A stretch of 64,000 nt of DNA from Gammaproteobacteria bacterium (GTDB taxonomy: Bacteria; Pseudomonadota; Gammaproteobacteria; Pseudomonadales; Azotimanducaceae): positions 1 through 64,000 of the forward strand of contig JAPOVK010000013.1 in the NCBI GenBank assembly GCA_026708185.1, read 5' to 3'. Shown piece after piece: positions 1-64,000 of this stretch. A program made the translations under genes and the position numbers. Each line of letters starts with the position of its first letter. Position 1 is the first letter of the stretch. A model generated the notes under the pieces. That model saw nothing but the letters and a program-made list of their open reading frames with translations. It was not told the DNA's origin and searched no databases.

Positions 1-2
1 AC

Positions 3-215
3 TACCGGCAGCGCCGCCGCCGGATTCCGCCGGTGGTGCTGGACGGCGCGAGTTCGGGGCTGTGGTTCGACGGCTGGAAGGGTCGCGGGCCGCCAGCGGG
101 CCGGTACGCGGACGCGAACCGCGAGCCCGAAGTGGCGGCCCCGCGGACGTGGCTGCTGTCGAAGGGCTGGCGGCGCATCGGGCTGGTGGATCCGGCCGAG
201 GTGCCGGGGAGCTGA
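3..215 (+). CDS. 3' end of an unidentified CDS (cut by window start)
   Basis: The frame is open from the left edge and stops at 213-215. Codons are strongly G/C in third position like the genes around it, and the final 20 or so residues (ending TWLLSKGWRRIGLVDPAE...) have normal protein composition, so I read it as the end of a real gene that starts outside the window. I do not recognise the family. A transposase or other mobile-gene tail is possible but unsupported. Confidence 0.35.
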   Translation, partial: YRQRRRRIPPVVLDGASSGLWFDGWKGRGPPAGRYADANREPEVAAPRTWLLSKGWRRIGLVDPAEVPGS

Positions 216-592
216 CCTTCGCAGACACGGGGCGCGGCCGGGCTGCCGGAACTGATGCGGCCCCGAAGTATCGATGGCAACCGGGACTTGCACGTTCCTG
301 GCAACCGAAAGCTGCGCACTTCGAGGCAGCAGAGCGGCCGTCGCTCAACCTGAGCTCCGTGAAGTCCGTCATTACAGTGGACAGAGTCGTCGTCGCGGTG
401 AACCGCATCGCCAAGAGCACATGATCCTTTCGACCGCGTCCGCCGAAAAACCCCACATCGTGCTCCGCGGCGGTAAGGTAAGCCGATGAGTTCGGTCCCC
501 CGATTCGGCGGCGATGTACCACCCGGTGGCCTTGTACTACCCGGTGGCCTCGTGGACGCACTCGATCGTGCCGGCTGTCGCCGACGGAAGCC
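216..592. other. Gene-free stretch with an 18-bp tandem repeat
   Basis: I see no convincing gene here; the overlapping open frames in all phases have poor composition. The one clear structure is an imperfect 18-bp tandem duplication at 517-534 and 535-552 (core CCCGGTGGCC), just upstream of the next gene. No convincing promoter hexamers were seen. Confidence 0.5.
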
Positions 593-2470
593 ATGACGGA
601 CGCGGAACGCATGTCCGCGCCAGCCGGATCCGCGAGCCTCATTCCCATGGTCGAGGGCACTCCCCGGCGTGGCGCGTTCCTACCGGTCCTCTTCATCGGC
701 GTGCTCGCGGCACTCACCGCCGCGCCCCGCATCGCGCTACACGACACGCTGCCCATCGTCCACCTCGCCGTCGTCGGCGTCCTGGCAGTTTGGTACCTCG
801 CCCTCTACGTCCGCGATCGTGCGAACCCGCGCGCGTTCAACTTCCGCGTCCGCCTGGCCGCGCCGCATTACGTCCAAGCCTGCCTGCATCTGTCTATCTA
901 CATCTTCTGGGGTTTCTATTGGGCGCTCGTTGCCCACAACGCGGTCCTGCTCGTCGCGCAGATCGTCTTCGCCTTCGCCTTCGAGGGGTTGCTCGCCTGG
1001 TCGCGCCGGAAGGAATGGCGCTTGGGCTTCGGGCCGCTGCCGATCATCTTCAGCACCAATCTATTCCTGACCTTCAAGGACGATTGGTTCGTCTACCAGT
1101 TCGTCTTGATTGCGGTTGGCTTCCTGGCAAAGGAATTCATCGTCTGGCAACGCGATGGCGTGCGAACGCACATCTTCAATCCGTCGGCATTCACGCTCTT
1201 CCTCTTCGCTGTGGTGCTGATCGCGTTCGGCCAGACCGACACGACCTGGGTCTCCCAGCTATCGGCGACGCTCGACACGCGTCTCGTCGATCCGGACAGC
1301 CGGCCGTATCTCTTTCTCTTCGCGATCGGCCTCGTCGCGCAGTTTCTCTTTCGCGTGACGCTCGTGACGCTCGCCTCGGCGGGCATGCTCTTCCTCCTCG
1401 CGAGCGTGTACAGCGCCATGACCGGAACCTATTGGTTCGTCGACACCGGGATTCCCGTCGCCGTCTTTCTCGGCCTCCACCTCCTCATCACGGATCCCGC
1501 GACCTCGCCCCGCAACGGCTGGGGGCGCTTCCTTTTCGGCGTTTTCTACGGCGCGGGTGTCTTTGCGCTGTATGGCTTGCTCGACTTTTTCGGTGAGCCC
1601 CTCGCCTACGACAAGCTCCTCTTCGTGCCCGTTCTGAACCTCCTCGTGATCCCGCTCGATCACGCCGGCGCGTTCCTCGCACGGAAGTTCACGGCTCTCC
1701 GCGAGCGCTTCGTCGGCTTCGAGGCCGCCTCCGCCATCAAGTGGAACCTCGTCCACATGGCGGCCTGGATCGCCATCTTCGCGTGGATGTACTTTGGCGA
1801 GTTCATCGAATCGGATCATCCCGGGCGACATCTCGAGCATTGGCAGACGAGTTGCGCCGAGGATCGCCCGTCGGGCTGCAGCAACTTGGCGGAGACTCTC
1901 CGCGCGCGATGTACGCAAGGCGCCGCCAACCGCTGCGACGAACTCTCGGCGCTCTACGAGCGTCGCCCCGATCTCGCGACGCCGGTGGAGACGCAGGTCT
2001 GGTACGGCTTCGCCTGTGACGTGGGAGCGCGGCGCGAATGCGACCGCTACCGGCAGAACCTGACGAACACGATGCGGGAGGAACTCGAGTCGCAATGCGA
2101 TTCGGGCGACGCCATGAGCTGCTACGTCATCGGCTCCGGGCACTTCAAGGGCATTCATGGTGGACGGCGCGATCCGGCGGCAGCGCACGGCTACATCCTG
2201 CGTGGCTGCGAGTTGGGGATGGGCAAGAGCTGCGCCGTTGCCGGGATGATGTATCAGTTCGGCATCGCCGTCGGCGAGGACCTCGACGAGGCCGTGGCCT
2301 ACCACAAGGTTGCCTGCGGCCGCTCGTTCACGCCGAGCTGTGCCACCCTTGCGGAGCTCTACCGAGATCCCAATACGCCCCTCGCGGACGCCGCCCTCGC
2401 CGATTGGTATCGCGCGAAAGCATGCGCCCTCGGCGCCGCCCCACTCTGCAACCCGGCGGGAACTGACTAA
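593..2470 (+). CDS. RnfD/NqrB-like membrane protein fused to Sel1-like repeats
   Basis: A 625-residue protein. Residues about 25-370 are a chain of hydrophobic membrane helices resembling the RnfD/NqrB fold, with the family-like segment NPSAFTLFLF near residue 200. After a last helix near 380, the rest is soluble, rich in paired cysteines, and made of Sel1-type helical repeats (GCELGMGKSCAVAG, KVACGRSFTPSCATLAE). RnfD and NqrB are membrane subunits of ion-pumping redox complexes, but no other rnf or nqr gene is nearby, so a pump is not implied. The soluble part may be periplasmic, with disulfide-linked repeats, though topology was not computed. A weak CGGAAG precedes the ATG at 593; ATGs at 611 and 647 are alternatives. 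Confidence 0.8.
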   Translation: MTDAERMSAPAGSASLIPMVEGTPRRGAFLPVLFIGVLAALTAAPRIALHDTLPIVHLAVVGVLAVWYLALYVRDRANPRAFNFRVRLAAPHYVQACLHLSIYIFWGFYWALVAHNAVLLVAQIVFAFAFEGLLAWSRRKEWRLGFGPLPIIFSTNLFLTFKDDWFVYQFVLIAVGFLAKEFIVWQRDGVRTHIFNPSAFTLFLFAVVLIAFGQTDTTWVSQLSATLDTRLVDPDSRPYLFLFAIGLVAQFLFRVTLVTLASAGMLFLLASVYSAMTGTYWFVDTGIPVAVFLGLHLLITDPATSPRNGWGRFLFGVFYGAGVFALYGLLDFFGEPLAYDKLLFVPVLNLLVIPLDHAGAFLARKFTALRERFVGFEAASAIKWNLVHMAAWIAIFAWMYFGEFIESDHPGRHLEHWQTSCAEDRPSGCSNLAETLRARCTQGAANRCDELSALYERRPDLATPVETQVWYGFACDVGARRECDRYRQNLTNTMREELESQCDSGDAMSCYVIGSGHFKGIHGGRRDPAAAHGYILRGCELGMGKSCAVAGMMYQFGIAVGEDLDEAVAYHKVACGRSFTPSCATLAELYRDPNTPLADAALADWYRAKACALGAAPLCNPAGTD

Positions 2471-2546
2471 CCCGCCGTCGGCCCGGCACTTCGGCCGGAT
2501 CCACCAGACCGATGCACCGCCCGACGATGGCAGGACGACCACGGCG

Positions 2547-2565
2547 ATCGAAAGGGCGATGTTCC
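2547..2565 (+). repeat. Dispersed short repeat, copy 1 (ATYGAAAAGGGCGATGTTC type)
   Basis: The gap between the convergent genes holds ATCGAAAGGGCGATGTTCC. Near-identical strings occur at 28672-28691 and 28907-28926. Similar half-matches lie at 29518-29535 (CAGCAAAAGTGCGATGTC). Function unknown; it may be the relic of a mobile-element end. Confidence 0.5.
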
Positions 2566-2628
2566 GACAGAGGTCCGGCTATCCCGTCGTGATGGCAGAG
2601 CCAGCGGTTGGAGGTGCCCGGGCCCGGT

Positions 2629-3786
2629 TCAGTCCTTCGGCAACCCGAGGATCCGCTCGGCGATGATGTTGCGCTGGATGTTCGGCGTGCCGCCGCCGAT
2701 CACGACGCCCGGCCAGCCGAGCGAAGAGCGTGCCCAACTGCCGCCGTCGGCGGCGTCGTCGCCGCCGAGTTGCACGCCGGCCATGCCGGTGAGTTCGACC
2801 GCGAAGTCGGCCATCTCGATCTCGAGGCTCGCACGGTGCAGCTTGTTCACCGATGTCTCGCTCGACAGCGGTTCGCCGCGCAACTGCTTGGTGAGATAGC
2901 GCAGCCCGTTGTACTTCATGGCCGCGATCTTGGCCTCGAATTCCCCGATGCGGCGTTGCACGGCGGGGTCGTCGGCCGCGGGCCGGCCTTGGCGTCGCGT
3001 GGCCTTGACGAGTGCTTTCAAGCTGTCGAGGCGGGCGAACATCTGGGTCACCTCGCCGATGCTCGAGCGTTCGTTGGCGAGTGCGGAGATGGTGACCTGC
3101 CAGCCCTTGCCTTCCTCGCCGAGCCGATTCTCGACCGGGACCTGCACATCGGTGAAGAACACCTCGGCGAAGTTCCGCTCGCCGGCCATGTTCTCGATGG
3201 GGCGCACTTCGACGCCCGGCGCGTCCATGGGGACCAAAAGGCAAGTGATGCCGTCGTGCTTGCGTTCGACGTCGAACTGCGTGCGCGTCAATAGGATGAT
3301 CCAGTCCGCCCAAGGCGCTCCGGTGGTCCAGATCTTCTGGCCGTTCACGACGTAGTGGTCGCCGATGCGTTCGGCTTTCGTCTCGATGGCGGCGAGGTCG
3401 CTGCCGTGGTTGGGCTCCGAGTAGCCAGTGCACCAGTTGACCTTGCTGTCGAGGATGTCGGGGATGAAGCGCTGCTTCTGCTCGTCGGTGCCGTACTGCA
3501 TGATCCCCGGGCCCACCCATGCGAGGCCCATGAACGAGGTGCCGAGCGGCGGCGCGCGGTGCAGCGCCATTTCCTCCTTCAGGATCGCCTGCTCGGTGAG
3601 GCTCCCTTCACCGCCACCGTACTCCTTGGGCCACGAGAAACCGACCCACCCCTTGGCGCGCACCTTCGACAGCCAGCCGGCCAGGAAACCCCGCCCGCGC
3701 TCCTTCGGCGGCGGTAGGTTCTCTGCGAGGAACTCGCGCACTTCGTTGCGAAATGCCTGTTCCGAGGGGGTGTAGTCGAAGTCCAT
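2629..3786 (-). CDS. Acyl-CoA dehydrogenase, large-type subunit of a pair
   Basis: A 385-residue acyl-CoA dehydrogenase with the usual order of N-terminal helical, middle beta-barrel and C-terminal helical domains. Family motifs include YSEPNHGSD near residue 140 and NGQKIWTTGA, with a C-terminal NIQRNIIAERILGLP. It would oxidise an acyl-CoA to the 2-enoyl-CoA using FAD. At the place of the usual YEGT catalytic glutamate motif it reads GGGTPN. It is the last gene of a minus-strand run, 11 bases after a second, shorter acyl-CoA dehydrogenase. Such side-by-side pairs are known to form alpha2-beta2 enzymes in mycobacterial steroid side-chain breakdown (FadE26-FadE27 type). Pairing here is inferred. 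Confidence 0.9.
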   Translation of the reverse strand: MDFDYTPSEQAFRNEVREFLAENLPPPKERGRGFLAGWLSKVRAKGWVGFSWPKEYGGGEGSLTEQAILKEEMALHRAPPLGTSFMGLAWVGPGIMQYGTDEQKQRFIPDILDSKVNWCTGYSEPNHGSDLAAIETKAERIGDHYVVNGQKIWTTGAPWADWIILLTRTQFDVERKHDGITCLLVPMDAPGVEVRPIENMAGERNFAEVFFTDVQVPVENRLGEEGKGWQVTISALANERSSIGEVTQMFARLDSLKALVKATRRQGRPAADDPAVQRRIGEFEAKIAAMKYNGLRYLTKQLRGEPLSSETSVNKLHRASLEIEMADFAVELTGMAGVQLGGDDAADGGSWARSSLGWPGVVIGGGTPNIQRNIIAERILGLPKD

Positions 3787-3797
3787 ACCGATTCCCG

Positions 3798-4877
3798 CTA
3801 GCCCAAGGCGGCGACGCGTCGGTAGTGGAAGTCAGCATCGCCGAATGCCGAGCGTACCCACTTCGAGCGCTTGAGATAAAGCTGGGCGTCGTACTCGGCC
3901 GTGTAGCCGATGGCCCCGTGCAGGCCGACGCCGTCGATGCCGATGCGGGCGAAGGCGTCGGACGCGTAGGCCTTGGCGAGCGAAGCGGCGCGGGGCAGTT
4001 CGTCGACCGCATCGTCGACCGCCCAGGCGGCGTAGTAGGCGAGCGACTTGAACGACTCGATGTCCACGAACATGTCGGCGAGGCGGTGCTTGACGCCCTG
4101 GTACTTGCCGATGGGATTGTCGAACTGGATGCGCGTCTTGGCGTACTCCGAGGTGAGTTCCAGCACCGCTTCGGCGGCACCGATCGCCTCCAGGGTCACA
4201 CCGACCGCGCCGCAGTCGGTGAGGAAGTCGAGATCGGCGACGCTGATCGGCAGGGTGTCGAGCGGGCGCACGGCGTTCAGGACGGCCTTGGCCGTCGGCT
4301 TGGTGCCGTCCACCGCCGGCTGCGCCGTCAGCTCGACCTCCGCGGTCGCGACGATGGCCAGGGCCAGGGCGTCGCCGGTGCGCGTGGCGAGCAGAAGGTG
4401 GGTCGACGGGATGCCGTCCTGGACGAACGGCTTGGTCCCAGTGAGCAACTCGCCGCCGGCTAGGCGGACGCCTTGCGGGTCGATCCAGTTCGGTTCGTCG
4501 TAGAGGCCGATGCCGAACACCGCATCGCCGCTCGCGATCCGGCCGAGCCAGGCACGGCGCTGGTCCTCGTTGCCGCATCGCGCGATCGCGGCCGCCGCCT
4601 GGGCCGCGGAAAGCACCGGCAACGGGCAGAGCGCCCGGCCGCACTCTTCGAGGACCACGGCGAGATCGATCCACTTGAGCCCGACGCCGCCGAACCGCTC
4701 CGGAACGATCAGCGCCAGCCAGCCGAGTTCGGCGGCCTGTTGCCAAAGCGCGCCCCGCCTCACCGCGTCTTCGCCGCGGGCGAGCGCGCGCACCGTGGAG
4801 GACGGCAACTCGTCCGCCATGAAGCGCCGAACCTGCTCGCGCAGGAGGTTCTGTTCCTCGGAGAAGCCGAAGTCCAC
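3798..4877 (-). CDS. Acyl-CoA dehydrogenase, partner subunit
   Basis: A 359-residue acyl-CoA dehydrogenase starting with GTG. N-terminal FGFSEEQNLLREQVRRF and C-terminal GLHGAIGYTAEYDAQLYLKR are typical of the shorter, less conserved member of heteromeric acyl-CoA dehydrogenases. The HGAIGYT segment often carries the active-site arrangement in such partners. It lies 11 bases upstream of the 385-residue dehydrogenase and 15 bases after the SDR gene, so the three are probably one transcript. Substrate unknown; bulky side-chain acyl-CoAs are a reasonable guess from the thiolase/DUF35 and MaoC genes at 21-23.6 kb. Confidence 0.88.
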   Translation of the reverse strand: MDFGFSEEQNLLREQVRRFMADELPSSTVRALARGEDAVRRGALWQQAAELGWLALIVPERFGGVGLKWIDLAVVLEECGRALCPLPVLSAAQAAAAIARCGNEDQRRAWLGRIASGDAVFGIGLYDEPNWIDPQGVRLAGGELLTGTKPFVQDGIPSTHLLLATRTGDALALAIVATAEVELTAQPAVDGTKPTAKAVLNAVRPLDTLPISVADLDFLTDCGAVGVTLEAIGAAEAVLELTSEYAKTRIQFDNPIGKYQGVKHRLADMFVDIESFKSLAYYAAWAVDDAVDELPRAASLAKAYASDAFARIGIDGVGLHGAIGYTAEYDAQLYLKRSKWVRSAFGDADFHYRRVAALG

Positions 4878-4892
4878 GTTGTCGACCAGCTT

Positions 4893-5768
4893 TCAGCCGC
4901 CGCGCATGGGGTTGATCGGCGGCCAGGAGTCCTTGGTTGCCAGGATGGCCTCGCCGACGTCCTCGACATCCCACGGCCCGTCGGCCTCGTCCTTGTGGGC
5001 GATCGGATTGAGTTGCCAGGACAACAGGGACACCCGATTCCCGGTGACGAGCCACGTGCGGCCGGTGACCTCCTTGGCGTCGTCGGTACATAGCCAGACG
5101 ACGGTCGGCGACACCTTCTCGGGCGGCACGGCATCCTTGGCCTGCTCGGGCAGGATGTCGTCGGTCAGCCGCGAAAGCGCTGTGGGTGCGAGGATGTTCA
5201 CCGTGACGCCGTAGCGTGCCCCCTCGAGGTAGAGGCATCGCGCGAATCCCGCGATCCCCGCCTTGGCGGCGCCGTAGTTGGTCTGGCCGAAGTTGCCGAG
5301 CAGGCCTGAGGTGGAACTGGTGACGATGATCCGCCCGCCCTCGCCCTGCTCGAGCATCTGGTCGTAGGCGGCCTTCGCCGAGTAGTAGGTGCCGCGCAGA
5401 TGCACGTCGTTGACCACCTCCCACATGTCGTCGGTCATGTTCTTGAACGACTTGTCGCGGAGGATGCCGGCGTTGCAGATGCAGATGTCGAGGCGCCCGA
5501 AGTTGTCGACTGCCGCCTTGACCATGGCTTGGGCGTCGGCCTTGTTGCTCACCGATCCGTAGTCGGCGACCGCTTGGCCGCCGCCGGCAAGGATCTCCGA
5601 CACAACCCCGTCGGCCATGTTGGTTCCGGAACCGGTGCCGTCGCGGGCGCCGCCGAGGTCGTTGACGACCACCGATGCGCCTTCCTGGGCGAGCAGCAGG
5701 GCGTGGGTTCGTCCCAGGCCCCCGCCGGCACCGGTCACAAGCGCCACCTTGCCGTCCAACATCCCCAT
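4893..5768 (-). CDS. SDR family oxidoreductase, 3-hydroxyacyl-CoA dehydrogenase-like
   Basis: A short-chain dehydrogenase of 291 residues from the ATG at 5768. That ATG has GAGGAG about 6 bases upstream, which favours it over the in-frame ATG at 5825. Visible are the NAD(P) motif VTGAGGGLGRTHALLLA, a long loop with NDLGGARDG, the NAG motif (ICNAGILRD), catalytic Ser in TSSTSGLLG and the YGAAK pair. NDLGG after beta-2 is typical of NAD-dependent peroxisomal-type multifunctional 3-hydroxyacyl-CoA dehydrogenases. As first gene of the run with two acyl-CoA dehydrogenases it may perform the later dehydrogenation of the same beta-oxidation cycle. Confidence 0.9.
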   Translation of the reverse strand: MGMLDGKVALVTGAGGGLGRTHALLLAQEGASVVVNDLGGARDGTGSGTNMADGVVSEILAGGGQAVADYGSVSNKADAQAMVKAAVDNFGRLDICICNAGILRDKSFKNMTDDMWEVVNDVHLRGTYYSAKAAYDQMLEQGEGGRIIVTSSTSGLLGNFGQTNYGAAKAGIAGFARCLYLEGARYGVTVNILAPTALSRLTDDILPEQAKDAVPPEKVSPTVVWLCTDDAKEVTGRTWLVTGNRVSLLSWQLNPIAHKDEADGPWDVEDVGEAILATKDSWPPINPMRGG

Positions 5769-5789
5769 CTCGTGTCTCCTCAAGTCTTG

Positions 5790-6039
5790 CGATGTGCGTG
5801 AAGGCGCGTAAGTGTATTGCGGCAAGCGGCAAAGGCAATGGCGAACCGTCGAGCGAGGCGATCACCACGCCGCGCTCGCCGCCGTCGACTTCCGAAAGCG
5901 CCAGTGCGCCGCCGGCGTCGTACACGCCGAAATCGAGCGCCACGGCGTCCTTCGTGCCGGGAAAAAGCAGCGGGCCGACCGCGCCGACATAGAGGTCGTA
6001 GACCGCGCGATAGACGTCCTCGGGCGGCGGCGTCGTCAC
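5790..6039 (-). other. Possible orphan coding segment upstream of the SDR gene
   Basis: From a GTG at 6039 a minus-strand frame gives about 80 residues with good coding character (VYRAVYDLYVGAVGPLL, then VALDFGVYDAGGALAL) and strong G/C third positions. Both fade past about residue 75. The frame has no stop of its own and runs on through the SDR gene in another phase, so as it stands it is not a normal gene. It may be a gene with a frameshifted 3' end, or a fragment. I do not recognise the family. Confidence 0.28.
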
Positions 6040-6215
6040 GGCGGGGGACGTGTGGTCCGCGAATCCGTCGCAACCGACACCGGTGTCAACCGGCGATATC
6101 CCGTTACGCCCCCATCGGTGCCATGGAGAACTGGCGGTCGGCGACGGCGGAGCGGGTATGCTCGGGGTCGTCGTGGCCTGAACACTCCAATGCCCGTGCC
6201 GAAAGCTTGCGCAAG

Positions 6216-7286
6216 ATGACCACGTCGTCGCCGACGCTGCTCGTGACGGCCGACGACCGAACCGGGCTGCTGGAGGCCGGTGGGGCATGTGCGGACCTCG
6301 GGTTCCGTGTCCGCTTCGGAGCGACGCCGATTGCAGGCGACGACTGCGCGCTCCTCGACATCGCGAGCCGTCATCGGCTGCCGCGCGAGGCGGCGGCCCG
6401 GGCGGTCGCTGCCCATCGCCACCCAGCGCGGTTCCGCTGTCACAAGATGGACTCCGGGTTGCGCGGCAACTGGGCGCATGAAATCGCGGCGCTGCTCGAA
6501 ACGAACCGCCGCATCGGCGTTCTCCCGAGCTTCCCGGACGCTGGACGGCGCTGCGTGAACGGGACGGTGTTGATCCACGACGTGCCGGTGGCCGAAACCG
6601 CGTTCGGGCGCGATCCGCGCAACCGGGTGACGTCGAGCCGGCCGGTGGACTATCTGCGTGCGGCAGGATGCGGCGCAGCTCTGCGACGCGGCGACTTGCG
6701 TGTTCTCGATGCGGGCGACAACGCCGAACTGGCGGCTGCGGCGGCGCGCTGCCTCGACGAGGGCCGCATGCCCGTCGGTTCGACCGGTGGGATCGCCGCC
6801 TACGCCGCGGTCCTGCGCACACCGGAACCGGTGGCGCCGCCGGTGCTGCCCCGGCCCGCGCTGATCCTGTGCGGCAGCCTACACCCGGTCAGCCGGGGTC
6901 AGATCGCCGCATTGCCAGGTCCGGTCCATGGGCCGGAGGACGGGGAGACCATCGTCGAGGAGCTGCGCGGCGGCGCCGACGTCGTGGTGGCGACACCCCT
7001 GGTGACGGGCGCGATCCATCCCGCGCAGGCGGACGCCATGGCGGCTAGGCTGGCTGCCGGCGCGTGGAAATGGCTCGACGCCGGGCGTGCGAAGGCGTTG
7101 ATCATCCTGGGGGGCGACACGGCGGCCGCCGTTTTGGGAGACCGACCGCTCGACGTTGTCGGCAGCGTCGACACGGGCGTGCCGCTGTGTCTGGCCGGAG
7201 CGGATCGGCGCGCGGTACTGACCAAGGGCGGCGGGATTGGTCGGGAGGATACGCTTCTGAAACTGCTCTTCTCCAAGATGGGTTAG
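6216..7286 (+). CDS. Four-carbon acid sugar kinase-like protein (OtnK/DUF1537)
   Basis: A 356-residue protein starting at the ATG at 6216 (MTTSSPTLLVTADDRTG). The N-terminal TADDRTG, the KMDSGLRGNW segment near residue 75 and the late GGDTAAAVL match the DUF1537 family, which phosphorylates four-carbon acid sugars such as erythronate. It is shorter than typical members (about 400-430). No aldolase, isomerase or dehydrogenase partner of the known pathway is adjacent; the next gene is an SDR 9 bases downstream. A longer in-frame extension upstream of 6216 is arginine-rich and unlikely to be translated. Confidence 0.75.
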   Translation: MTTSSPTLLVTADDRTGLLEAGGACADLGFRVRFGATPIAGDDCALLDIASRHRLPREAAARAVAAHRHPARFRCHKMDSGLRGNWAHEIAALLETNRRIGVLPSFPDAGRRCVNGTVLIHDVPVAETAFGRDPRNRVTSSRPVDYLRAAGCGAALRRGDLRVLDAGDNAELAAAAARCLDEGRMPVGSTGGIAAYAAVLRTPEPVAPPVLPRPALILCGSLHPVSRGQIAALPGPVHGPEDGETIVEELRGGADVVVATPLVTGAIHPAQADAMAARLAAGAWKWLDAGRAKALIILGGDTAAAVLGDRPLDVVGSVDTGVPLCLAGADRRAVLTKGGGIGREDTLLKLLFSKMG

Positions 7287-7289
7287 GCT
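7284..7289 (+). promoter_or_regulatory. Candidate -10 box placed 6 bases before a start codon
   Basis: TAGGCT sits 6 bases upstream of the ATG at 7296 and there is no Shine-Dalgarno sequence between them. The same geometry recurs at four other genes in the window, which suggests leaderless transcripts. Confidence 0.35.
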
Positions 7290-7295
7290 CACGCC

Positions 7296-8054
7296 ATGGC
7301 GATATCAGACCTTTTCGACTTGAGCGGCAAGGTGGCCCTTGTCACCGGCGGGAGCCGCGGCTTGGGACGCGCCATGTCGCTCGCGTTCGCGGAGTGCGGT
7401 GCCGACGTGGTCGTGACCAGCCGCAAGGCGGACAACTGCGAAGCGGTGGCGGAGGAAGTCCGCGCCTTCGGTGTGCGCGCGCTGCCTTACGGCTGTCACG
7501 TCGGCCATTGGGACGAACTCGACGGTCTAGCGGACGCCGCCTACGACGAATTCGGCAAGGTCGACATCCTGGTCAACAACGCAGGCATGTCGCCTCTCTA
7601 CCCGAAGCTCTCGGCTGTCACGGAGGACCTCTTCGACAAGGTCGTCGGCGTCAACCTGAAAGGTCCGTACCGCCTCTCGGCCGTAGTCGGCGAGCGCATG
7701 GCTGCGGGCGACGGCGGTGCGATCATCAACGTCAGCAGCAACGCCGCGGTGGACCCCACCCCGGGCTCGGAACCGTACGGTGCCGCGAAGGCGGGCATCA
7801 ATTCGCTGACGCTGTCGCTGGCCCGGGCCTACGCCCCGAAGGTGCGCGTGAACTGCATCCAGGCGGGCCCGTTTCTGACCGACATCTCGAAAGCCTGGGA
7901 CATGGAGGCCTTCGAACGCAACGCCAAGACCGGAATCGCCTTGCAGCGGGGCGGTCAGCCCGACGAAGTGGTCGGTACGGCGCTCTACCTAGCGAGTCGG
8001 GCCGGCAGCTTCACGACGGGGGCGATCATCCGCGTCGACGGCGGATCCTTCTGA
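7296..8054 (+). CDS. SDR family oxidoreductase
   Basis: A 252-residue classical short-chain dehydrogenase. Visible are TGGSRGLGRA (cofactor), VNNAGMS, catalytic Ser in NVSSNAAV, the YGAAK pair near residues 168-172, and a C-terminal GAIIRVDGGS typical of FabG-like enzymes. Substrate cannot be told. It follows the sugar-kinase-like gene by 9 bases, so the two may share a transcript. Its last 66 bases overlap the 3' end of the convergent ATP-grasp gene in antisense. Confidence 0.9.
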   Translation: MAISDLFDLSGKVALVTGGSRGLGRAMSLAFAECGADVVVTSRKADNCEAVAEEVRAFGVRALPYGCHVGHWDELDGLADAAYDEFGKVDILVNNAGMSPLYPKLSAVTEDLFDKVVGVNLKGPYRLSAVVGERMAAGDGGAIINVSSNAAVDPTPGSEPYGAAKAGINSLTLSLARAYAPKVRVNCIQAGPFLTDISKAWDMEAFERNAKTGIALQRGGQPDEVVGTALYLASRAGSFTTGAIIRVDGGSF

Positions 8055-8948
8055 CCCGGCAGCCCAACGGATCAGGGCTGCGACCACCATCGGCGCGAGA
8101 TCCTTGCCGGTTACGGCTTCGTAGGTCTTAAGCCAGCCGGGATTGGCGACGTTGATCTCGAGCACCTTGCCGCCGGCGACGTCGACGGCGGCGAAGCGCA
8201 CGCCCAGCTCGCCAAGCCGGGCCGAAAGACGGCGCAGCGTCGCACGCTCTGCTGCGTCGAGCGTCGTCGGATGGGCCGAGGCACCAGCGTCGAGGTTGCC
8301 ACGGTGGTCGGCCGGTCGCTTGCGGTATGCCCCGACGATGGTGCCGGCAGCGATCAGGACGCGCTTCTCGCCGTCGTGCGCCACGGCGGGGATGTATTCC
8401 TGCAGGAGGGCGTAGCGGCGGTCGCGGGTGAGATGTTCGAGGACGGCCCGGGTGTTGGTGTCGCCACGATGCAGCCGGAAGACGTCGCGTCCGAAGCTCG
8501 AGGCCGGCGGCTTGGCGACCCAGTCGCCGCCGCGGCGCACGATGCCGGTAAGCGTGTCGGGATCGTTGGCCAGGTGGCTTTCGGGCTGCGGCACATCGGG
8601 GCACCCCAGAAGCAGCGAGATCTTGCCGTGCTGGTAGATCAAGGCATCGGTCGTGTTCACGAAGCGTCGCTGATCGAGGCCTTTCAGGAGCTGCATGCGG
8701 TCGAGGAAGGTCGCCTGGGCGCCGAAGCCGAGTTGGAAGTAGAGGTCGAAGCCAGCAAGGTCCACGGCATCGCCGGCCAAGGACTCGGCGCGTACTTGAT
8801 GGCCGCGGGCGGCCAGCGACTCCCGGTCGAAACAGCGAACGACCCATCCGACGGAAGCGAACGCTCGCGGCAGACGGACTTCGTTGTCGTTGCTCGCGGG
8901 GCCGGTCGAGACGTCGGCGTGAGCCACGAGGAAGGCGATGCTTGGCAT
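7989..8948 (-). CDS. ATP-grasp protein, glutathione synthetase (GshB)-like
   Basis: A 319-residue protein laid out like prokaryotic glutathione synthetase: an N-terminal Rossmann-like domain beginning IAFLVAHADVSTGPA, then an ATP-grasp domain with VAKPPASSFGRDVFRL, LLQEYIP and metal-binding EINVANPGWL. It would join an amine to a carboxylate using ATP. The usual GshB ending is replaced by a charged tail. Whether it makes glutathione or another peptide is unclear; no gshA is present. It is transcribed away from nadA with only 35 bases between start codons, and its 3' end overlaps the SDR gene by 66 bases. Confidence 0.75.
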   Translation of the reverse strand: MPSIAFLVAHADVSTGPASNDNEVRLPRAFASVGWVVRCFDRESLAARGHQVRAESLAGDAVDLAGFDLYFQLGFGAQATFLDRMQLLKGLDQRRFVNTTDALIYQHGKISLLLGCPDVPQPESHLANDPDTLTGIVRRGGDWVAKPPASSFGRDVFRLHRGDTNTRAVLEHLTRDRRYALLQEYIPAVAHDGEKRVLIAAGTIVGAYRKRPADHRGNLDAGASAHPTTLDAAERATLRRLSARLGELGVRFAAVDVAGGKVLEINVANPGWLKTYEAVTGKDLAPMVVAALIRWAAGSEGSAVDADDRPRREAAGPTR

Positions 8949-8971
8949 GACGGCCGGCCATGGGCGAGGTG

Positions 8972-8977
8972 TATGAT
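8972..8977 (+). promoter_or_regulatory. Candidate -10 box for nadA
   Basis: TATGAT is followed after 6 bases (CCGCCT) by the ATG at 8984. The placement would put transcription start at or next to the start codon. The first 20 bases of context are nearly the same as upstream of gspE at 54160 (TATGATTCGCCGC then ATG). Confidence 0.45.
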
Positions 8978-8983
8978 CCGCCT

Positions 8984-10006
8984 ATGTTACGCGACTACAG
9001 TCTGCAACCGACTGAAGTACCGGTGCATGCGCCGGCGCTCTTGAGCGACGTTCGTCGCCAGGAACTGAAAAACGAAATCAAGCAGTTGCTCGCCGAACGC
9101 GACGCCGTCCTGGTCTCGCACTACTACGTCGACGGCGACATCCAGGACCTCGCCGACGAGACGGGCGGCTGTGTCGCCGACTCCCTGGAAATGGCCCGTT
9201 TCGGCCGCGACCACCCGGCACGGACGCTGATCGTCGCCGGGGTCCGTTTCATGGGCGAGACGGCCAAGATCCTTTCCCCCGAGAAAGGCGTGTTCATGCC
9301 GACGCTCGACGCCGAGTGCTCACTGGACCTCGGTTGTCCACCGGACGAGTTCCGCGCCTTCTGCGAAGCGAATCCGGATCGCACGGTGGTCGTCTACGCC
9401 AACACGTCCGTGGCCGTGAAGGCGCTCGCCGACTGGGTCGTCACCTCGAGCGTCGGGCTCGCGATCGTCGAGCACCTGGCGGCCCGGGGCGAGAAGATCC
9501 TCTGGGCACCCGATAAACACCTCGGTGCCTACATCCGCGCCAAGACCGGCGCCGACATGGTGCTTTGGCGCGGTGCCTGCGTGGTGCACGAGGAGTTCAA
9601 GCTCGAGGCGCTGCACGACATGAAACGCGTCTACCCCGACGCCGGCGTGCTGGTGCATCCCGAGTCGCCCGCCGCGGTCATCCACATCGCCGACCGCGTC
9701 GGCTCAACCAGCCAGATTCTCCGCGCCGCCCAGGAACTCCCGCACGACACGTTCATCGTCGCCACCGACCGCGGCATGTTCCACAAGTTGCGCAAGGCCG
9801 CGCCGGGCAAGCGCTTCATCGAGGCGCCGACGGCTGGCGACGGCGCCACGTGCCGCAGTTGCGCGCACTGCCCGTGGATGGCCATGAACGAACTCGAAGC
9901 ACTGCGCGACACGCTCGAATACGGCAACAACGAGATTCGCATCGACGCGGCGGTCGGCGTTCGGGCCATGAAGCCGCTGCAGCGAATGCTCGATTTCCAA
10001 GCGTAA
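8984..10006 (+). CDS. nadA: Quinolinate synthase A
   Basis: A 340-residue NadA, which condenses iminoaspartate with dihydroxyacetone phosphate to quinolinate in NAD synthesis and uses a [4Fe-4S] cluster. Cysteines at the three expected places are visible: [19 protein letters not shown] and the C-terminal [11 protein letters not shown]. Substrate-binding [11 protein letters not shown] and MGETAKIL are present. An ATG 24 bases upstream (8960) is in frame, but a TATGAT box lies between the two and favours 8984. Neither nadB nor nadC is in the window. Next on the plus strand is an unrelated ATPase. Confidence 0.95.
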
Positions 10007-10026
10007 GCCCGACCGGGCTGATCCTT

Positions 10027-10086
10027 TTTCTCCTCACCAAAAGGAGAAATGTGTAGAATATTCTCCTTCTACCAAGGAGAAATGTG
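10027..10086 (+). promoter_or_regulatory. Tandem inverted repeats covering the start of the AAA_14 gene
   Basis: Two copies of AAGGAGAAATGTG lie exactly 33 bases apart (10041-10053 and 10074-10086). Each is preceded by a reverse-complement arm: TTTCTCC at 10027-10033 and TTCTCCTT at 10061-10068. The second copy contains the Shine-Dalgarno (AAGGAG) and the GTG start of the ATPase. The arms can pair with the AAGGAGAA strings, so the site could be a twin operator or an RNA hairpin that hides the ribosome site. The region is also much more A/T rich than its surroundings. Confidence 0.7.
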
Positions 10087-11451
10087 GCCACTCCGACACA
10101 GCAGCAACGGCGAGCGCTTGCTGATCAGCTTGTCGAATCCCTTCGACCACGACCTCGATCGTTCACGCCGCGCGAGGTCTACGGACGGGTTTGGTTCCCG
10201 GGCAAGGCCACGGTCGTTGTCGGCATGCGCCGGGCCGGCAAGACGACGTTCCTGCATCAACTGCGGCAGAGCGTCGAAGGTGACCCGGGGCAGGAGCGCT
10301 CGCAGGCGCCCTTCGTCTCGTTCGAAGACGAGCGCCTGGCGGGTCTTTGCGGCGAGCAGTTGGGATTCATCGTGGAGGAGTTCGGGCGGATCGGTGGGCC
10401 TGCCGCTGGCGCGCCTCTTTGGTGCTTGGACGAGATCCAGCTTGTCCCTGGCTGGGAACGCTTCGTGCGTCGGTTGCTCGACGGCGGCGGGGCGCGCGTC
10501 GTCGTCTCCGGGTCGTCGGCGGCGCTCCTGTCGCGGGAAATCGCGACGGCGCTCCGCGGACGGGCGTGGCAGGTCCTCATGCATCCGTTCAGCTTGTCGG
10601 AAGTGCTCCGACACCGCCGCGTGGACATCCCGTCCCGGCCGGGGGATTTGAACCTGGCGGAACGGTCGGACCTTGAGCGCGAATTCCGAGCTTGGCTCGT
10701 GGCCGGTGGCTTCCCCGAGGCGCAGGGACTCGATGCCGCCTCGCGCCACCAGCTCCTGCGCGACTACGTGGATGTCGCCATGCTCCGGGATGTCGTTGAG
10801 CGCCATCGCGTGACCAACGTGGCCGGTCTACGTTGGCTCGTTCGCCACTTGCTGGGCAACGCCGCGGGGCTCTTCAGCGTGGAGAAGTTTCACGCCGTGC
10901 TGAAGTCCCAGGGGCTTGCAATCGGTCGCGACACGGTGCACCAATTGCTCAGCCACCTCGAGGACTGCTTCCTCGTGCGCCTGGTGTGGATGGAGTCGAA
11001 GTCGGAACGGCAGCGCATGGTGAATCCGCGCAAGGTCTACCCTGTCGACCCGGGCCTGATCCCGGTGTTTGACCGAACTGGGCGTGCGAACGTTGGCCAT
11101 GCGTTGGAAACGGCTGTGCTGGTGGAGTTGGAGCGGCGCGGATGCGAGTCGACCTATGTCCGCACGGCCCAGGGCTACGAAGTGGACTTCCTCGCCCGCA
11201 GTCCCGATGGTCATCGCCAACTCATTCAGGTCTGTGCCGACGCGTCCGATGCGACGACTGCGGCGCGCGAGCTGCGGGCGCTGGCGGCTGCCTCGTCCGA
11301 GTATCCCGACGCCGCTTTGCGGCTGCTGACGCTGACGCGCGACGGGCTACCGGATGAGTTGCCGGCGAATGTGGTTGGGCAACCGGCCTACGCGTGGATG
11401 CTTGAACACGGACCCGGTCAGGGGACCGTTGGCGGCGACGCCATCGTGTAA
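10084..11451 (+). CDS. AAA_14 ATPase with C-terminal DUF4143
   Basis: A 455-residue protein starting with GTG right after AAGGAGAAAT. It has a P-loop GMRRAGKTT near residue 47, a Walker B-like WCLDEIQLV near 113, a sensor-like VVVSGSSAALLS, and a C-terminal DUF4143 domain of helices and a nuclease-like fold (VDFLAR). The family is widespread, often horizontally spread, and its role is not settled; defence or toxin-like roles have been suggested. Codon use matches the neighbours. It stands alone, with the tandem repeats upstream as the only visible control element. Confidence 0.88.
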   Translation: MATPTQQQRRALADQLVESLRPRPRSFTPREVYGRVWFPGKATVVVGMRRAGKTTFLHQLRQSVEGDPGQERSQAPFVSFEDERLAGLCGEQLGFIVEEFGRIGGPAAGAPLWCLDEIQLVPGWERFVRRLLDGGGARVVVSGSSAALLSREIATALRGRAWQVLMHPFSLSEVLRHRRVDIPSRPGDLNLAERSDLEREFRAWLVAGGFPEAQGLDAASRHQLLRDYVDVAMLRDVVERHRVTNVAGLRWLVRHLLGNAAGLFSVEKFHAVLKSQGLAIGRDTVHQLLSHLEDCFLVRLVWMESKSERQRMVNPRKVYPVDPGLIPVFDRTGRANVGHALETAVLVELERRGCESTYVRTAQGYEVDFLARSPDGHRQLIQVCADASDATTAARELRALAAASSEYPDAALRLLTLTRDGLPDELPANVVGQPAYAWMLEHGPGQGTVGGDAIV

Positions 11452-11484
11452 AGTGCGCGTTTGACGCGGCAACGAGATTCCTTG

Positions 11485-12870
11485 ATGACCGACCTTTTGC
11501 GAGCCATCCACGACATCGTCGGCAAGGGCGGCGTCCTCACCGGCACCGACGTGTCCTCGCGCGCGAGCGGCATATGGCGCCCGCAGGGCATCGAAGCGCA
11601 GGCCATCGTCCGGCCGCGCTCGACCGAGGAAGTCAGCGGGATCCTCGCGATGTGCAACGCGGCGGGGCAGTCGGTAGTCGCCCATGGCGGGTTGACCGGC
11701 CTGGTCGAGGGTGCCGTGACGGAGTCCGGGGATCTCGCGCTGTCGCTCGAACGCATGAACGCCATCGAGGAGGTCAACGCCGTGGAGCGCACCATGACCG
11801 TGCAGTCCGGCGTGGTGCTCGAAGCCGTCCAGAATGCCGCCGAAGACGTCGGACTCATGTACCCGCTCGACATCGGCGGGCGGGGCTCGTGCACGGTCGG
11901 CGGCAACATCGCCACCAACGCCGGCGGCAACCGCGTGATTCGCTACGGCATGACGCGCGACATGGTGCTCGGCGTCGAGGCCGTGCTGGCGGACGGCACC
12001 GTGGTCTCGTCCATGAACCGGATGATCAAGAACAATGCCGGCTACGACGTCAAGCAGCTCTTCATCGGCAGCGAAGGCTGCCTCGGGGTCGTCACCCGCG
12101 CCGTTCTGCGGCTGCGCGAGAAGCCGCGCAGCCAGGAGACGATGCTCGTCGCCTGCCGGAGCTTCGACGAGATCGTCGAGTTGCTGAAGCTGATGGATGC
12201 CAAGCTCGGCGGAACGCTGTCGGCCTTCGAGGTGCTGTGGAACAACTTCTACCGCTTGGTGACGACGCCCCCCGCGACCCAGAAGCCCCCGCTCTCGCAG
12301 GATTATCCGTACTACGCCCTGATCGAGGCCATGGGCGGCGACCCGGAGGGGGACCACGACCGGATCGAACAGGCGGCTTCCGAAGGCTACGACGCCGGAC
12401 TGATCGCCGATGCCGTCATCGCGTCCAGCGAGGCTCAGCGGCTCGAACTGTGGGCGATGCGGGACGACGTCGAGCAGGTCCACCAGTACAGCCCCATGTT
12501 CATTTTCGACGTGAGCTTGCGGATTTCCAAGATGGAGAGCTACGTCGCGGAGGTGAACCGGCGCTTGGAGGAGACCTTCGGCGACTACGTCAACTTCACC
12601 TTCGGCCACATCGGCGACGGCAACATCCACTTCGGCACGTCGGCGGGCGAAGGGCCCGAGGCGCAGGACGGTGTCAAGCGCGCGGTGTACGAGCCCCTCG
12701 AGTCCATCGGCGGCTCGGTGTCCGCCGAGCACGGCGTCGGTCTGGATAAGAAGAAGTACCTCAAGCTCTCGCGGAACGACGCCGAGATCGCACTGATGCG
12801 CACGCTCAAGAAGGCGCTGGACCCGAACGGCATCCTGAACCCGGGCAAGGTCTTCGACCTGGCGGCCTGA
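11485..12870 (+). CDS. FAD-linked oxidase, D-2-hydroxyacid (lactate/glycolate) dehydrogenase type
   Basis: A 461-residue flavoprotein with the FAD_binding_4 fold (VAHGGLTGLVEGA near residue 70, GNIATNAGGNR near 143) and the FAD-oxidase C domain (GHIGDGNIHFG, SAEHGVGLDKKKYL, and the closing LDPNGILNPGK). It would oxidise a D-2-hydroxyacid or glycolate and pass electrons to the respiratory chain. A TTG 24 bases upstream is in frame but the ATG at 11485 gives the usual N-terminus. The amidase gene follows after 9 bases, suggesting a shared transcript. Confidence 0.9.
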   Translation: MTDLLRAIHDIVGKGGVLTGTDVSSRASGIWRPQGIEAQAIVRPRSTEEVSGILAMCNAAGQSVVAHGGLTGLVEGAVTESGDLALSLERMNAIEEVNAVERTMTVQSGVVLEAVQNAAEDVGLMYPLDIGGRGSCTVGGNIATNAGGNRVIRYGMTRDMVLGVEAVLADGTVVSSMNRMIKNNAGYDVKQLFIGSEGCLGVVTRAVLRLREKPRSQETMLVACRSFDEIVELLKLMDAKLGGTLSAFEVLWNNFYRLVTTPPATQKPPLSQDYPYYALIEAMGGDPEGDHDRIEQAASEGYDAGLIADAVIASSEAQRLELWAMRDDVEQVHQYSPMFIFDVSLRISKMESYVAEVNRRLEETFGDYVNFTFGHIGDGNIHFGTSAGEGPEAQDGVKRAVYEPLESIGGSVSAEHGVGLDKKKYLKLSRNDAEIALMRTLKKALDPNGILNPGKVFDLAA

Positions 12871-12879
12871 GCGTTCGCG

Positions 12880-14274
12880 ATGCCGGACATCCATGCGCTG
12901 TCGCTCTCCGACGTCACCCGACGGACGAAGAGCGGCGAGCTGACCGCGCGCGCCGTCGCCGAGGCGATGCTCTCCCGGATCGAGCGCTTGGAGCCGCAGC
13001 TCGGCGCCTACGTCACCGTTCTCGGCGATCGCGCTCTCGAACAGGCCGATGAGCTCGACGCGCGTCGCGAACGCGGCGAAACTCTCGGTCTCCTGCACGG
13101 CGCCCCGATCGCGCTCAAGGACCTGCTCTACACGAAGGGCATCCCGACCTCCTGCGGGACGACCATCCTCGCCGACTGGCGTCCGGACGAGGATGCCACC
13201 ATCGTGACGCGCCTGGAGGCGGCCGGCGCCATCGTTCTCGGCAAGGTCAAGCTCACGGAAGGCGCGTACGGGGAACACCATCCGGCGGTCGCCCCTCCGA
13301 AGAGCCCTTGGAACGCGGAGCGCTGGACGGGCGTTTCGTCATCGGGCTCCGGTGTGGCGGTGGCCGCCGGTCTCGCCCACGGCGCGATCGGTACGGACAC
13401 CGGCGGCAGCATCCGTTTCCCGTCCGCGGCGTGCGGCCTGGTGGGGATCAAGCCGACCTACGGCCGTGTCAGCCGCCACGGTGCCTTCCCGCTGTCGGAG
13501 ACCCTGGACCACGTCGGCCCCATGACGCGTTCGGTCGAAGATGCCGCGCGCATGCTTAAGGTGATGGCGGGCCACGACCCGAAGGACGCGACATCGCTGG
13601 ATGCCGCCGTGCCCGCGTACGCGGCATCGTTCCGGGAAAAGCTCGACGGCGTGCGGATCGGCGTCGACTGGACATTCGTCGGCGACGGCGTCCACGAAAC
13701 GGTCGTCGCCACGGTCCGCGACGCCCTCGACGTCTTGCAGAACCTCGGCGCGCAAGTCCTCGACGTCGACGTCCCCGACACGGCGCCGTTGGTCGCCGGA
13801 TGGGGCCTCACCTGCGGCGTCGATTGCACCCGCGCGCACGCCGCCACCTACCCGGCGCGCAAGGACGAGTACGGCCCGGCGCTCGCCGGCCTCCTCGATG
13901 CCGGTCTCCAGGCCACGCCGGAAGCCTATGCCCGCCTCGAGCGCTTGCGTGGGGCATTCCGAACCGGGCTCGAGGACCTCCTCGGCACCGTGGACGCCAT
14001 CATCGCGCCCTGCATGACCGGTCCGATCCCGCCCGCGGAGCGCGTCGGCCCGCCGCGGCGCGCGGTCGACCAGGGCCGGTCGATGATCGCCTTCACTGCC
14101 CCGTTCGACTACTCCGGCCATCCCACCATCACGTTGCCGCTCGCACTCGACGCGGACGGCATGCCGCGCGCATTCCAACTCGTCGGCCCCTTGCTGGGCG
14201 AGGATCGCCTGATCGGGATGGCCAGCGCCTTCGAAGCCGCGGCCGGATTCACGTACCCAACCTTGGACCTATAG
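12880..14274 (+). CDS. Amidase (amidase signature family)
   Basis: A 464-residue amidase-signature hydrolase. The catalytic Lys is in PIALKDLLY near residue 76; the Ser-rich loop GVSSSGSGVAVAAGL near 150 and GTDTGGSIRFPSA near 173 supply the cis-Ser and the nucleophile Ser. The closing SGHPTITLP and FQLVGP are also typical. It cleaves an amide to acid and ammonia; substrate unknown. It is not GatA by context, as gatB and gatC are absent. Transcribed 9 bases after the FAD-linked oxidase. Confidence 0.9.
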   Translation: MPDIHALSLSDVTRRTKSGELTARAVAEAMLSRIERLEPQLGAYVTVLGDRALEQADELDARRERGETLGLLHGAPIALKDLLYTKGIPTSCGTTILADWRPDEDATIVTRLEAAGAIVLGKVKLTEGAYGEHHPAVAPPKSPWNAERWTGVSSSGSGVAVAAGLAHGAIGTDTGGSIRFPSAACGLVGIKPTYGRVSRHGAFPLSETLDHVGPMTRSVEDAARMLKVMAGHDPKDATSLDAAVPAYAASFREKLDGVRIGVDWTFVGDGVHETVVATVRDALDVLQNLGAQVLDVDVPDTAPLVAGWGLTCGVDCTRAHAATYPARKDEYGPALAGLLDAGLQATPEAYARLERLRGAFRTGLEDLLGTVDAIIAPCMTGPIPPAERVGPPRRAVDQGRSMIAFTAPFDYSGHPTITLPLALDADGMPRAFQLVGPLLGEDRLIGMASAFEAAAGFTYPTLDL

Positions 14275-14277
14275 GAA

Positions 14278-14300
14278 GGTACGCGGGCCTCCGCGCCCGC
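14278..14300 (+). repeat. GC-rich hairpin repeat, copy A
   Basis: GGTACGCGGGCCTCCGCGCCCGC starts four bases after the amidase stop. It is one of four related hairpins (also 46404-46426, 52447-52469, 61589-61611) built on GCGGGCC/GGCCCGC. All lie between genes, mostly next to gene ends, so they may act as terminators or be REP-like mobile repeats. Confidence 0.6.
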
Positions 14301-14448
14301 AACGTGGCGTCCTGCACCTCGCCCCTAAGCGGGGACGCTCGGAATCCGTCCACGAGATGACCGGCGACCGGGACAGCCCACGTCCCAGCGAGCGTTGCCC
14401 ACGGGGAGCGCGAGGGGCCGCCCCTCGCAACCGAGGTGCCGTTTTGCT

Positions 14449-14634
14449 CTAGGCCCGCCCGTTCTCGAGGCGTTCGACCAGTTCCTCGGCCGTCCCGCAG
14501 TCGATGATCAACTCGCCGGCGCGACGGAGGCCCTCGGCGTCATCGATCGCGGCCAGCAGGTCGGTCGCGCGGGCCGCCGTGCCGGGGCCGAACTTCCGCG
14601 CCACTTGGCTGGCGAGCAGTCTCCGGGTGTCGTC
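14449..14634 (-). pseudogene. C-terminal fragment of an Rpn/DUF4351-like protein
   Basis: A minus-strand frame of 61 codons ends in TAG at 14449-14451 and is preceded in frame by another TAG at 14635-14637, with no usable start. Its residues (LLASQVARKFGPGTAARATD, then LIIDCGTAEELVERLENG) resemble the C-terminal tails of Rpn-type PD-(D/E)XK proteins. I read it as a leftover of a mobile nuclease gene. The bases upstream (GGGGACAGACGCGAAATCCGTC) may be part of the same relic. The rest of the gap 14275-14714 has no other gene. Confidence 0.45.
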
Positions 14635-14714
14635 CTAGTTTCGGGGACAGACGCGAAATCCGTCCTACACGGAACCGGGCGGATTTCCTACGGCTATTCC
14701 CCCAAGGTTCCCAG

Positions 14715-17492
14715 CTATTCGGCAGGCGCCCTGAACGCCTGGATGGACGCCAGGGGCGTGCCGTCCCGCGCTGTGCCGCCAGCCGACCCCGCGCTGTAGA
14801 CGGTCAGCCGATTGCCGCGCCCTGGATCGATCAGGGTCTCGAAGGTGCGCGCCAAGCCTGCGGGCGTGAGTCGGGCCACCGCACTCGCCAACTGCGCGCG
14901 CTCGTCGAACGTGAGTACGCGACCGTCGAGATCCGCCACGAGGCGCCACATGCGCTCGTAGTTGTTCCGATCGGCGCCCGTGAGCGCAGCGATGTAACCC
15001 CGCTTGTGCTCGTCGAACTCGCCGTCGTCGAGTCCTGCGAACCACGATCTCTGGTCGTCGAGGAAGGCTCGCGTCAGCGCTTCGATCTCGTCCGGTCCGG
15101 CCTTTGAGGCCTGCACGACGCAGACGATTCCGGGATGCCGCGCGATCGGCAGCGCATAGGCCTGCACGACGTAGCCGAGTTGCCTCTCCGTACGCAACGC
15201 CGTGAAGTAGCGGGCACCCAACATACGCCCGATGAGTCCGATGCGCGCCCGATCCTCGATCCTGTCGCTCGCGCCCTGGACGTACAGCCCGTAAGCCGCA
15301 TCGGCGTGGTCGACGGCGATTTCGAGACGCCGCGAGCCAGCCAGTTGTCGCGCTGTCGGCAACTGGTGAGACCGGTCAACGATCGCCAGTCGATCTTGGG
15401 CCATTGCGGCCAGCCTCCGGGCATCCTCCACAACGAGGTTGCCGTGAACCAGGAGCGTCGCGCCCATGCCAGACAGGCGGGTCCGTCGCCACGCCGACAG
15501 GCTCGCCGGCGTGGCCCTTTGCGCCGCATCGAGCAGGGCGTCGGTGGGCCACATCGACGGATGCAGCAGAGTCCAGAGCGTGTGCACGACCTGTTCGTGG
15601 GGGCGGCGGCGTTTCTGGTCGGCATACGCCTTGGCAAGCTCCGCCCGCGCAACAGCGAACGCCTCGGTGTCGAGGGACGGGTCGACGAAGGCATCGAGGG
15701 AATCTTCGAACAAGACCGCGAGGTTGTCGCTGTACCCGGCGACGTAGATGCGCAGCCCCGCCCACGTCGCATCCACCGCGTGAACCAGGCCCGCTTGTCC
15801 GGCGGCGTAGGCGCGCGCGTTCATCGCGTCCTCTACGAGGCCGGCGTGCAGGATCGCCAGTACGACATCGTCGGGCGTAAGGGCCTCGGCAGCGTGCAGT
15901 TGAAGGTCGACGCGCGCCGTCGGCGTGCCGAACTCCGTGTCCGGCGCATACCAGGTTTCCACGGCCGTCCCGGTCCCGAGCTTGCTCGGCTTTGCCGGAG
16001 CATCGGGTTCAAGCACGAGGTCGAGGTCTTCGGGAAGGTAGCGGTTCGGGCCGGGCAACTCGAGGGGTGCATCGACCTGTCGCGGCCGCAGTGGGGGTCC
16101 GGGCTGCCAGGCCGCCCCGAAAACCGGTTCGATTCGGTTTCCGTCGACGTCCGGACCGGAGATCGAGACGATCGCGTTCTCGGGCCTTAGGTGTCCGAGA
16201 AACTCGTGGATCAGCGGCGCATCGAACGCGTCGAGCCGGTAGCCGTGGCGCAGCACGTCCTCGACCGGGTAGTCCGCCAAGGCTTCGGCGGCCGCGACGA
16301 CCGCCGTTGCGGGCGGGGTCCGCTCTTGGAACCGGAAGCCAAGATTGGCCCGCCGGGCATGCTCGCGGTACCGCCACGCCGCGATGCCGTCGCGGCGGAT
16401 CAGGTCGATCCATGCGTACGCGTGGTCGACGATCTCTGCAGTTCGTGGCGCACCGAGCTCGGTCAGCGTCATGAATACGGTGAAGGTCGCGTTGTGTTCG
16501 TCCACGGAGCGTGCGCCCGCGGACAGTGTCTCGATCCAACCGCGGCTGCTCAGCACGTCGTGCAGGCTTCCCGGTCCCTCGTGGCCGATGAGCGTCGCCA
16601 GGTGACCCGCCGGCTTCGTGCGGTAGTGGCGCTTGAGTGGTGGGATCGGGAACGTGAGCCTAAGGTTCCTGGCGCTTTTGACGGTCCGCCACCCGTAGCT
16701 GGCAGGCAACGTCGCGGGCTTGTAGAGCGCTGGGTTGCGGGGCCTCGGCCCAAGCTCCCGGTCGACGAGTGCCCCAAAGCGCTCGGTGGCGAGGGTCTGC
16801 AGTTCGTCGAGATCCTGTGGCCCGAGCACGGCCACGGTGATCGTATCGGCCGAGTAGTTCGCCTCGAAGAACGAACGGACCGCCTCCACGCCGGCGTCGC
16901 GAAGCGTCTCCCGATTGCCGATGTTGAACCGTGATTGCGGATGCGCCGGGTTTAGCAGTTGCTTCCTCACCGAGTCACCGCGCCACACGTCCTGCTTGCT
17001 CTGGAGCTGGTACTCGCTTTGCACGGATTCCTTCTCCCGCTCGAGGTAGTCGGGATCGAAACGCGGGGCGATGAAGAACTGCGCGAATCGGTCGAGCGCC
17101 TCGGGCAAGCGGTCGGACTTCAGTTGGAAGTGGTAGGTCGTGCGGTCCGTCGCGGTATAGCCGTTGTAGCTGCCGCCGTGCCTCACCACGAAATCCGTGA
17201 AGCCGTCCACCTCCGGGTACTTCTCAGTGGCGATGAACAGCATGTGTTCGACGAAGTGCGCGAGACCGGGATGCGCGTCCGGGTCGTGGTCGCTGCCGCG
17301 CGCCACGCTGGCCGCCGCTGCGGCACGATCGCTGCCGGGTGCGTGGATCAGGAGGGCGCGCAGATTGTTCGGCAGCACAACATAGCGGTACTCGCGGTCG
17401 TCGTTGGGGCTCTTGACGGGTTGCGGCGGGCCGACCGCCTGGCACGCCACCAGGACGGCGGCAACGAGTGGCAACCACCAGAGGATCTTCAT
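14715..17492 (-). CDS. M16 family zinc metalloprotease (pitrilysin/insulysin-like), lipoprotein signal
   Basis: A 925-residue protein from the ATG at 17492, which has GAGGAG 8 bases upstream and starts a signal peptide ending in a lipobox-like VLVAC (Cys17). The inverted zinc motif HFVEH is at residues 79-83, with the downstream glutamate in ESVQSEYQ. Length and the four-lobed layout fit pitrilysin-type single-chain M16 enzymes, which degrade peptides inside a closed chamber. The lipobox suggests attachment to a membrane facing the periplasm. The in-frame ATG at 17513 would put extra residues before the signal and is less likely. Confidence 0.92.
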   Translation of the reverse strand: MKILWWLPLVAAVLVACQAVGPPQPVKSPNDDREYRYVVLPNNLRALLIHAPGSDRAAAAASVARGSDHDPDAHPGLAHFVEHMLFIATEKYPEVDGFTDFVVRHGGSYNGYTATDRTTYHFQLKSDRLPEALDRFAQFFIAPRFDPDYLEREKESVQSEYQLQSKQDVWRGDSVRKQLLNPAHPQSRFNIGNRETLRDAGVEAVRSFFEANYSADTITVAVLGPQDLDELQTLATERFGALVDRELGPRPRNPALYKPATLPASYGWRTVKSARNLRLTFPIPPLKRHYRTKPAGHLATLIGHEGPGSLHDVLSSRGWIETLSAGARSVDEHNATFTVFMTLTELGAPRTAEIVDHAYAWIDLIRRDGIAAWRYREHARRANLGFRFQERTPPATAVVAAAEALADYPVEDVLRHGYRLDAFDAPLIHEFLGHLRPENAIVSISGPDVDGNRIEPVFGAAWQPGPPLRPRQVDAPLELPGPNRYLPEDLDLVLEPDAPAKPSKLGTGTAVETWYAPDTEFGTPTARVDLQLHAAEALTPDDVVLAILHAGLVEDAMNARAYAAGQAGLVHAVDATWAGLRIYVAGYSDNLAVLFEDSLDAFVDPSLDTEAFAVARAELAKAYADQKRRRPHEQVVHTLWTLLHPSMWPTDALLDAAQRATPASLSAWRRTRLSGMGATLLVHGNLVVEDARRLAAMAQDRLAIVDRSHQLPTARQLAGSRRLEIAVDHADAAYGLYVQGASDRIEDRARIGLIGRMLGARYFTALRTERQLGYVVQAYALPIARHPGIVCVVQASKAGPDEIEALTRAFLDDQRSWFAGLDDGEFDEHKRGYIAALTGADRNNYERMWRLVADLDGRVLTFDERAQLASAVARLTPAGLARTFETLIDPGRGNRLTVYSAGSAGGTARDGTPLASIQAFRAPAE

Positions 17493-17619
17493 CGCGGGGC
17501 TCCTCGACAGCAAGTACGCAAATTGCTACTTTTGTAGCACTTACGCACCCGCGGCAGCAACGACTTTGTGCTACGAATTTAGCAGGCCGTCGCGAGCCGA
17601 CGTCGTGCGGCGCCGAGGC

Positions 17620-19281
17620 CTACGCCTGACTGCGCAGCACGCGCCCCGAACGCTCTCCCGTGTGCTCGTCGTCGCGCAGGATCACGCGCCCGTTCACCAG
17701 CGTCGCCTTGTACCCCGCCGCGCGCTGGATGAGGCGGCTCTTGCCGTGCGGGAAGTCCCGCACCACCGTCGGCTGCCGTTCTTCCACGGCCTCCGGGTCG
17801 AGGACGTTCACATCGGCCCGCTTGCCGACGGCCAGGACGCCGCGATCACGCAGATCGAGAACGCGGGCCGCGGCGCTGGTCATTCGTCGGACCGCCTCGG
17901 CCAGCGCAATCCGGCCCTCGTCGCGCACCCAGTGGCTGAGCAGGAACGACGGCCAGCCGGAGTCCATGATCTGGGAGACGTGGGCACCAGCGTCGCCAAG
18001 GCCGGGAACGACCCAGCCGCGCGACATCAGCGACTCGACCGCGTCGAAATGCATGTTGAAGAACGGCCGGTGGAACACCGCCTCGCCGTCGCTCTCGAGC
18101 ATCACCCGCAGCCAGGTCTCGGCGGGGTGCTCGCCGGCCGCCTCGGCCATCGCGAGGAGGTTGTCGTCGCTTTGGCGCGTATACACGGGCCGTGGCGCAT
18201 CGCCCATCCAGCGCAATCCTTTCGCGAAGGTCTCGCTCGCCGGATCCGCCTTGGCCGCCGCGACAAGCTCGTCCCGGAACGCCTCGTCGCGGATCGCGTC
18301 GAGGCGCCGGTCGACGTCCATCTCCCTGAGCTTGGAGAAGGCCGGGAACAGCATGTTGGTCTTCAGCGTCGACACGAATCCACCGGCCCGCGGCACCGTG
18401 ACGCCGTAGATCTGCAGGCCCTCATCGCGCAGGTCTTCGACGATCTGGTGCGGATCGGCGAAATTGAAGCTCTCGGTCTCGACGACGCTGAACAGCACCC
18501 GCGACCCCGACGCCCGCGCCTGGTTGCCGAGCAGTTCCAGGTCACGGCCGATCGCGTCCTTGGCGTACCAGGGCACGTTCTGCATCAGGCCGTTGTGGGC
18601 GCCGACCGCGCGAGCGATGGCCTCGAGTTCCGCACTCTCGGCGAACGTGCCGGGGATGGGCCGGCCGTCGGGCAGCCGATGCGCGGGCAGCCGGTTGGTC
18701 GAGAACCCGATGGCACCGTCGCGAACCGACTCCCCGGCGATGCGGGCGATCTCTGCAATCTCTGCCGGTGTGGGGTTGTTGTCGATACCACGGTGGCCCA
18801 TGACGTAGAAACGCACCGCGCCATGGCCGACCATGCCCGTGACATTGATCGCGGGTTCCAGCCGCTCGAGGGTCTCGAGGTACTCGCCGTAGGTCTGCCA
18901 ATCCCAGGGCAGCCCGTCGAGGATCGCCTCGCGCGGGATGTCCTCGACGGTCTCCATCATCTCGGCCAGGAACTGCCGGTCCGCCGGCTTGCAGGGCGCG
19001 AAGGTCACGCCGCAGTTGCCGAGGAGCGCCGTCGTGACGCCGTGCCACGAGATCGGCGTCAGGAACGGATCCCAGCCGATCTGCGCATCGAGGTGGGTGT
19101 GCAGGTCGATGAACCCGGGTGTCACGGCGAGACCGTCCGCAGCGATCTCTTCGGTGCCCTTGCCCGGCACGGTGCCGAGCGCGGTGATGGTGTCGCCGTC
19201 GATGGCGAGGTCGCCGGCGAAAGGCTCGGCGCCGGTGCCGTCGACGATCAGTCCGTCGCGGATGACGAGGTCATGGCTCAT
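17620..19281 (-). CDS. N-acyl-D-amino-acid deacylase-like amidohydrolase
   Basis: A 553-residue amidohydrolase of the D-aminoacylase group. After a short beta domain (LVIRDGLIVDGTGAEP) come the metal motif DLHTHLDAQIGWDP near residue 67, GVTTALLGNCGVTFAPC, a later GLGDAGAHVSQI, and the ending VNVLDPEAVEERQP. It probably deacylates N-acyl-D-amino acids or related amides. The ATG at 19281 has AGGGAGATCACC before it. The start overlaps the stop of the upstream AlbA_2/HATPase gene as ATGA, so the two are translationally coupled although their functions look unrelated. Confidence 0.88.
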   Translation of the reverse strand: MSHDLVIRDGLIVDGTGAEPFAGDLAIDGDTITALGTVPGKGTEEIAADGLAVTPGFIDLHTHLDAQIGWDPFLTPISWHGVTTALLGNCGVTFAPCKPADRQFLAEMMETVEDIPREAILDGLPWDWQTYGEYLETLERLEPAINVTGMVGHGAVRFYVMGHRGIDNNPTPAEIAEIARIAGESVRDGAIGFSTNRLPAHRLPDGRPIPGTFAESAELEAIARAVGAHNGLMQNVPWYAKDAIGRDLELLGNQARASGSRVLFSVVETESFNFADPHQIVEDLRDEGLQIYGVTVPRAGGFVSTLKTNMLFPAFSKLREMDVDRRLDAIRDEAFRDELVAAAKADPASETFAKGLRWMGDAPRPVYTRQSDDNLLAMAEAAGEHPAETWLRVMLESDGEAVFHRPFFNMHFDAVESLMSRGWVVPGLGDAGAHVSQIMDSGWPSFLLSHWVRDEGRIALAEAVRRMTSAAARVLDLRDRGVLAVGKRADVNVLDPEAVEERQPTVVRDFPHGKSRLIQRAAGYKATLVNGRVILRDDEHTGERSGRVLRSQA

Positions 19282-21047
19282 GGTGATCTCCCTTTGTCGA
19301 GCCGAAAGTCGAATACGCAAGATGCGCCGCGCATCTCGCGGAACCAAAGAGTGGCGTTGTTCCCCAACGAGTCGGTAAGTCGTACGGGCTCGTTCAGCTT
19401 GAAGTGCACGGGCTGCGGCATGCCGTCGTTGATGGCGACGTTGTCGGCGTAGAGATAGGTGCGGTCAAGGTGATCCAGGATGGGATTCAAGCGGCCTTCG
19501 ATACCGGTGAGGTGGCCGGTTCGGTTGGCGAGGATCTGGGATCCGCCCTGGGGTTCGGGGTCCAGTCGTACCTCCACTTCCGCGGGCGACTGTCCTGAGG
19601 GGGCGTACTCGGCGACTTGCGCTTGGTAACCAAGGGCGGCGCAGAACACCGTCATCGGCAATTGTGTATGTAGGACGAAGTCTGCGTTGCCGAAAGTGTC
19701 CGTTCGTTCGTCCCGGTAGGTGTTGTTGGGGTACAACATGAGCACGTGGACGTCCTTGATCGGCTCGCCGGCGTGCGCGTCACGAATCGAGATGCGCACC
19801 GATGCGTCATCCGTGAGCGGCGGACTCGCGGCCGGGATCGTGACCACGAGTTCGCGTTCCCCATGGAGTTCGAAACGGGGTTTGGCGCCAGCGAGTGCAA
19901 ACGTCTCATCCTCGATGACGGCAATCCCTTCGCCACGGCGCTCGATGAAGTATTGTCTGTCACCTGCGCCGGCGACGTCGCCGAGGGGACACTGCCCCAG
20001 TCTCGACGCCAGTAGTTCATTGCGCGTGAACTGGCTGGTGCGCAAGTCGGCGGGCGTCATGGAGTTGGACAACCCGCCGGGCGAGTAGAGCTCCAGACGG
20101 TCGTGGAAAACGAACAGCCGAATGTGCGAACCGGTTACGGCGTAGTCGCGATGCACGACTGCGTTGACCACGGCCTCGAATACCGCGCGCTCGCTGAATT
20201 GTGGGGTCTCGGTGCGGCCAGGCCGCTTGCGTGCGGCGAGTCGCCGGTTGCGCGCCACGAACCGAACGGCTTGGCGGATTTGCTCGTCGAGAGGCCCGGT
20301 GATGTCCTGGGCGTCGATCTGCTGGTCGCCGTCCATGTTCTCGCCGGCGTAGCAGACCGCTTGGATGTAGGCGTTCGGCAACCACTCGCGCGGATCCGCC
20401 GTGGCCAGCAGGATGCCGGCGACCGTCGCCGTTGGCGTGCCGTGCTGATCCTTGACGAACTTGAGCTTGCCCAGCGTGCTCGCCGCGGTCTCCCTGGCGC
20501 GCGAACTGGCATAGCGCTGCCACAGGTCAGGCCGGAGGGAGTTCATGCCGGTTCCGGCCACGGGACGCGTGTCGGTGGCGGCGGCGTCCGACTGTCCCCG
20601 GCTCTGTAGCAAGCGCCTGATGTCGGCCGACGCCATCTTACGTTTGGCGTCACCGCGCCGGCGCAGATATCCGCCGGGTGACCGATGGACGTCGGTACCC
20701 GAGGGGACGTCGACGACGAGCACGCCGCCAGCCAAACCGCCGGGCGCCGGTACGCGGCGCACCTCGAAATCGAGAGCGGGCTCGATACTGTCCGAGCAAA
20801 CCTCGCCGACAAAGGCGGTCAGCACGTCGAGTTCGTCGGCGTCGAGTGGTTTCGGGCTACGGTCGTCCGCTACGCCGAGGACGATACGCCCGCCGTTGGC
20901 ATTGGCGAATGCCGCGAACTCGTCGGCGAGTGCATCGCGCCGAGGCGCGACGACACGAGAGCCCTGAAACCGCACCTCCTTGAGCTCCAACTCGGTGTCC
21001 TCGCCGAGTTGGACCTGTCGCCAGAGTGCTGTCGGATTGATTGGCAT
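19278..21047 (-). CDS. AlbA_2 / HATPase_c_4 protein with a C-terminal beta-rich extension
   Basis: A 589-residue protein. Residues about 10-140 form an AlbA_2 (Schlafen-type) domain (TELELKEV, FANANGGRIVLGVAD). About 280-370 is an HATPase_c_4-type module (ERAVFEAVVNAVVHRDYAV, RLELYSPGGL). About 400-589 is an extension with a carboxypeptidase-regulatory-like beta domain (AGEPIKDVHVLMLYP, TFGNADFVL) and a final part with GRLNPILDHLDRTYLYADN. The first two domains are typical of putative RecG-like regulators; the extension is unusual. It starts 7 bases after the MaoC gene and ends in a 4-base overlap with the D-aminoacylase gene. Confidence 0.8.
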   Translation of the reverse strand: MPINPTALWRQVQLGEDTELELKEVRFQGSRVVAPRRDALADEFAAFANANGGRIVLGVADDRSPKPLDADELDVLTAFVGEVCSDSIEPALDFEVRRVPAPGGLAGGVLVVDVPSGTDVHRSPGGYLRRRGDAKRKMASADIRRLLQSRGQSDAAATDTRPVAGTGMNSLRPDLWQRYASSRARETAASTLGKLKFVKDQHGTPTATVAGILLATADPREWLPNAYIQAVCYAGENMDGDQQIDAQDITGPLDEQIRQAVRFVARNRRLAARKRPGRTETPQFSERAVFEAVVNAVVHRDYAVTGSHIRLFVFHDRLELYSPGGLSNSMTPADLRTSQFTRNELLASRLGQCPLGDVAGAGDRQYFIERRGEGIAVIEDETFALAGAKPRFELHGERELVVTIPAASPPLTDDASVRISIRDAHAGEPIKDVHVLMLYPNNTYRDERTDTFGNADFVLHTQLPMTVFCAALGYQAQVAEYAPSGQSPAEVEVRLDPEPQGGSQILANRTGHLTGIEGRLNPILDHLDRTYLYADNVAINDGMPQPVHFKLNEPVRLTDSLGNNATLWFREMRGASCVFDFRLDKGRSP

Positions 21048-21053
21048 GGCCCT

Positions 21054-21890
21054 TCAACCGAAGGTGCACCGCCCCTGGTCGATCACCACGTCGCCGTTCT
21101 GGTTGGTGGTCCGGAACAGCGCCTCGTTGCCGTCGGCCCACATCGACACCGTCAGCGTGTCGCCGGGAATCACGGGCCGCGAGAAGCGCGCGTTCATGGA
21201 CCGGAACCGCGAGGGATCGCCGTTGCAGAGGCTGTGCAGCAAGGCGCGTCCGGTGAAGCCGTAGGTGCACAGCCCGTGCAGGATAGGTTTCTCGAAGCCG
21301 CCGGCTGCCGCGAACGCCGGATCGGAATGCAGCGGGTTGCGGTCGCCGGAGAGCCGGTAGGTCAGCGCCTGGTCCTCGCGCGTCGCGTAGGTCACCTGGT
21401 GCGTCGGCTCGGCGTCGGGGTAGGCGAGCTTCGCGGACGGCCCTCGGTCGCCGCCCCAGCCGCCTTCGCCACGGCAGAACAGCATGGACCGGGTTTTCAG
21501 GAGCCGCTTGCCCGTCGCCTTGTCGAAGGACTCCGACTCCGACTCCAGCACCGCCGCTGCACCCTTGTCCCAGATCCCCGCGATGCGCCCCGTGCTCTCG
21601 ATCTCCCCGTCGGGCGGAATCTCGTCGAACAGTTCGAATCCCTGTTCGCCGTGGACCATCTTCGTGCGGTCGTAGGTTCCCGCCTTGTGCATCGGGGTGC
21701 CGCCGCCGCCGACGATGACGGCGAACGTGGGAAAAACGCGCTGGGTCACGCCGCGCGTGTTCTCCGTGGTGAACGACAACTCGTCCGTGCCGGCGCCGAT
21801 TCCGACGGCGTAGAGCAGGGCGTCCTTGGAGTTCCAGGAGCGCGCTACGGGTCCGCCGGTCTCGCCGACCGCGTCTGGGTTGATGGGCAT
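21054..21890 (-). CDS. MaoC-type enoyl-CoA hydratase
   Basis: A 278-residue protein from the ATG at 21890 with two hot-dog domains. The C-terminal one carries the hydratase-2 motif (LTYRLSGDRNPLHSDPAFA, then ILHGLCTYGFTGRALL), where Asp and His of D-x-x-x-x-H do catalysis. It adds water to a trans-2-enoyl-CoA to give the R-3-hydroxyacyl-CoA. An in-frame ATG at 22067 would overlap the divergent thiolase-like gene and is rejected. With the divergent thiolase/DUF35 pair and the acyl-CoA dehydrogenase pair it could form a side-chain oxidation route. Confidence 0.9.
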   Translation of the reverse strand: MPINPDAVGETGGPVARSWNSKDALLYAVGIGAGTDELSFTTENTRGVTQRVFPTFAVIVGGGGTPMHKAGTYDRTKMVHGEQGFELFDEIPPDGEIESTGRIAGIWDKGAAAVLESESESFDKATGKRLLKTRSMLFCRGEGGWGGDRGPSAKLAYPDAEPTHQVTYATREDQALTYRLSGDRNPLHSDPAFAAAGGFEKPILHGLCTYGFTGRALLHSLCNGDPSRFRSMNARFSRPVIPGDTLTVSMWADGNEALFRTTNQNGDVVIDQGRCTFG

Positions 21891-22014
21891 GTCGTGACTT
21901 CCTGTGGATGACTCAAAGTGGCGCCTATTGAACCACGACCCGCACCGGCGCTTTAAATGTAGAGCGCGCCCGGCTATGTTTGCGCGTTCCACCGGGGAGG
22001 TCCGAGGAAATCCC

Positions 22015-23193
22015 ATGTCACGAACCTTGAGGGGCACCACCGCCATCGCAGGCGTCGGTGAGACCACCTACTACAAGCGCGGCCAGTCGCCGGACGCCGA
22101 GTTCAAGCTGGCGCTGATGGCCATTCTCGCGGCGTGCGAGGACGCCGGCATCTCGCCCAAGGAGGTCGACGGCTTCGCGTCGTTCTCCAACGACCGCAGC
22201 GATCCGTCGCGCCTCGCCAACGCTCTCGGCTGCCACGACCTGCGCTTTTCCAACATGCAGTGGGGCGGCGGCGGCGGCGGCGGCTCGGCGGCCATCGCCC
22301 ACGCGGCGGCCGCGGTGACCACGGGCCTCGCGGAGTGCGTTGTCGTCTTCCGCGCTCTGGCCCAGGGCCAGTTCGGCCGCTTCGGCCAGGGCCCGCGCAG
22401 CAACGTCGTCTCTGGCGGCGGCGCGTTCACGATCCCCTACGGCCTGATGTCGCCGGCACAGAGCTTCGCCATGAAGGTCATGCGCTTCATGCATGAACAC
22501 GGCGTCGGGCGCTCGGCATTGCGGGCGATCTCGCTCGCGTCCTACCACCACGCGCAGAACAACCCGCGCGCGGTGATGCACGGGCGTCCACTCGACGAGG
22601 AGAAGTACGACGGCTCGCGATGGATCGTCGAGCCGTTCCGGCTTTTCGATTGCTGTCTCGAGAACGACGGCGCGGCGGCGATGGTCGTCGTTCCCGCTGA
22701 GCGCGCCAAGGACTTCCCGCACCCGCCGGCGTACGTCCTGAGCGCCGTGACGGGCTCGCACTATCGGGCCGGCGCATCCGTACACAATACGCCGGACTAC
22801 GCGACCTCGAACTTCAAGACCTGCGTGCCGCGCCTCTACGACATGGCGGGCTGCAAGCCGGGGGACGTAGACGTCCTGCAGTGTTACGAGAACTTCACCG
22901 GCGGCGTGCTGATGAGCATGGTCGAACACGGCTTCGTCGAACCCGAGGAGTGCAACGAGTTCCTCACCAAGGAGAACCTGATCGCGCCGAGCGGCAAGCT
23001 GCCCACCAACACCAGCGGCGGCAACCTGGCGGAGTGCTACATGCACGGTCTCGAACTCAACATCGAGGCGGTGCGCCAGATCCGCGGCACGTCGCCCAAC
23101 CAGGTCGACGGGGTGGATGTTTCGCTGGTGGTCTCCGGCCCCATGGTGACGCCCGTCAGCTCGTCCATCTTCGGCTCGGAGGCAACCCTATGA
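22015..23193 (+). CDS. Thiolase-like / lipid-transfer-type protein
   Basis: A 392-residue thiolase-fold protein from the ATG at 22015, which follows GAGGAAAT. It lacks the classic N-terminal nucleophile pattern but has the non-decarboxylating SCP-X/Ltp-like features: a glycine run (WGGGGGGGSAAIAHAA), CVPRLYDMAG, DVLQCYENFTGG and the ending NTSGGNLAECYMHG. In steroid-degrading bacteria such proteins act with a DUF35 partner as retro-aldolases. The DUF35 gene follows with an ATGA overlap, which supports a complex. The long in-frame extension upstream to 21904 is unlikely to be translated. Confidence 0.88.
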   Translation: MSRTLRGTTAIAGVGETTYYKRGQSPDAEFKLALMAILAACEDAGISPKEVDGFASFSNDRSDPSRLANALGCHDLRFSNMQWGGGGGGGSAAIAHAAAAVTTGLAECVVVFRALAQGQFGRFGQGPRSNVVSGGGAFTIPYGLMSPAQSFAMKVMRFMHEHGVGRSALRAISLASYHHAQNNPRAVMHGRPLDEEKYDGSRWIVEPFRLFDCCLENDGAAAMVVVPAERAKDFPHPPAYVLSAVTGSHYRAGASVHNTPDYATSNFKTCVPRLYDMAGCKPGDVDVLQCYENFTGGVLMSMVEHGFVEPEECNEFLTKENLIAPSGKLPTNTSGGNLAECYMHGLELNIEAVRQIRGTSPNQVDGVDVSLVVSGPMVTPVSSSIFGSEATL

Positions 23194-23630
23194 GCGATGC
23201 GTATCTGAACCCGGGACTGCCCAAGCCCGCGCCAGCGCCGGACGGCCTCGACGCGCCGTACTGGGAGGCGGTTGCCGAGGAACGTCTTGTCCTGCAGCAC
23301 TGCCGCGACTGCGGCGCATGGCAGTGGGGTCCCGAGTGGATCTGCCACAGGTGCCACAGCCAGAACCTCGCGTTCGACGACGTGCCGCTCATCGGGCGCA
23401 TCTACAGCTACGAGCGCGTCTGGCACCCGGTGCATCCCGCGCTCAACGAGCAAGGCCCGTACATCATCGTCCTGGTGGAGTTCCCCGACCACGACGGTGC
23501 CCGCATGGTCGGCAACCTGCTCGGCGACCCGCGCCAGGACGTCGAGATCGGTGCCCGGGTCCAGGCCGTCTTCGAGCACCACCAGGACGACGATCCGGCG
23601 CACACGCTGGTGCATTGGGAAGTGGTCTAG
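23190..23630 (+). CDS. DUF35 / OB-fold protein with zinc ribbon
   Basis: A 146-residue protein starting inside the stop of the thiolase-like gene (ATGA). The N-terminal part has a rubredoxin-like zinc ribbon (CRDCGAWQWGPEWICHRC) and the rest is an OB fold (GRIYSYERVWHP, GPYIIVLVEFPD). DUF35 proteins bind acyl-CoA and join thiolase-like partners; in ChsH2-Ltp2 the pair cleaves side chains of steroid CoA thioesters. The overlap and order strongly suggest that it and the upstream protein form one complex. Confidence 0.9.
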   Translation: MSDAYLNPGLPKPAPAPDGLDAPYWEAVAEERLVLQHCRDCGAWQWGPEWICHRCHSQNLAFDDVPLIGRIYSYERVWHPVHPALNEQGPYIIVLVEFPDHDGARMVGNLLGDPRQDVEIGARVQAVFEHHQDDDPAHTLVHWEVV

Positions 23631-23638
23631 CCGGTACA

Positions 23639-25054
23639 GTGCCCGGCAAGCCTGCGAAGACCGACTCATCGGTCGCCCGCCGCGTCCAGGCCAATCGCCG
23701 GCTGGTCAGGGACGGGGCGGCCACCGAAGATGTCGACCGGGCGAAGGCGCGGCTCGACGGCGTGCTTGCCGCCTATCCCGGGCTCGCGGCCGGAAGCTGC
23801 TTCGACGCCGACGGGGACGGATTCACGGTCACCTGCGTCTACGGACCCGGCGACCTCGGACGCGCGGCCGCGTTGGCGGTCGACTTCATCGCCGCCCGCG
23901 TAGGCGCATCGAGCGAGTCCGGCCCCGACGCGACGCGGGTACGCTGCTCGCCCACCGAGTTCGTGCGCTTCCAGCACTACCTGTACTACGGCTCCGAACT
24001 GCAGGTGGCCGCTCGACCGGTTGCGCGCCTGTCCCGCACGCCGCTGCCGACACTTCTCGGCGGCGCCCTGGGCACGTTCACGTGCGACTACGACCGGGCG
24101 CGCGTCGAGGAAGGCGACGTCCCGCAACTGCCTGCCTGGGCCAACGTGCTGCGGGTGATCGACCCCGAGGGGACGGACCAGCAGGACATCGTCCGCCGCG
24201 CCGTGGTCGCCAAGCGCATCGCCCGGATCGCGGTCCAGCGTCTGGAACGTCGCGGGCAACTCGTCGTGGAGGCGCGCGCGGTCCCGGGCCGGCGCGGCAA
24301 GGCGAGGACCGTCCTGCTGACCGACCAGGGCGCAGCGGCCCGAGCACGCGCCGAGGCGCTCGTGGAGACGTTGCAGCACGATTGGCGCCAACGCTTCGGC
24401 GACGGCGCCATCGACCGCCTGCGGGACGCCCTTGCGGGCGTCGTCGACCGGCTCCCCATCGAGTTGCCTCACCACGTCACCGGCTACGGCGAGGGCGACC
24501 CGAGCGTCACCGGCGGCGATTACCACGCCGAGCAGCCGGGACCGCCGAGGATTCCGGCACACGGCCAGGAATGGCCCGTCGTCCTGCGTGAGCCCGGCAG
24601 CGACGCCCGTGCCTTGCCGCTGCCGGCGTTGCTGTCCCAGGTGCTCGCGGCATTCGCGATCGACTACGACCGCGAACGCTTGGGCGGCCTGAACCGGACG
24701 TCAAACTTCCTGCGCTTCGTCGGGGACGACGGTATGGCCCTCGAGCAGGCGCAGACGCTGGGCCGCGTGTCGGGCAACGGCAAGACGTTGCACGAACGCC
24801 ACCTCGACGTCGTCGTCGAACCGGGCCGGCCACGCGACATGACGAGGCGGGTCTATCCCACGCCGAAGAGCCGGCGCGCCAGGGACGCCTATCCGCACCT
24901 GGTGACGGAGATCGAAGAGGGGTGGGCCGGCACGTACGGCGAGGGTGTTGCAGCGCTCCGCGCGGTGCTCGAGACGATGAGCAACCAGTTCGACGCCGAC
25001 CTGCCGGACTACCCCGACACGAACGGGTGGATCCACCGGCTCTGGCACGACTGA
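23639..25054 (+). CDS. Transcription regulator-like protein with two winged-helix units
   Basis: A 471-residue protein. The start is probably the GTG at 23639, since the frame before it runs through the DUF35 gene. Two similar blocks are seen, about residues 135-275 and 315-470: each begins LP-x-LL-x-x-x-L-x-x-F-x-x-DYDR, continues with helices and a wing (GKARTVLLTDQGAAA; KTLHERHLDVVVEPG), and ends in a helix with ALRAVLE or RLRDALAGV. This looks like a tandem MarR-like winged helix in one chain, which would dimerise intramolecularly. It lies 8 bases after the DUF35 gene and may regulate that group. No close family was recognised. Confidence 0.7.
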   Translation: MPGKPAKTDSSVARRVQANRRLVRDGAATEDVDRAKARLDGVLAAYPGLAAGSCFDADGDGFTVTCVYGPGDLGRAAALAVDFIAARVGASSESGPDATRVRCSPTEFVRFQHYLYYGSELQVAARPVARLSRTPLPTLLGGALGTFTCDYDRARVEEGDVPQLPAWANVLRVIDPEGTDQQDIVRRAVVAKRIARIAVQRLERRGQLVVEARAVPGRRGKARTVLLTDQGAAARARAEALVETLQHDWRQRFGDGAIDRLRDALAGVVDRLPIELPHHVTGYGEGDPSVTGGDYHAEQPGPPRIPAHGQEWPVVLREPGSDARALPLPALLSQVLAAFAIDYDRERLGGLNRTSNFLRFVGDDGMALEQAQTLGRVSGNGKTLHERHLDVVVEPGRPRDMTRRVYPTPKSRRARDAYPHLVTEIEEGWAGTYGEGVAALRAVLETMSNQFDADLPDYPDTNGWIHRLWHD

Positions 25055-25058
25055 ACGG
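25036..25058 (+). repeat. 23-bp direct repeat, copy 1
   Basis: CCGGCTCTGGCACGACTGAACGG spans the stop of the winged-helix gene. The identical string recurs at 25347-25369, inside the start of the large secreted protein, 311 bases away. Confidence 0.8.
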
Positions 25059-25334
25059 ACTGATCGTACGGCGCGCGTCGGCGGCTAGGTAAGGACGTCG
25101 TCATACCTGGGCGAACTGCCTTGAGGCCGTTGATAGTGGCATCGTTCGCACAGCCCCTCTAGACGTGCACCGGCTTCCTGTCGTGCACCGGCTTCCGTGT
25201 TCCTTGAACTGGGTCATCCGGAGGACCTAATCTGTGACCATGATTCGGGTCGACATGGCAGACGGCAAGGAGCGTTTCCCCGGGTACCTGACGAGCGCTG
25301 AACGCGGCGAGGTCGGTGCGCTCCCGCGCCCGCC

Positions 25335-28300
25335 GTGAGCGAAACGCCGGCTCTGGCACGACTGAACGGCGCAGCGGTGACGCGTGTGACGACCAGGGCG
25401 CTACTGCTGCTGGCGACCTTGGCGGCGCACGGCGCCTCGGGCGAGCGCCTTGGCGACTTCGACGGCGACGGCCGCGCAGACGTCCTGCTGCGGCACGCCG
25501 ACGGGAGCTGGCGCTACCACGGTAGTTCGGCGTCGGGATCACCGGGCGAGCCGGTTCGCATGACGCGCAAGCCCGAGTGGTACTGGGCGGGCGCTGGAGA
25601 CTTCAACGGCGACGGCAACGACGATGCCCTGGTGCGCCGCACAGACGGTGCGTGGCTCTACTACCCGGTGGACGGCTCCCGGGTGATCGTCGAGGAACGC
25701 GGGTGGGCGAACCTGACCCGCAACCTCGACTTCCGCGTGGCCGGCGTCGGAGACTTCAACGGCGACGGCCGCGACGACATCCTCATGCGCCGAACCGACG
25801 GTGCGTGGGTCTACTACCCCTTGAACGGGCGCCGGGTCGTCGCCGCGGAGCGCGGTTGGGCCAATCTTCCGCGCAACGTCGACTGGCGGATGGCGGGCAC
25901 CGGCGACTTCGACGGGGATGGCCGCACGGACGTTTTGCTGCGCCACGTCGAGGGCGAGTGGCGCTACTACGCGATGGACGGCCGGCGCGTGGTCGCCGAC
26001 CGGCCGAACGGAACGCGGCTGACGCAGGATCCGCTTTGGCAATTCGCCGGGACCGGCGACTTCGATGGCGATGGACGGGACGAGGTCCTGCTCAGGCACG
26101 CCGACGGTCGGTGGCAGTTCGGCGCGATCGACGACGAAGCCGCACGGGTCGCGGACCTGGACCGTGACTGGGCGTGGCGGCTGGTCGGCATCGGCGACAG
26201 CGACGGCGATGGACGCGACGACATCCTGCTGCGGCACGATGGGGGCAGATGGCTTTGGCATCGAGGCCGCGCGGGCCAGGCGCAGCCGGCGCTCTCGCAC
26301 GAAATCGCTTGGGCCATGCCAGCCCGGCCGGTTTACTTTCCGGACCCCGCGCTACGCACGGCGGTGGAGGACGCGTTGGGGAAGGCTGCCGGGGGGTTCA
26401 TCCGGCCCCGCGAATTGGCAGCCCTAGACACCCTAGTTGCGGACTTCGCCGGCATCACCGACCTGACAGGCATAGGATTCGCGGTCGGTCTCTCGTGGCT
26501 GAACGTCGAGTTCAACCGGATACAAGACATCGTGCCCCTTGCTGGCCTGGTCGGGCTGCAATCCCTGTATCTGCGCAGCAGCCGGGTTGCCGACATTGCC
26601 CCGCTCGCGTACCTGCCAGCGCTCCGGGTTCTCGATCTCGGCGACAACCGGGTCACTGATGTCTCGGCGCTGGCCGGGCTGGTGGCCCTGCGCTTCCTGG
26701 CCTTGGACCTGAACCACGGACAGCACACCGGTCATGCGGGCGCTGGCATCGAGGACATCGGGCCGTTGGCGGGGCTCACCCGGCTCACGCGCCTGGACCT
26801 GTCATTCAACCGAATCCGCGATGTCTCCCCGCTCGCGGGGTTGACGTCGCTTGCGAGCCTGGATCTGTTCCAAAACCTGGTCGTCGACATAACGCCTCTC
26901 GGCGAGTTGACTGGTCTGAGCCACCTCTCGCTCGCTAGGAACCGCATCGAGGATGTATCGACACTGGCCCGGTTCACGGCCCTGACGTCCTTGTGGGTCG
27001 GCGAGAACGATGTGTCGGACTGGTCGCCGCTGGCCGGGCTGACCCAATTGACCGGCCTGGGGCTTTGGGACAGCGGTGTCGAGGACCTCTCGGTGTTGGC
27101 AGAGCTCACCGAACTTAGGCGTCTGCATCTGGAAGACAACGACATCGAGGATGTATCGGTGCTCGCGAATCTTCCCTGGCTGACGAGGCTTGAGCTCGAC
27201 GGCAACCGGATCGCGGACATCGGTCCGCTGCGGGACCTGACACGCCTGACACGGCTGCACCTGGATCGCAATCGAATCGCTGACCTGTCGCCGCTTGCAG
27301 GGCTGCTGGCGCTCGAGTGGCTCACCCTCGGCAGCAACGCGATCGGCGACGTCTCCCCCTTGGCCGGCCTCACCGCCTTGGAGGTGCTTGACCTCGATCG
27401 AAACCGGATCGTGGACATCGCGCCGCTGGAGCAACTGACCCGCTTGAAGGAACTGCGCCTGGCGTTCAATCGGATCGCGGACCTCACACCCCTCGCGAAC
27501 AACCCCGGACTTGGCGAAGGCGACCTGGTCGACGTACGGGGGAATCCGCTGAACGCCGCTTCCGTCGCAACAGCAGTCCCCGCGTTGCTGGCACGCGGTG
27601 TCCACGTCGAGGCCAGTCCGCCCCCACGGCTGGCCGCTGTCCACGACGACCGCGTCGTGGTCTTGCACGTGGGGGAGGACATCGCGGCGCTCGACCTTTT
27701 CAGCGGGTTGCCGCTCGATGCTTATTCGTCGGCCCTCTACGCGCACTTCGGGGACGCGTTCGACTTCGTCATGTTCTTTTCGAACTTGGACGACCTCCGG
27801 GACCATGACGACTCACATTACGTCGGGGTGTATTCCTCGGTCCGAAACGACACGGCCGGGCTCGGACTGCGGATGTTCTACGACAACCGGTACGGTTCGG
27901 CGAAACGGCTCAAGGGCGTGATCCACTTTCCCTACAACCGTGCCCTGCTATTCGGCCCCGCGCTGCACGAAATGCTCCACGCCTGGGCGAACTATGCGAT
28001 TCCCTCGGCGGCGGAAGCCCACTGGGGCTTCAGCAGCGCCGACGGCCAGTTGGGCGGGTTCGACATCGCCAACCTCGTCGAACTCGGCGACGGTCGCTAC
28101 GCCGCAGGCGAGTTCGGCACGTTCGCGAACGGGGGCAACCGTCCGCCCTACAGCCCGATCGAGCTGTACTTTGCAGGGTACCTCCCGCCCGAGGAGGTGC
28201 CGGACCTGTGGGTCGCGGCCGATGGCGAGTGGCTAGTCGAGAACGGCAGCCCGGCGCGAACCCAGGACGGTCAGAGGGTTTTCTCCGCGAGCGAGGTGAG

Positions 28301-28676
28301 GACGTACACGATCGAGGACATCGTGGCCCGAAACGGCGCCCGCGTACCGGCCATGGCCGATGCCCAGTGGCACTTCCGCGTGGCCGCTGTCCTGCTGACG
28401 AACGACGAACACCCGGCGTCGGCAGCGCAGCTCGGTCTCTTGAGCGACCATGCGGCCCTCTTCAGCCGGCGCGGCAGCGACGGGCGGGAGGCGCACAATT
28501 TCTTCGAAGCGACCGGCGGGCGGGGATCGGTCGCGATGGACGGGCTCGCGCAGTTCCGCAAGGCCGCACCGGCGGCCGTTCGCGATCTGCCCGAATCCTA
28601 CGGCGTCGTGCCGGCGCCCCGTGCATCCATGGTCGAGGGTCGTTCCGGCCCGCTGGTGCGGAACCGCCGGGATTGA
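25335..28676 (+). CDS. Large secreted protein: FG-GAP repeats, leucine-rich repeats, HExxH metallopeptidase-like domain
   Basis: Up to 1113 residues. The frame opens with GTG at 25335, but GTGs at 25377 or 25386 give a better signal peptide (RALLLLATLAAHGASG). Residues about 40-330 hold six FG-GAP/VCBS-like units (GDFDGDGRADVLLRHADGSW type). About 375-745 hold some 15 leucine-rich repeats of 22 residues of bacterial type (LTRLDLSFNRIRDVSPLAGL). About 745-1113 form a domain with the zinc motif HEMLH at about 878-882, followed by HWGFSSADGQLGGFD and YSPIELYFAGYLPPEEVP. I infer a surface or secreted protein that binds a partner by its repeats and may cleave protein. It stands alone. Confidence 0.85.
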   Translation: MSETPALARLNGAAVTRVTTRALLLLATLAAHGASGERLGDFDGDGRADVLLRHADGSWRYHGSSASGSPGEPVRMTRKPEWYWAGAGDFNGDGNDDALVRRTDGAWLYYPVDGSRVIVEERGWANLTRNLDFRVAGVGDFNGDGRDDILMRRTDGAWVYYPLNGRRVVAAERGWANLPRNVDWRMAGTGDFDGDGRTDVLLRHVEGEWRYYAMDGRRVVADRPNGTRLTQDPLWQFAGTGDFDGDGRDEVLLRHADGRWQFGAIDDEAARVADLDRDWAWRLVGIGDSDGDGRDDILLRHDGGRWLWHRGRAGQAQPALSHEIAWAMPARPVYFPDPALRTAVEDALGKAAGGFIRPRELAALDTLVADFAGITDLTGIGFAVGLSWLNVEFNRIQDIVPLAGLVGLQSLYLRSSRVADIAPLAYLPALRVLDLGDNRVTDVSALAGLVALRFLALDLNHGQHTGHAGAGIEDIGPLAGLTRLTRLDLSFNRIRDVSPLAGLTSLASLDLFQNLVVDITPLGELTGLSHLSLARNRIEDVSTLARFTALTSLWVGENDVSDWSPLAGLTQLTGLGLWDSGVEDLSVLAELTELRRLHLEDNDIEDVSVLANLPWLTRLELDGNRIADIGPLRDLTRLTRLHLDRNRIADLSPLAGLLALEWLTLGSNAIGDVSPLAGLTALEVLDLDRNRIVDIAPLEQLTRLKELRLAFNRIADLTPLANNPGLGEGDLVDVRGNPLNAASVATAVPALLARGVHVEASPPPRLAAVHDDRVVVLHVGEDIAALDLFSGLPLDAYSSALYAHFGDAFDFVMFFSNLDDLRDHDDSHYVGVYSSVRNDTAGLGLRMFYDNRYGSAKRLKGVIHFPYNRALLFGPALHEMLHAWANYAIPSAAEAHWGFSSADGQLGGFDIANLVELGDGRYAAGEFGTFANGGNRPPYSPIELYFAGYLPPEEVPDLWVAADGEWLVENGSPARTQDGQRVFSASEVRTYTIEDIVARNGARVPAMADAQWHFRVAAVLLTNDEHPASAAQLGLLSDHAALFSRRGSDGREAHNFFEATGGRGSVAMDGLAQFRKAAPAAVRDLPESYGVVPAPRASMVEGRSGPLVRNRRD
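25347..25369 (+). repeat. 23-bp direct repeat, copy 2
   Basis: Exact second copy of the string at 25036-25058, here read in a different frame as residues 5-12 of the next gene's open frame. The 280-base gap between the genes also holds a 15-bp tandem repeat (CGTGCACCGGCTTCC at 25164-25178 and 25182-25196). The arrangement hints at a duplication or insertion that rebuilt this junction. Confidence 0.8.
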
Positions 28677-28691
28677 AAAGGGCGATGTTCC
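28672..28691 (+). repeat. Dispersed short repeat, copy 2
   Basis: ATTGAAAAGGGCGATGTTCC overlaps the TGA stop of the FG-GAP/LRR protein, so this repeat supplies the stop codon. Confidence 0.6.
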
Positions 28692-28817
28692 TTCCGGTGC
28701 GGGTACTGCGCCGCGTCGGTCCGCCCGACGACGTCAAGCGACGCCGGGGGCAGGCAGATGCCGCCTCCTCCGAGACGTATGCTTGATCCGGACCGGCGTC
28801 CGCGCGTGGCACGGCGC

Positions 28818-28903
28818 GGGCGGGGTTGTCCACGCCTTGTCCATGGTGCCGTTCCCCTTCGATCCAAGAGGCGCGGTGGACAAGGGGTGGGCAACCCCAC
28901 GCC
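28818..28903. repeat. Imperfect inverted repeat, possible miniature element
   Basis: The left arm 28818-28843 (GGCGGGGTTGTCCACGCC, then TTGTCCA) pairs with the right arm 28877-28903 with few mismatches, leaving a loop of about 33 bases. Copies 2 and 3 of the GATGTTC repeat lie outside it. No gene inside. Confidence 0.55.
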
Positions 28904-28906
28904 GAC

Positions 28907-28926
28907 ATTGAAAAGGGCGATGTTCT
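28907..28926 (+). repeat. Dispersed short repeat, copy 3
   Basis: ATTGAAAAGGGCGATGTTCT, differing from copy 2 by its last base, sits four bases after the right arm of the inverted repeat. Confidence 0.6.
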
Positions 28927-29573
28927 GCAAGCGGCCAGCGTTGGGACGACTCGCGCGGCGGCGTCGGAGGGCACGGATGCTTCGGGCAAGGTGCTAAGCG
29001 ACCGCATCACCGTGCTGTGCGGACGATGTGTTACCGGTTGGCACGCGGCGGTCCGATCGGCGCCCTAAGCCGTCGGTCCAGCGTCCCGTGATGTGGCGCG
29101 GTCGAACCGACCGAACACGCGAACGGCGACGACCACGCCCGTACCGCCGTTGAAACGGTCATGGTCTCCCGACGACCACCCCGGGGCATGACCGACGACC
29201 ACCCCGGGGCATGAAATGGACATTGCCCGCGGGACCGGTTGGCGAGGTGGTTGCCGGCGGGGAGAATGGTGGCGAAGGCGGGCGCGAGGTCGTCACCTTT
29301 AGTGGCGGGACCTGGTGACCCCGTTTTCAAACTGACCCGTCCGGTCGGCGGCGAGCCCCGGAGTGCCCGGCCGCGAGCCGTGGACGAGCAGCAAACCGCA
29401 ACCGCCGCGGCCGCGAGTTCCCCCGCCGCAGGCGGCGCGGTCGCATGCCGTCAACTTCGGCGTCGTTGCGTCGTGGCCTCCCCTTGCCCCGGGGCTGGCG
29501 GCCCCCAGGAATTTCACAGCAAAAGTGCGATGTCCCGCGGATGGCCGATCCGCGTCGCGCGACCAGGCTGACG

Positions 29574-29603
29574 TGATCGAGCGCACCGCGGCGCTGCTAC
29601 AAT
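29574..29603 (+). promoter_or_regulatory. Candidate promoter of the acyl-CoA carboxylase gene
   Basis: TACAAT at 29598-29603 is a good -10 box, with TGATCG at 29574-29579 as a weak -35 at 18 bases. It lies about 100 bases before the ATG at 29705, which has GGAGAA as ribosome site. Confidence 0.4.
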
Positions 29604-29704
29604 CGCGCGCCAACGCCGCGCCGACGGTGACGGCGTGGTAGGGGAGCGACCGCCGAACGCTACCGGCGGGCGCCCAACTAGCCGAAACGACCAGCGGAGA
29701 ATCC

Positions 29705-32700
29705 ATGCGTTTTGACGCCCTTTTGATCGCCAACCGCGGCGAGATTGCCATTCGAATCGCCCGTGCCGCGGCCGATCTCGGGCTGCGCACGGTTGCCGTC
29801 TATTCCGAGGACGACGAGACGAGTCTCCATACGCGCGTCGCCGACGAGGCGTACGCGTTGACCGGTCGGGGCGCCGCGGCCTATCTCGACGAGGAAGCGA
29901 TTGTCGAGGCCGCGAAGACGAGGGGTTGCGGGGCCATTCACCCCGGCTACGGCTTCCTGGCCGAGCGTGCGAGCTTCGCCCGCCGTTGCGCGGCGTCCGG
30001 CATCGTTTTCGTCGGCCCGTATCCGGAGCACCTCGAACTGTTCGGCGACAAGGGGCGTGCGCGGGCCGCCGCAGTGGCCGCCACCGTTCCCGTCCTCAAG
30101 GGCACCGACGTCGCCGTGTCCCTGGACGAAGCCCGCGCCTTCATGGCGTCGCTCGACGGCGGCGCGATTGTCATCAAGGCGATCGCCGGCGGGGGCGGTC
30201 GCGGCACGCGCGTCGTGGCCGACGCCGCCGAGATCGAGTCCGCCTACGCGCGTTGCCAGTCCGAGGCGCAGTCGGCATTCGGCGTGCCCGACGTCTACGT
30301 CGAGGAGTTCATCACCCACGCGCGCCACATCGAGGTGCAGATCCTCGGCGACAGGAACGGCGCCGTGGCGCACCTCGGCGAGCGCGAATGCAGCGTCCAA
30401 CGCCGCCACCAGAAGGTCGTCGAGGTCGCACCGGCGCCCGCCCTGGCCGACGAGATCCGCGACGGCGTGATCAGTGCGGCCGTCCAGTTCGCCAAGAACG
30501 AACGCTACTCCAACCTCGGCACGTTCGAGTTTCTCGTCGACGAGACGCGCGCGAATCAGCCCTACGTCTTCATCGAAACCAACGCCCGCCTGCAGGTCGA
30601 GCACACCGTCACCGAGGAGGTCACCGGCGTGGATCTCGTTCAATCCCAGATTCGTCTGGCGGATGGCGCGACGCTCCACGAACTGGGTCTCGACGCCCCC
30701 GACATCGCCACGCCGCGGGGTTTTGCGATCCAGGCCCGCGTCAATCTGGAGACCATCGGCGAGGACGGCTCCGTGCGCCCAGCGGGCGGCACGCTGAAGG
30801 CCTACGAGGCGCCCAACGGTCCCGGCGTGCGCACGGACGGCTTCGGCTATGCCGGCTACCGCACCAGCACGGCCTTCGACTCGCTGCTGGCCAAGGTCAT
30901 CGGGCATTCGCCATCCGCCGACCTCGAGAGCGCGATTGCCCGGACTTCGCGGGCGCTCGCGGAGTTCCGCCTCGAAGGCGTCGGCAGCAACATCCCGTTC
31001 CTGCACAACGTGATCAACCACGACGACTTCGCCGCCGGCCGGGTGACCACCCGCTGGGTCGACGAACACCTCGCCGAACTGGCGACGCCCGCGACGGCGC
31101 GGCCACGCTTCATCGCGGCGGAACCGAAGAAGCCGGATCCGGGTCAGGCCGGTTTCGCGGGCGCCCGCGTCGACACCAGCGACCCGCTGGCGTTGTTCGA
31201 CCATGACGCACGGGTCAAGGCGGAGGCCAGTCAAGCCGAAGTTGAGCCGGCTCCCGCGGTCGACGCGTCCACACCAGGTGTGGACGTGCCAGAAGGCACG
31301 TCCGGCCTCGGCTCGCCCATCCAGGGCACGATCGTCTCCCTCGACGTCGCCGCTGGCGACGAGGTCCGCGAAGGCCAGCAGGTCGCCGTCGTGGAAGCCA
31401 TGAAAATGGAGCACGTCATTGCCGCCGACCGCGACGGCATCGTCCGCGAGATCACGATGGCCGAAGGCGACGTGGTGCGCGAGGGCTACCCGATCGTGTT
31501 CATCGAGGAGGCCGAGGTCAGCGTCGATGCCGTGACGATGGCCGAGGAGCAGGACCTCGACTACATCCGGCCCGACCTCGAGCAGACCTACGAGCGGCAC
31601 GCCTACATCTACGACGAGAACCGCGCCGAGGCCGTCGCCAAGCGCTATGCGCGCGGCTACCGCATGCCGCGCGAGAACATCGCCCAGCTCATGGACGAGG
31701 GTTCGTTCAAGGAATACTGGCCGCTGATCGTCGCCCGCCAGCACCGCCGCCACGACATGGAGACCCTGCGCAAGAACACGCCTGCCGACGGCCTGATTGC
31801 CGGCATCGGTACGGTCAACGCCCCGCTCTTCGGCGAAGAAGCGGCGCGCACGATGCTGGTCCACTACGACTACACCGTGCTCGCGGGAACCCAGGGCGGG
31901 CGCAACCACTACAAGCAGGACCGCATGTTCGAGCTGGCGAACCGCTTCCGGATTCCACTGATCCTGTTCGGCGAAGGCGGCGGCGGGCGCCCCGGCGACG
32001 ACAGCGGCGGCCCGGGCGTCGCCTTCGACACCCACACCTTTACGCAGTTCTCGAAACTCTCGGGCCTCGTGCCGCTGATCGCCGTCATCAACGGGCGCAC
32101 CTTCGCCGGCAACACCGCCTTGGTCGCATGCTGCGACGTCATCATCGCCACCGAGCGCACCACCGTCGCCATGGGCGGCCCGGCCATGATCGAGGGCGGG
32201 GGATTGGGCATCTACACGCCGGAAGAGGTGGGCCCGATGTCCTTCCAGGTGCCGAACGGCGTCGTCGACCTGCTCGCCAAGGACGAGGAGGACGCCGTGG
32301 AGGTGGCCAAGAAGTACCTGTCCTACTTCCAGGGCACTGTCGAGCACTGGGAGGCGCCCGACCAGCGCCGCCTGCGCCACATCGTCCCGGAGAACCGCCT
32401 GCGCCTCTACAACATGAAGGACATCATCGAGACCATCGCCGACGTGGGCTCGGTGCTCGAGATCCGCGAGAAGTTCGGCATCGGCGTCATCACCGCCTTC
32501 ATCCGTGTCGAAGGCCGGCCCATGGGCGTGATCGCCAACAATCCGCATCACCTCGCCGGCGCCATCGACTCGGACGGCGCCGACAAGGGTGCGCGCTTCA
32601 TCCAGCTCTGCGACGCCTTCGACATCCCGGTGCTGAGCCTGATGGACTGCCCGGGCATGATGGTCGGCCCCGATGTCGAACGCACCGCCCTGGTCCGCCA

Positions 32701-33121
32701 CTGCGTGCGCATGTTCAACGCCGGCGCCAACCTCACCACACCGCTCTTCGGCGTCGTCGTGCGCAAGGCCTACGGCCTCGGCGTGCAGGCCATGTGCGGC
32801 GCGAGCGCCCTGGTCGGGTTCTTCACGGTGGCATGGCCGACGGCCGAGTTCGCCGGCATGAACATCGAAGGCTCGGTGAAGCTCGGCTACCGCAAGGAAC
32901 TCGCGGCGATGGAGGACCCGGAGGAGCGCCGGCTGGAATACGAGCGCCGCGTGGCCGCCTCCTACGAAAGCGCCAAGGCGATCAACGCGGGCGTCGGCGG
33001 CGGCCTCGACGACGTCATCGACCCGGCCGACACGCGAAGCTGGATCGCGAGCAGCTTGAAGCGGCTGCCGCCAGCGACGCCTAGGGACGGGAAGAAGTAC
33101 CCTTATATCGATACTTGGTAG
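29705..33121 (+). CDS. Single-chain acyl-CoA carboxylase (biotin carboxylase, BCCP and carboxyltransferase)
   Basis: A 1138-residue chain joining all parts of a biotin-dependent carboxylase. Residues 1-450 are biotin carboxylase (IANRGEIAIRIAR, GGGGRGTRVV, HIEVQILGD, FIETNARLQVEHTVTE). A linker leads to the biotinyl domain with EAMKMEH near residue 566. About 620-1120 is the carboxyltransferase (AGTQGGRNHYKQDRMFELA, LMDCPGMMVG, GVVVRKAYGLG). Such one-chain enzymes are known as long-chain acyl-CoA carboxylases, with broad acyl specificity; short-chain acetyl or propionyl enzymes are usually split. It would make 2-carboxyacyl-CoAs. It follows the repeat-rich gap, and the next gene begins 10 bases downstream. 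Confidence 0.93.
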   Translation: MRFDALLIANRGEIAIRIARAAADLGLRTVAVYSEDDETSLHTRVADEAYALTGRGAAAYLDEEAIVEAAKTRGCGAIHPGYGFLAERASFARRCAASGIVFVGPYPEHLELFGDKGRARAAAVAATVPVLKGTDVAVSLDEARAFMASLDGGAIVIKAIAGGGGRGTRVVADAAEIESAYARCQSEAQSAFGVPDVYVEEFITHARHIEVQILGDRNGAVAHLGERECSVQRRHQKVVEVAPAPALADEIRDGVISAAVQFAKNERYSNLGTFEFLVDETRANQPYVFIETNARLQVEHTVTEEVTGVDLVQSQIRLADGATLHELGLDAPDIATPRGFAIQARVNLETIGEDGSVRPAGGTLKAYEAPNGPGVRTDGFGYAGYRTSTAFDSLLAKVIGHSPSADLESAIARTSRALAEFRLEGVGSNIPFLHNVINHDDFAAGRVTTRWVDEHLAELATPATARPRFIAAEPKKPDPGQAGFAGARVDTSDPLALFDHDARVKAEASQAEVEPAPAVDASTPGVDVPEGTSGLGSPIQGTIVSLDVAAGDEVREGQQVAVVEAMKMEHVIAADRDGIVREITMAEGDVVREGYPIVFIEEAEVSVDAVTMAEEQDLDYIRPDLEQTYERHAYIYDENRAEAVAKRYARGYRMPRENIAQLMDEGSFKEYWPLIVARQHRRHDMETLRKNTPADGLIAGIGTVNAPLFGEEAARTMLVHYDYTVLAGTQGGRNHYKQDRMFELANRFRIPLILFGEGGGGRPGDDSGGPGVAFDTHTFTQFSKLSGLVPLIAVINGRTFAGNTALVACCDVIIATERTTVAMGGPAMIEGGGLGIYTPEEVGPMSFQVPNGVVDLLAKDEEDAVEVAKKYLSYFQGTVEHWEAPDQRRLRHIVPENRLRLYNMKDIIETIADVGSVLEIREKFGIGVITAFIRVEGRPMGVIANNPHHLAGAIDSDGADKGARFIQLCDAFDIPVLSLMDCPGMMVGPDVERTALVRHCVRMFNAGANLTTPLFGVVVRKAYGLGVQAMCGASALVGFFTVAWPTAEFAGMNIEGSVKLGYRKELAAMEDPEERRLEYERRVAASYESAKAINAGVGGGLDDVIDPADTRSWIASSLKRLPPATPRDGKKYPYIDTW

Positions 33122-33131
33122 CGGGAGTGGC

Positions 33132-33782
33132 ATGGGGGTGCCCGCTCGACTGCTTTGGTGTCTTGCGGTTGCGCTGATCGGCTTGCTCGGCGTGGTGCTG
33201 GCGATTTGGCTGCGTGACGCCGCCAGCGTCTCGCCAACGACAACTGGCGACGGCGTCGACGGTGGGCCGTTCGCCGACGCCCCCACCGACCCCGAGGCTG
33301 CCGAGACTCGCAGCGGGCCATTGCCCCTCACGCGGGGCGCCGGGCTCGCATGGTCGAAGGCGGACTCGACTCAGGTCGCCGCGGAGTGGGTACCGTCGCA
33401 CGGCGCGGAAGTGACGGGGGCGGTCTTCGTTGCGCTCGGCGAGGCGATGACGACCTGGCGGTCAGGGGATGCCGTCCAGATCGCGATTCCGCAACTTGGC
33501 GCGACCTATCCGGCGGTCATCGACCGCATCGACAGCGCGTTCGCCGGCAACCGCTCCTACATCGGCAAACTCGACGCGGACACGCGGGCTTTCTCGTTCG
33601 TGATCACCGTGGGGGCGCGGAACGTCTTCGGCTATGTCGGCACCCCCGACGGCACCTACGAACTGGTCGCCAACCGCCGTTTCGGTTGGCTGATGCCGAC
33701 GGCGAACATGGACGAACACGTCGACTACAGCAAACGGGACTACCTCCTGCCCGGCGAGACGAAGCCAGGAGTAAGCCGGTGA
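33132..33782 (+). CDS. Small membrane-anchored protein coupled to the large metalloprotease
   Basis: 216 residues. An N-terminal hydrophobic segment (LLWCLAVALIGLLGVVLAIWL, residues 7-27) is followed by a Pro/Thr/Asp linker and a soluble domain (GAVFVALGEAMTTWRSGD, FSFVITVGARNVFGYVG, ELVANRRFGWLMP). No family was recognised. Topology suggests a single anchor with the soluble part outside the cytoplasm. It begins 10 bases after the carboxylase gene but its stop overlaps the GTG start of the metalloprotease (GTGA), so it is likely an accessory, chaperone or inhibitor for that protein. That role is inference from coupling only. Confidence 0.75.
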   Translation: MGVPARLLWCLAVALIGLLGVVLAIWLRDAASVSPTTTGDGVDGGPFADAPTDPEAAETRSGPLPLTRGAGLAWSKADSTQVAAEWVPSHGAEVTGAVFVALGEAMTTWRSGDAVQIAIPQLGATYPAVIDRIDSAFAGNRSYIGKLDADTRAFSFVITVGARNVFGYVGTPDGTYELVANRRFGWLMPTANMDEHVDYSKRDYLLPGETKPGVSR

Positions 33783-36700
33783 CGTACAGCGCCTGGCTAC
33801 GGCGGACCCTCGGCCCCGCGCTGATCGTCACGGGCCTCGCCGTCGCAGTCCGGGCGTCCGCCAACGGCGACCGGCTCTACTTCGACTGCCCGTGCCGCCT
33901 CTCGGGCGACGGGACGACGTTGACCATGACGGTCGGTGCGCGCAGTTTCCGGACCACCGACAGCGGTGCCGTGCGCGTCTTGGTACGCGCCTTTGAGCGC
34001 GACGGAGGACCTACATCGAACATCGTTGCCGTGGCGATCGCCGAGTCGGTCGGGGCCCAGGCGCGGCTGCAGAGCGTGACCGTCGAAGCGGTGCTCGAGT
34101 CCGAAGCCGCCGATCGTCGGATGATGGAGCTGGCCTTGCAGGAACGCCTCGGCGAATCGTGGAGCTGGCAAGACAGCATACGGATGGACTCGCCCGTCGT
34201 CCTTTCGGAGGCGTTCGACATCGGCGAACTCGACTATCTCAAGGACACCGACGGCGACGGCGTAGGCGACATCAACGAGCGGGCCGAGCAGACGGATCCC
34301 GAAGACCCGCAGTCCACGCCGGGCGCATCGACCATCGATCTGCTGGCGCTCTACAGCCGAGGCTTCCCGGACCTGTTCGACGGCGATCCGACGACGCGGA
34401 TCCAGCATGTCGTCGCCCAGGCCAACACCATCTTTGCCGACAGCGGAGTGGGGGTGGAACTGCGCCTCGTCGGCATGACGGAAGTCGAGATCGACGAGGC
34501 GGAGGAATTCGACCGCGTCGATGCCGGGGCGCTCGCCCGCGAAGTCGAACGGCACGGTTCCGACCTGACCGTGCTGTTCCGGCCGCGCGCGCCTAACGCC
34601 GGATCGTGCGGATGGGCGCACATCGGCGGACGTGGACAGCGGGGCCGACTCTCGCGGCAACATGCCTTGTCGCTCCATGCCACGGTCATGGCAAATTGCA
34701 GCGGTCGGACTCTCGCCCACGAGGTGGGTCACGTCCTGGGTCTCGGCCATTCCTATTGGCAGAACAGCGTCGGGACGTGGCGATGGTCGCGGGGCCATGG
34801 CGTCGACGACGATTTCGGGACGGTGATGACCTACGGTCCCAAGGGCGGCGGCTCGCGAATCAACGTCTTCTCGGATCCGGACTCGACCTGCCGCGGTGTT
34901 GCGGGGACCGACCTGCCGTGCGGCCTGGCCGGCGACGAAGTCGCGGGGGCGGATGCCGTCGCAAGCCTCGAGGCGGTGCGCTTCCAGGCGGCCTCCTTCC
35001 AGCATGGGTATCCGGATGCGGATGGCGACGGCTTCGTCGACCCGGTGGATGACCTGCCAAGGGACGGCACGGAGTGGCGTGACACGGACGGCGACGGCAT
35101 CGGCGACAAGGCCGACACGGACGACGACGGCGACGGGGTGGCGGACACCGTCGACGCGTTCCCGCTCGATCCTGCGGAAACCGCGGACACGGACGGCGAC
35201 GGTGTTGGCGACAACGCCGACGCGTTCCCTGAAGACGCCAGCGAGACGTCGGATGCGGACGGCGATGGTGTTGGCGACAACGCCGATGCGTTCCCCGACG
35301 ATCCTGGCGAGACGACCGACACGGATGGCGATGGTGTGGGCGACAACGGCGATGCCTTCCCGGACGATCCCACCGAATGGGCCGATACCGACGGGGACGG
35401 CATCGGCGACAACGCCGACCCGGACGCGGACGGGGATGGCGTAGCCAACGCGACGGATCTTTTTCCGTTCGACGCGGCGAAGTCCGACATCGCGTCCTAC
35501 GTCTTCTTGTCGGAAATCCCGGGGGACCGGGCCGGGGCCGCCATGCTGGCCGTAGCAGGCGGCTTCCTAATCGGCGCGCCCGGCCCCCCGTCCTGGATCA
35601 GAGGCTTGCCGGATCGCTCACCGGGCGCTGTGTACTTCGTTGCGAGTCGGGACCTGACGACTGTGGACGGCGCCGACGGTGCGGTGGACCGGGTCGTGAG
35701 CTTGGCCAACGTGCATACCGGCGCGTCCTCCTGGAAGTTCGTCGGCGAAAGCCCAGACGACCAAGCTGGCGGTTCCCTGGCATCGCTCGGGGACATTGAC
35801 GGCGACGGACTGGTGGATTTCGTCATTGCGGCCGACAACAAGGGCACATATGCGGGTGCCGTGTATGTGGTGGCGAGCAAGGACATCGGGGCTGCCGACG
35901 CCGCCGACGGCACCCGGGACAGGGTGGTTTCACTCGCCCGTCTGGCCGAACAGTCTCGTTCCTGGGAAATCGGGGGAGCCCGGTGCTCGGACATCGGCAC
36001 CAGCGTGGCCGTCGACAATCTTGTCGGAAGCGACCAGGTCGAGTTGATCATTGGCGCGCCGTCGCGGACCTGCTACATCCCAAGCGAGGGTCGGCGGGCA
36101 AGCGCCGTGTATATCCTGTCCGTGCAGGACCTTGGAAGAGCCGACCGGGCCGACGGCGTCAGGGATGGCGTGATCGACGTCGAGCACATCGCTGCGCAGC
36201 CGGCTTCCTACAAGCTGGTCGGTGGCGTTCGGGACGACACGGGCGCGATTGTTGCCGCTCTCGGTGACATCGACGGCGATGGGCGCGCACACATCGGAAT
36301 CGCGGCGCCGAGACGTACCCTCGCGGACGGTACACCCGCTGGCGTGGTCTTCCTGGTGTCGGCTGCCGATCTCAGGCATGCCGACGATGCGGACGCGAGC
36401 CGCGACGGCGTGGTTCACATGGCGAACATAACGCCGCAGCGACGCTCGTGGCGAATTCTGGGCGGGCCGATAGCAAGGGGGCTTGGCGTGGAGCCCGCAC
36501 CCGATGTCGACGGGGACGCCGCCGCCGAGGTCGTGCTGCGATGGACCCGCTACGGGGTTCGCACGGCCGTCATCGTAGCGGCGCGGGACTTGCCTGGGCT
36601 CGACGCCTTGGATGGGAAGGCGGACAGCACGGTGGACTTGGATTCGCTGCCGCGCGCTACGGACGCTCACGCCGGGCCGTTGTTGACGGGCTTTTGGACC

Positions 36701-39499
36701 TTGCGCTGGTTCAGTTGGACCGCCTTCGTGGGCGACGCGGACGGCGACGGGGAGACCGATCTCCTGGCCAACTACACCGGCTCCCCCGATGTCCATCTGG
36801 TGGCCATCGGCACGTATGCGGCGGGTGAGGCGACGCCAGGCGAACTCAGGCCCTCTGCCCTCCGACGCGACGGCCGAACTTGGCGCCTCGCGGCTCCGGA
36901 CCGCTGGTCCACACCCTCGGGTCTCGCCAGCGCGGGCGACGTCGACGAGGATGGTTTGAACGACATTCTCGTAGGCGCCACACCGTCCTACGGCGCGTCG
37001 ATTGCAGGAGAGGTGCCGGCTTGCGTCGCGCCCGACCGGCATTGTGCCGTCTACCTGATCATGGGTGCCGATCTTGCCGCGCTCGACGCGGTCGACGGCA
37101 GCCGCGACGGCGACCTCGTCCTCGGCAACGTCGCCGGAGACACCGACGGCGACGGTCTCGGCAATACGCGCGACGGCGATGACGACGACGACGGCGTGCC
37201 CGATCATGACGACGCCTTCCAGCTTGATCCGACCGAGTGGGCGGACAGCGATTCCGACGGCTACGGCGACAACGCGGACGCCTTTCCGGACGATCCCAGG
37301 GAAGCGTTCGACACCGACGGCGACGGGGTCGGCAACAACGCCGATGACGACGACGACGGCGATGGCATTCCGGATCGCGACGACGAACATCCACTGGATA
37401 CGGACAACGACGGCGTCGACAATCGGGACGACGACGACGACGACAACGACGGCGTGGCCGACGCCGAGGACGACCTGCCGCTGGACCCCGACGAGTCGGT
37501 GGACACCGACGGCGACGGGATCGGCAACAACGCGGACGATGACGACGACAACGACGGTGTCGCGGACGCCGAGGACGACCTGCCTCTGGACCCCACCGAG
37601 TCCGTGGACAGTGACGGCGACGGCACCGGCGACAACGCCGATGCCTTCCCGAACGACCCTGACGAGCAAGGTGATGCCGACGGAGACGGCACGGGCGACA
37701 ATGCCGACCCGGACGACGACAACGACGGCGTTCCGGATACGGAGGACGCGTTTCCATTGGACGCCACCGCCTCTGCGGACACCGACGGCGACGGCGTTGC
37801 CGACAGCCGCGACGCCTTCCCGGAGGACGCGACGGAGTCGGTGGACACCGACGGTGACGGCGTTGGCGACAACGCCGACACGGACGACGACAACGACGGC
37901 ATCGCTGATGCCGAAGACCTCTTCCCCAAGGATCCGGACCGCTGGAGTCTGACTTCGCTCAAGTTCGTTCCGGAGTCAGAGACTGACAGGCTTGGCGCCA
38001 GCCTGGCCTACGTCGCCGACATCGATGGCGACGATCGGCCCGAGTTGCTGCTTGGCGCTGCGGACCACGGCACCGATGGCGCTGTATATCTCATCTCGTC
38101 CCGCGATTGGGCGAATGCCGACGCCGCAGACGGCGTCCGCGACGGCGAGATTGGCCTCGAGCACGTTGCGCCGCAGCCCTATTCGTGGAAGCTCAAGGGC
38201 GAGGCGGGCCTTTCGGCCGGGGTGGGGATGTCCTACGCGGGCGACCTGAACGGCGACAATGTGCCGGAGTTCACGGTCGGCGCCTCGGCGCTCTTCGGCG
38301 CGGCGTACGTCGTCTCGCCACCCGACCTTGCCGAGGCCGATGCCGCCGACGGCGAGGCCGACGGAGTCGCCACGCTCGACACGGTGGCGACGGGCGCGGG
38401 ATCCTGGCGGCTCCGTGGGAACTGGCGCGGCGGGATCGGCAGCGGCATCGCCGCTGTACCGGTCGGCGACGGCGTAGCCGGACGTGTCCTTATCGGTCAG
38501 CCGGGCGCGCGCGCCGGTGACAGCGCTGGCACGGCGCACCTCATTGAGGGCCCGCAACTCGCTGTCCTCGACGGTGTCGACGGTGCGGTGGATGGAAGAC
38601 TGGCGCTCTGGAACCACGCAGGGCCGTGGCTCTTCACGGGCGAGAACGCTCTCGACCAGGCCGGCTTCCGCCTTGCGGCGGCGGATTTCGACGGCGACGG
38701 CACGGCGGACATGGTGATCGGGGCACCGAGACTGGACGCCGTCGCGCTGGACGACGGCGCCGTGTACGTTGTCGGAAGCCGGGACTTCGACAGCTACCAG
38801 TCCTTCGAGTTGGCGGGTGTCGCCGGCGCCCCCAACTCGTTCAAGATCGTCGGCGAAGCTGCGGGCGACCGCCTCGGTACCGGTGTCGCGGCCGGCGATG
38901 TGGACGGCGACGGCCACGCCGATCTGATCCTGGGTACGGCGTCCGGTCTCGAGTCGCGGGCGATGGTCACTGTTTTATCGGGCACGCGGGCGAGCCTAGT
39001 GCAAATGGACGCCGCCGACGGGAGCGAGGACGGCTTGATTGAGCTCGCCGACCTTGGGCAGCAGGCTGGACGTTGGCGCATGACGTATCCGCAATGGTGG
39101 TCGCCGGGCGTTCGACCCCGCGGCAGCGTCGTTGTCGTTGACGCCGATGGCGATGACGCGGCGGACCTGCTCGTGCCGCTCCAGGGAACCTCCGGGCCGG
39201 CCTTCTACTTGCTGCCTGCTGTTGCGGTCGCGGCCAACGGAGGTGGCGGTAACACGGCGATGGAGACGGTCGCGGAATCCGGCTATGCCTTCCGCGTGGA
39301 CGTGGACGCGCCGTGGCAGTTGACGGCTGCTCGCGCAGGTGACGTCGACGGCGATGGTCGAGAGGACTTCCTCCTCGGTGCTGCCTCGAGCGAGAGCAGC
39401 GCGGCCTACCTCGTGGTTGCGGCCGACCTCGAGGCACTCGATGCGTTGGACCGCGCGGACGGCGAAATCGACCTGTCGAAGGTGGTGGGCACGCGGTAG
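33779..39499 (+). CDS. Giant secreted metalloprotease with TSP3 and FG-GAP repeat blocks
   Basis: 1906 residues from a GTG at 33779. A signal peptide (LGPALIVTGLAVAVRASA) is followed by a beta-rich pro-region and a metzincin-type peptidase with HEVGHVLGLGHSYW at about 314-327, i.e. HExxHxxGxxH with a downstream MTYG as Met-turn. Then come a thrombospondin type 3 block (about 404-563; DTDGDGVGDNADAFP units), FG-GAP propeller-like repeats (570-1117), a second TSP3 block (1119-1387) and more FG-GAP (1394-1906). TSP3 units bind calcium. The FG-GAP parts contain a recurring insert of the type SRDL-x-x-AD-x-ADG-x-x-DG-x-x-x-L. Likely exported and calcium-stabilised; substrate unknown. Confidence 0.9.
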   Translation: MTYSAWLRRTLGPALIVTGLAVAVRASANGDRLYFDCPCRLSGDGTTLTMTVGARSFRTTDSGAVRVLVRAFERDGGPTSNIVAVAIAESVGAQARLQSVTVEAVLESEAADRRMMELALQERLGESWSWQDSIRMDSPVVLSEAFDIGELDYLKDTDGDGVGDINERAEQTDPEDPQSTPGASTIDLLALYSRGFPDLFDGDPTTRIQHVVAQANTIFADSGVGVELRLVGMTEVEIDEAEEFDRVDAGALAREVERHGSDLTVLFRPRAPNAGSCGWAHIGGRGQRGRLSRQHALSLHATVMANCSGRTLAHEVGHVLGLGHSYWQNSVGTWRWSRGHGVDDDFGTVMTYGPKGGGSRINVFSDPDSTCRGVAGTDLPCGLAGDEVAGADAVASLEAVRFQAASFQHGYPDADGDGFVDPVDDLPRDGTEWRDTDGDGIGDKADTDDDGDGVADTVDAFPLDPAETADTDGDGVGDNADAFPEDASETSDADGDGVGDNADAFPDDPGETTDTDGDGVGDNGDAFPDDPTEWADTDGDGIGDNADPDADGDGVANATDLFPFDAAKSDIASYVFLSEIPGDRAGAAMLAVAGGFLIGAPGPPSWIRGLPDRSPGAVYFVASRDLTTVDGADGAVDRVVSLANVHTGASSWKFVGESPDDQAGGSLASLGDIDGDGLVDFVIAADNKGTYAGAVYVVASKDIGAADAADGTRDRVVSLARLAEQSRSWEIGGARCSDIGTSVAVDNLVGSDQVELIIGAPSRTCYIPSEGRRASAVYILSVQDLGRADRADGVRDGVIDVEHIAAQPASYKLVGGVRDDTGAIVAALGDIDGDGRAHIGIAAPRRTLADGTPAGVVFLVSAADLRHADDADASRDGVVHMANITPQRRSWRILGGPIARGLGVEPAPDVDGDAAAEVVLRWTRYGVRTAVIVAARDLPGLDALDGKADSTVDLDSLPRATDAHAGPLLTGFWTLRWFSWTAFVGDADGDGETDLLANYTGSPDVHLVAIGTYAAGEATPGELRPSALRRDGRTWRLAAPDRWSTPSGLASAGDVDEDGLNDILVGATPSYGASIAGEVPACVAPDRHCAVYLIMGADLAALDAVDGSRDGDLVLGNVAGDTDGDGLGNTRDGDDDDDGVPDHDDAFQLDPTEWADSDSDGYGDNADAFPDDPREAFDTDGDGVGNNADDDDDGDGIPDRDDEHPLDTDNDGVDNRDDDDDDNDGVADAEDDLPLDPDESVDTDGDGIGNNADDDDDNDGVADAEDDLPLDPTESVDSDGDGTGDNADAFPNDPDEQGDADGDGTGDNADPDDDNDGVPDTEDAFPLDATASADTDGDGVADSRDAFPEDATESVDTDGDGVGDNADTDDDNDGIADAEDLFPKDPDRWSLTSLKFVPESETDRLGASLAYVADIDGDDRPELLLGAADHGTDGAVYLISSRDWANADAADGVRDGEIGLEHVAPQPYSWKLKGEAGLSAGVGMSYAGDLNGDNVPEFTVGASALFGAAYVVSPPDLAEADAADGEADGVATLDTVATGAGSWRLRGNWRGGIGSGIAAVPVGDGVAGRVLIGQPGARAGDSAGTAHLIEGPQLAVLDGVDGAVDGRLALWNHAGPWLFTGENALDQAGFRLAAADFDGDGTADMVIGAPRLDAVALDDGAVYVVGSRDFDSYQSFELAGVAGAPNSFKIVGEAAGDRLGTGVAAGDVDGDGHADLILGTASGLESRAMVTVLSGTRASLVQMDAADGSEDGLIELADLGQQAGRWRMTYPQWWSPGVRPRGSVVVVDADGDDAADLLVPLQGTSGPAFYLLPAVAVAANGGGGNTAMETVAESGYAFRVDVDAPWQLTAARAGDVDGDGREDFLLGAASSESSAAYLVVAADLEALDALDRADGEIDLSKVVGTR

Positions 39500-39609
39500 A
39501 GCGTGTTCGGAGCGGTGCTGTCCGCGCCAGGCCGCAACGAGACCTTCGTACAGACGTGTACTAACCTCATTGTTTTTAAAGAATTTTCTTTGCACTGAGG
39601 CTTGGTTCT

Positions 39610-40098
39610 TTGCTTCGCGAGCGCTATCCTCGTCGTCCCCTGGCTGTGATCCGTGCGGTGCCGAATGGCCGCATCCCTGCGCGAACGCTCCGATCCGTCG
39701 GCGCAACGTCGCTGAGCGGCTGCGATCCCGTGCCGATGTCCGACGACGAGATCGGCTGCTACGAGGGCCGCTACGAGTACTGGGATGCCGACAGCGAGCT
39801 TGCGTGGATGGTGCGCGACGTCAGTCCCAGGCACGAGGAGCCGAGCAGCCGCCTCGTGGGCACTGGGCCGGAAGACGATCCGTTCCTGGGCGCCGAACGG
39901 CTTGCGGCGCGCCGCGCGGGCGTGCTCGAGGAGCGGCTGTCCACGCTCGAAGGGTTGCTCGCGGCGCGGAACATCCCGGTCGCCGGGCGGCTGGACACCG
40001 AGACCGATCGGATCGCATCGATGCCGCGCGACGCCCTGCTGAAGGCTGCGCTGGAGAGCACCGACTGGGACGACTTCCTGCGCCGTGTGCGGTCTTAA
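39610..40098 (+). CDS. Uma2-like protein with the nuclease core deleted
   Basis: 162 residues if read from the TTG at 39610; the GTG at 39646 is another start. The frame matches the two ends of the full Uma2 protein at 61793-62761: LSGCDPVPMSDDEIGCYEG...HEEPSSRLV at the front and GTGPEDDPFLGAER...LLAARNIPVAGRLDTE...DDFLRRVR at the back. The join, at about 39857, removes the equivalent of 486 bases (62023-62508), exactly in frame and covering the PD-(D/E)XK core. The upstream DNA also matches (GTGTACTAAC at 39555-39565, TTGCTT...GCGCTAT). Codon use is normal. It cannot be a nuclease; it may be a fossil or a regulator that keeps the partner-binding ends. Confidence 0.7.
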   Translation: MLRERYPRRPLAVIRAVPNGRIPARTLRSVGATSLSGCDPVPMSDDEIGCYEGRYEYWDADSELAWMVRDVSPRHEEPSSRLVGTGPEDDPFLGAERLAARRAGVLEERLSTLEGLLAARNIPVAGRLDTETDRIASMPRDALLKAALESTDWDDFLRRVRS

Positions 40099-40104
40099 GC
40101 CCTG

Positions 40105-40545
40105 ATGGGCAGAATCGTTGCACAGACCACGGTCACGAACCTGTTCGACGAGAGTAGGTCGATCCAGTGCGGCATGCTCGTCGATACCGGCGCGGGTGCG
40201 CTCATCCTGCCCGCGTCCTGGAAGGCGCGTCTCGGGGAGTTCCTAAGGTCCGAACCCGTGGAGTTGCAGTTGGCCAACCAGGAGGTCGTTCGTGGTGAGG
40301 CCTGTTGGCCCGTTGCGATCAAGATCGATGGCTTTCGAACCATCGCCAACGAGGTGGTCTTCCTGGACTGTCTGCACGACGAGGATGACTTCGAGCCGCT
40401 GCTTGGCTACGTCATCCTTGAACAGGCTCAAGCGGCAGTGGACATGCTCGGCCATTGCCTCGTGCCGGTCAGGTACATCGACATGAAGCAGGCTTGGACC
40501 CGTGTCAGGGACCCAACGAGCGGCGTAGTGTCTGGATGTCCTTGA
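40105..40545 (+). CDS. Retropepsin-like aspartic protease-fold protein
   Basis: 146 residues. The motif CGMLVDTGAGALILP (Asp27) is that of clan AA, retroviral-type aspartic proteases, followed by the short beta strands of a single-lobe fold (LANQEVVRGEACWPVAIKID, ANEVVFLDC) and a second hydrophobic-Gly motif LLGYVILEQAQAAVD. One lobe would need to dimerise to be active. Such genes are common and unexplained in genomes rich in Uma2 and toxin-type genes. It starts 6 bases after the core-deleted Uma2 gene and its last 41 bases overlap the 3' end of the convergent PPK2 gene. Confidence 0.75.
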   Translation: MGRIVAQTTVTNLFDESRSIQCGMLVDTGAGALILPASWKARLGEFLRSEPVELQLANQEVVRGEACWPVAIKIDGFRTIANEVVFLDCLHDEDDFEPLLGYVILEQAQAAVDMLGHCLVPVRYIDMKQAWTRVRDPTSGVVSGCP

Positions 40546-41377
40546 CCAGCGCGTCGTCCGCGTCGGGGAAAGCGGGGTCCATCGCCGCCAATGCCTCGAC
40601 GATGATGGTCGCGATGATGACGCGTGCCGCCGGCTTGCTGTCCGCCGGGATGACGTGCCAGGGTGCGGTCGCGGTGCTCGTCGCCTGGAACGCGGCTTCG
40701 TAGGCGCGCCGATAGCCGTCCCAGTGCTGCCGCGCCTCAAGGTCGGACGGGTCGAACTTCCAGTGCTTCTTCGGATTGCGCAGACGGTCGGTCAGCCGCC
40801 GTTTCTGCTCCTCCGGGGACACGTTGAGGAAGAACTTGAGCACCGACGTCCCGTTGCGCACCAGGTGATCCTCGAACGCCACGATGTCGGCGAGGCGTTC
40901 GTCCCAGAACGCCTCGTCCACCGGTCGGGGCGGAAGCTTGCGCGCCCGCAGGTACTCCGGGTGCACGCGCAAGGTGACCACTTCCTCGTAGTGCGAGCGG
41001 TTGAAGATGCCGATCCGGCCGCGCTCGGGAAGGGTCAGCCAATGCCTATGCAGCCAACTGAACTCGATCTCCTGCGAGGACGGTCGATTGAAGTTGGTGA
41101 CCCGGAATCCCTGCGGATTGACGCCGGACGTGACCCGCTTGATCGCACTGTCCTTGCCCGAGGCGTCCATGCCCTGGAACACCAGCAGGACGGCGCGTCG
41201 ATCCTCGGCATAGAGCAACTCCTGCCAGGTGCTGAAGCGCCGCACCCGTTCCCTGAGCGCCTTGCGGAGCTTGTGCTTGCCGAGGTCCGCGAACGCTGGC
41301 AGCGTCGACACACTCGTCAGGTCGACGGTCGCGCCGGGTTCGACGCGGTAGTCCGTGGTGTGGATGACCGGGGTCAT
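40505..41377 (-). CDS. ppk2: Polyphosphate kinase 2 family protein
   Basis: 290 residues with the PPK2 signature: P-loop GMDASGKD at 69-76, FNRPSSQEIEFSWLHRHW, and the lid and Walker B area IGIFNRSHYEEVV, FFLNVSPEEQKRRL. PPK2 enzymes move phosphate between polyphosphate and nucleoside mono- or diphosphates; size and motifs fit the one-domain classes. It is the last gene of a minus-strand run after the PhyH gene with a 3-base spacer. Which nucleotide it uses cannot be told. It overlaps the retropepsin-like gene by 41 bases at the 3' ends. Confidence 0.92.
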   Translation of the reverse strand: MTPVIHTTDYRVEPGATVDLTSVSTLPAFADLGKHKLRKALRERVRRFSTWQELLYAEDRRAVLLVFQGMDASGKDSAIKRVTSGVNPQGFRVTNFNRPSSQEIEFSWLHRHWLTLPERGRIGIFNRSHYEEVVTLRVHPEYLRARKLPPRPVDEAFWDERLADIVAFEDHLVRNGTSVLKFFLNVSPEEQKRRLTDRLRNPKKHWKFDPSDLEARQHWDGYRRAYEAAFQATSTATAPWHVIPADSKPAARVIIATIIVEALAAMDPAFPDADDALVKDIQTLRRSLGP

Positions 41378-41380
41378 GGA

Positions 41381-42241
41381 TCAGTTCCGGTAGTGTCGGT
41401 GGATCATCGTCACGTCGTCCCCGGGTGGCGGCGTGTTGCGCTGCCAATGCCCCGGATCGCCGCGGCAGACGACGGCATTGCGCAGCACGGCCCGCTTCAG
41501 GGTGCCAGGCTTGAGGCCGCGGCGCTTCAGGGCACTCGGGTGCTCGACGGCGCCACAGCTCGACGGGATGTAGCGCAACGCCAGGCCGCACCGGCGGCGC
41601 GCGGAGGTGTTGGCATCGGAGCCGTGCAACAGCGTGCTGGTGTGGATGGACACCTGGCCGGCGCGGAGGGTGTTGCGCACGGGCGTGCCGAAACGCCCGA
41701 TGTCCTTGACCTCCTGGTAGAGCACCGTGTCCCCGCGCGCCGGTTCCCACGCAATCGCGCCGAGCCGGTGGCTTCCCGGCACGAACTGCATGGGCGCGTT
41801 GCCCTCGTCCACGTCGTCGATTGCGAGCCACACGGTCACGGTCTTCGTGGGGCGCACCGGCCAATAGGTCGCATCCTGGTGCCAGGGGACGCGTTTCGGA
41901 TCCCCGGGCAGCTTGCAGAAATAGTGGCTCGACCAGCACACGAAATCCGGACCGAGCAGGTCTTCGACGTAGTCGAGGATCACCGGATGCCGGGCCATCT
42001 CCCAGATGCCGCGGCAGCGGTTGTGGTAGCCGTCCAGCGTGTAGGCGTTGCGCCCGTCCTTCAGCGCGCGAACGCGGGCAAGGAGCGATTCGAAGTAATC
42101 CCGGGCCGCGTCGACCTCGGACTCGGTCAGGGCGTCGAGGGCGCGAACGAAGCCGTGCTCGTTGAAGCGCTCGACTTCTGTCTCGGCGAGCGTCTTCGCC
42201 TGCGTCGGCGGGGAAGGGTAGAAAGCGATCGCCTCGTCCAT
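41381..42241 (-). CDS. Phytanoyl-CoA dioxygenase (PhyH) family protein
   Basis: 286 residues of the Fe(II)/2-oxoglutarate oxygenase family. The iron ligands HQD (in WHQDATYW) and the distal His in HTSTLLHGSD are visible, with the usual WLAIDDVDEGNAPMQFVPGSH between them and a C-terminal RYIPSS. These enzymes hydroxylate small molecules; in many bacteria they act on secondary metabolites or on branched acyl-CoAs, and neither can be preferred here. It lies between the crotonase gene, 16 bases upstream, and ppk2, and probably shares their transcript. Confidence 0.9.
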   Translation of the reverse strand: MDEAIAFYPSPPTQAKTLAETEVERFNEHGFVRALDALTESEVDAARDYFESLLARVRALKDGRNAYTLDGYHNRCRGIWEMARHPVILDYVEDLLGPDFVCWSSHYFCKLPGDPKRVPWHQDATYWPVRPTKTVTVWLAIDDVDEGNAPMQFVPGSHRLGAIAWEPARGDTVLYQEVKDIGRFGTPVRNTLRAGQVSIHTSTLLHGSDANTSARRRCGLALRYIPSSCGAVEHPSALKRRGLKPGTLKRAVLRNAVVCRGDPGHWQRNTPPPGDDVTMIHRHYRN

Positions 42242-42257
42242 GCCGGGGCCTTAAGCG

Positions 42258-42983
42258 TCAGGCGATCTGCTTGCGCAGCGCGCGGCGCGGCCCGGCGAGG
42301 CCGGTGGCGCGATCGAACCAGGCGTCGGCCTCGCTGGTGTTGTAGGCGCGCAAGGTGGTCTTGATGCGCGCCAGCGCCCCTTCGGGGTAGGCGGCCAACC
42401 CGGCGGCCAGCTCGCGCGCGGCATCGACGACGGCATCGTCGGCCACGGCTTCGTACGCCACCCCCAGGTCGGCGAGTTCCCGGCCCGGGAAACGGCGTCC
42501 GGTGATCGTCAACTTGGCGGCGACGTTCTCGCTGTGGCGCAAGCGCAGCCAGGCCATGTTGTAGGGTGCCGCCATGCCCATCTTGACCTCGCCGACCTGC
42601 AGGAACGCCGTCTCGCCGGCGACGAGGAGGTCGGCCGCCAGCGCCAGGGCGGCGCCGCCGTTGATCGCATAGCGTTCCAGGGCGGCGACGATCGGCTTCG
42701 GGCACTCGAAGATCGCCTTGTGGGCCGCGCGCCAGATCGCGTTGAAGCGCGGTAGCCACTCGGGCGGCGGGTCGGCATTGAAGCCCTTGAGGTCGAGGCC
42801 CGAACAGAAGGCGCCCTCGGCGCCCCGGAGCAGCACCGCCTGCACGCCGTCATCATCCGCCACGGCCCGAAAGGCGTCCGCCAAGCGCTCGCCCAGCGGG
42901 CCGTTGATGGCGTTCCGGCGCGCCGGGCGGTTCAGCACGATCTCCGTCCACCCGTCGTGGTCGATGCGCTCGACTTCGGCCAT
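42258..42983 (-). CDS. Enoyl-CoA hydratase/isomerase family protein
   Basis: 241 residues from the ATG at 42983 preceded by GGGGGGAGG; an in-frame ATG at 43016 is less likely. Crotonase motifs: LNRPARRNAING, SGLDLKGF and the oxyanion loop ERYAINGGAALALAADLLVAG. At the site of the first catalytic glutamate of hydratases (GGGCEL) it has GGAAL, while a glutamate is kept in the next element (VGEVKMG). This suggests an isomerase, hydrolase or other crotonase reaction rather than a plain hydratase. The PhyH gene follows 16 bases downstream. Confidence 0.88.
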   Translation of the reverse strand: MAEVERIDHDGWTEIVLNRPARRNAINGPLGERLADAFRAVADDDGVQAVLLRGAEGAFCSGLDLKGFNADPPPEWLPRFNAIWRAAHKAIFECPKPIVAALERYAINGGAALALAADLLVAGETAFLQVGEVKMGMAAPYNMAWLRLRHSENVAAKLTITGRRFPGRELADLGVAYEAVADDAVVDAARELAAGLAAYPEGALARIKTTLRAYNTSEADAWFDRATGLAGPRRALRKQIA

Positions 42984-43022
42984 GCCTCCCCCCGGACATG
43001 CTTCGCAGCAAAGCATACTGGA

Positions 43023-44468
43023 TCAGCGCAGCCGCAGAATGGCCACCCGTGCCGGGTCGCCCGCGATCAGGGCGAGCCGCGCGTACAAGGTCAGCGCGGC
43101 GACGGCCAGGCCCGCGACGAGCCCCCACCAGAGGCCGTGCACGCCGATCGCGTCGATTCCCGGGGCGCCGAAGCACAGCGAGGCGCCGAGCGGAAGGCCG
43201 ACCACCCAGTAGGCGATGAGGGCGATGACCATGGGCGCGCGCGTGTCCTTGTAGCCGCGCAGCGCGCCCATCAGGGTCGCCTGGCTGCAGTCGAACACCT
43301 GGAACAGGGCGCCGAGCAGGAGCAGTCCGGCGGCAAGTTCGAGGACATCGCGCTCGGTGGTGTACAGGGCGACGATGTCGTGGCGCAGCGTCAGCAGCAG
43401 GATGGCGAAGGTCGTCCCCCACACCATCGTCGTGCCCACCGCCACCCAGGCCGCTCGGCGGGCCCCCGGCAGATTCTCGGCACCGACGTTGTAGCCGACG
43501 CGGATGGTCGCTGCCATGCCGAGCGCCAACGGCACCATGAAGGTGACGCCGACCACGTTGAAGGCGACCTGGTGGGCGGCGACGGTCTCCACGCCCAAGC
43601 GCCCGATCAGGAGCGTCGCCGCGGAGAAGCAGGCGACCTCCACGAACAGCGCGAGCCCGATCGGCGCCCCGAGCTTGAGGATGCGCGCGATGGCCGTCGG
43701 ATCGGGCCAGGAGAAGGCGGAGAAGACGCCGGACGCCCGCACCCGCGACACCGACACGGTTACCACCATCGCGACGAGCGAGTAGGTCATCACGATCGCG
43801 GTCGCCCAGCCGCAGCCGACGCCGCCCATCGCGGGGATGCCGAGCCGGGGCTCGCCGTAGATGAAAAGCCAGTTGAGCGGCACCTTGAGGGCCAGCATGC
43901 TGAGCCCGATGAACATGGCCGGTCGCGTCCATGACATGCCTTCGCATAGGCAGCGCAGCGACATGTAGGCGAGCATCGCAGGCAGGCCGAGGCTCGCCGC
44001 TCGCAGGTATTCCACGGCCACCGGAATGGCCCGCTCGTCGACGCCGACGAACCGGTACGCGGGCTCGGCGTTGCGCAGCAGGATGGCCAGCACCACGCCG
44101 CCGGAGATCGCGATCCACAGCGCCTGGCGGACGACGGCGCCCGCCGAACGAATCTGCCCTGCGCCGTGCAGTTGCGACACGGACGGCGTCACCGCCATGA
44201 CGATGCCGGAGAACAACAGCATGAGCGGCCAGTAGAGGTTGCCGCCGAGGGTGATGCCGGCGAGGTCGGTGGCACTGACCCGGCCCGCCATGATGGCGTC
44301 GGCCACGCCCATGCCCATCTGCGCAAGCTGCGAGATGATGATCGGCACGGCGAGCGCGCCGAGCGTGCGGAACTCCACGAGCGCAGGGACGCGCCAAACC
44401 GCGCGCGTGCGATTGAGCCGACGGGACACGAGGGAACCATGCCGTGCGAGAGGCGGCGCATGGTACAA
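43023..44468 (-). CDS. MATE family efflux transporter
   Basis: 481 residues with about 12 membrane segments in two similar halves, each with the MATE pattern (FRTLGALAVPIIISQLAQMGMGVADAIMAG and, in the second half, GAPIGLALFVEVACF). MATE proteins export cationic drugs, dyes or metabolites in exchange for Na+ or H+. The first 30 residues are basic and may not be translated; a GTG at about residue 31 is an alternative start. It ends 39 bases before the crotonase gene, on the same strand. No regulator adjoins it. Confidence 0.9.
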   Translation of the reverse strand: MYHAPPLARHGSLVSRRLNRTRAVWRVPALVEFRTLGALAVPIIISQLAQMGMGVADAIMAGRVSATDLAGITLGGNLYWPLMLLFSGIVMAVTPSVSQLHGAGQIRSAGAVVRQALWIAISGGVVLAILLRNAEPAYRFVGVDERAIPVAVEYLRAASLGLPAMLAYMSLRCLCEGMSWTRPAMFIGLSMLALKVPLNWLFIYGEPRLGIPAMGGVGCGWATAIVMTYSLVAMVVTVSVSRVRASGVFSAFSWPDPTAIARILKLGAPIGLALFVEVACFSAATLLIGRLGVETVAAHQVAFNVVGVTFMVPLALGMAATIRVGYNVGAENLPGARRAAWVAVGTTMVWGTTFAILLLTLRHDIVALYTTERDVLELAAGLLLLGALFQVFDCSQATLMGALRGYKDTRAPMVIALIAYWVVGLPLGASLCFGAPGIDAIGVHGLWWGLVAGLAVAALTLYARLALIAGDPARVAILRLR

Positions 44469-44505
44469 CGGCCGGCGTCCGATGGCGTCGCGGTCCGTGT
44501 CGGGT

Positions 44506-44511
44506 TAGGGT
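44506..44511 (+). promoter_or_regulatory. Candidate -10 box placed 7 bases before a start codon
   Basis: TAGGGT followed by CGCGCAC and the ATG at 44519, without a Shine-Dalgarno site. Same geometry as at 7284, 8972, 54160 and 63586. Confidence 0.35.
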
Positions 44512-44518
44512 CGCGCAC

Positions 44519-45679
44519 ATGAACATCGATCTTGAGCAGGCGATCGCCAGCGACATCCGCGGCTGGGACGCGATCGACGACCACCGAACCGGCACCGTGG
44601 GCGATCGGCAGACCGCGCAGTGGCTTGCCGACAACTTCCGCGCGGCCGGACTCGAGCCGCGCCAGGACGCCTTCGCATTGCGCCGCTGGGTGCTACGCGA
44701 CTGCGCGGTCGCTGTGGACGGTCGCAGGGCGCCGGGGATCCCGTTGTTCGACGGCGGCACCACGGCGGCTGCCGGCCTCACCGCGCCGCTGGCTCGTTTG
44801 CCCGGTGAAGGCAAGGGGATCGGCCTCGCCAGCGTGGGTGGTGCGGCGGGCGCATCCGCGAACCGGGCCCTCGCCGCAGCGCGCCGAAGCAACGGCCGTC
44901 CGGCGCTGGTCGCCGTTACCAAGGGACATCCCGACGTGCCCGGCCTGGCTTTGCAGAACGCCGACCGTTTCAACGCGCCGTTCGGACCTCCGGTTGTCCA
45001 GGTGGCCTCCGAACACGAGGCATGGCTTGGGGAAGCCGCGGCGGCGGGAGAGACGGCCACCGTGACCGCCCATGTCGACTTCGAGGCGGCCCAAGGCTGG
45101 AACGTACGCGCCCGCGTAGCAGGCCGCGATCCGGCGCTGGCACCGCTGGTGGTGATGACGCCGAAGAGCGCCTGGTGGGTCTGCACGGCCGAGCGCGGCG
45201 GCGGCATTGCGCTGCTGCTCGCCGTGGCACGTCGCTTCGCCGCCGAGCCGCCACAGCGGGATGTGCTGTTCGTCGCGACCAGCGGCCACGAGCTGGGCCA
45301 CCTGGGCCTCGACAGCTTCCTCGGCGACAACCCCGGTCTCGGCGCCGGCGCGCATGCGTGGATCCACCTGGGCGCCAATTTCGCGACGCGGGGGGGCGGT
45401 ACGCGTCTGCAGGCGTCCGAGAAGGCGTTGCTCGCGCTGGCGCGTGGGGCTATGGACGATGCGGAATGCCCGCCCGACCAGGTCACGCCACTCGGAGAGC
45501 GCCCCGGTGGCGAGGCGCGCAACATCCACGACCTCGGCGGCCGGTACATCTCCTACCTCGGCACCAACCCGTGGTTCCACCATCCGGACGACCGCTGGCC
45601 GACCACGGTGGACGTCCAAAAGACGGCGCGGCTGGCGACGGCGATGTTGTCGATCGCGGATCGGCTCCCGGCGCCTTAG
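44519..45679 (+). CDS. M28 peptidase-like protein lacking metal ligands
   Basis: 386 residues with the layout of M28 aminopeptidases including the inserted protease-associated region. But where active enzymes have the zinc-binding H-x-D of HYDS and the Asp of A-D-N-A-S-G, this one reads VVMTPKSAWWVC and CTAERGGGIALLLAVARRF. The next element, FVATSGHELGHLGLDSFL, replaces the FEEEGLLGS pattern. A GHELGHLG stretch resembles HExxH but sits in the wrong fold position. I think it is a degenerate member with a new role, or one using other residues. The RluA gene follows after 3 bases. Confidence 0.75.
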   Translation: MNIDLEQAIASDIRGWDAIDDHRTGTVGDRQTAQWLADNFRAAGLEPRQDAFALRRWVLRDCAVAVDGRRAPGIPLFDGGTTAAAGLTAPLARLPGEGKGIGLASVGGAAGASANRALAAARRSNGRPALVAVTKGHPDVPGLALQNADRFNAPFGPPVVQVASEHEAWLGEAAAAGETATVTAHVDFEAAQGWNVRARVAGRDPALAPLVVMTPKSAWWVCTAERGGGIALLLAVARRFAAEPPQRDVLFVATSGHELGHLGLDSFLGDNPGLGAGAHAWIHLGANFATRGGGTRLQASEKALLALARGAMDDAECPPDQVTPLGERPGGEARNIHDLGGRYISYLGTNPWFHHPDDRWPTTVDVQKTARLATAMLSIADRLPAP

Positions 45680-45682
45680 CCC

Positions 45683-46357
45683 TTGTACGACATCGCCCAC
45701 GAGGACGCCGGACTCGTCGTCCTCGACAAGGCCAGCGGCGTCTCCGTCCTCGCCGACCGAACCGGCGCGCCGTGTCTCTGGGACGCACTGAAGGCGCGCT
45801 ATCCGCACCCGCGGCTGGTGCACCGCATCGACAAGGGCACGAGCGGCCTCCTGCTCGTCGCGTTGACACGCAATCGCCAACGGACGCTGGCGCGCGCATT
45901 CAATCAGCACGCTATCGGCAAGCACTACCTGGCCGTCGTCGCCGGGCACATTTCCGCCGGTGCGACGCTGCGCATCGCGTTGCCCCTAAAGCCCGGCCGC
46001 AAGAGCCGGTACCGGGTCGCTGGCCTGCGCGAGGAGATCCGCCCGTCGCGGCGGGGCTGGTCGCTGCCGCCCGAAGAGCGGCGAGGCGGGCTTGAGTCGG
46101 TGACCCGGATCCGCGTGGTCGCGACGTCGGCGCACCGTTCGCTGCTCGCCGTCCAGCCGCTCACCGGTCGCGCACACCAGATTCGCGTCCACCTCGCCTG
46201 GATCGGCCACGCCATCGCCGGGGACCACCTCTACGGTGCGCCGGCGTCGCGCGAGCAGGCGGCACCCCGGCTCGCCCTGCACGCCCACCGGCTGGTCGTG
46301 CCGGGCATAGGAACGTTCAAAGCCGCCCCCGACCCGTCGTTTGCAGCGTTGCTCTAG
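45683..46357 (+). CDS. RNA pseudouridine synthase, RluA family
   Basis: 224 residues starting from a TTG, 3 bases after the M28-like gene. It has the catalytic motif HRIDKGTSGLLL (Asp50), an N-terminal DAGLVVLDKASGVSVL and the C-terminal PLTGRAHQIRVHLAWIGHAIAGDHLYG, all diagnostic of RluA-type enzymes that convert uridine to pseudouridine in rRNA or tRNA. There is no S4 domain, as in RluA and TruC. The target site cannot be told. Confidence 0.92.
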   Translation: MYDIAHEDAGLVVLDKASGVSVLADRTGAPCLWDALKARYPHPRLVHRIDKGTSGLLLVALTRNRQRTLARAFNQHAIGKHYLAVVAGHISAGATLRIALPLKPGRKSRYRVAGLREEIRPSRRGWSLPPEERRGGLESVTRIRVVATSAHRSLLAVQPLTGRAHQIRVHLAWIGHAIAGDHLYGAPASREQAAPRLALHAHRLVVPGIGTFKAAPDPSFAALL

Positions 46358-46403
46358 CTGCGGTGCGCCGACGTCCCCGTCCGCATCTGGCGTCGTCAGG
46401 TCT

Positions 46404-46426
46404 GCGGGCCGGGAGGCCCGCGCACC
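46404..46426 (-). repeat. GC-rich hairpin repeat, copy D
   Basis: Reverse complement of this stretch reads GGTGCGCGGGCCTCCCGGCCCGC, one base off copies B and C in the first half. A second GC-rich hairpin (GTGCGCCGACGTCCCCGTCCGCA, about 46363-46385) lies just before it; a similar one stands near copy C at 52329-52350. Confidence 0.6.
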
Positions 46427-46532
46427 AAGGCCGTTCCTGTTTCACGTTGGGGACACACACTGCGACCGTGGTAGGGGACGCACTATGGCTGTGGTACGGT
46501 CCTGCGCCACACCAAGCTAAAGGGCTGCAATC

Positions 46533-46925
46533 GTGAGGAAATCCTGTCTGGGGTGGGCGGTGACTGTTGTGCTTGCCATTGTCGTCGTGCCGGCGAGCCA
46601 TGCCGCATTGGCGAAGATCACGGCGAAAGCGCAACGGACGCTGGCGACCGATGGGGGCCGTTTCGGTGGTTGCATGGTCCAGTTGAACCGCAACATCGCT
46701 GTCCTTGCAGCGAATCTGCCGGAGCCTGTCGTGCTGAACTGTCCTGGATCCTGGGTTACGTTCAGTTGCAGCGGCGTCCACACGACCAAGGAGGCCGGGG
46801 CACGCATGTTCGAGTCCGCGAAGATGGGTTTCGAACAGGAGAAAACACTGATCCTCGAAGTGACCGACGAGAAGAAACACCACGGCCACTGTTATGTCCG
46901 CCGCATAGATGTGAAGAAAAACTGA
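46533..46925 (+). CDS. Small secreted protein with the four-cysteine domain (copy 1)
   Basis: 130 residues from a GTG with AAAGGG 8 bases upstream. A signal peptide (AVTVVLAIVVVPASHA) precedes a domain with cysteines in GGCM, LNCPG, WVTFSCSG and HGHCY, and the ending VRRIDV. The same pattern, with the same spacing of motifs, is in the proteins at 52619-52999 and at the front of 47351-49336. I do not recognise the family. Four cysteines in an exported protein suggest two disulfides. TACGGT at 46495-46500 may be its -10 box. Confidence 0.8.
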   Translation: MRKSCLGWAVTVVLAIVVVPASHAALAKITAKAQRTLATDGGRFGGCMVQLNRNIAVLAANLPEPVVLNCPGSWVTFSCSGVHTTKEAGARMFESAKMGFEQEKTLILEVTDEKKHHGHCYVRRIDVKKN

Positions 46926-46941
46926 CCGCACGGCTGTCGTC

Positions 46942-47361
46942 GTGGTGCCCATGAGGCGGCGCAGGATTGCTTGGTTTTGCGGCATCGCGGCGCTGTCTGC
47001 CGTCGCCTGGCTCTGGTTCGAGACGACATCGCCTGCTGGTCCACGGCCGAAGGACACCGTCCCGGTCGCCGCGACCGCACCGTCCGACGCCGTTGCGGGG
47101 CCGGAAACCGCCACGGATCTCGTGCGTTTGATCCGGCCCGCTCCCGCGACGCGTGGCGAGATCGGCGCGGTCCAACTTGGCCGCGATGCCGAAACCTATG
47201 TCGACCCCGATGCGCCGACGGCCTGGAGTCCCGGTCACCCGCCCGTGCATGTTGGCGACTACGTGGACCCGGAGGGTCCGGAACTCACCCCCGAGGAGGG
47301 TAGGACAGTGCATGTCGGCGAGTGGCTGGATCCCGACGGCGAGCCGAACGATGGCCCGTGA
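46942..47361 (+). CDS. Small membrane-anchored protein with DPDG-type repeats
   Basis: 139 residues from the GTG at 46942, or 136 from the ATG at 46951. A basic start and hydrophobic segment (IAWFCGIAALSAVAWLWF) precede a Pro/Ala-rich linker and three short acidic repeats: ETYVDPDAP, VHVGDYVDPEGP and VHVGEWLDPDGE. It starts 16 bases after the four-cysteine gene and its last 11 bases overlap the start of the TSP3/propeller gene. This is the same arrangement as 33132-33782 with its metalloprotease. Function unknown; calcium or partner binding by the acidic repeats is a guess. Confidence 0.65.
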   Translation: MVPMRRRRIAWFCGIAALSAVAWLWFETTSPAGPRPKDTVPVAATAPSDAVAGPETATDLVRLIRPAPATRGEIGAVQLGRDAETYVDPDAPTAWSPGHPPVHVGDYVDPEGPELTPEEGRTVHVGEWLDPDGEPNDGP

Positions 47362-49336
47362 CCGCGTGAAGGCATGGGCGCCCCCGGGGGCTTTGCACCG
47401 GGCGGTCTGTGCCCTTGCACTCGTGGTGGCGGCTGGAGTGCGCGCAGCAACGCTGTCGATCGAGGCGGGCGTTGAACAGATCGCGGCCATCGAAGACAAC
47501 CGCCAGGGCGGATGCGCCGCCAAGCTTGAGACGTCCCTCGGTGCCGCAGGCTTGGACTGTCCTGGAGACTGGGTGACCTTCGATTGCGCCGCCCCGACGG
47601 CCCATGGCGGTGGCGACCGCATGTACGGACTGCTGCGGGCCGCTGTCGCAGATGGGAAGTCCGTCGCTCTCACGGTCACGGACGAGGCGAAGACCGGCGG
47701 CTACTGCCGGGCAGGCCGGGTCACTGTGCAGGACTCGCCGTTCGTCGACGTGGACAGCGACGGTGACGGGGTGGATGACTTGGACGACGACGTGCCGCTC
47801 GACGCCTTCGAAGTCACCGACAGCGACGACGACGGCATTGGCGACATCACCGACGAGGACGACGACAACGACGGTGTTCCCGATGTTGACGACGCGCTGC
47901 CGACGAACCCCGACGAATGGCAGGACACGGACGGCGACGGGATCGGCAACGTCGCCGACCTCGACGACGACGGAGACGGCGTCCTCGACACGGAGGATCT
48001 GTTCCCCGTCGGCACTGTTGCCTTTGACCTGCACCACGGCAGCGACAATCCGATCGGGATCGTGGCAGCAGACGGGAACCTGTACATGGTGGATCGGCGG
48101 GACGAGCGGGTCTATGCCTTCACGCAGAACGGCGTTCGATATCCCTCGCGTGACTTCGACCTGGTGCCGGATAGACGGGAAATCCGGGACATCGCGTACG
48201 CCTCGGGCCACTTCTACCTCTTGTACGAGCGTCTGTTCCTGGTCCATGCGTACACCCCGACCGGGGACCGCGCATACGAACGGGACTTCTCGCTTGACGC
48301 TGCCAACACGTACCCGTTGGCGCTCGACTACCACGACGGGCTGTTCCGAGTCGTCCAGTACGACGCTACGCGCAGCAGCGTGCTGGCCTACACGGAACTT
48401 GGCGAGCGCGTACCGGTGCGCGATTTCGATCTAGATGCCGCGTCAAAGCAGCCCGGCAGCATCACGCACCGCGCCGGCGCGGTCTACGTGCTAGACCTCG
48501 CGGACGCGAAGGCCTATGCGTACACGCAGACGGGGGAACGACGCACGACGTTCGACTTCGACATCGAGGGAGGGTACGCCGCCGGCTTCACGTACGCCGC
48601 AGGCCGGTTCCGCATCGCGTACCTGAACAGGGCCGTGGCGATCGCCCACCTGGCCGACGGCCGGCGAGCCCCGGCGGACGACTTTGACGCGAGCCCGGGC
48701 ACGAACGACGCGCCGGCCGGGGTCGCGTACTTCGAAGGCAAGTTCTACGTCATCGACAAAGACGAGAGGAAGGTCTTCGTCTACTCGACTTCCGGCGAAC
48801 ACCTCGCCGACCGGGATTTCGCGCTCAGTTCGCCCGATATCCCGTACTACGCGACGTTTGTCGGCGACACGTTACTGGTCGGTGCGGGACCCGGGCGGAT
48901 TCACGCATACCACCACACGGGCGGGCGTATTCCTTCCAGGGACTTGGGGACTCGCGCGGGATACCGCGCGGTCGGAATCGAGCACGCGAATGGCCGAGTC
49001 TACGTTGGCGATGCCGACTTGCGCCGACTGGCGGCCTACACCGCTGATGGCGAAAGGACGGAACGCGACGATGTCAGGGTACTCGCCGGTCCGCAGGGAC
49101 CGCGTGGCATCGGCTATGGGCACGGCCGGTTCTACACCGGCGACTGGACAGACGAGCCCCGGATATTCGCTTACGACGCGCTCGGGCGGCACCTTCCCGA
49201 CTACGACTTCGATCTCGGAGCACCGTTCCGCGGTCGCGAAGGAGCCCACGGGCCGGCTGGCATGGTCTTCGCCGATGGCGCCCTCTACGTCCTCGACTGG
49301 CGGAGCGATCGGATTCTGCCTTACGCGGTCGACTAG
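47351..49336 (+). CDS. Secreted protein: four-cysteine domain, TSP3 repeats, beta-propeller
   Basis: 661 residues from the ATG at 47351. Signal peptide (residues about 15-33, ending VRA), then the four-cysteine domain (GGCAAKLE, LDCPGDWVTFDC, GGYCRAGRVTV) at about 34-130, then a TSP3 calcium block (DSDGDGVDDLDDDVP and similar) to about 215. About eight repeats of 50 residues follow (typically V-x-A-Y-T-x-x-GER-x-x-x-RDFDL), best read as a beta-propeller. All parts point to an exported, calcium-stabilised binding protein. It overlaps the small anchored protein by 11 bases. Confidence 0.85.
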   Translation: MARDRVKAWAPPGALHRAVCALALVVAAGVRAATLSIEAGVEQIAAIEDNRQGGCAAKLETSLGAAGLDCPGDWVTFDCAAPTAHGGGDRMYGLLRAAVADGKSVALTVTDEAKTGGYCRAGRVTVQDSPFVDVDSDGDGVDDLDDDVPLDAFEVTDSDDDGIGDITDEDDDNDGVPDVDDALPTNPDEWQDTDGDGIGNVADLDDDGDGVLDTEDLFPVGTVAFDLHHGSDNPIGIVAADGNLYMVDRRDERVYAFTQNGVRYPSRDFDLVPDRREIRDIAYASGHFYLLYERLFLVHAYTPTGDRAYERDFSLDAANTYPLALDYHDGLFRVVQYDATRSSVLAYTELGERVPVRDFDLDAASKQPGSITHRAGAVYVLDLADAKAYAYTQTGERRTTFDFDIEGGYAAGFTYAAGRFRIAYLNRAVAIAHLADGRRAPADDFDASPGTNDAPAGVAYFEGKFYVIDKDERKVFVYSTSGEHLADRDFALSSPDIPYYATFVGDTLLVGAGPGRIHAYHHTGGRIPSRDLGTRAGYRAVGIEHANGRVYVGDADLRRLAAYTADGERTERDDVRVLAGPQGPRGIGYGHGRFYTGDWTDEPRIFAYDALGRHLPDYDFDLGAPFRGREGAHGPAGMVFADGALYVLDWRSDRILPYAVD

Positions 49337-49471
49337 ACGCCCGGGGACGTCGAGCGAATCTCGGCAACCTGGTCGCGGTCAGCGCGACGGTGGCCTTGGG
49401 GATGGCCGCGTGTTGGCGTCCGCGCGACGCGCGTCGAGCCACGGTGCACGCTTGCGGTCGCGCGTGCCTCC

Positions 49472-49933
49472 TTAGTCGTCGACGGTGTCGCGCACGCTCC
49501 TACGAACCAATTCGATTGCGCGCGGTCCGACGCTGGCCCCGAGCGCGAACCCGGCGACGGCCAGGCTCGGCCGCCGGGTCACCGCGAAGGCCAGCGCGCC
49601 GAGTCCCAAGCCCGCGGCCCACGCTTCGAGTTGCCGGCTTGACGCCTCGCCCGTCCGTGCGCGCGTGACGGTGTGCTCGCAGTTGTTGGTGAGGAGGTTG
49701 TAGCGCCGCGGGTTCTCCGTGCGCGCTGCCCTGACGGTGCGCCGTCGTTCGTCCGTGCGCAGCCGCTTCACGTACATCCGGTGACCGGCGCGGAAACTCT
49801 CCTCCGTGCTGACGTGTTCGCCGTCCAGCGGCGTGTTGTGGAACACCCGACCGTTGCCGAGCGCGATGCCCTTGTGCAGGACCAACCCCTTGCGCCGCAG
49901 GAGAATGTCGCCGGGTAAATGACGTGTAACCAT
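49472..49933 (-). CDS. LRAT-domain (NlpC/P60-related) protein
   Basis: 153 residues. The LRAT pattern is visible: PGDILLRRKGLVLHKGIAL (His20), a second histidine in GRVFHN, and the catalytic-type NNCEH with Cys85 (YNLLTNNCEHTVTRARTG). The C-terminal part is hydrophobic (LGLGALAFAV, LAVAGFALGASVG), as in eukaryotic H-Ras-like phospholipase/acyltransferases, where it anchors the enzyme to membranes. Bacterial members are little studied. It could act on lipids or on peptides. Stands alone between the propeller gene and the cytochrome gene. Confidence 0.8.
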   Translation of the reverse strand: MVTRHLPGDILLRRKGLVLHKGIALGNGRVFHNTPLDGEHVSTEESFRAGHRMYVKRLRTDERRRTVRAARTENPRRYNLLTNNCEHTVTRARTGEASSRQLEAWAAGLGLGALAFAVTRRPSLAVAGFALGASVGPRAIELVRRSVRDTVDD

Positions 49934-50032
49934 GGCCAGACCCTAGCAGTTTTCGTTCCACCAGGGCAAAACATCAGCGAATCAATACATTAGGGGTCGG
50001 CCAACACTGCCGGGCCGGTCGGACTCGCCACC

Positions 50033-50365
50033 TCACTCGGCGTGAAGCACCATGTAGTCAACGGCCTGTTCGAGTGCCTGGTCCGTACACGCGGGGCATG
50101 CGCCGCGCGGCGGCATGCCGGGCATCATGCCGCGCTTCACGTTGGCGTAGAGCGTCTCGCGCCCTTGGGCGAGTCGGGGTGCCCAGGCCTCGGGGTCGTT
50201 GAGGGCCGGCGCGCCGGCGATGCCAGCTTCGTGGCAGGCGTAGCAGTAGCGTTCGTAGACCGCCTGGCCTGGATGAGGCGGTTGGTCCGGGTCGCCGCTG
50301 CAGCCGGAGCCGGCGAGCAACGCCAGGGCGACGGCGAACACCGCCGACCGTGCTTTCTCGTCCAT
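50033..50365 (-). CDS. Cytochrome c5-like protein
   Basis: 110 residues with an N-terminal signal (AVFAVALALLAGSG), possibly a lipoprotein at Cys22. One haem-binding CYACH (Cys41, Cys44, His45), the sixth ligand Met in GMMPGMPP, and a C-terminal cysteine pair (ACPAC) are the marks of cytochrome c5. It carries electrons in the periplasm. It follows the omega-amidase gene by 2 bases on the same strand, though the two functions are unrelated. Confidence 0.88.
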   Translation of the reverse strand: MDEKARSAVFAVALALLAGSGCSGDPDQPPHPGQAVYERYCYACHEAGIAGAPALNDPEAWAPRLAQGRETLYANVKRGMMPGMPPRGACPACTDQALEQAVDYMVLHAE

Positions 50366-50367
50366 TT

Positions 50368-51144
50368 CTATGCCCTGATCTTGAAGTCGTCGGCGTCGCG
50401 CCATGCCGGGAACCGTTGGCGATAGGTGTCGAGTTCGTCCAACTCGAGCGACACCGTGACCACGGTTTCGCGGTCGAAGACCTCGGCCAGCGCCTCGCCT
50501 TCGGGCCCGTAGGCGCCCGAGCCGCCCCGGTAGTCGACACCGTTGCCGTCCCGGCCGATCCGATTGACGCCGATCGTGTAGCACAGGTTCTCGACGGCCC
50601 TTGCGCGCAGCAGCGTGTTCCACGCGGTTTGCCGCGCGGCGGGCCAGTTGGCGACGCACAGCAACGCGTCGTAGTCGCCCCGCGAGCGCAGCCAGACCGG
50701 GAACCGCAGGTCGTAGCACACGGAGAGGCGAATCCGCCAGTCGCCAAGCTGGACATTCACGCGCGATTCGCCCGCCGCATAGTGTTCATGCTCGCCGGCC
50801 ATGCGGAACAGGTGCCGCTTGTCGTAGACGGTCTCCCGACCGTCGGCTGGCATCCAGACAAGGCGGTTGTAGCAGTAGCCGCCGTCCTTGACGACGACGC
50901 TGCCGGCAACTGTCGCACCTCGCTTGGCGGCGAGTTCACGCAGCCAGGCCACCGTTTCTCCGTCCATGGACTCGGCCACTTCCGCGGAGGCCATCGTGAA
51001 CCCCGTGCTCAGCATCTCCGGGAGAACGATGAGGTCGACAGCCGGATCGATATCGGCCGTCAGGCGGTCGAACAGCACCCGGTTGGCAGCCGGATCGTGC
51101 CAATGGAGGGCGGTTTGGACGAGGGCGACGCTCAGAGTTCGCAT
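50368..51144 (-). CDS. Omega-amidase, nitrilase superfamily (YafV-like)
   Basis: 258 residues from the ATG at 51144. The catalytic triad of the nitrilase family is visible as Glu43 (LPEML), Lys109 (YDKRHLF) and Cys143 (SVCYDLRFP). The Y-D-K-R-H-L-F and C-Y-D-L-R-F-P forms are those of omega-amidases, which hydrolyse 2-oxoglutaramate and 2-oxosuccinamate. The start overlaps the stop of the aminotransferase gene by 13 bases. The aminotransferase would make the 2-oxo amides from glutamine or asparagine, which this enzyme would pull forward: the glutamine transaminase-omega-amidase pathway. Confidence 0.93.
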   Translation of the reverse strand: MRTLSVALVQTALHWHDPAANRVLFDRLTADIDPAVDLIVLPEMLSTGFTMASAEVAESMDGETVAWLRELAAKRGATVAGSVVVKDGGYCYNRLVWMPADGRETVYDKRHLFRMAGEHEHYAAGESRVNVQLGDWRIRLSVCYDLRFPVWLRSRGDYDALLCVANWPAARQTAWNTLLRARAVENLCYTIGVNRIGRDGNGVDYRGGSGAYGPEGEALAEVFDRETVVTVSLELDELDTYRQRFPAWRDADDFKIRA

Positions 51145-52283
51145 AGCGTCTCGGCGGCGCGCTCTAGGGTGGCGTCGTCCTTCGCGAAGCAGAAACGCAG
51201 GTAGGTCTGCGTCGGCGGCTCCTCGTAGAAGACCGAGATCGGGATGGAGGCGACCTTCTTCTCCACAGTCCACCGCCGGGCGAGTTCGGCGTCGGGTTCG
51301 TTGGAGATCTGCCCGTAGTCGACAAGCTGGAAGAAGGTCCCCGCCGACGGGGTCAGGCGGAACCGGGACTCGGCGAGCAGGCCGCAGAACAGGTCGCGCT
51401 TCGCCTGGTAGAACGCACCGAGGTTCTCGTGGTGCTCGGGGCAGCTCTTGAGGAAATCCGCGATTCCGTACTGCAAGGGCGTGGCGGTGGTGAAGGTGAC
51501 GAACTGATGCACGCGACGGAACTCCGCGCTAAGACCCGCGGGGGCCACGCAATAGGCCACTTTCCACCCCGTCGTGTGGTAGGTCTTGCCGAACGAAGAG
51601 ACCACGAAGCTGCGCGCGAACAGGTCCGGGTAGCGGCAAAGGCTCACGTGCGCCCGCCCGTCGAAGAGAATGTGCTCGTAGACCTCGTCGCCCACCACGT
51701 AGATGTCGCCGCGGGCCAGCACCGAGCGGAGTCCGGCGATGTCGTCTTGGTTCCAGACGGCGCCGGTGGGGTTGTGGGGCGTGTTGACGATGACGAGGCG
51801 CGTCTTCGGCCCGATGGCGTCGTGCACGCGGTCCCAGTCGACGTGGAAGTCGGGCGCGTACAGCGGGAGGTGGCGGCAGACGCCGCCGGCGAGAGTCACC
51901 GCCGGTTCGTACGAGTCGTAGCAGGGGTCGAAGACGATCACCTCGTCACCGGCGTGGACGACGGCGTTGATGGCGCAGAAGAGCGCCTCGGTGGCGCCGG
52001 AGGTCACGGTCACCTCGCTCTCCGGATCCACGCTGATGCCGTAGAGGTTCGCCACCTTGCCGGCAATGGCCTGCCGTAACGGCTCGATGCCGGACATCGG
52101 CGGGTACTGGTTGTAGCCGCGGTTTAGGTAGTAGCTCACCCGTTCGAGAAGCTCAGCCGGCCCGTCGAAGTCGGGATAGCCCTGCGACAGGTTGATCGCG
52201 CCCTCGTCGGCCGCGAGCTTCGACATGACCGTGAAGATCGTCGTGCCGACGTTCGGCAGCTTGCTCTCGAGCGGCACTGGCAC
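51132..52283 (-). CDS. Methionine/glutamine aminotransferase (YbdL-like), class I PLP enzyme
   Basis: 383 residues from the GTG at 52283. The long in-frame extension to 52484 runs through GC-rich repeats and is rejected by comparison with family starts (PLESKLPNVGTTIFTVMS). PLP-enzyme marks: INLSQGYPDFDGP, NTPHNPTGAVW, VGDEVYEH and the Schiff-base lysine in SSFGKTYHTTGWK. These enzymes transfer amino groups from glutamine, methionine or aromatic residues and serve methionine salvage. Coupled by a 13-base overlap to the omega-amidase gene. Confidence 0.92.
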   Translation of the reverse strand: MPVPLESKLPNVGTTIFTVMSKLAADEGAINLSQGYPDFDGPAELLERVSYYLNRGYNQYPPMSGIEPLRQAIAGKVANLYGISVDPESEVTVTSGATEALFCAINAVVHAGDEVIVFDPCYDSYEPAVTLAGGVCRHLPLYAPDFHVDWDRVHDAIGPKTRLVIVNTPHNPTGAVWNQDDIAGLRSVLARGDIYVVGDEVYEHILFDGRAHVSLCRYPDLFARSFVVSSFGKTYHTTGWKVAYCVAPAGLSAEFRRVHQFVTFTTATPLQYGIADFLKSCPEHHENLGAFYQAKRDLFCGLLAESRFRLTPSAGTFFQLVDYGQISNEPDAELARRWTVEKKVASIPISVFYEEPPTQTYLRFCFAKDDATLERAAETLCEL

Positions 52284-52446
52284 GGTCCGAAGGCGATTCA
52301 CGAACGCGCGATTCTGCCACAGCGGTGGTGCGGGGACGTCCTCGTCCGCACTCCCCGTACCCGATGCACTGTGGTTCCCGGGGCACCCCCCGCGGCCAAG
52401 CGTCCGGATTCGCCGACCGCATCCCGGCGAGGGCACGGTGCCCAAT

Positions 52447-52469
52447 GCGGGCCAGGAGGCCCGCGTACC
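52447..52469 (-). repeat. GC-rich hairpin repeat, copy C
   Basis: The reverse complement is GGTACGCGGGCCTCCTGGCCCGC, one base different from copy B at 61589. It stands between the diverging aminotransferase and four-cysteine genes. Confidence 0.65.
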
Positions 52470-52618
52470 GCCTCGCTGACGCATCGTTGCCCTCCGGTGC
52501 CGAGCTTGCTACGTTGCGTTGGCCAGTAGTTTGGTCGCTGTAGCGCTAAGGTCGGCACTTCCAGGCAAAATCGGAAGTCGGCGAACCTTGGTCCCATTGA
52601 ACGAACGGGAGGAGGCCA

Positions 52619-52999
52619 ATGACGACTACGATTCGGCGAGCTGGCAGGTGCGTGGTCGCCCTAGCCTTGGTCGCGACGCCGATGCCTCTGACACAGGCGA
52701 CGACGGTAAGCTTCGAAGCACGCATCACCCGCACGCTGTCGGCTGCGGAAGGTTTTGGCGGCTGCATGGCTGCGCTGGACGTGTCGCCGTCCGACAGCGG
52801 CCTTGACTGCCCAGTCGGCGGCAAATGGGTGACGTTCAGTTGCACCGGCGACCATACCAGCAAGCTGGACGCCTTGCGCAGTTTCGACTCCGCCCAACTG
52901 GCCTTCGTGACGGGGCGCCGCGTACGGGTCTGGGTGGACGACACCCGCAAGCACAACGGGCACTGTTTCGTCTCGCGGATAGACGTACTGAGTTCGTGA
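52619..52999 (+). CDS. Small secreted protein with the four-cysteine domain (copy 2)
   Basis: 126 residues with a strong ribosome site (GGGAGGAGG) before the ATG. A signal peptide (CVVALALVATPMPLTQA) is followed by the same domain as at 46533: GFGGCMAAL, LDCPVGGKWVTFSCTGDHT, SFDSAQLAFVTGRRVRVWVDD and HNGHCFVSRIDV. The second half (FDSAQ, V-x-V-x-x-DD, GHCFVSRIDV) is the best conserved. It stands alone with a good translation signal. Function unknown. Confidence 0.82.
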   Translation: MTTTIRRAGRCVVALALVATPMPLTQATTVSFEARITRTLSAAEGFGGCMAALDVSPSDSGLDCPVGGKWVTFSCTGDHTSKLDALRSFDSAQLAFVTGRRVRVWVDDTRKHNGHCFVSRIDVLSS

Positions 53000-53427
53000 C
53001 GGTCGATTGCACTGGCTGACGGGCAATGAAAGCGCCCCGACCGGCGGCGGTACCCGTTTGCCGGCGTGGAGCTGTACGGTCGCGAGCGACTAGGCAGGCT
53101 GTTCGTCTCGAGTAGCAGAATCGCCCGCTTCCCCGCCTTCGAGCTCGTCCTGTCCGCGGTCGTGAACTAGCTGGCAACTCCCTCGCCGAGGACAATGGCT
53201 ACGGGAGCGACCGCAACCTTCGCATGGTCGCGGATGTCTCGCGGCCGCACTGCGCCGAGTCTCCCCTCCTGACGGGCCTGCGGCCGGCGGTCTCGGGGCC
53301 GGAACTCCCGCACCTCGCTTTGCGCCACCCCAATAGCACCGTGCGGGGAGGCGAGGGGACGCAGTCAGCTTCCGTTCAGAACGCTGGGACTACGGTGGCG
53401 CCGCCAAAAACCCATTGGAGACAGACC
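53000..53427. other. Gene-free stretch
   Basis: No supported gene in 428 bases; open frames here have poor composition. A possible ribosome site (GGAGA) precedes the next ATG. Nothing else was recognised. Confidence 0.5.
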
Positions 53428-54099
53428 ATGCGACATTTCAGCAGCATCGCCCTGGTCCTCGCCCTCGCGGCCCCGGCCCAGGCACAACGTCCCGACTTCA
53501 CCTACAACGCTTTCTCGGCAAGCTTCACGCGCACCGACCTCGACCATGTCACCGACGACGCGGACAGCTTCACGGTGGCCGGGTCGTACGAGACCAGCGA
53601 CACGTTCCACCTGTGGGGCCGCGTCGACCGCACAGCGCTCGACGAGGACATCGATCTCCCGTTCCTCGCGCCCGGCGTTGGCGACCTCCCCCGCATCGAG
53701 ACCAAGGCACGCTCGCTCGGGCTCGCCGCCGGTGCCGGTGTCCACCGCGACCTGACGAGCAACTTGAGCGGCTACGCTCGGCTCGGCATCGCCTACGCCG
53801 ACAGCGACGTCGAAGTGAGCGCCTCCGAGGTGGCGTTCGAGGGCGGCGTCGTGGTGTTCGAAGGCGACAGCCTCACGGCGAGCGACTCCAGCACGGACCT
53901 CGTTGCATTGGCTGGACTGCGCTACAACGCGGCGGAACGGTTGGAGTTGTTCGGCGGGATCTCGCAGGTGGGCGGCGACAGCACCAACGGGCACGCCGGC
54001 GTCGAGTTCCGGTTCGCGAACGGCTGGGGCGCGCAGCTCGCCGGTGTCGTCGGAGAGGACTCGCAGGGGGTCTCGCTCGGCGTCGTCCGGCGCTTCTGA
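53428..54099 (+). CDS. Outer-membrane beta-barrel-like protein
   Basis: 223 residues from the ATG at 53428. A signal peptide (IALVLALAAPAQA) precedes alternating-pattern strands with aromatic girdles (FTYNAFSASFTR, DSFTVAGSYETSD, TFHLWGRVDRT, LSGYARLGIAYAD, LVALAGLRYNA, GVSLGVVRRF) and a C-terminal Phe, the usual end of outer-membrane barrels. Eight to ten strands are likely, as in OmpA/OmpW-sized porins. Function unknown. Followed after 60 bases by gspE. Confidence 0.8.
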   Translation: MRHFSSIALVLALAAPAQAQRPDFTYNAFSASFTRTDLDHVTDDADSFTVAGSYETSDTFHLWGRVDRTALDEDIDLPFLAPGVGDLPRIETKARSLGLAAGAGVHRDLTSNLSGYARLGIAYADSDVEVSASEVAFEGGVVVFEGDSLTASDSSTDLVALAGLRYNAAERLELFGGISQVGGDSTNGHAGVEFRFANGWGAQLAGVVGEDSQGVSLGVVRRF

Positions 54100-54159
54100 C
54101 GAGTTGGGGACACTACGCCGGGCCGGATCGCCGCCCCGGCGAGTGTCCGCATAGCCGAG

Positions 54160-54165
54160 TATGAT
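54160..54165 (+). promoter_or_regulatory. Candidate -10 box for gspE
   Basis: TATGAT with 7 bases (TCGCCGC) to the ATG at 54173. Nearly the same string precedes nadA. The earlier in-frame ATG at 54161 lies inside this box, so the later start is preferred. Confidence 0.45.
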
Positions 54166-54172
54166 TCGCCGC

Positions 54173-55864
54173 ATGAAACCGTTGGGCGACATGCTCGTCG
54201 AGCGCGGGGCGATCACCGCCGAAGATCTCGCCAAGGCCCAGCAGATCCAGCAGTCCGCGGGCGGCAGTCTCGGGCCGCTGCTCGTTCGCATCGGCGCCGT
54301 GTCCGAAGATGTGCTCCTGCGGACCGTGGCCGACCAGCTCGGCGTCACCTATCTGCGGGAAGCGGACGATCTGCCCGACACGCTCACCGTGTACCGCTTC
54401 ATGGCCGACACGCCCGTGAAGCTGCTCGATTGGTTGCTCAACAACAAGGTTCTGCTCTGGCGCGACGACGACCAGCTCATGTGCATCGCCCGGGACGTCC
54501 AGGAGCGCACCTTGCTCGAGACGCTCGGCTACTTCTATCGCGACGAGCCGGTGACCTTCTACGTGGCCGCAGACCACAACATCGACCGCTTGATCGAGGG
54601 CGTGCGCAAGGAACGGGCCATGGAGACGCTGTTCTCCGGCGACGACGCACGTCACCTGCGTGAACTCGCGGAAGAAGCGCCGATCGTTGCCCTGGTGGGC
54701 AACCTCCTCGCCCAGGCGGTGGATCTCGACGCATCCGACATCCACGTCGAGCCCGCGGAAGAGCAGTTCACGGTCCGCATGCGCGTGGACGGCGTGCTGC
54801 ACACGCGCCTCACGCAGCCGATCGAGCGTTTCGCCGCGGTTGCATCGCGCATCAAGCTGATCGCGGGTATCGACATCGCGGAACGCCGCCTGCCCCAGGA
54901 CGGGCGCATCACGGAGCGCATTTCCGGCAAGGAAATGGACATCCGCGTCTCCACGGTGCCTTGCGCCTTCGGGGAATCCATCGTGCTGCGGCTTCTTGCC
55001 CAGGAACGTAGCGACCTCTCGCTCAGGAACCTCGGCATGGAGCCCGACCACCTCGGCATGTTCCGCGGCTGGCTTCATGCCAGCAACGGCATCGTGCTGG
55101 TCACGGGACCAACCGGCTCCGGCAAATCCACGACGCTCGCCGGCGCCCTGGAGGAGGTCGACGACGGCGTCAAGAAGATCATCACCGTCGAGGATCCCAT
55201 CGAGTACCAGATGCCGAGCGTCACCCAGATCCAGGTGCACGCCGAGATCGGCTACACCTTCGCCAAGGCGCTGCGGCACATTCTCCGCCAGGATCCCGAC
55301 ACCATCATGATCGGCGAGATTCGGGACTTGGAGACCGCCGAGATCGCCGTGCGCGCCGCGATGACGGGCCACGTGGTCCTGTCGACGGTGCACACGAACG
55401 ACGCCGTCTCCAGCTTCACCCGGCTGATCGACATGGGCGTCGAGCCGTTCCAGGTCGCCGACCCGACCCGCGGCGTGCAGGCGCAACGGCTGGTGCGCCG
55501 CGCCTGCACCCACTGCGCGAAACCCGCACCGCCGTCGCCGCTCGCAAGAGACCTGCTCCGCGATACGCCCGCCGAATACATCAAGGACCAGTGGGTGACG
55601 ACGGAAGGCTGCGATGCCTGCCAGTACACCGGCTTCCGTGGCCGCATGGGCATCTACGAACTCGTGTCGATGTCCGACGAACTGCAGAACATGATCGTCG
55701 GTGGCGCGAGCTTGAACGACATCAAGCGATTCGTGCATCACGATCAGGGACACCGCACGCTGCTGCAAGATGGCCTCGTCAAGGCATCGCAAGGGCTGAC
55801 CACCGTCGAGGAGGTCATGCGCCTTACGTTGACCGGCATGGAAGGCGGCGGCGTGGACCCGTAG
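54173..55864 (+). CDS. gspE: Type II secretion ATPase GspE
   Basis: 563 residues. N-terminal MKPLGDMLVERGAI domain that binds GspL in known systems, then the ATPase core: GPTGSGKSTTL near residue 310, the Asp box IITVEDPIEYQ, Walker B TIMIGEIRDLETAEIA, His box HVVLSTVHTND and a tetracysteine zinc site (CTHC ... CDAC). It powers pseudopilus assembly at the inner membrane. First of six genes in a row; spacing to gspF is 3 bases. Confidence 0.95.
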   Translation: MKPLGDMLVERGAITAEDLAKAQQIQQSAGGSLGPLLVRIGAVSEDVLLRTVADQLGVTYLREADDLPDTLTVYRFMADTPVKLLDWLLNNKVLLWRDDDQLMCIARDVQERTLLETLGYFYRDEPVTFYVAADHNIDRLIEGVRKERAMETLFSGDDARHLRELAEEAPIVALVGNLLAQAVDLDASDIHVEPAEEQFTVRMRVDGVLHTRLTQPIERFAAVASRIKLIAGIDIAERRLPQDGRITERISGKEMDIRVSTVPCAFGESIVLRLLAQERSDLSLRNLGMEPDHLGMFRGWLHASNGIVLVTGPTGSGKSTTLAGALEEVDDGVKKIITVEDPIEYQMPSVTQIQVHAEIGYTFAKALRHILRQDPDTIMIGEIRDLETAEIAVRAAMTGHVVLSTVHTNDAVSSFTRLIDMGVEPFQVADPTRGVQAQRLVRRACTHCAKPAPPSPLARDLLRDTPAEYIKDQWVTTEGCDACQYTGFRGRMGIYELVSMSDELQNMIVGGASLNDIKRFVHHDQGHRTLLQDGLVKASQGLTTVEEVMRLTLTGMEGGGVDP

Positions 55865-55867
55865 CCC

Positions 55868-57061
55868 ATGGAGTTCGAGTACGAGGCTGTAGACGCGAAC
55901 GGGCGGACGCTGAAGGGCGAACTCGAAGCGCCCTCGGCAGCCGATGTGGTCCGGCGCCTCAGCCAGGACGGCCAGACCGCCGTCAATGTCAGCGAGCGCA
56001 AGCCCCAGGCCTTGCCGGCGCTGCGGCGGCGATTGCGCAGCGCGGACGTCGTGGTGGCATTCCACGAGTTGGCGGCCCTGCTGCAGTCCGGCGTCGCGCT
56101 GGGCGATGCCGTCGTGGCGCAGAGCAAGGGCAGCTACCATCCCGCACTCGCGGCGGGTTTCGACGGCATTGCCAGGGACCTGATGCGCGGGCACAGCTTC
56201 CTCGAGGCCGTCCGCGGCAGCGACCTCCCGCTTCCGGACTACGTCTACCACCTGGTGGAAGCGGGCGAGATGAGTGGCCGGCTGCCGCAATCCTTGCGCG
56301 AGGGCGTCGACCAGATGACCTACGACCAGCGCGTGGCGTCGGAGATCCGCGGTGCGCTGACCTATCCGGCCATCCTGGTGTTGTCGAGCATCGCTGCAGT
56401 CGTGCTGGTGTTCGTTTTCGTGGTGCCGAAGTTCTCCAACCTGCTGGACGGCGACAACGAACTGCCGCTGTTCTCCGAGATCGTCCTGCGCACGGGCGTG
56501 TGGTTCAACGACAATACGTGGCTGATCGTCGGTGTCGCTATCGCCGCCGTGCTGGCGCTTGCTGCCGCGCTGCAGCGCAAGGCCGTCCGCGCGCGCATGC
56601 TCGATGGCTTGGCGCGGGTTCCCATCCTCAGCTCCTGGCTGTCGGAGAACGACACCGCGAAATGGGCCTCGGTCATGGCCGCGATGCTCGCCAGCCGCGT
56701 AGAGTTGATCGACGCGCTCGATCTCGCCTCGCGCGGTGTGCGGATCACCCGGCGCTCCGGCATGCTCGAGCGCGCCGTGGGTGACGTCAAGGGCGGCACG
56801 GCCTTGTCCGCCGCGCTCGAGAAGCAGGGCGCGTTGACGCCGACCGGCTACAACCTGATTCGCGTGGGCGAGCAGTCGGGCCAACTCACCGAGATGATGC
56901 GTGCGCTGGCGACCCTTTACGAGGAGAACAGCACGCGGCGCATGAAGCGGGCACTGGCGCTTATCGAGCCGATGGCAATCCTGTTGATTGGCAGCGTCCT
57001 CGGGGCCATTATGATCGCCATCATTCTGGCGATCACGAGTGTCAATGAAGCCGCGTTCTAG
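55868..57061 (+). CDS. gspF: Type II secretion inner-membrane protein GspF
   Basis: 397 residues with two GspF domains, each with the signature FHELAALLQSGVALGDAV and KWASVMAAMLASRVELIDAL, and three hydrophobic segments (ILVLSSIAAVVLVFVFVV, WLIVGVAIAAVLALAAAL, ILLIGSVLGAIMIAIIL). GspF is the inner-membrane platform on which GspE turns. It follows gspE by 3 bases, and its end overlaps gspG. Confidence 0.95.
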   Translation: MEFEYEAVDANGRTLKGELEAPSAADVVRRLSQDGQTAVNVSERKPQALPALRRRLRSADVVVAFHELAALLQSGVALGDAVVAQSKGSYHPALAAGFDGIARDLMRGHSFLEAVRGSDLPLPDYVYHLVEAGEMSGRLPQSLREGVDQMTYDQRVASEIRGALTYPAILVLSSIAAVVLVFVFVVPKFSNLLDGDNELPLFSEIVLRTGVWFNDNTWLIVGVAIAAVLALAAALQRKAVRARMLDGLARVPILSSWLSENDTAKWASVMAAMLASRVELIDALDLASRGVRITRRSGMLERAVGDVKGGTALSAALEKQGALTPTGYNLIRVGEQSGQLTEMMRALATLYEENSTRRMKRALALIEPMAILLIGSVLGAIMIAIILAITSVNEAAF

Positions 57062-57530
57062 GAAGCTTGCGCAGTGGCGGCGACGCCCGCGTCGCAGTGC
57101 CGGCTACACGCTGGTGGAGCTGATGGTCGTGCTGGTCATCCTCGGCCTGCTGATCGGGCTCGTTGCGCCCAACTTCTTCGGGCGCTCCGACAAGGCGCAC
57201 GTGGATGCCGCCAACATCCAGATGAAGTCGCTTTACGGCGCCTTGCAGACGTACCGCCTGGACATTGGCCGGTATCCGACCACGGCACAGGGCCTGGCCG
57301 CGCTCATCGAGGCGCCGGCGGAAGTCGCCGACTACTGGCATGGTCCCTACCTGGACGCCGATGCCGTGCCGCTTGATCCCTGGAAGGCGCCCTACCGCTA
57401 CGAGCAGCCGGCGGACACGCGCCACGGCTTTGCGCTCTATTCGCTCGGCGCGGACGGTGCGACTGGAGGCGAGGACTACGACGCGGACATCGGCTACCTA
57501 CCGGAGCAGCTCTCAGCCCAGGCACAGTGA
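57045..57530 (+). CDS. gspG: Major pseudopilin GspG
   Basis: 161 residues from the ATG at 57045, overlapping the gspF end by 17 bases; a GTG at 57039 is also possible. A basic leader is followed by the prepilin peptidase site and N-terminal helix (G before YTLVELMVVLVILGLLIG). The C-terminal region has the typical GspG calcium loop and order (IGRYPTTAQGLAALIEAP, DPWKAPYRYE, YSLGADGATGGEDYDADIG). Confidence 0.95.
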   Translation: MKPRSRKLAQWRRRPRRSAGYTLVELMVVLVILGLLIGLVAPNFFGRSDKAHVDAANIQMKSLYGALQTYRLDIGRYPTTAQGLAALIEAPAEVADYWHGPYLDADAVPLDPWKAPYRYEQPADTRHGFALYSLGADGATGGEDYDADIGYLPEQLSAQAQ

Positions 57531-57537
57531 AACGGCT

Positions 57538-58017
57538 GTGAAGCTCGGTCCGGCCGCTCGCAGCAAGGGGCGAGCCGCCCTGCGCCGCAATCGACGTGGT
57601 CGCAGTGGTGCAGTGGGGTTCACCCTGATCGAAGTGATCGTCGTGCTGGTGATCCTCGGCCTCCTGGCGGGCCTGGTGTTGCCCAACATGCCTGGGTTGT
57701 TCGAGAGCGCGACGCGGGCGACCGAGCGAGACCGCATCCTGGATCAGTTCGCGGCGCTCGGTGCGGAGGCGTTGCGTCAGGGCCGCGATTTCGCCGTCCT
57801 CGGCACTGGCCCGGACTTCGACCCCAGCGCGTACATGGACTTCGAGCCCTACCCGTTCGTTGTGCCGGAGGGGTGGGAGGTGCTCGTGGAGGAGCCGATC
57901 CTGGTCCGTGCCAATGGCGTCTGCCTTGGCGGGACGGTCACGCTGCGTCACGCCGAGGCACCGGCCACGGAACTGGAACTCGTCCCGCCTCTGTGCGGTG
58001 TTGATCCCGATGCTTGA
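57538..58017 (+). CDS. gspH: Minor pseudopilin GspH-like
   Basis: 159 residues from the GTG at 57538, 7 bases after gspG. A long basic leader precedes the prepilin site and helix (G before FTLIEVIVVLVILGLLAG). The rest (RDRILDQFAALGAEALRQGR, a beta-rich end with a cysteine pair VCLGG and PPLCG) fits GspH-sized minor pseudopilins; GspI is less likely. The gene symbol rests on order and size. Confidence 0.78.
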   Translation: MKLGPAARSKGRAALRRNRRGRSGAVGFTLIEVIVVLVILGLLAGLVLPNMPGLFESATRATERDRILDQFAALGAEALRQGRDFAVLGTGPDFDPSAYMDFEPYPFVVPEGWEVLVEEPILVRANGVCLGGTVTLRHAEAPATELELVPPLCGVDPDA

Positions 58018-58145
58018 GCGCCCACGCCGCACGCCGGAGCGGCATGGGTACAATTTCAGGCCGAACGTCGGCTGATGTGGTGGCGGCCGTCGTCGGCGGC
58101 CCGCGGATGCATGGCGCAAGGAGTATCGCTATTCCGAACCCATCG

Positions 58146-59210
58146 ATGGCGATCCAGGATCGGCTTTCCAAGCTGAGACGCCGCTTTTTCAGACGACCCA
58201 ACGCGATCCAGACCCGCGGCGGTGTCGCGCAGGCGGCGTTCACATCCCCCGATGCGCACTGGATCATCGGTCGCGACCTGTGCATGTACCGATGCGAAGA
58301 CTTCGGCAACGTCCCGAAGAACCGTCGCCGTGCCGCGCTGCAACTCCGGCTCCCGGTGTGGAGCCCGTTCCCGAACACCGGCCACCATAGCGTCTGGTCC
58401 GGCGACACCGCGATGGTCTGGCTCTGGGACGCGGACCAGGCGGCCATTGATCCGACTTGGCTCGGTGAGAGCGCCGACAACGCCCGCGCGGTTCCGGAGA
58501 CCGTTTTCTATCCGAGAAAGGCCGATGGCATTCACGTCCAGGCGTGCCAGGAAGGATTCGAGCTGCAGTACTGGCAGGCGGACGTCCTCACCAACTCGTT
58601 CTGGACGGCCAACGAACCGGACCAGGCCCGTGCGGACTGGTTTGCCGCTTCGCTCGGCCACGCGAGCGCGCGTGCGGGGCATGTGGAGACGACGCCCGCG
58701 CAGTTGGCCGAGGAACCCTGGGCCAGCCCCGTCACGGCCGCGGAATGGGTGATTGCGAACGAGCGGCGCCTGGTCGCAACGGGTTTGACCCTGTTCGCCT
58801 TGGCCGCGGTCTGGCAGGAAGCCCGGATCTGGAATGCGCATTGGCGCAACAGTGCGGCGGAGGCAACCCTCGCGGCCATGCAGGAAGACCTCGGCCCCGT
58901 CCTCAACGAGCGCAACGAGTACCTCGGGCTGCGGAGCCGAAACGTCGCCCTGGGGCGAATCCTGGCCGAGCCGTCGCAAGCGGCGGTGATGAAGCAGGTT
59001 GACGCGGGGATTCCGAATCCGCAGGCCCAGTTCCAGGAGTGGCGCTACCAGCAGGGCGATCTCAAGGTGGTGCTGAGCGATCCGAACGCCGACCCGGTGG
59101 CCTACGTCCGTCAACTCGAGGCGCAGCCGCTCTTGAGCGGCGTGGCTCCCGGCCCGTCGCGCCGTCAGGGTCGCGTCGAGTTCAACATGCGCGCGGGGAC
59201 GGTCGAATGA
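58146..59210 (+). CDS. GspL-like type II secretion protein (divergent)
   Basis: 354 residues from the ATG at 58146. About 210 residues of a soluble, tryptophan-rich part (GDTAMVWLWDAD, GFELQYWQADVL) are followed by one membrane segment (LVATGLTLFALAAVW, about 212-226), a short helix and an alpha-beta end with QFQEWRYQQGDLKVVL. This is the GspL layout: cytoplasmic part, one helix, ferredoxin-like periplasmic end. Sequence likeness is weak. The next gene starts in its stop (ATGA) and is GspM-like, as in gspLM pairs. An AAGGAG at 58118 stands 7 bases before an in-frame ATT, an odd possible start; an ATG at 58107 is another. Confidence 0.65.
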   Translation: MAIQDRLSKLRRRFFRRPNAIQTRGGVAQAAFTSPDAHWIIGRDLCMYRCEDFGNVPKNRRRAALQLRLPVWSPFPNTGHHSVWSGDTAMVWLWDADQAAIDPTWLGESADNARAVPETVFYPRKADGIHVQACQEGFELQYWQADVLTNSFWTANEPDQARADWFAASLGHASARAGHVETTPAQLAEEPWASPVTAAEWVIANERRLVATGLTLFALAAVWQEARIWNAHWRNSAAEATLAAMQEDLGPVLNERNEYLGLRSRNVALGRILAEPSQAAVMKQVDAGIPNPQAQFQEWRYQQGDLKVVLSDPNADPVAYVRQLEAQPLLSGVAPGPSRRQGRVEFNMRAGTVE

Positions 59211-59794
59211 AGGCGTTGCTGCAATTGGCTACGCGCGCGCGGGACGAACTGGCCGCCAATCCACGGCTCCGCCTCGGGGTCTGGTTGATCGTGGCGATCC
59301 TGCTTTTCTACTGGGTGGCGGTCGTCCAGCCGGAGCGCAGTGCGCTGGCCGTCGCCGACTACGCGGATACCGCCAGCCGGCTGGCGAGTTCCGAGGCGGT
59401 GATGGCGCGTCGCGACGAATGGCCGGGGCTCCTTGCGGCGGCGCAGGAATCCGACCAGGCGTTGCAGCAATCGTTCTGGCGTGCGGACACGGAGGGTTTG
59501 GCGAAAGCCGGCCTCCAGGAGACGCTGGAGAGGATCGTCGCCGACCTCGACGTCCGCAACGTCGCCATCGAGTCCGGTTCGAGTCGTCCGGTCGTCGGCG
59601 TCGACGGCCTTTGGCAGGTGCAGGCGCGCCTGTCGGCCAACTATTCGGCGGGCACGGAACTCAAGCTCCTGCATGCCCTCGCCACCCATCCGCGCAAACT
59701 CGTCGTCGACCGGGTGGACCTGGTTCGGGGCCGTCAGTCGCGCGTCTTGCTGTTGGTCTCCGCGTACTTCGTCGATCTATCACCCGACGCGTGA
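59207..59794 (+). CDS. GspM-like type II secretion protein
   Basis: 195 residues, starting as ATGA inside the stop of the GspL-like gene. A short cytoplasmic tail, one hydrophobic helix (LGVWLIVAILLFYWVAVV, about 22-39), a coiled-coil-like stretch and a ferredoxin-like end (GLWQVQARLSANYSAGTELKLL, RVLLLVSAYFVDL). This is the GspM layout. It is the last gene of the secretion run. GspC, D, I, J, K and the prepilin peptidase are not in the window. Confidence 0.68.
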   Translation: MKALLQLATRARDELAANPRLRLGVWLIVAILLFYWVAVVQPERSALAVADYADTASRLASSEAVMARRDEWPGLLAAAQESDQALQQSFWRADTEGLAKAGLQETLERIVADLDVRNVAIESGSSRPVVGVDGLWQVQARLSANYSAGTELKLLHALATHPRKLVVDRVDLVRGRQSRVLLLVSAYFVDLSPDA

Positions 59795-59956
59795 GCCGGC
59801 GCGGGCGCCGCCTGTCCACATCCGGCCCGTGCACGGGATTCACTCGGGCTCGGGGTCTGCGCGCCCGTCATCGAAGGTCTCATGTGTCTCCTCGACTGTA
59901 CGCTGCCCATGGCGAGCCGACATTCGGCCGCACACGGCCGAACTCGCACCGCCCAA

Positions 59957-60406
59957 TCACACCGGCGCCTCCCGCGATGCCGACCGCCTGAACACCCCCA
60001 CGTAGTCTCTGGCCCTGCGTCCGGTCTGCGTATACCAGCGGGAGTCGATTAGCTCGGCAGCGCACTCCTCCCACTGCCTGGACATCAACGCCGCCCTGAA
60101 CCGTTTGAAACCCAAGAGGCGGCCGAGGCCGAGATTGAACGCCAAGCCCACGACGACGTGCTGCACGTCCTGTGGATAGGACTCCAGTTCGCCGTTGCAG
60201 AACGTGCGCGCGTCACCGATGGCGATGTCGAGATCGGTCTCGAATGCCCTGTCCACGACAGCGGCGTCGCCCCAGTCGAGGCGCTCCTCGCCGGGCAGAA
60301 GCCTGTGTCCGATCCCGGCTGTCTTGAAGCCGAGCGAGTCGTCGTAGATCCCCTCGACCCGTCCCTCGTGGTGTTCGATCTCCTGTCTCAGAATCGTCCT
60401 GTCCAT
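59957..60406 (-). CDS. Phage-type lysozyme (glycoside hydrolase 24)
   Basis: 149 residues. The T4-lysozyme catalytic set is intact: Glu14 (EHHEG), Asp23 (YDDSLG) and Thr29 (FKTAGIGH), followed by VVGLAFNLGLGRLLGFKRF. It cleaves peptidoglycan between N-acetylmuramic acid and N-acetylglucosamine. There is no signal peptide, holin, spanin or other phage gene nearby, so it is a lone lysozyme: a phage remnant, a domesticated lysin, or an effector. It lies in antisense between the secretion run and the DUF2235 hydrolase. Confidence 0.85.
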   Translation of the reverse strand: MDRTILRQEIEHHEGRVEGIYDDSLGFKTAGIGHRLLPGEERLDWGDAAVVDRAFETDLDIAIGDARTFCNGELESYPQDVQHVVVGLAFNLGLGRLLGFKRFRAALMSRQWEECAAELIDSRWYTQTGRRARDYVGVFRRSASREAPV

Positions 60407-60542
60407 GTCTCGTGCCAGATACTCCGGGGTTGTTCCGACGACCCTGTGCGGCCGCGCATGTTAGCCGGTGACGACCCACGGCTTCGCGCGCGCCACGGAT
60501 GTACGCTTGCCAGCTTGTTGACCGAGCCCGCGGAGACCAACT

Positions 60543-61580
60543 GTGTCGAACATCGTCGTATGTGCCGACGGCACGTGGAATCGACCGGAAGAGGATCTCA
60601 CCACCGACCAGCCGAGCAATGTGCTGAAGCTCGCGCGTGGCGTCTCGCCGGGCCACGGCGGCATCCGGCAGCATGTCTTCTACGACTGGGGCCTCGGCAG
60701 CTACCACCACCAGACCTCGGCGGGCCTTGCTGGCCGCGGCATCCACAAGAACATCGTCGACGGCTATCGTTACATCGTGCACAACTATGCGCCGGGCGAC
60801 CGCATCTACCTGTTCGGCTACAGCCGCGGCGCGTACACCGTCAGGGCACTATGCGGGCTGATCAACAACTGCGGGATCATCCGGGTCACCGAAGCCCGGC
60901 TGATCACCGAGGCTTGGCAGATCTACAAGAGCCCGGAGCCGGACCACCATCCGAACGGTGCCGTCGCACAAGCGTTCCGGGAGAAGAACAGCCACGAGTC
61001 ACGCACAGTGCACTTCGTCGGCGTCTGGGACACGGTCGGTGCCCTGGGCATCCCGTTCAGCCTGATGGGCCTCTTCGACGGCGACGACGAGTTCTATGAC
61101 ACCCGCATGGGTGCCAACATCGGCACGGCCCGCCATGCGCTCGCCATCGACGAGCGCCGTCAGGATTTCGAGCCCACGCTATGGCAGCCAAGAGACGGCG
61201 TCGACCTCAAGCAGATCTGGTTCGCCGGATGCCACGGCGACATCGGCGGCGGGCATGCGCCCGACCCGGACGGCGCATGCATCTCCGACGTGGCGTTCAG
61301 TTGGATGCTAGGTGAGGCGAACGACGCCGGACTTCGTACGGAAGACCACCTGGGCGATCTCATGACCGACGGCACGCTCGCGCAGATCCACCCGTCGCGC
61401 ACGAAGCTCTTCCGAGTACGCCCGGCCCTCGAGCGCACACTCGACCCCGACGGCTTCGGAACCCGCCTGCACCCAAGCGTGCAAAAGCGGTTCGGAAGCG
61501 ACGACGCCTACCGACCAGCCAATCTCTTGCGGTTGGTGAACAAGCACGACGGCAACTGGGACATCCTAGTCGGCGCCTGA
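60543..61580 (+). CDS. DUF2235 alpha/beta hydrolase (Tle1-like phospholipase fold)
   Basis: 345 residues from a GTG with GGAG upstream. The family motif GYSRGAYTVRAL has nucleophile Ser94; an aspartate in GVWDTVGALG and a histidine in GCHGDIGGGH complete the usual triad. DUF2235 includes type VI secretion phospholipase effectors of the Tle1 kind, but many members are unlinked to type VI systems, and no type VI gene is here. Likely a lipase or esterase. A dispersed hairpin (61589-61611) follows its stop. Confidence 0.88.
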   Translation: MSNIVVCADGTWNRPEEDLTTDQPSNVLKLARGVSPGHGGIRQHVFYDWGLGSYHHQTSAGLAGRGIHKNIVDGYRYIVHNYAPGDRIYLFGYSRGAYTVRALCGLINNCGIIRVTEARLITEAWQIYKSPEPDHHPNGAVAQAFREKNSHESRTVHFVGVWDTVGALGIPFSLMGLFDGDDEFYDTRMGANIGTARHALAIDERRQDFEPTLWQPRDGVDLKQIWFAGCHGDIGGGHAPDPDGACISDVAFSWMLGEANDAGLRTEDHLGDLMTDGTLAQIHPSRTKLFRVRPALERTLDPDGFGTRLHPSVQKRFGSDDAYRPANLLRLVNKHDGNWDILVGA

Positions 61581-61588
61581 GGCTCTCC

Positions 61589-61611
61589 GGTACGCGGGCC
61601 TCCCGGCCCGC
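61589..61611 (+). repeat. GC-rich hairpin repeat, copy B
   Basis: GGTACGCGGGCCTCCCGGCCCGC, 8 bases after the DUF2235 stop. The inner arms GCGGGCC and GGCCCGC form a strong stem, so it may also act as a terminator, but there is no T-run. Confidence 0.65.
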
Positions 61612-61792
61612 ATGGAGCCTTGCACCGTCAGGGTCCGCTGCCGTGCATTCGAGACCTTGGCTCTCGGCAACGCGATTCCGCGCTGCTCGATGTCGGATGG
61701 CCCGGCCGCCGACTCGCACGAAAGTGTACTAACTATACTGTTCTAACTACCATTTTGATGGTCGACAGCTTGCTTTGCGCCACACGGGCGCT

Positions 61793-62761
61793 ATGCTTCG
61801 ACGCGACCCGGACACCGTGAAGAACCGCATGGCGACGACCGCCGAGCAAGCGCCCCGAGGCGCTGGCACGTACGCGCTGAGCGGCTGCCGCCCCGTGCCG
61901 CTGTCCAGTCACGAGATTGCCTGCTACGAGGACTCGTACGAGTACTGGGACGGCGCGACCGGGCTTGCGTGGGAAGTGCACGATGTCAGCGCCAGACACG
62001 AGGAGCCGTGCGGCCGCCTCGTCGAGTTGGTCAAGGACATCGGCAAGATGCGCGGCAAGCCCATCTCGATGTACGGCACGGCTGACCTCCAGGAGCGCAA
62101 GGCGGACGGCACGCGGGTACAGGCGGCACGGGCGGACCAACTGATCTACCTCGACCGCCGTGCGGGCCCGCCGGAGGTGATCGTCGTCGGCGACTTCCCG
62201 CTTCCCGACGTGGTGTTCGAAGTGGACCTGACGACGGACATCCGGGATCGCAAGCTGGAGGTGTATGCCTCGTGGGGGATACCCGAGCTGTGGGTGGAGG
62301 TCCCTGATGCGAGCATGCCGAGCAAGCGCAAGCGGCCGGGGCTGACCATCCACGTCCTGGCGGACGGGCGATATCGGCGGCGCCCGGAGAGCGACACGTT
62401 CCCGACGCTGTCGGCGCGGGAGCTCCACCGTGCGCTGAACGAGCCATGGACGTCCTCGTTCACCGTCGCGACTGTGCGCCGGGTCGGCGAGGCCATGGGC
62501 CGGTTGACGGGCACCGGCCCCGACGACGATCCGTTCCTGGGCGTCGAACGGCGGATGAGCCGCCAAGCCGGCCAGCGCGAAGGGCAGCGCCGGGAGCGGC
62601 TGGCCACGGTGGAGAGTCTTCTGGCTGCACGGAACATCCCCGCTGCCGACCAGTTGGGCGCCGAGCTGGATCGGATCGCGACGCACCCCCACGAAACCGT
62701 CATCAAAGCCGCGCTCGAGTGCCGCGACCTTCGAGACTTCCTGCGGCGACTTGGCCCGTAA
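61793..62761 (+). CDS. Uma2 family (DUF820) PD-(D/E)XK nuclease-like protein, full length
   Basis: 322 residues from the ATG at 61793; ATGs at 61775 and 61829 are alternatives. The core (about residues 75-215) has the family elements LPDVVFEVDLTTDIRDRKL and YASWGIPELWVEV, with the Asp/Glu of a PD-(D/E)XK nuclease. A C-terminal helical tail (ERLATVESLLAARNIPAADQLGAELD) is shared with the short gene at 39610. Uma2 genes are abundant, often mobile, and have no settled function. Upstream, GTGTACTAAC (61724-61733) is shared with the short copy. The next gene starts in its stop (TAATG). Confidence 0.85.
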   Translation: MLRRDPDTVKNRMATTAEQAPRGAGTYALSGCRPVPLSSHEIACYEDSYEYWDGATGLAWEVHDVSARHEEPCGRLVELVKDIGKMRGKPISMYGTADLQERKADGTRVQAARADQLIYLDRRAGPPEVIVVGDFPLPDVVFEVDLTTDIRDRKLEVYASWGIPELWVEVPDASMPSKRKRPGLTIHVLADGRYRRRPESDTFPTLSARELHRALNEPWTSSFTVATVRRVGEAMGRLTGTGPDDDPFLGVERRMSRQAGQREGQRRERLATVESLLAARNIPAADQLGAELDRIATHPHETVIKAALECRDLRDFLRRLGP

Positions 62762-63309
62762 TGACGACGGTCGAACACGACGGCCGTCCCGAAGGTAAGG
62801 CCGCGCGCGTCGAGCGTCTGCTGGCGTTTGTAGAACCGACGCCGGCGGATCAGGCCCTGGTGCGGTTCGCCGCGGAGAAGATCGTCGCCGACCGGCCCGC
62901 CGGAGGCTTCGAAGCGCATGCATTGCTCATGCGCGCCAAGCTGAAGGAGGCGCGACTGCTCGAGAGGGCGCTAGGCCGATTTCCGACAGTGGATTCGGCG
63001 TCGGTACAGGCGGCGGCCGCGGCGAGTGACGCATTGCGCGAGGGGCGACTCGAAGACGTCGAAGCCGTCCTGGCGGATGCGGAGAACTCGACCACGGACG
63101 CGGCGGTACGCCTGTCGGCCCGCGCGGCGCGGGGGGAGGTGGCCATGGTGCGCGGCGATGCTACGCAGGCGGCGGCCCACATGGCCGTCGTCGCGGACTT
63201 CTGCGAGGAGGGAGAGGAGTATCGCGGGAGCGACGAGGACGCAACGCCGGCAGCCTTATATCAACGGTCCGCTGAGTCGCGGTCGCGTGGCCGCTTCCGC
63301 GCGACGTAA
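62761..63309 (+). CDS. Helical protein, possibly truncated
   Basis: 182 residues, starting one base before the end of the Uma2 stop (TAATG). It is almost all helix with Ala/Glu/Arg-rich repeats (GFEAHALLMRAKLKEARLLERAL, SVQAAAAASDALREGRLEDV, VRLSARAARGEVAMV) that look like a TPR-type solenoid. The last 25 residues lose this character and run into the antisense Uma2 fragment, so the gene has probably lost its 3' end by recombination. No family was recognised. Confidence 0.55.
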   Translation: MTTVEHDGRPEGKAARVERLLAFVEPTPADQALVRFAAEKIVADRPAGGFEAHALLMRAKLKEARLLERALGRFPTVDSASVQAAAAASDALREGRLEDVEAVLADAENSTTDAAVRLSARAARGEVAMVRGDATQAAAHMAVVADFCEEGEEYRGSDEDATPAALYQRSAESRSRGRFRAT

Positions 63310-63521
63310 ACCCCGCTCTCTACCAAGTCGTCGACGTGCCCGGACAACTTCGGTCGTTCATTGCGGACTTGCGCCGGACAGCCTGCTAGGGTTCGAGCGC
63401 ACGACAGCGCCTCGACCACGAGGTCCGGCGGGCGCCCGTCGACCCGGATCTTGTAGGAGTTCCTCGGGTGTCGCCCGACGCCGAGCGCGATCGTGATGTC
63501 CGGCTCGCCCGCGTACCCCAA
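63261..63521 (-). pseudogene. Uma2 (DUF820) gene fragment
   Basis: A minus-strand frame from a TTG at 63521 reads GEPDITIALGVGRHPRNSYK followed by a stretch with PPDLVVEALS, which is the central part of Uma2 proteins. There is no proper start, and the residues beyond about 45 are unrelated. A preceding piece in a neighbouring frame (MREDALQPWVLDPGGAHWG) may be the same gene after a frameshift. Its 3' end overlaps the end of the helical gene. I read it as a broken copy, different from the Uma2 gene at 61793. Confidence 0.6.
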
Positions 63522-63585
63522 TGGGCGCCGCCCGGGTCAAGCACCCATGGCTGGAGCGCATCCTCGCGCATGGCCAGTGGCCTGC

Positions 63586-63591
63586 TAGCAT
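63586..63591 (+). promoter_or_regulatory. Candidate -10 box placed 6 bases before a start codon
   Basis: TAGCAT followed by TCGGCC and the ATG at 63598; no Shine-Dalgarno site between them. Confidence 0.35.
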
Positions 63592-63597
63592 TCGGCC

Positions 63598-64000
63598 ATG
63601 GACCGGCGCAGGTTGCCCATCGGCGTGCAGACCTTCCGCAAGATTCGGGAGGACGACGCCTACTACGTCGACAAGACACCGTTCATCGAACACCTGCTCC
63701 GTGACGGTACGCACTACTTCCTGTCTCGTCCGCGGCGCTTCGGCAAGAGCCTGTTTCTGGATACGCTGAAGGAGCTGTTCGAGGGCAATGGGGAGCTGTT
63801 CGAGGGCCTCGCAATCCACTCCCGCTCGGACTGGTCGGTGCGCCATCCGGTCATTCGGCTGAGCTTCGGCAGCGGCCACTTCCAGTCCCCGGACGGTCTT
63901 CAGCTCAGCGTGGCGGCCCAACTCGAACGCGTGGAGGCCGAAACCGGCGTGCAGTCGACCTCGCCATCGGCACCCGAACGGCTCGGTCAACTGGTCCGCG
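63598..64000 (+). CDS. AAA-ATPase-like protein (PF09820 type), cut by window end
   Basis: The first 134 residues are in the window and the frame stays open to the edge. The start MDRRRLPIGVQTFRKIREDD and YYVDKTPFIEHLL, then the P-loop region FLSRPRRFGKSLFLDTLKELF, are diagnostic of the AAA-ATPase-like family that usually ends in a PD-(D/E)XK nuclease domain. Such genes are mobile, often in many copies, and of unknown role; some are linked with defence. It stands beside Uma2 genes, another family with the same habits. Confidence 0.9.
   Translation, partial: MDRRRLPIGVQTFRKIREDDAYYVDKTPFIEHLLRDGTHYFLSRPRRFGKSLFLDTLKELFEGNGELFEGLAIHSRSDWSVRHPVIRLSFGSGHFQSPDGLQLSVAAQLERVEAETGVQSTSPSAPERLGQLVR

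Follow-up and report, generated by a model that had tools for sequence, protein, structure and literature searches.

Three exported proteins encoded in the window, the whole stretch of 64,000 nucleotides analysed here, share a four-cysteine domain. This domain is linked with a small gene, named X; the genes overlap, and a short motif is conserved in X. The reading we favour, with a probability of roughly 0.4, is that the domain has an OB fold of the AB5 B-subunit type and serves as an exported binding module, stabilised by disulfides, which works without a toxic A subunit and which would be docked at the cell envelope by the motifs of X.

The three open reading frames named in the original prediction are all present on the forward strand, each with a signal peptide recognisable by eye. 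Gene A (46533..46925, +; GTG start) encodes a stand-alone exported OB domain with four cysteines (130 aa), and gene C (52619..52999, +) a second stand-alone exported OB domain (126 aa), for which an AlphaFold2 model was obtained. Gene B (47351..49336, +; ATG start) encodes the OB domain together with a TSP3-like acidic stretch and tandem propellers. Two-sequence BLASTP, with E-values that each refer to one single comparison, gave 41% identity over 120 positions for A and C (E 1e-27), 32% over 117 for A and B (E 2e-19) and 36% over 118 for C and B (E 1e-15), values which rule out a chance resemblance. The residue pattern proposed for the domain aligns in all three proteins: GGC, the second cysteine (within CP), WVTF-x-C and the final C-x-x-x-R. 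Because of these E-values and the aligned pattern the domain is regarded as real, and the sequences of A, B and C indicate that they share it through common descent. Across an alignment of 39 distinct homologues, no column except those of the four cysteines was invariant. A sister genome shares genes A and C and also the B fusion; its copy of gene A is 85% identical, with a dN/dS of 0.13. A repeat scan revealed nothing of note, and promoter and terminator scans gave nothing useful.

The domain had been described as unrecognised, and this holds for the libraries searched: no strong match to a characterised family was obtained for any of the 39 members in Pfam, NCBIfam or PHROGs. Scanned singly against Pfam, they gave Allergen_Asp_f_4 as best match (E 0.002, one member), followed by Lectin_C_term (E 0.0067, one member), DUF5992 (best E 0.027, three members) and DUF5961 (best E 0.027, two members); AB5 B-subunit families were absent from these Pfam matches. 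The best PHROGs match was phrog_7715 (E 0.0015, three members). The best NCBIfam match was NF011800, 'subtilase cytotoxin subunit B-like protein' (E 0.0062), reached by one member (L091 2027-2329), spanning the helix and the last two strands with 16.7 bits against a cut-off of 195. Scores were set against cut-offs for the three window proteins and, in NCBIfam, for 20 members; none of these proteins reached one. The likeness to DUF5992 and DUF5961, both of unknown function, consists of these weak Pfam matches (3/39 and 2/39 members); the three DUF5992 matches stay below the cut-off of that profile, and protein C scored 14.2 bits against DUF5961 (cut-off 25). No solved structure was matched to the domain by sequence. 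Judged by sequence, both the domain and the partner family X are unnamed in the curated libraries searched, and narrow literature searches found no paper on either by title or abstract start and, in the literature searched, no mention of DUF5992.

Relatives of the domain were looked for in the source genome (5.13 Mb, 65 contigs, 97% complete) and beyond, as had been suggested for further copies. The source genome encodes a fourth copy (C43:24090-24440), the next match having an E-value of 0.86. Scanning genome contigs of bacteria and archaea yielded nine loci with the domain, the sister genome among them, all from gammaproteobacterial MAGs by title. Of 200 genomes of the family, 28 contained it in whole-genome profile searches, as did 4 of 293 of the order, one of the four being weak (E 5e-4). 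Five of 369 genomes of the class matched at E 0.01 (the source genome itself, one strong, three weak), and the single match among 398 genomes of the phylum was again the source genome. Spread by plasmids or phages was considered and rejected, protein C having no match in the plasmid or phage collection. Four pattern matches in viral contigs encoded no relative of the domain (0/4), and a search of viral structures gave no clear match (best E 2.1e-3). The main alignment holds 39 of 44 domain stretches; the near copies L073, L076, L075 14404-14712 and L090 and the frameshifted L072 were omitted, and L084, a copy of G401 with an internal stop, stands outside the 44.

The AlphaFold2 model of C revealed the topology b1-b2-b3-helix-b4-b5. 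The mature OB domain of B (47447..47737, +) was modelled with strands 2-14, 22-27 and 42-46, a helix 56-69 and strands 72-83 and 86-94, so the models of B and C agree in the order of their elements. AB5 B subunits made up 41 of the best 50 Foldseek matches listed and 42 of the best 50 VIA matches listed, with a small number of toxins accounting for many of these entries, and no Foldseek E-value was below 0.001. OB folds of other roles score close to them (SilF 9.8, protein-glutaminase prodomain 9.3, RecO 8.9). The match to AB5 B subunits, originally offered as speculation, is thus supported at the level of predicted fold: we predict that the domain adopts an OB fold of the AB5 B-subunit type. 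By topology, disulfides would pair C26 with C52 and C41 with C93 of the modelled chain.

B subunits of AB5 toxins (LT-II, cholera/LT-I, pertussis S2/S3 and PltB/ArtB/SubB types) are likewise exported OB folds of about 100 residues with a long helix between strands 3 and 4, a helix also predicted here, and they are the best structural matches. The domain differs from them by falling far below their sequence-level cut-off, by its four conserved cysteines, by its membrane partner X and by its fusion to a TSP3-like stretch and propellers. The source genome, in contrast to AB5 toxins, lacks two classical families of ADP-ribosylating A subunits, those of the pertussis and cholera/LT types: PF02917 (Pertussis_S1) and PF01375 (Enterotoxin_a) gave no match in it at E-values up to 1.

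Gene B had been described as a fusion of the domain to calcium (TSP3) repeats and a propeller. The acidic DxDxDG stretch (47738..48046, +) reached 20.2 bits with PF02412, below the cut-off of 25, most of it with pLDDT values under 50, and can be called TSP3-like. Ten sets of three strands (48050..49333, +) are read as tandem NHL/YWTD-type propellers, and a fold search with the model of B, itself of modest confidence (mean pLDDT 69.2, pTM 0.41), backed this. In genome G076 (locus L057), two B-like genes combine the OB domain with TSP3 (27.5 and 18.2 bits, cut-off 25), continuing with CARDB or with a part that has no Pfam name.

Large exported proteins lie near the domain in several other loci: a protein with LRR, fn3 and PPC (L012), DUF11 with bacterial TSP3 (L062), a TED-like protein with TSP3 (L070), a leishmanolysin (M8) with fn3 (L061), FG-GAP with TSP3 and, at 0.8 kb, an M4 peptidase with sub-threshold TSP3 (both L066), a subtilase downstream of the domain (L009), and a subtilase with Ig and TSP3 that lies 28 bases upstream of it (L063). 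Other loci have ordinary neighbours. The two window neighbours scanned by Pfam are LRAT and OMP_b-brl, neither of them like an A subunit; the rest were judged from sequence.

Gene X (46942..47361, +) lies between A and B and encodes 139 aa, or 136 aa if translation begins at the ATG at 46951. This gene, absent from the original prediction, is the most informative feature of the locus. The role first suggested for the domain was drawn from the neighbouring large adhesin-like protein and misses X, the partner which tracks the domain through genomes. One hydrophobic helix, with basic residues before it, lies at the N terminus of the protein; an acidic low-complexity tail follows and ends in the motifs VGDYVDPE and VGEWLDPD. 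The ATG of B lies 11 bases inside X. Genes of the same plan adjoin the domain gene in other loci, in five cases with an overlap of 4 or 8 bases. Their tails carry repeats of [IV]GxxLDPD, with variations. None of 17 members of X matched Pfam or NCBIfam better than E 0.02, and the dN/dS of X against the sister genome is 0.46.

A regular expression for two copies of the motif, written after the X tails had been seen, was applied to the window and 37 loci in six frames and matched ten open reading frames, each no further than about 0.5 kb from a domain gene; twenty background pieces of 20 kb had no match. In DNA form the motif occurs 66 times in the source genome, compared with 8 for a control pattern; a pair on the same strand within 200 bases was seen by eye once only in this genome, in X. 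The regular expression and the profile of X (20 tail rows) both come from genes lying next to domains, so the unbiased evidence consists of a leave-out test, carried out for this reason, and of the absence of X elsewhere. In the leave-out test each locus was removed together with its near kin (three groups), and all locus open reading frames plus 3698 from the background were searched. An X frame remained the best match in 18 of 20 loci. At L057 a short frame resembling X, ahead of the second B gene, came first, with the main X second (E 0.028); the failures were L064, where X stood behind a background frame (E 1.2), and L062, where it was missed.

Among the 200 family genomes the genome-wide profile detected X in 17, and 16 of the 17 also have the domain; among 293 order genomes it detected X in three, all three with a strong domain match. 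Fisher tests of X against the domain (3e-15 for the family, 1e-6 for the order) ignore kinship and the origin of the profile and are therefore descriptive only. In the one genome with X alone (G392), the match is a stretch of 44 codons that contains two motifs and lacks a hydrophobic helix, and the domain is found neither in the surrounding 7 kb nor in the genome; we read the stretch as a relic.

In the source genome the profile identified two X genes, at C24:47239 and C43:24818, and gene C has no X within 3 kb. X was present for 24 of the 39 aligned domains and was not found for 15, C included, and for a few of these 15 the contig ends close by; X is hence not obligatory. These assignments were made by hand from several screens; the automatic screen misses, for example, L057, L064, L075 and L086, the profile misses the X of L092 (G388), and for the L057 domain at 7677 X was counted as present from a 69-aa frame with the motif. 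On a tree of the 39 domains, the distribution of X requires six changes, compared with about twelve in shuffles, a clustering to which near copies contribute; the tree is a quick, midpoint-rooted one in which 8 of the 36 inner branches have good support.

Conservation of the motif, overlap of the genes and their co-occurrence suggest that the motifs of X dock the domain. In its original form the domain would have been one half of a two-gene envelope module with X. A single helix would hold X in the inner membrane, presumably N-in/C-out, with an acidic, flexible tail pointing outward and bearing one to several [IV]GxxLDPD copies. These motifs would dock the OB domain, whether it stands alone (A) or heads a large fusion (B). 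X may thereby bring a number of OB domains together at the cell envelope, perhaps as a ring, and in this way position the fused TSP3-propeller proteins. The net charge of the domain averages -1.9 (range -11 to +5); as the domain is not basic, simple charge attraction to X is not supported as an explanation of docking. In cohesin-dockerin type scaffolds, docking motifs are repeated along an anchored protein, and the folded module that partners them is fused to cargo of various kinds. The likeness of X, the domain and its fused cargo to these scaffolds is a proposed working likeness only. Alternatively, X could work for the large neighbours or be acted on as a substrate by something else.

A possible, if tentative, second explanation is that the domain forms rings like B5 pentamers which act as a lectin without an A subunit, binding sugars of an animal host such as a sponge or of other cells, with X aiding export or assembly. 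Its nearest folds belong to toxin B subunits, which bind host glycans, and one report describes orphan B subunits without A subunits (PMC9120245). COS4 is the label of the sister genome and RHO1 that of two cousin genomes; a demosponge study that sampled Coscinoderma and Rhopaloeides reports symbiont genes by which sponge sialic acids can be used, and links symbiont genes to adhesion via cadherin and fibronectin (PMC8163846), and we infer that the COS4 and RHO1 bins come from such sponges. However, a linked membrane partner is unexpected for a released lectin, and the close scores of OB folds with other roles also argue against this explanation.

A further reading is a generic periplasmic OB protein, for instance a metal carrier or an aid to folding or to the cell wall, which would resemble toxin B subunits through a shared simple fold only; we consider this rather doubtful. 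Among the best structural matches is SilF, a small protein with an OB fold whose PDB entries include silver and copper forms, and the lack of Foldseek E-values below 0.001 agrees with a generic relationship. No sequence match between SilF and the domain was found, and the four-cysteine pattern is not known from SilF. Against this reading, the fusions to TSP3-like stretches with propellers or CARDB and the nearby large repeat proteins point outward from the cell, and with no residue invariant apart from the four cysteines, disulfides would fit better than a metal site.

By analogy with AB5 rings, which hold the tail of the A subunit, OB domains of the toxin-B type might also be receptors for short linear motifs, comprising the arrays of X and C-terminal tails of large secreted neighbours (GWRL or LLLKI type), although we regard this as unlikely. 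If it were true, toxin B subunits and the X system would share an ancestral task, a peptide tail held in an OB ring. A regular expression for such tails matched 10 of 66 closed open reading frames of at least 500 aa in 36 domain regions. In the background, consisting of the window and twenty 20-kb pieces from one genome, it matched 2 of 89, both apparently unrelated. One further background protein (L161 14648-17428) ends in NWRLEW and has no domain match near it. Since the expression was formulated post hoc, the tails are a lead only.

Least probable of all is a genuine AB system with a secreted protease or another large neighbour-encoded protein as A part: subtilase cytotoxin does combine a subtilase with an OB B subunit, chains of which are among the fold matches, and subtilases, M4 and M8 proteins occur beside related loci, but each kind occurs only once or twice, the others being amidase, amidohydrolase and unrelated genes, and neither the two window neighbours scanned by Pfam nor the searches for Pertussis_S1 and Enterotoxin_a in the 97% complete source genome provide an A-like protein.

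The favoured reading, an envelope-docked module formed with X, places a predicted AB5-B fold in bacteria which are probably animal symbionts, with a linked membrane partner and no classical toxin subunit. This setting offers a concrete test of the role of the AB5-B fold outside toxins, for which X would supply a short peptide directly usable in a binding assay. Together, the domain and X point to a binding module in the envelope of bacterial cells that has not been described before.

A MalT/LuxR-type regulator adjoins gene A, a stand-alone copy of the four-cysteine domain, in the sister genome, where it is divergently oriented (L006 963-3761), and a regulator of the same type lies upstream in G076 (L057 43-2709). 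In the window, a reading of the sequence places an RluA-like gene at this position instead. Between gene B, which joins the domain to predicted propellers, and gene C, the Pfam scan identified a small LRAT-family protein on the reverse strand (49472-49933). The B gene of the sister genome is seemingly frameshifted within its propeller part (L006 near 6318).

Large exported proteins near the domain terminate in one of two short tail types, GWRL/GWKL or LLLKI-like, which were scored by a post hoc regular expression and are in some of these proteins preceded by TSP3 repeats. Such proteins are encoded at L063 1005-4919, L066 676-3111 and 6145-9675, L075 15326-18787, L078 1275-4520, L083 5430-10400, L084 5442-8771, L087 3549-7793 and L090 1388-4678. 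One comparable tail, NWRLEW, also occurs in the background piece L161.

In four related genomes (L074, L076, L079 and L080), the domain gene lies between an amidohydrolase-like gene and an amidase-like gene, the latter coming after it; the Pfam scan covered one of these four loci, as L007. The putative membrane-anchored partner gene X was not found at these four loci, nor for two very diverged domain members carrying acidic, D-rich C-terminal extensions (L068 4973-5542 and L069 4830-5378).

A profile search revealed a weak relative (E 5e-4), a secreted protein from a different family within the order (L018 1357-1719), which keeps the second-half pattern of the domain. This protein may form a bridge to further OB families.
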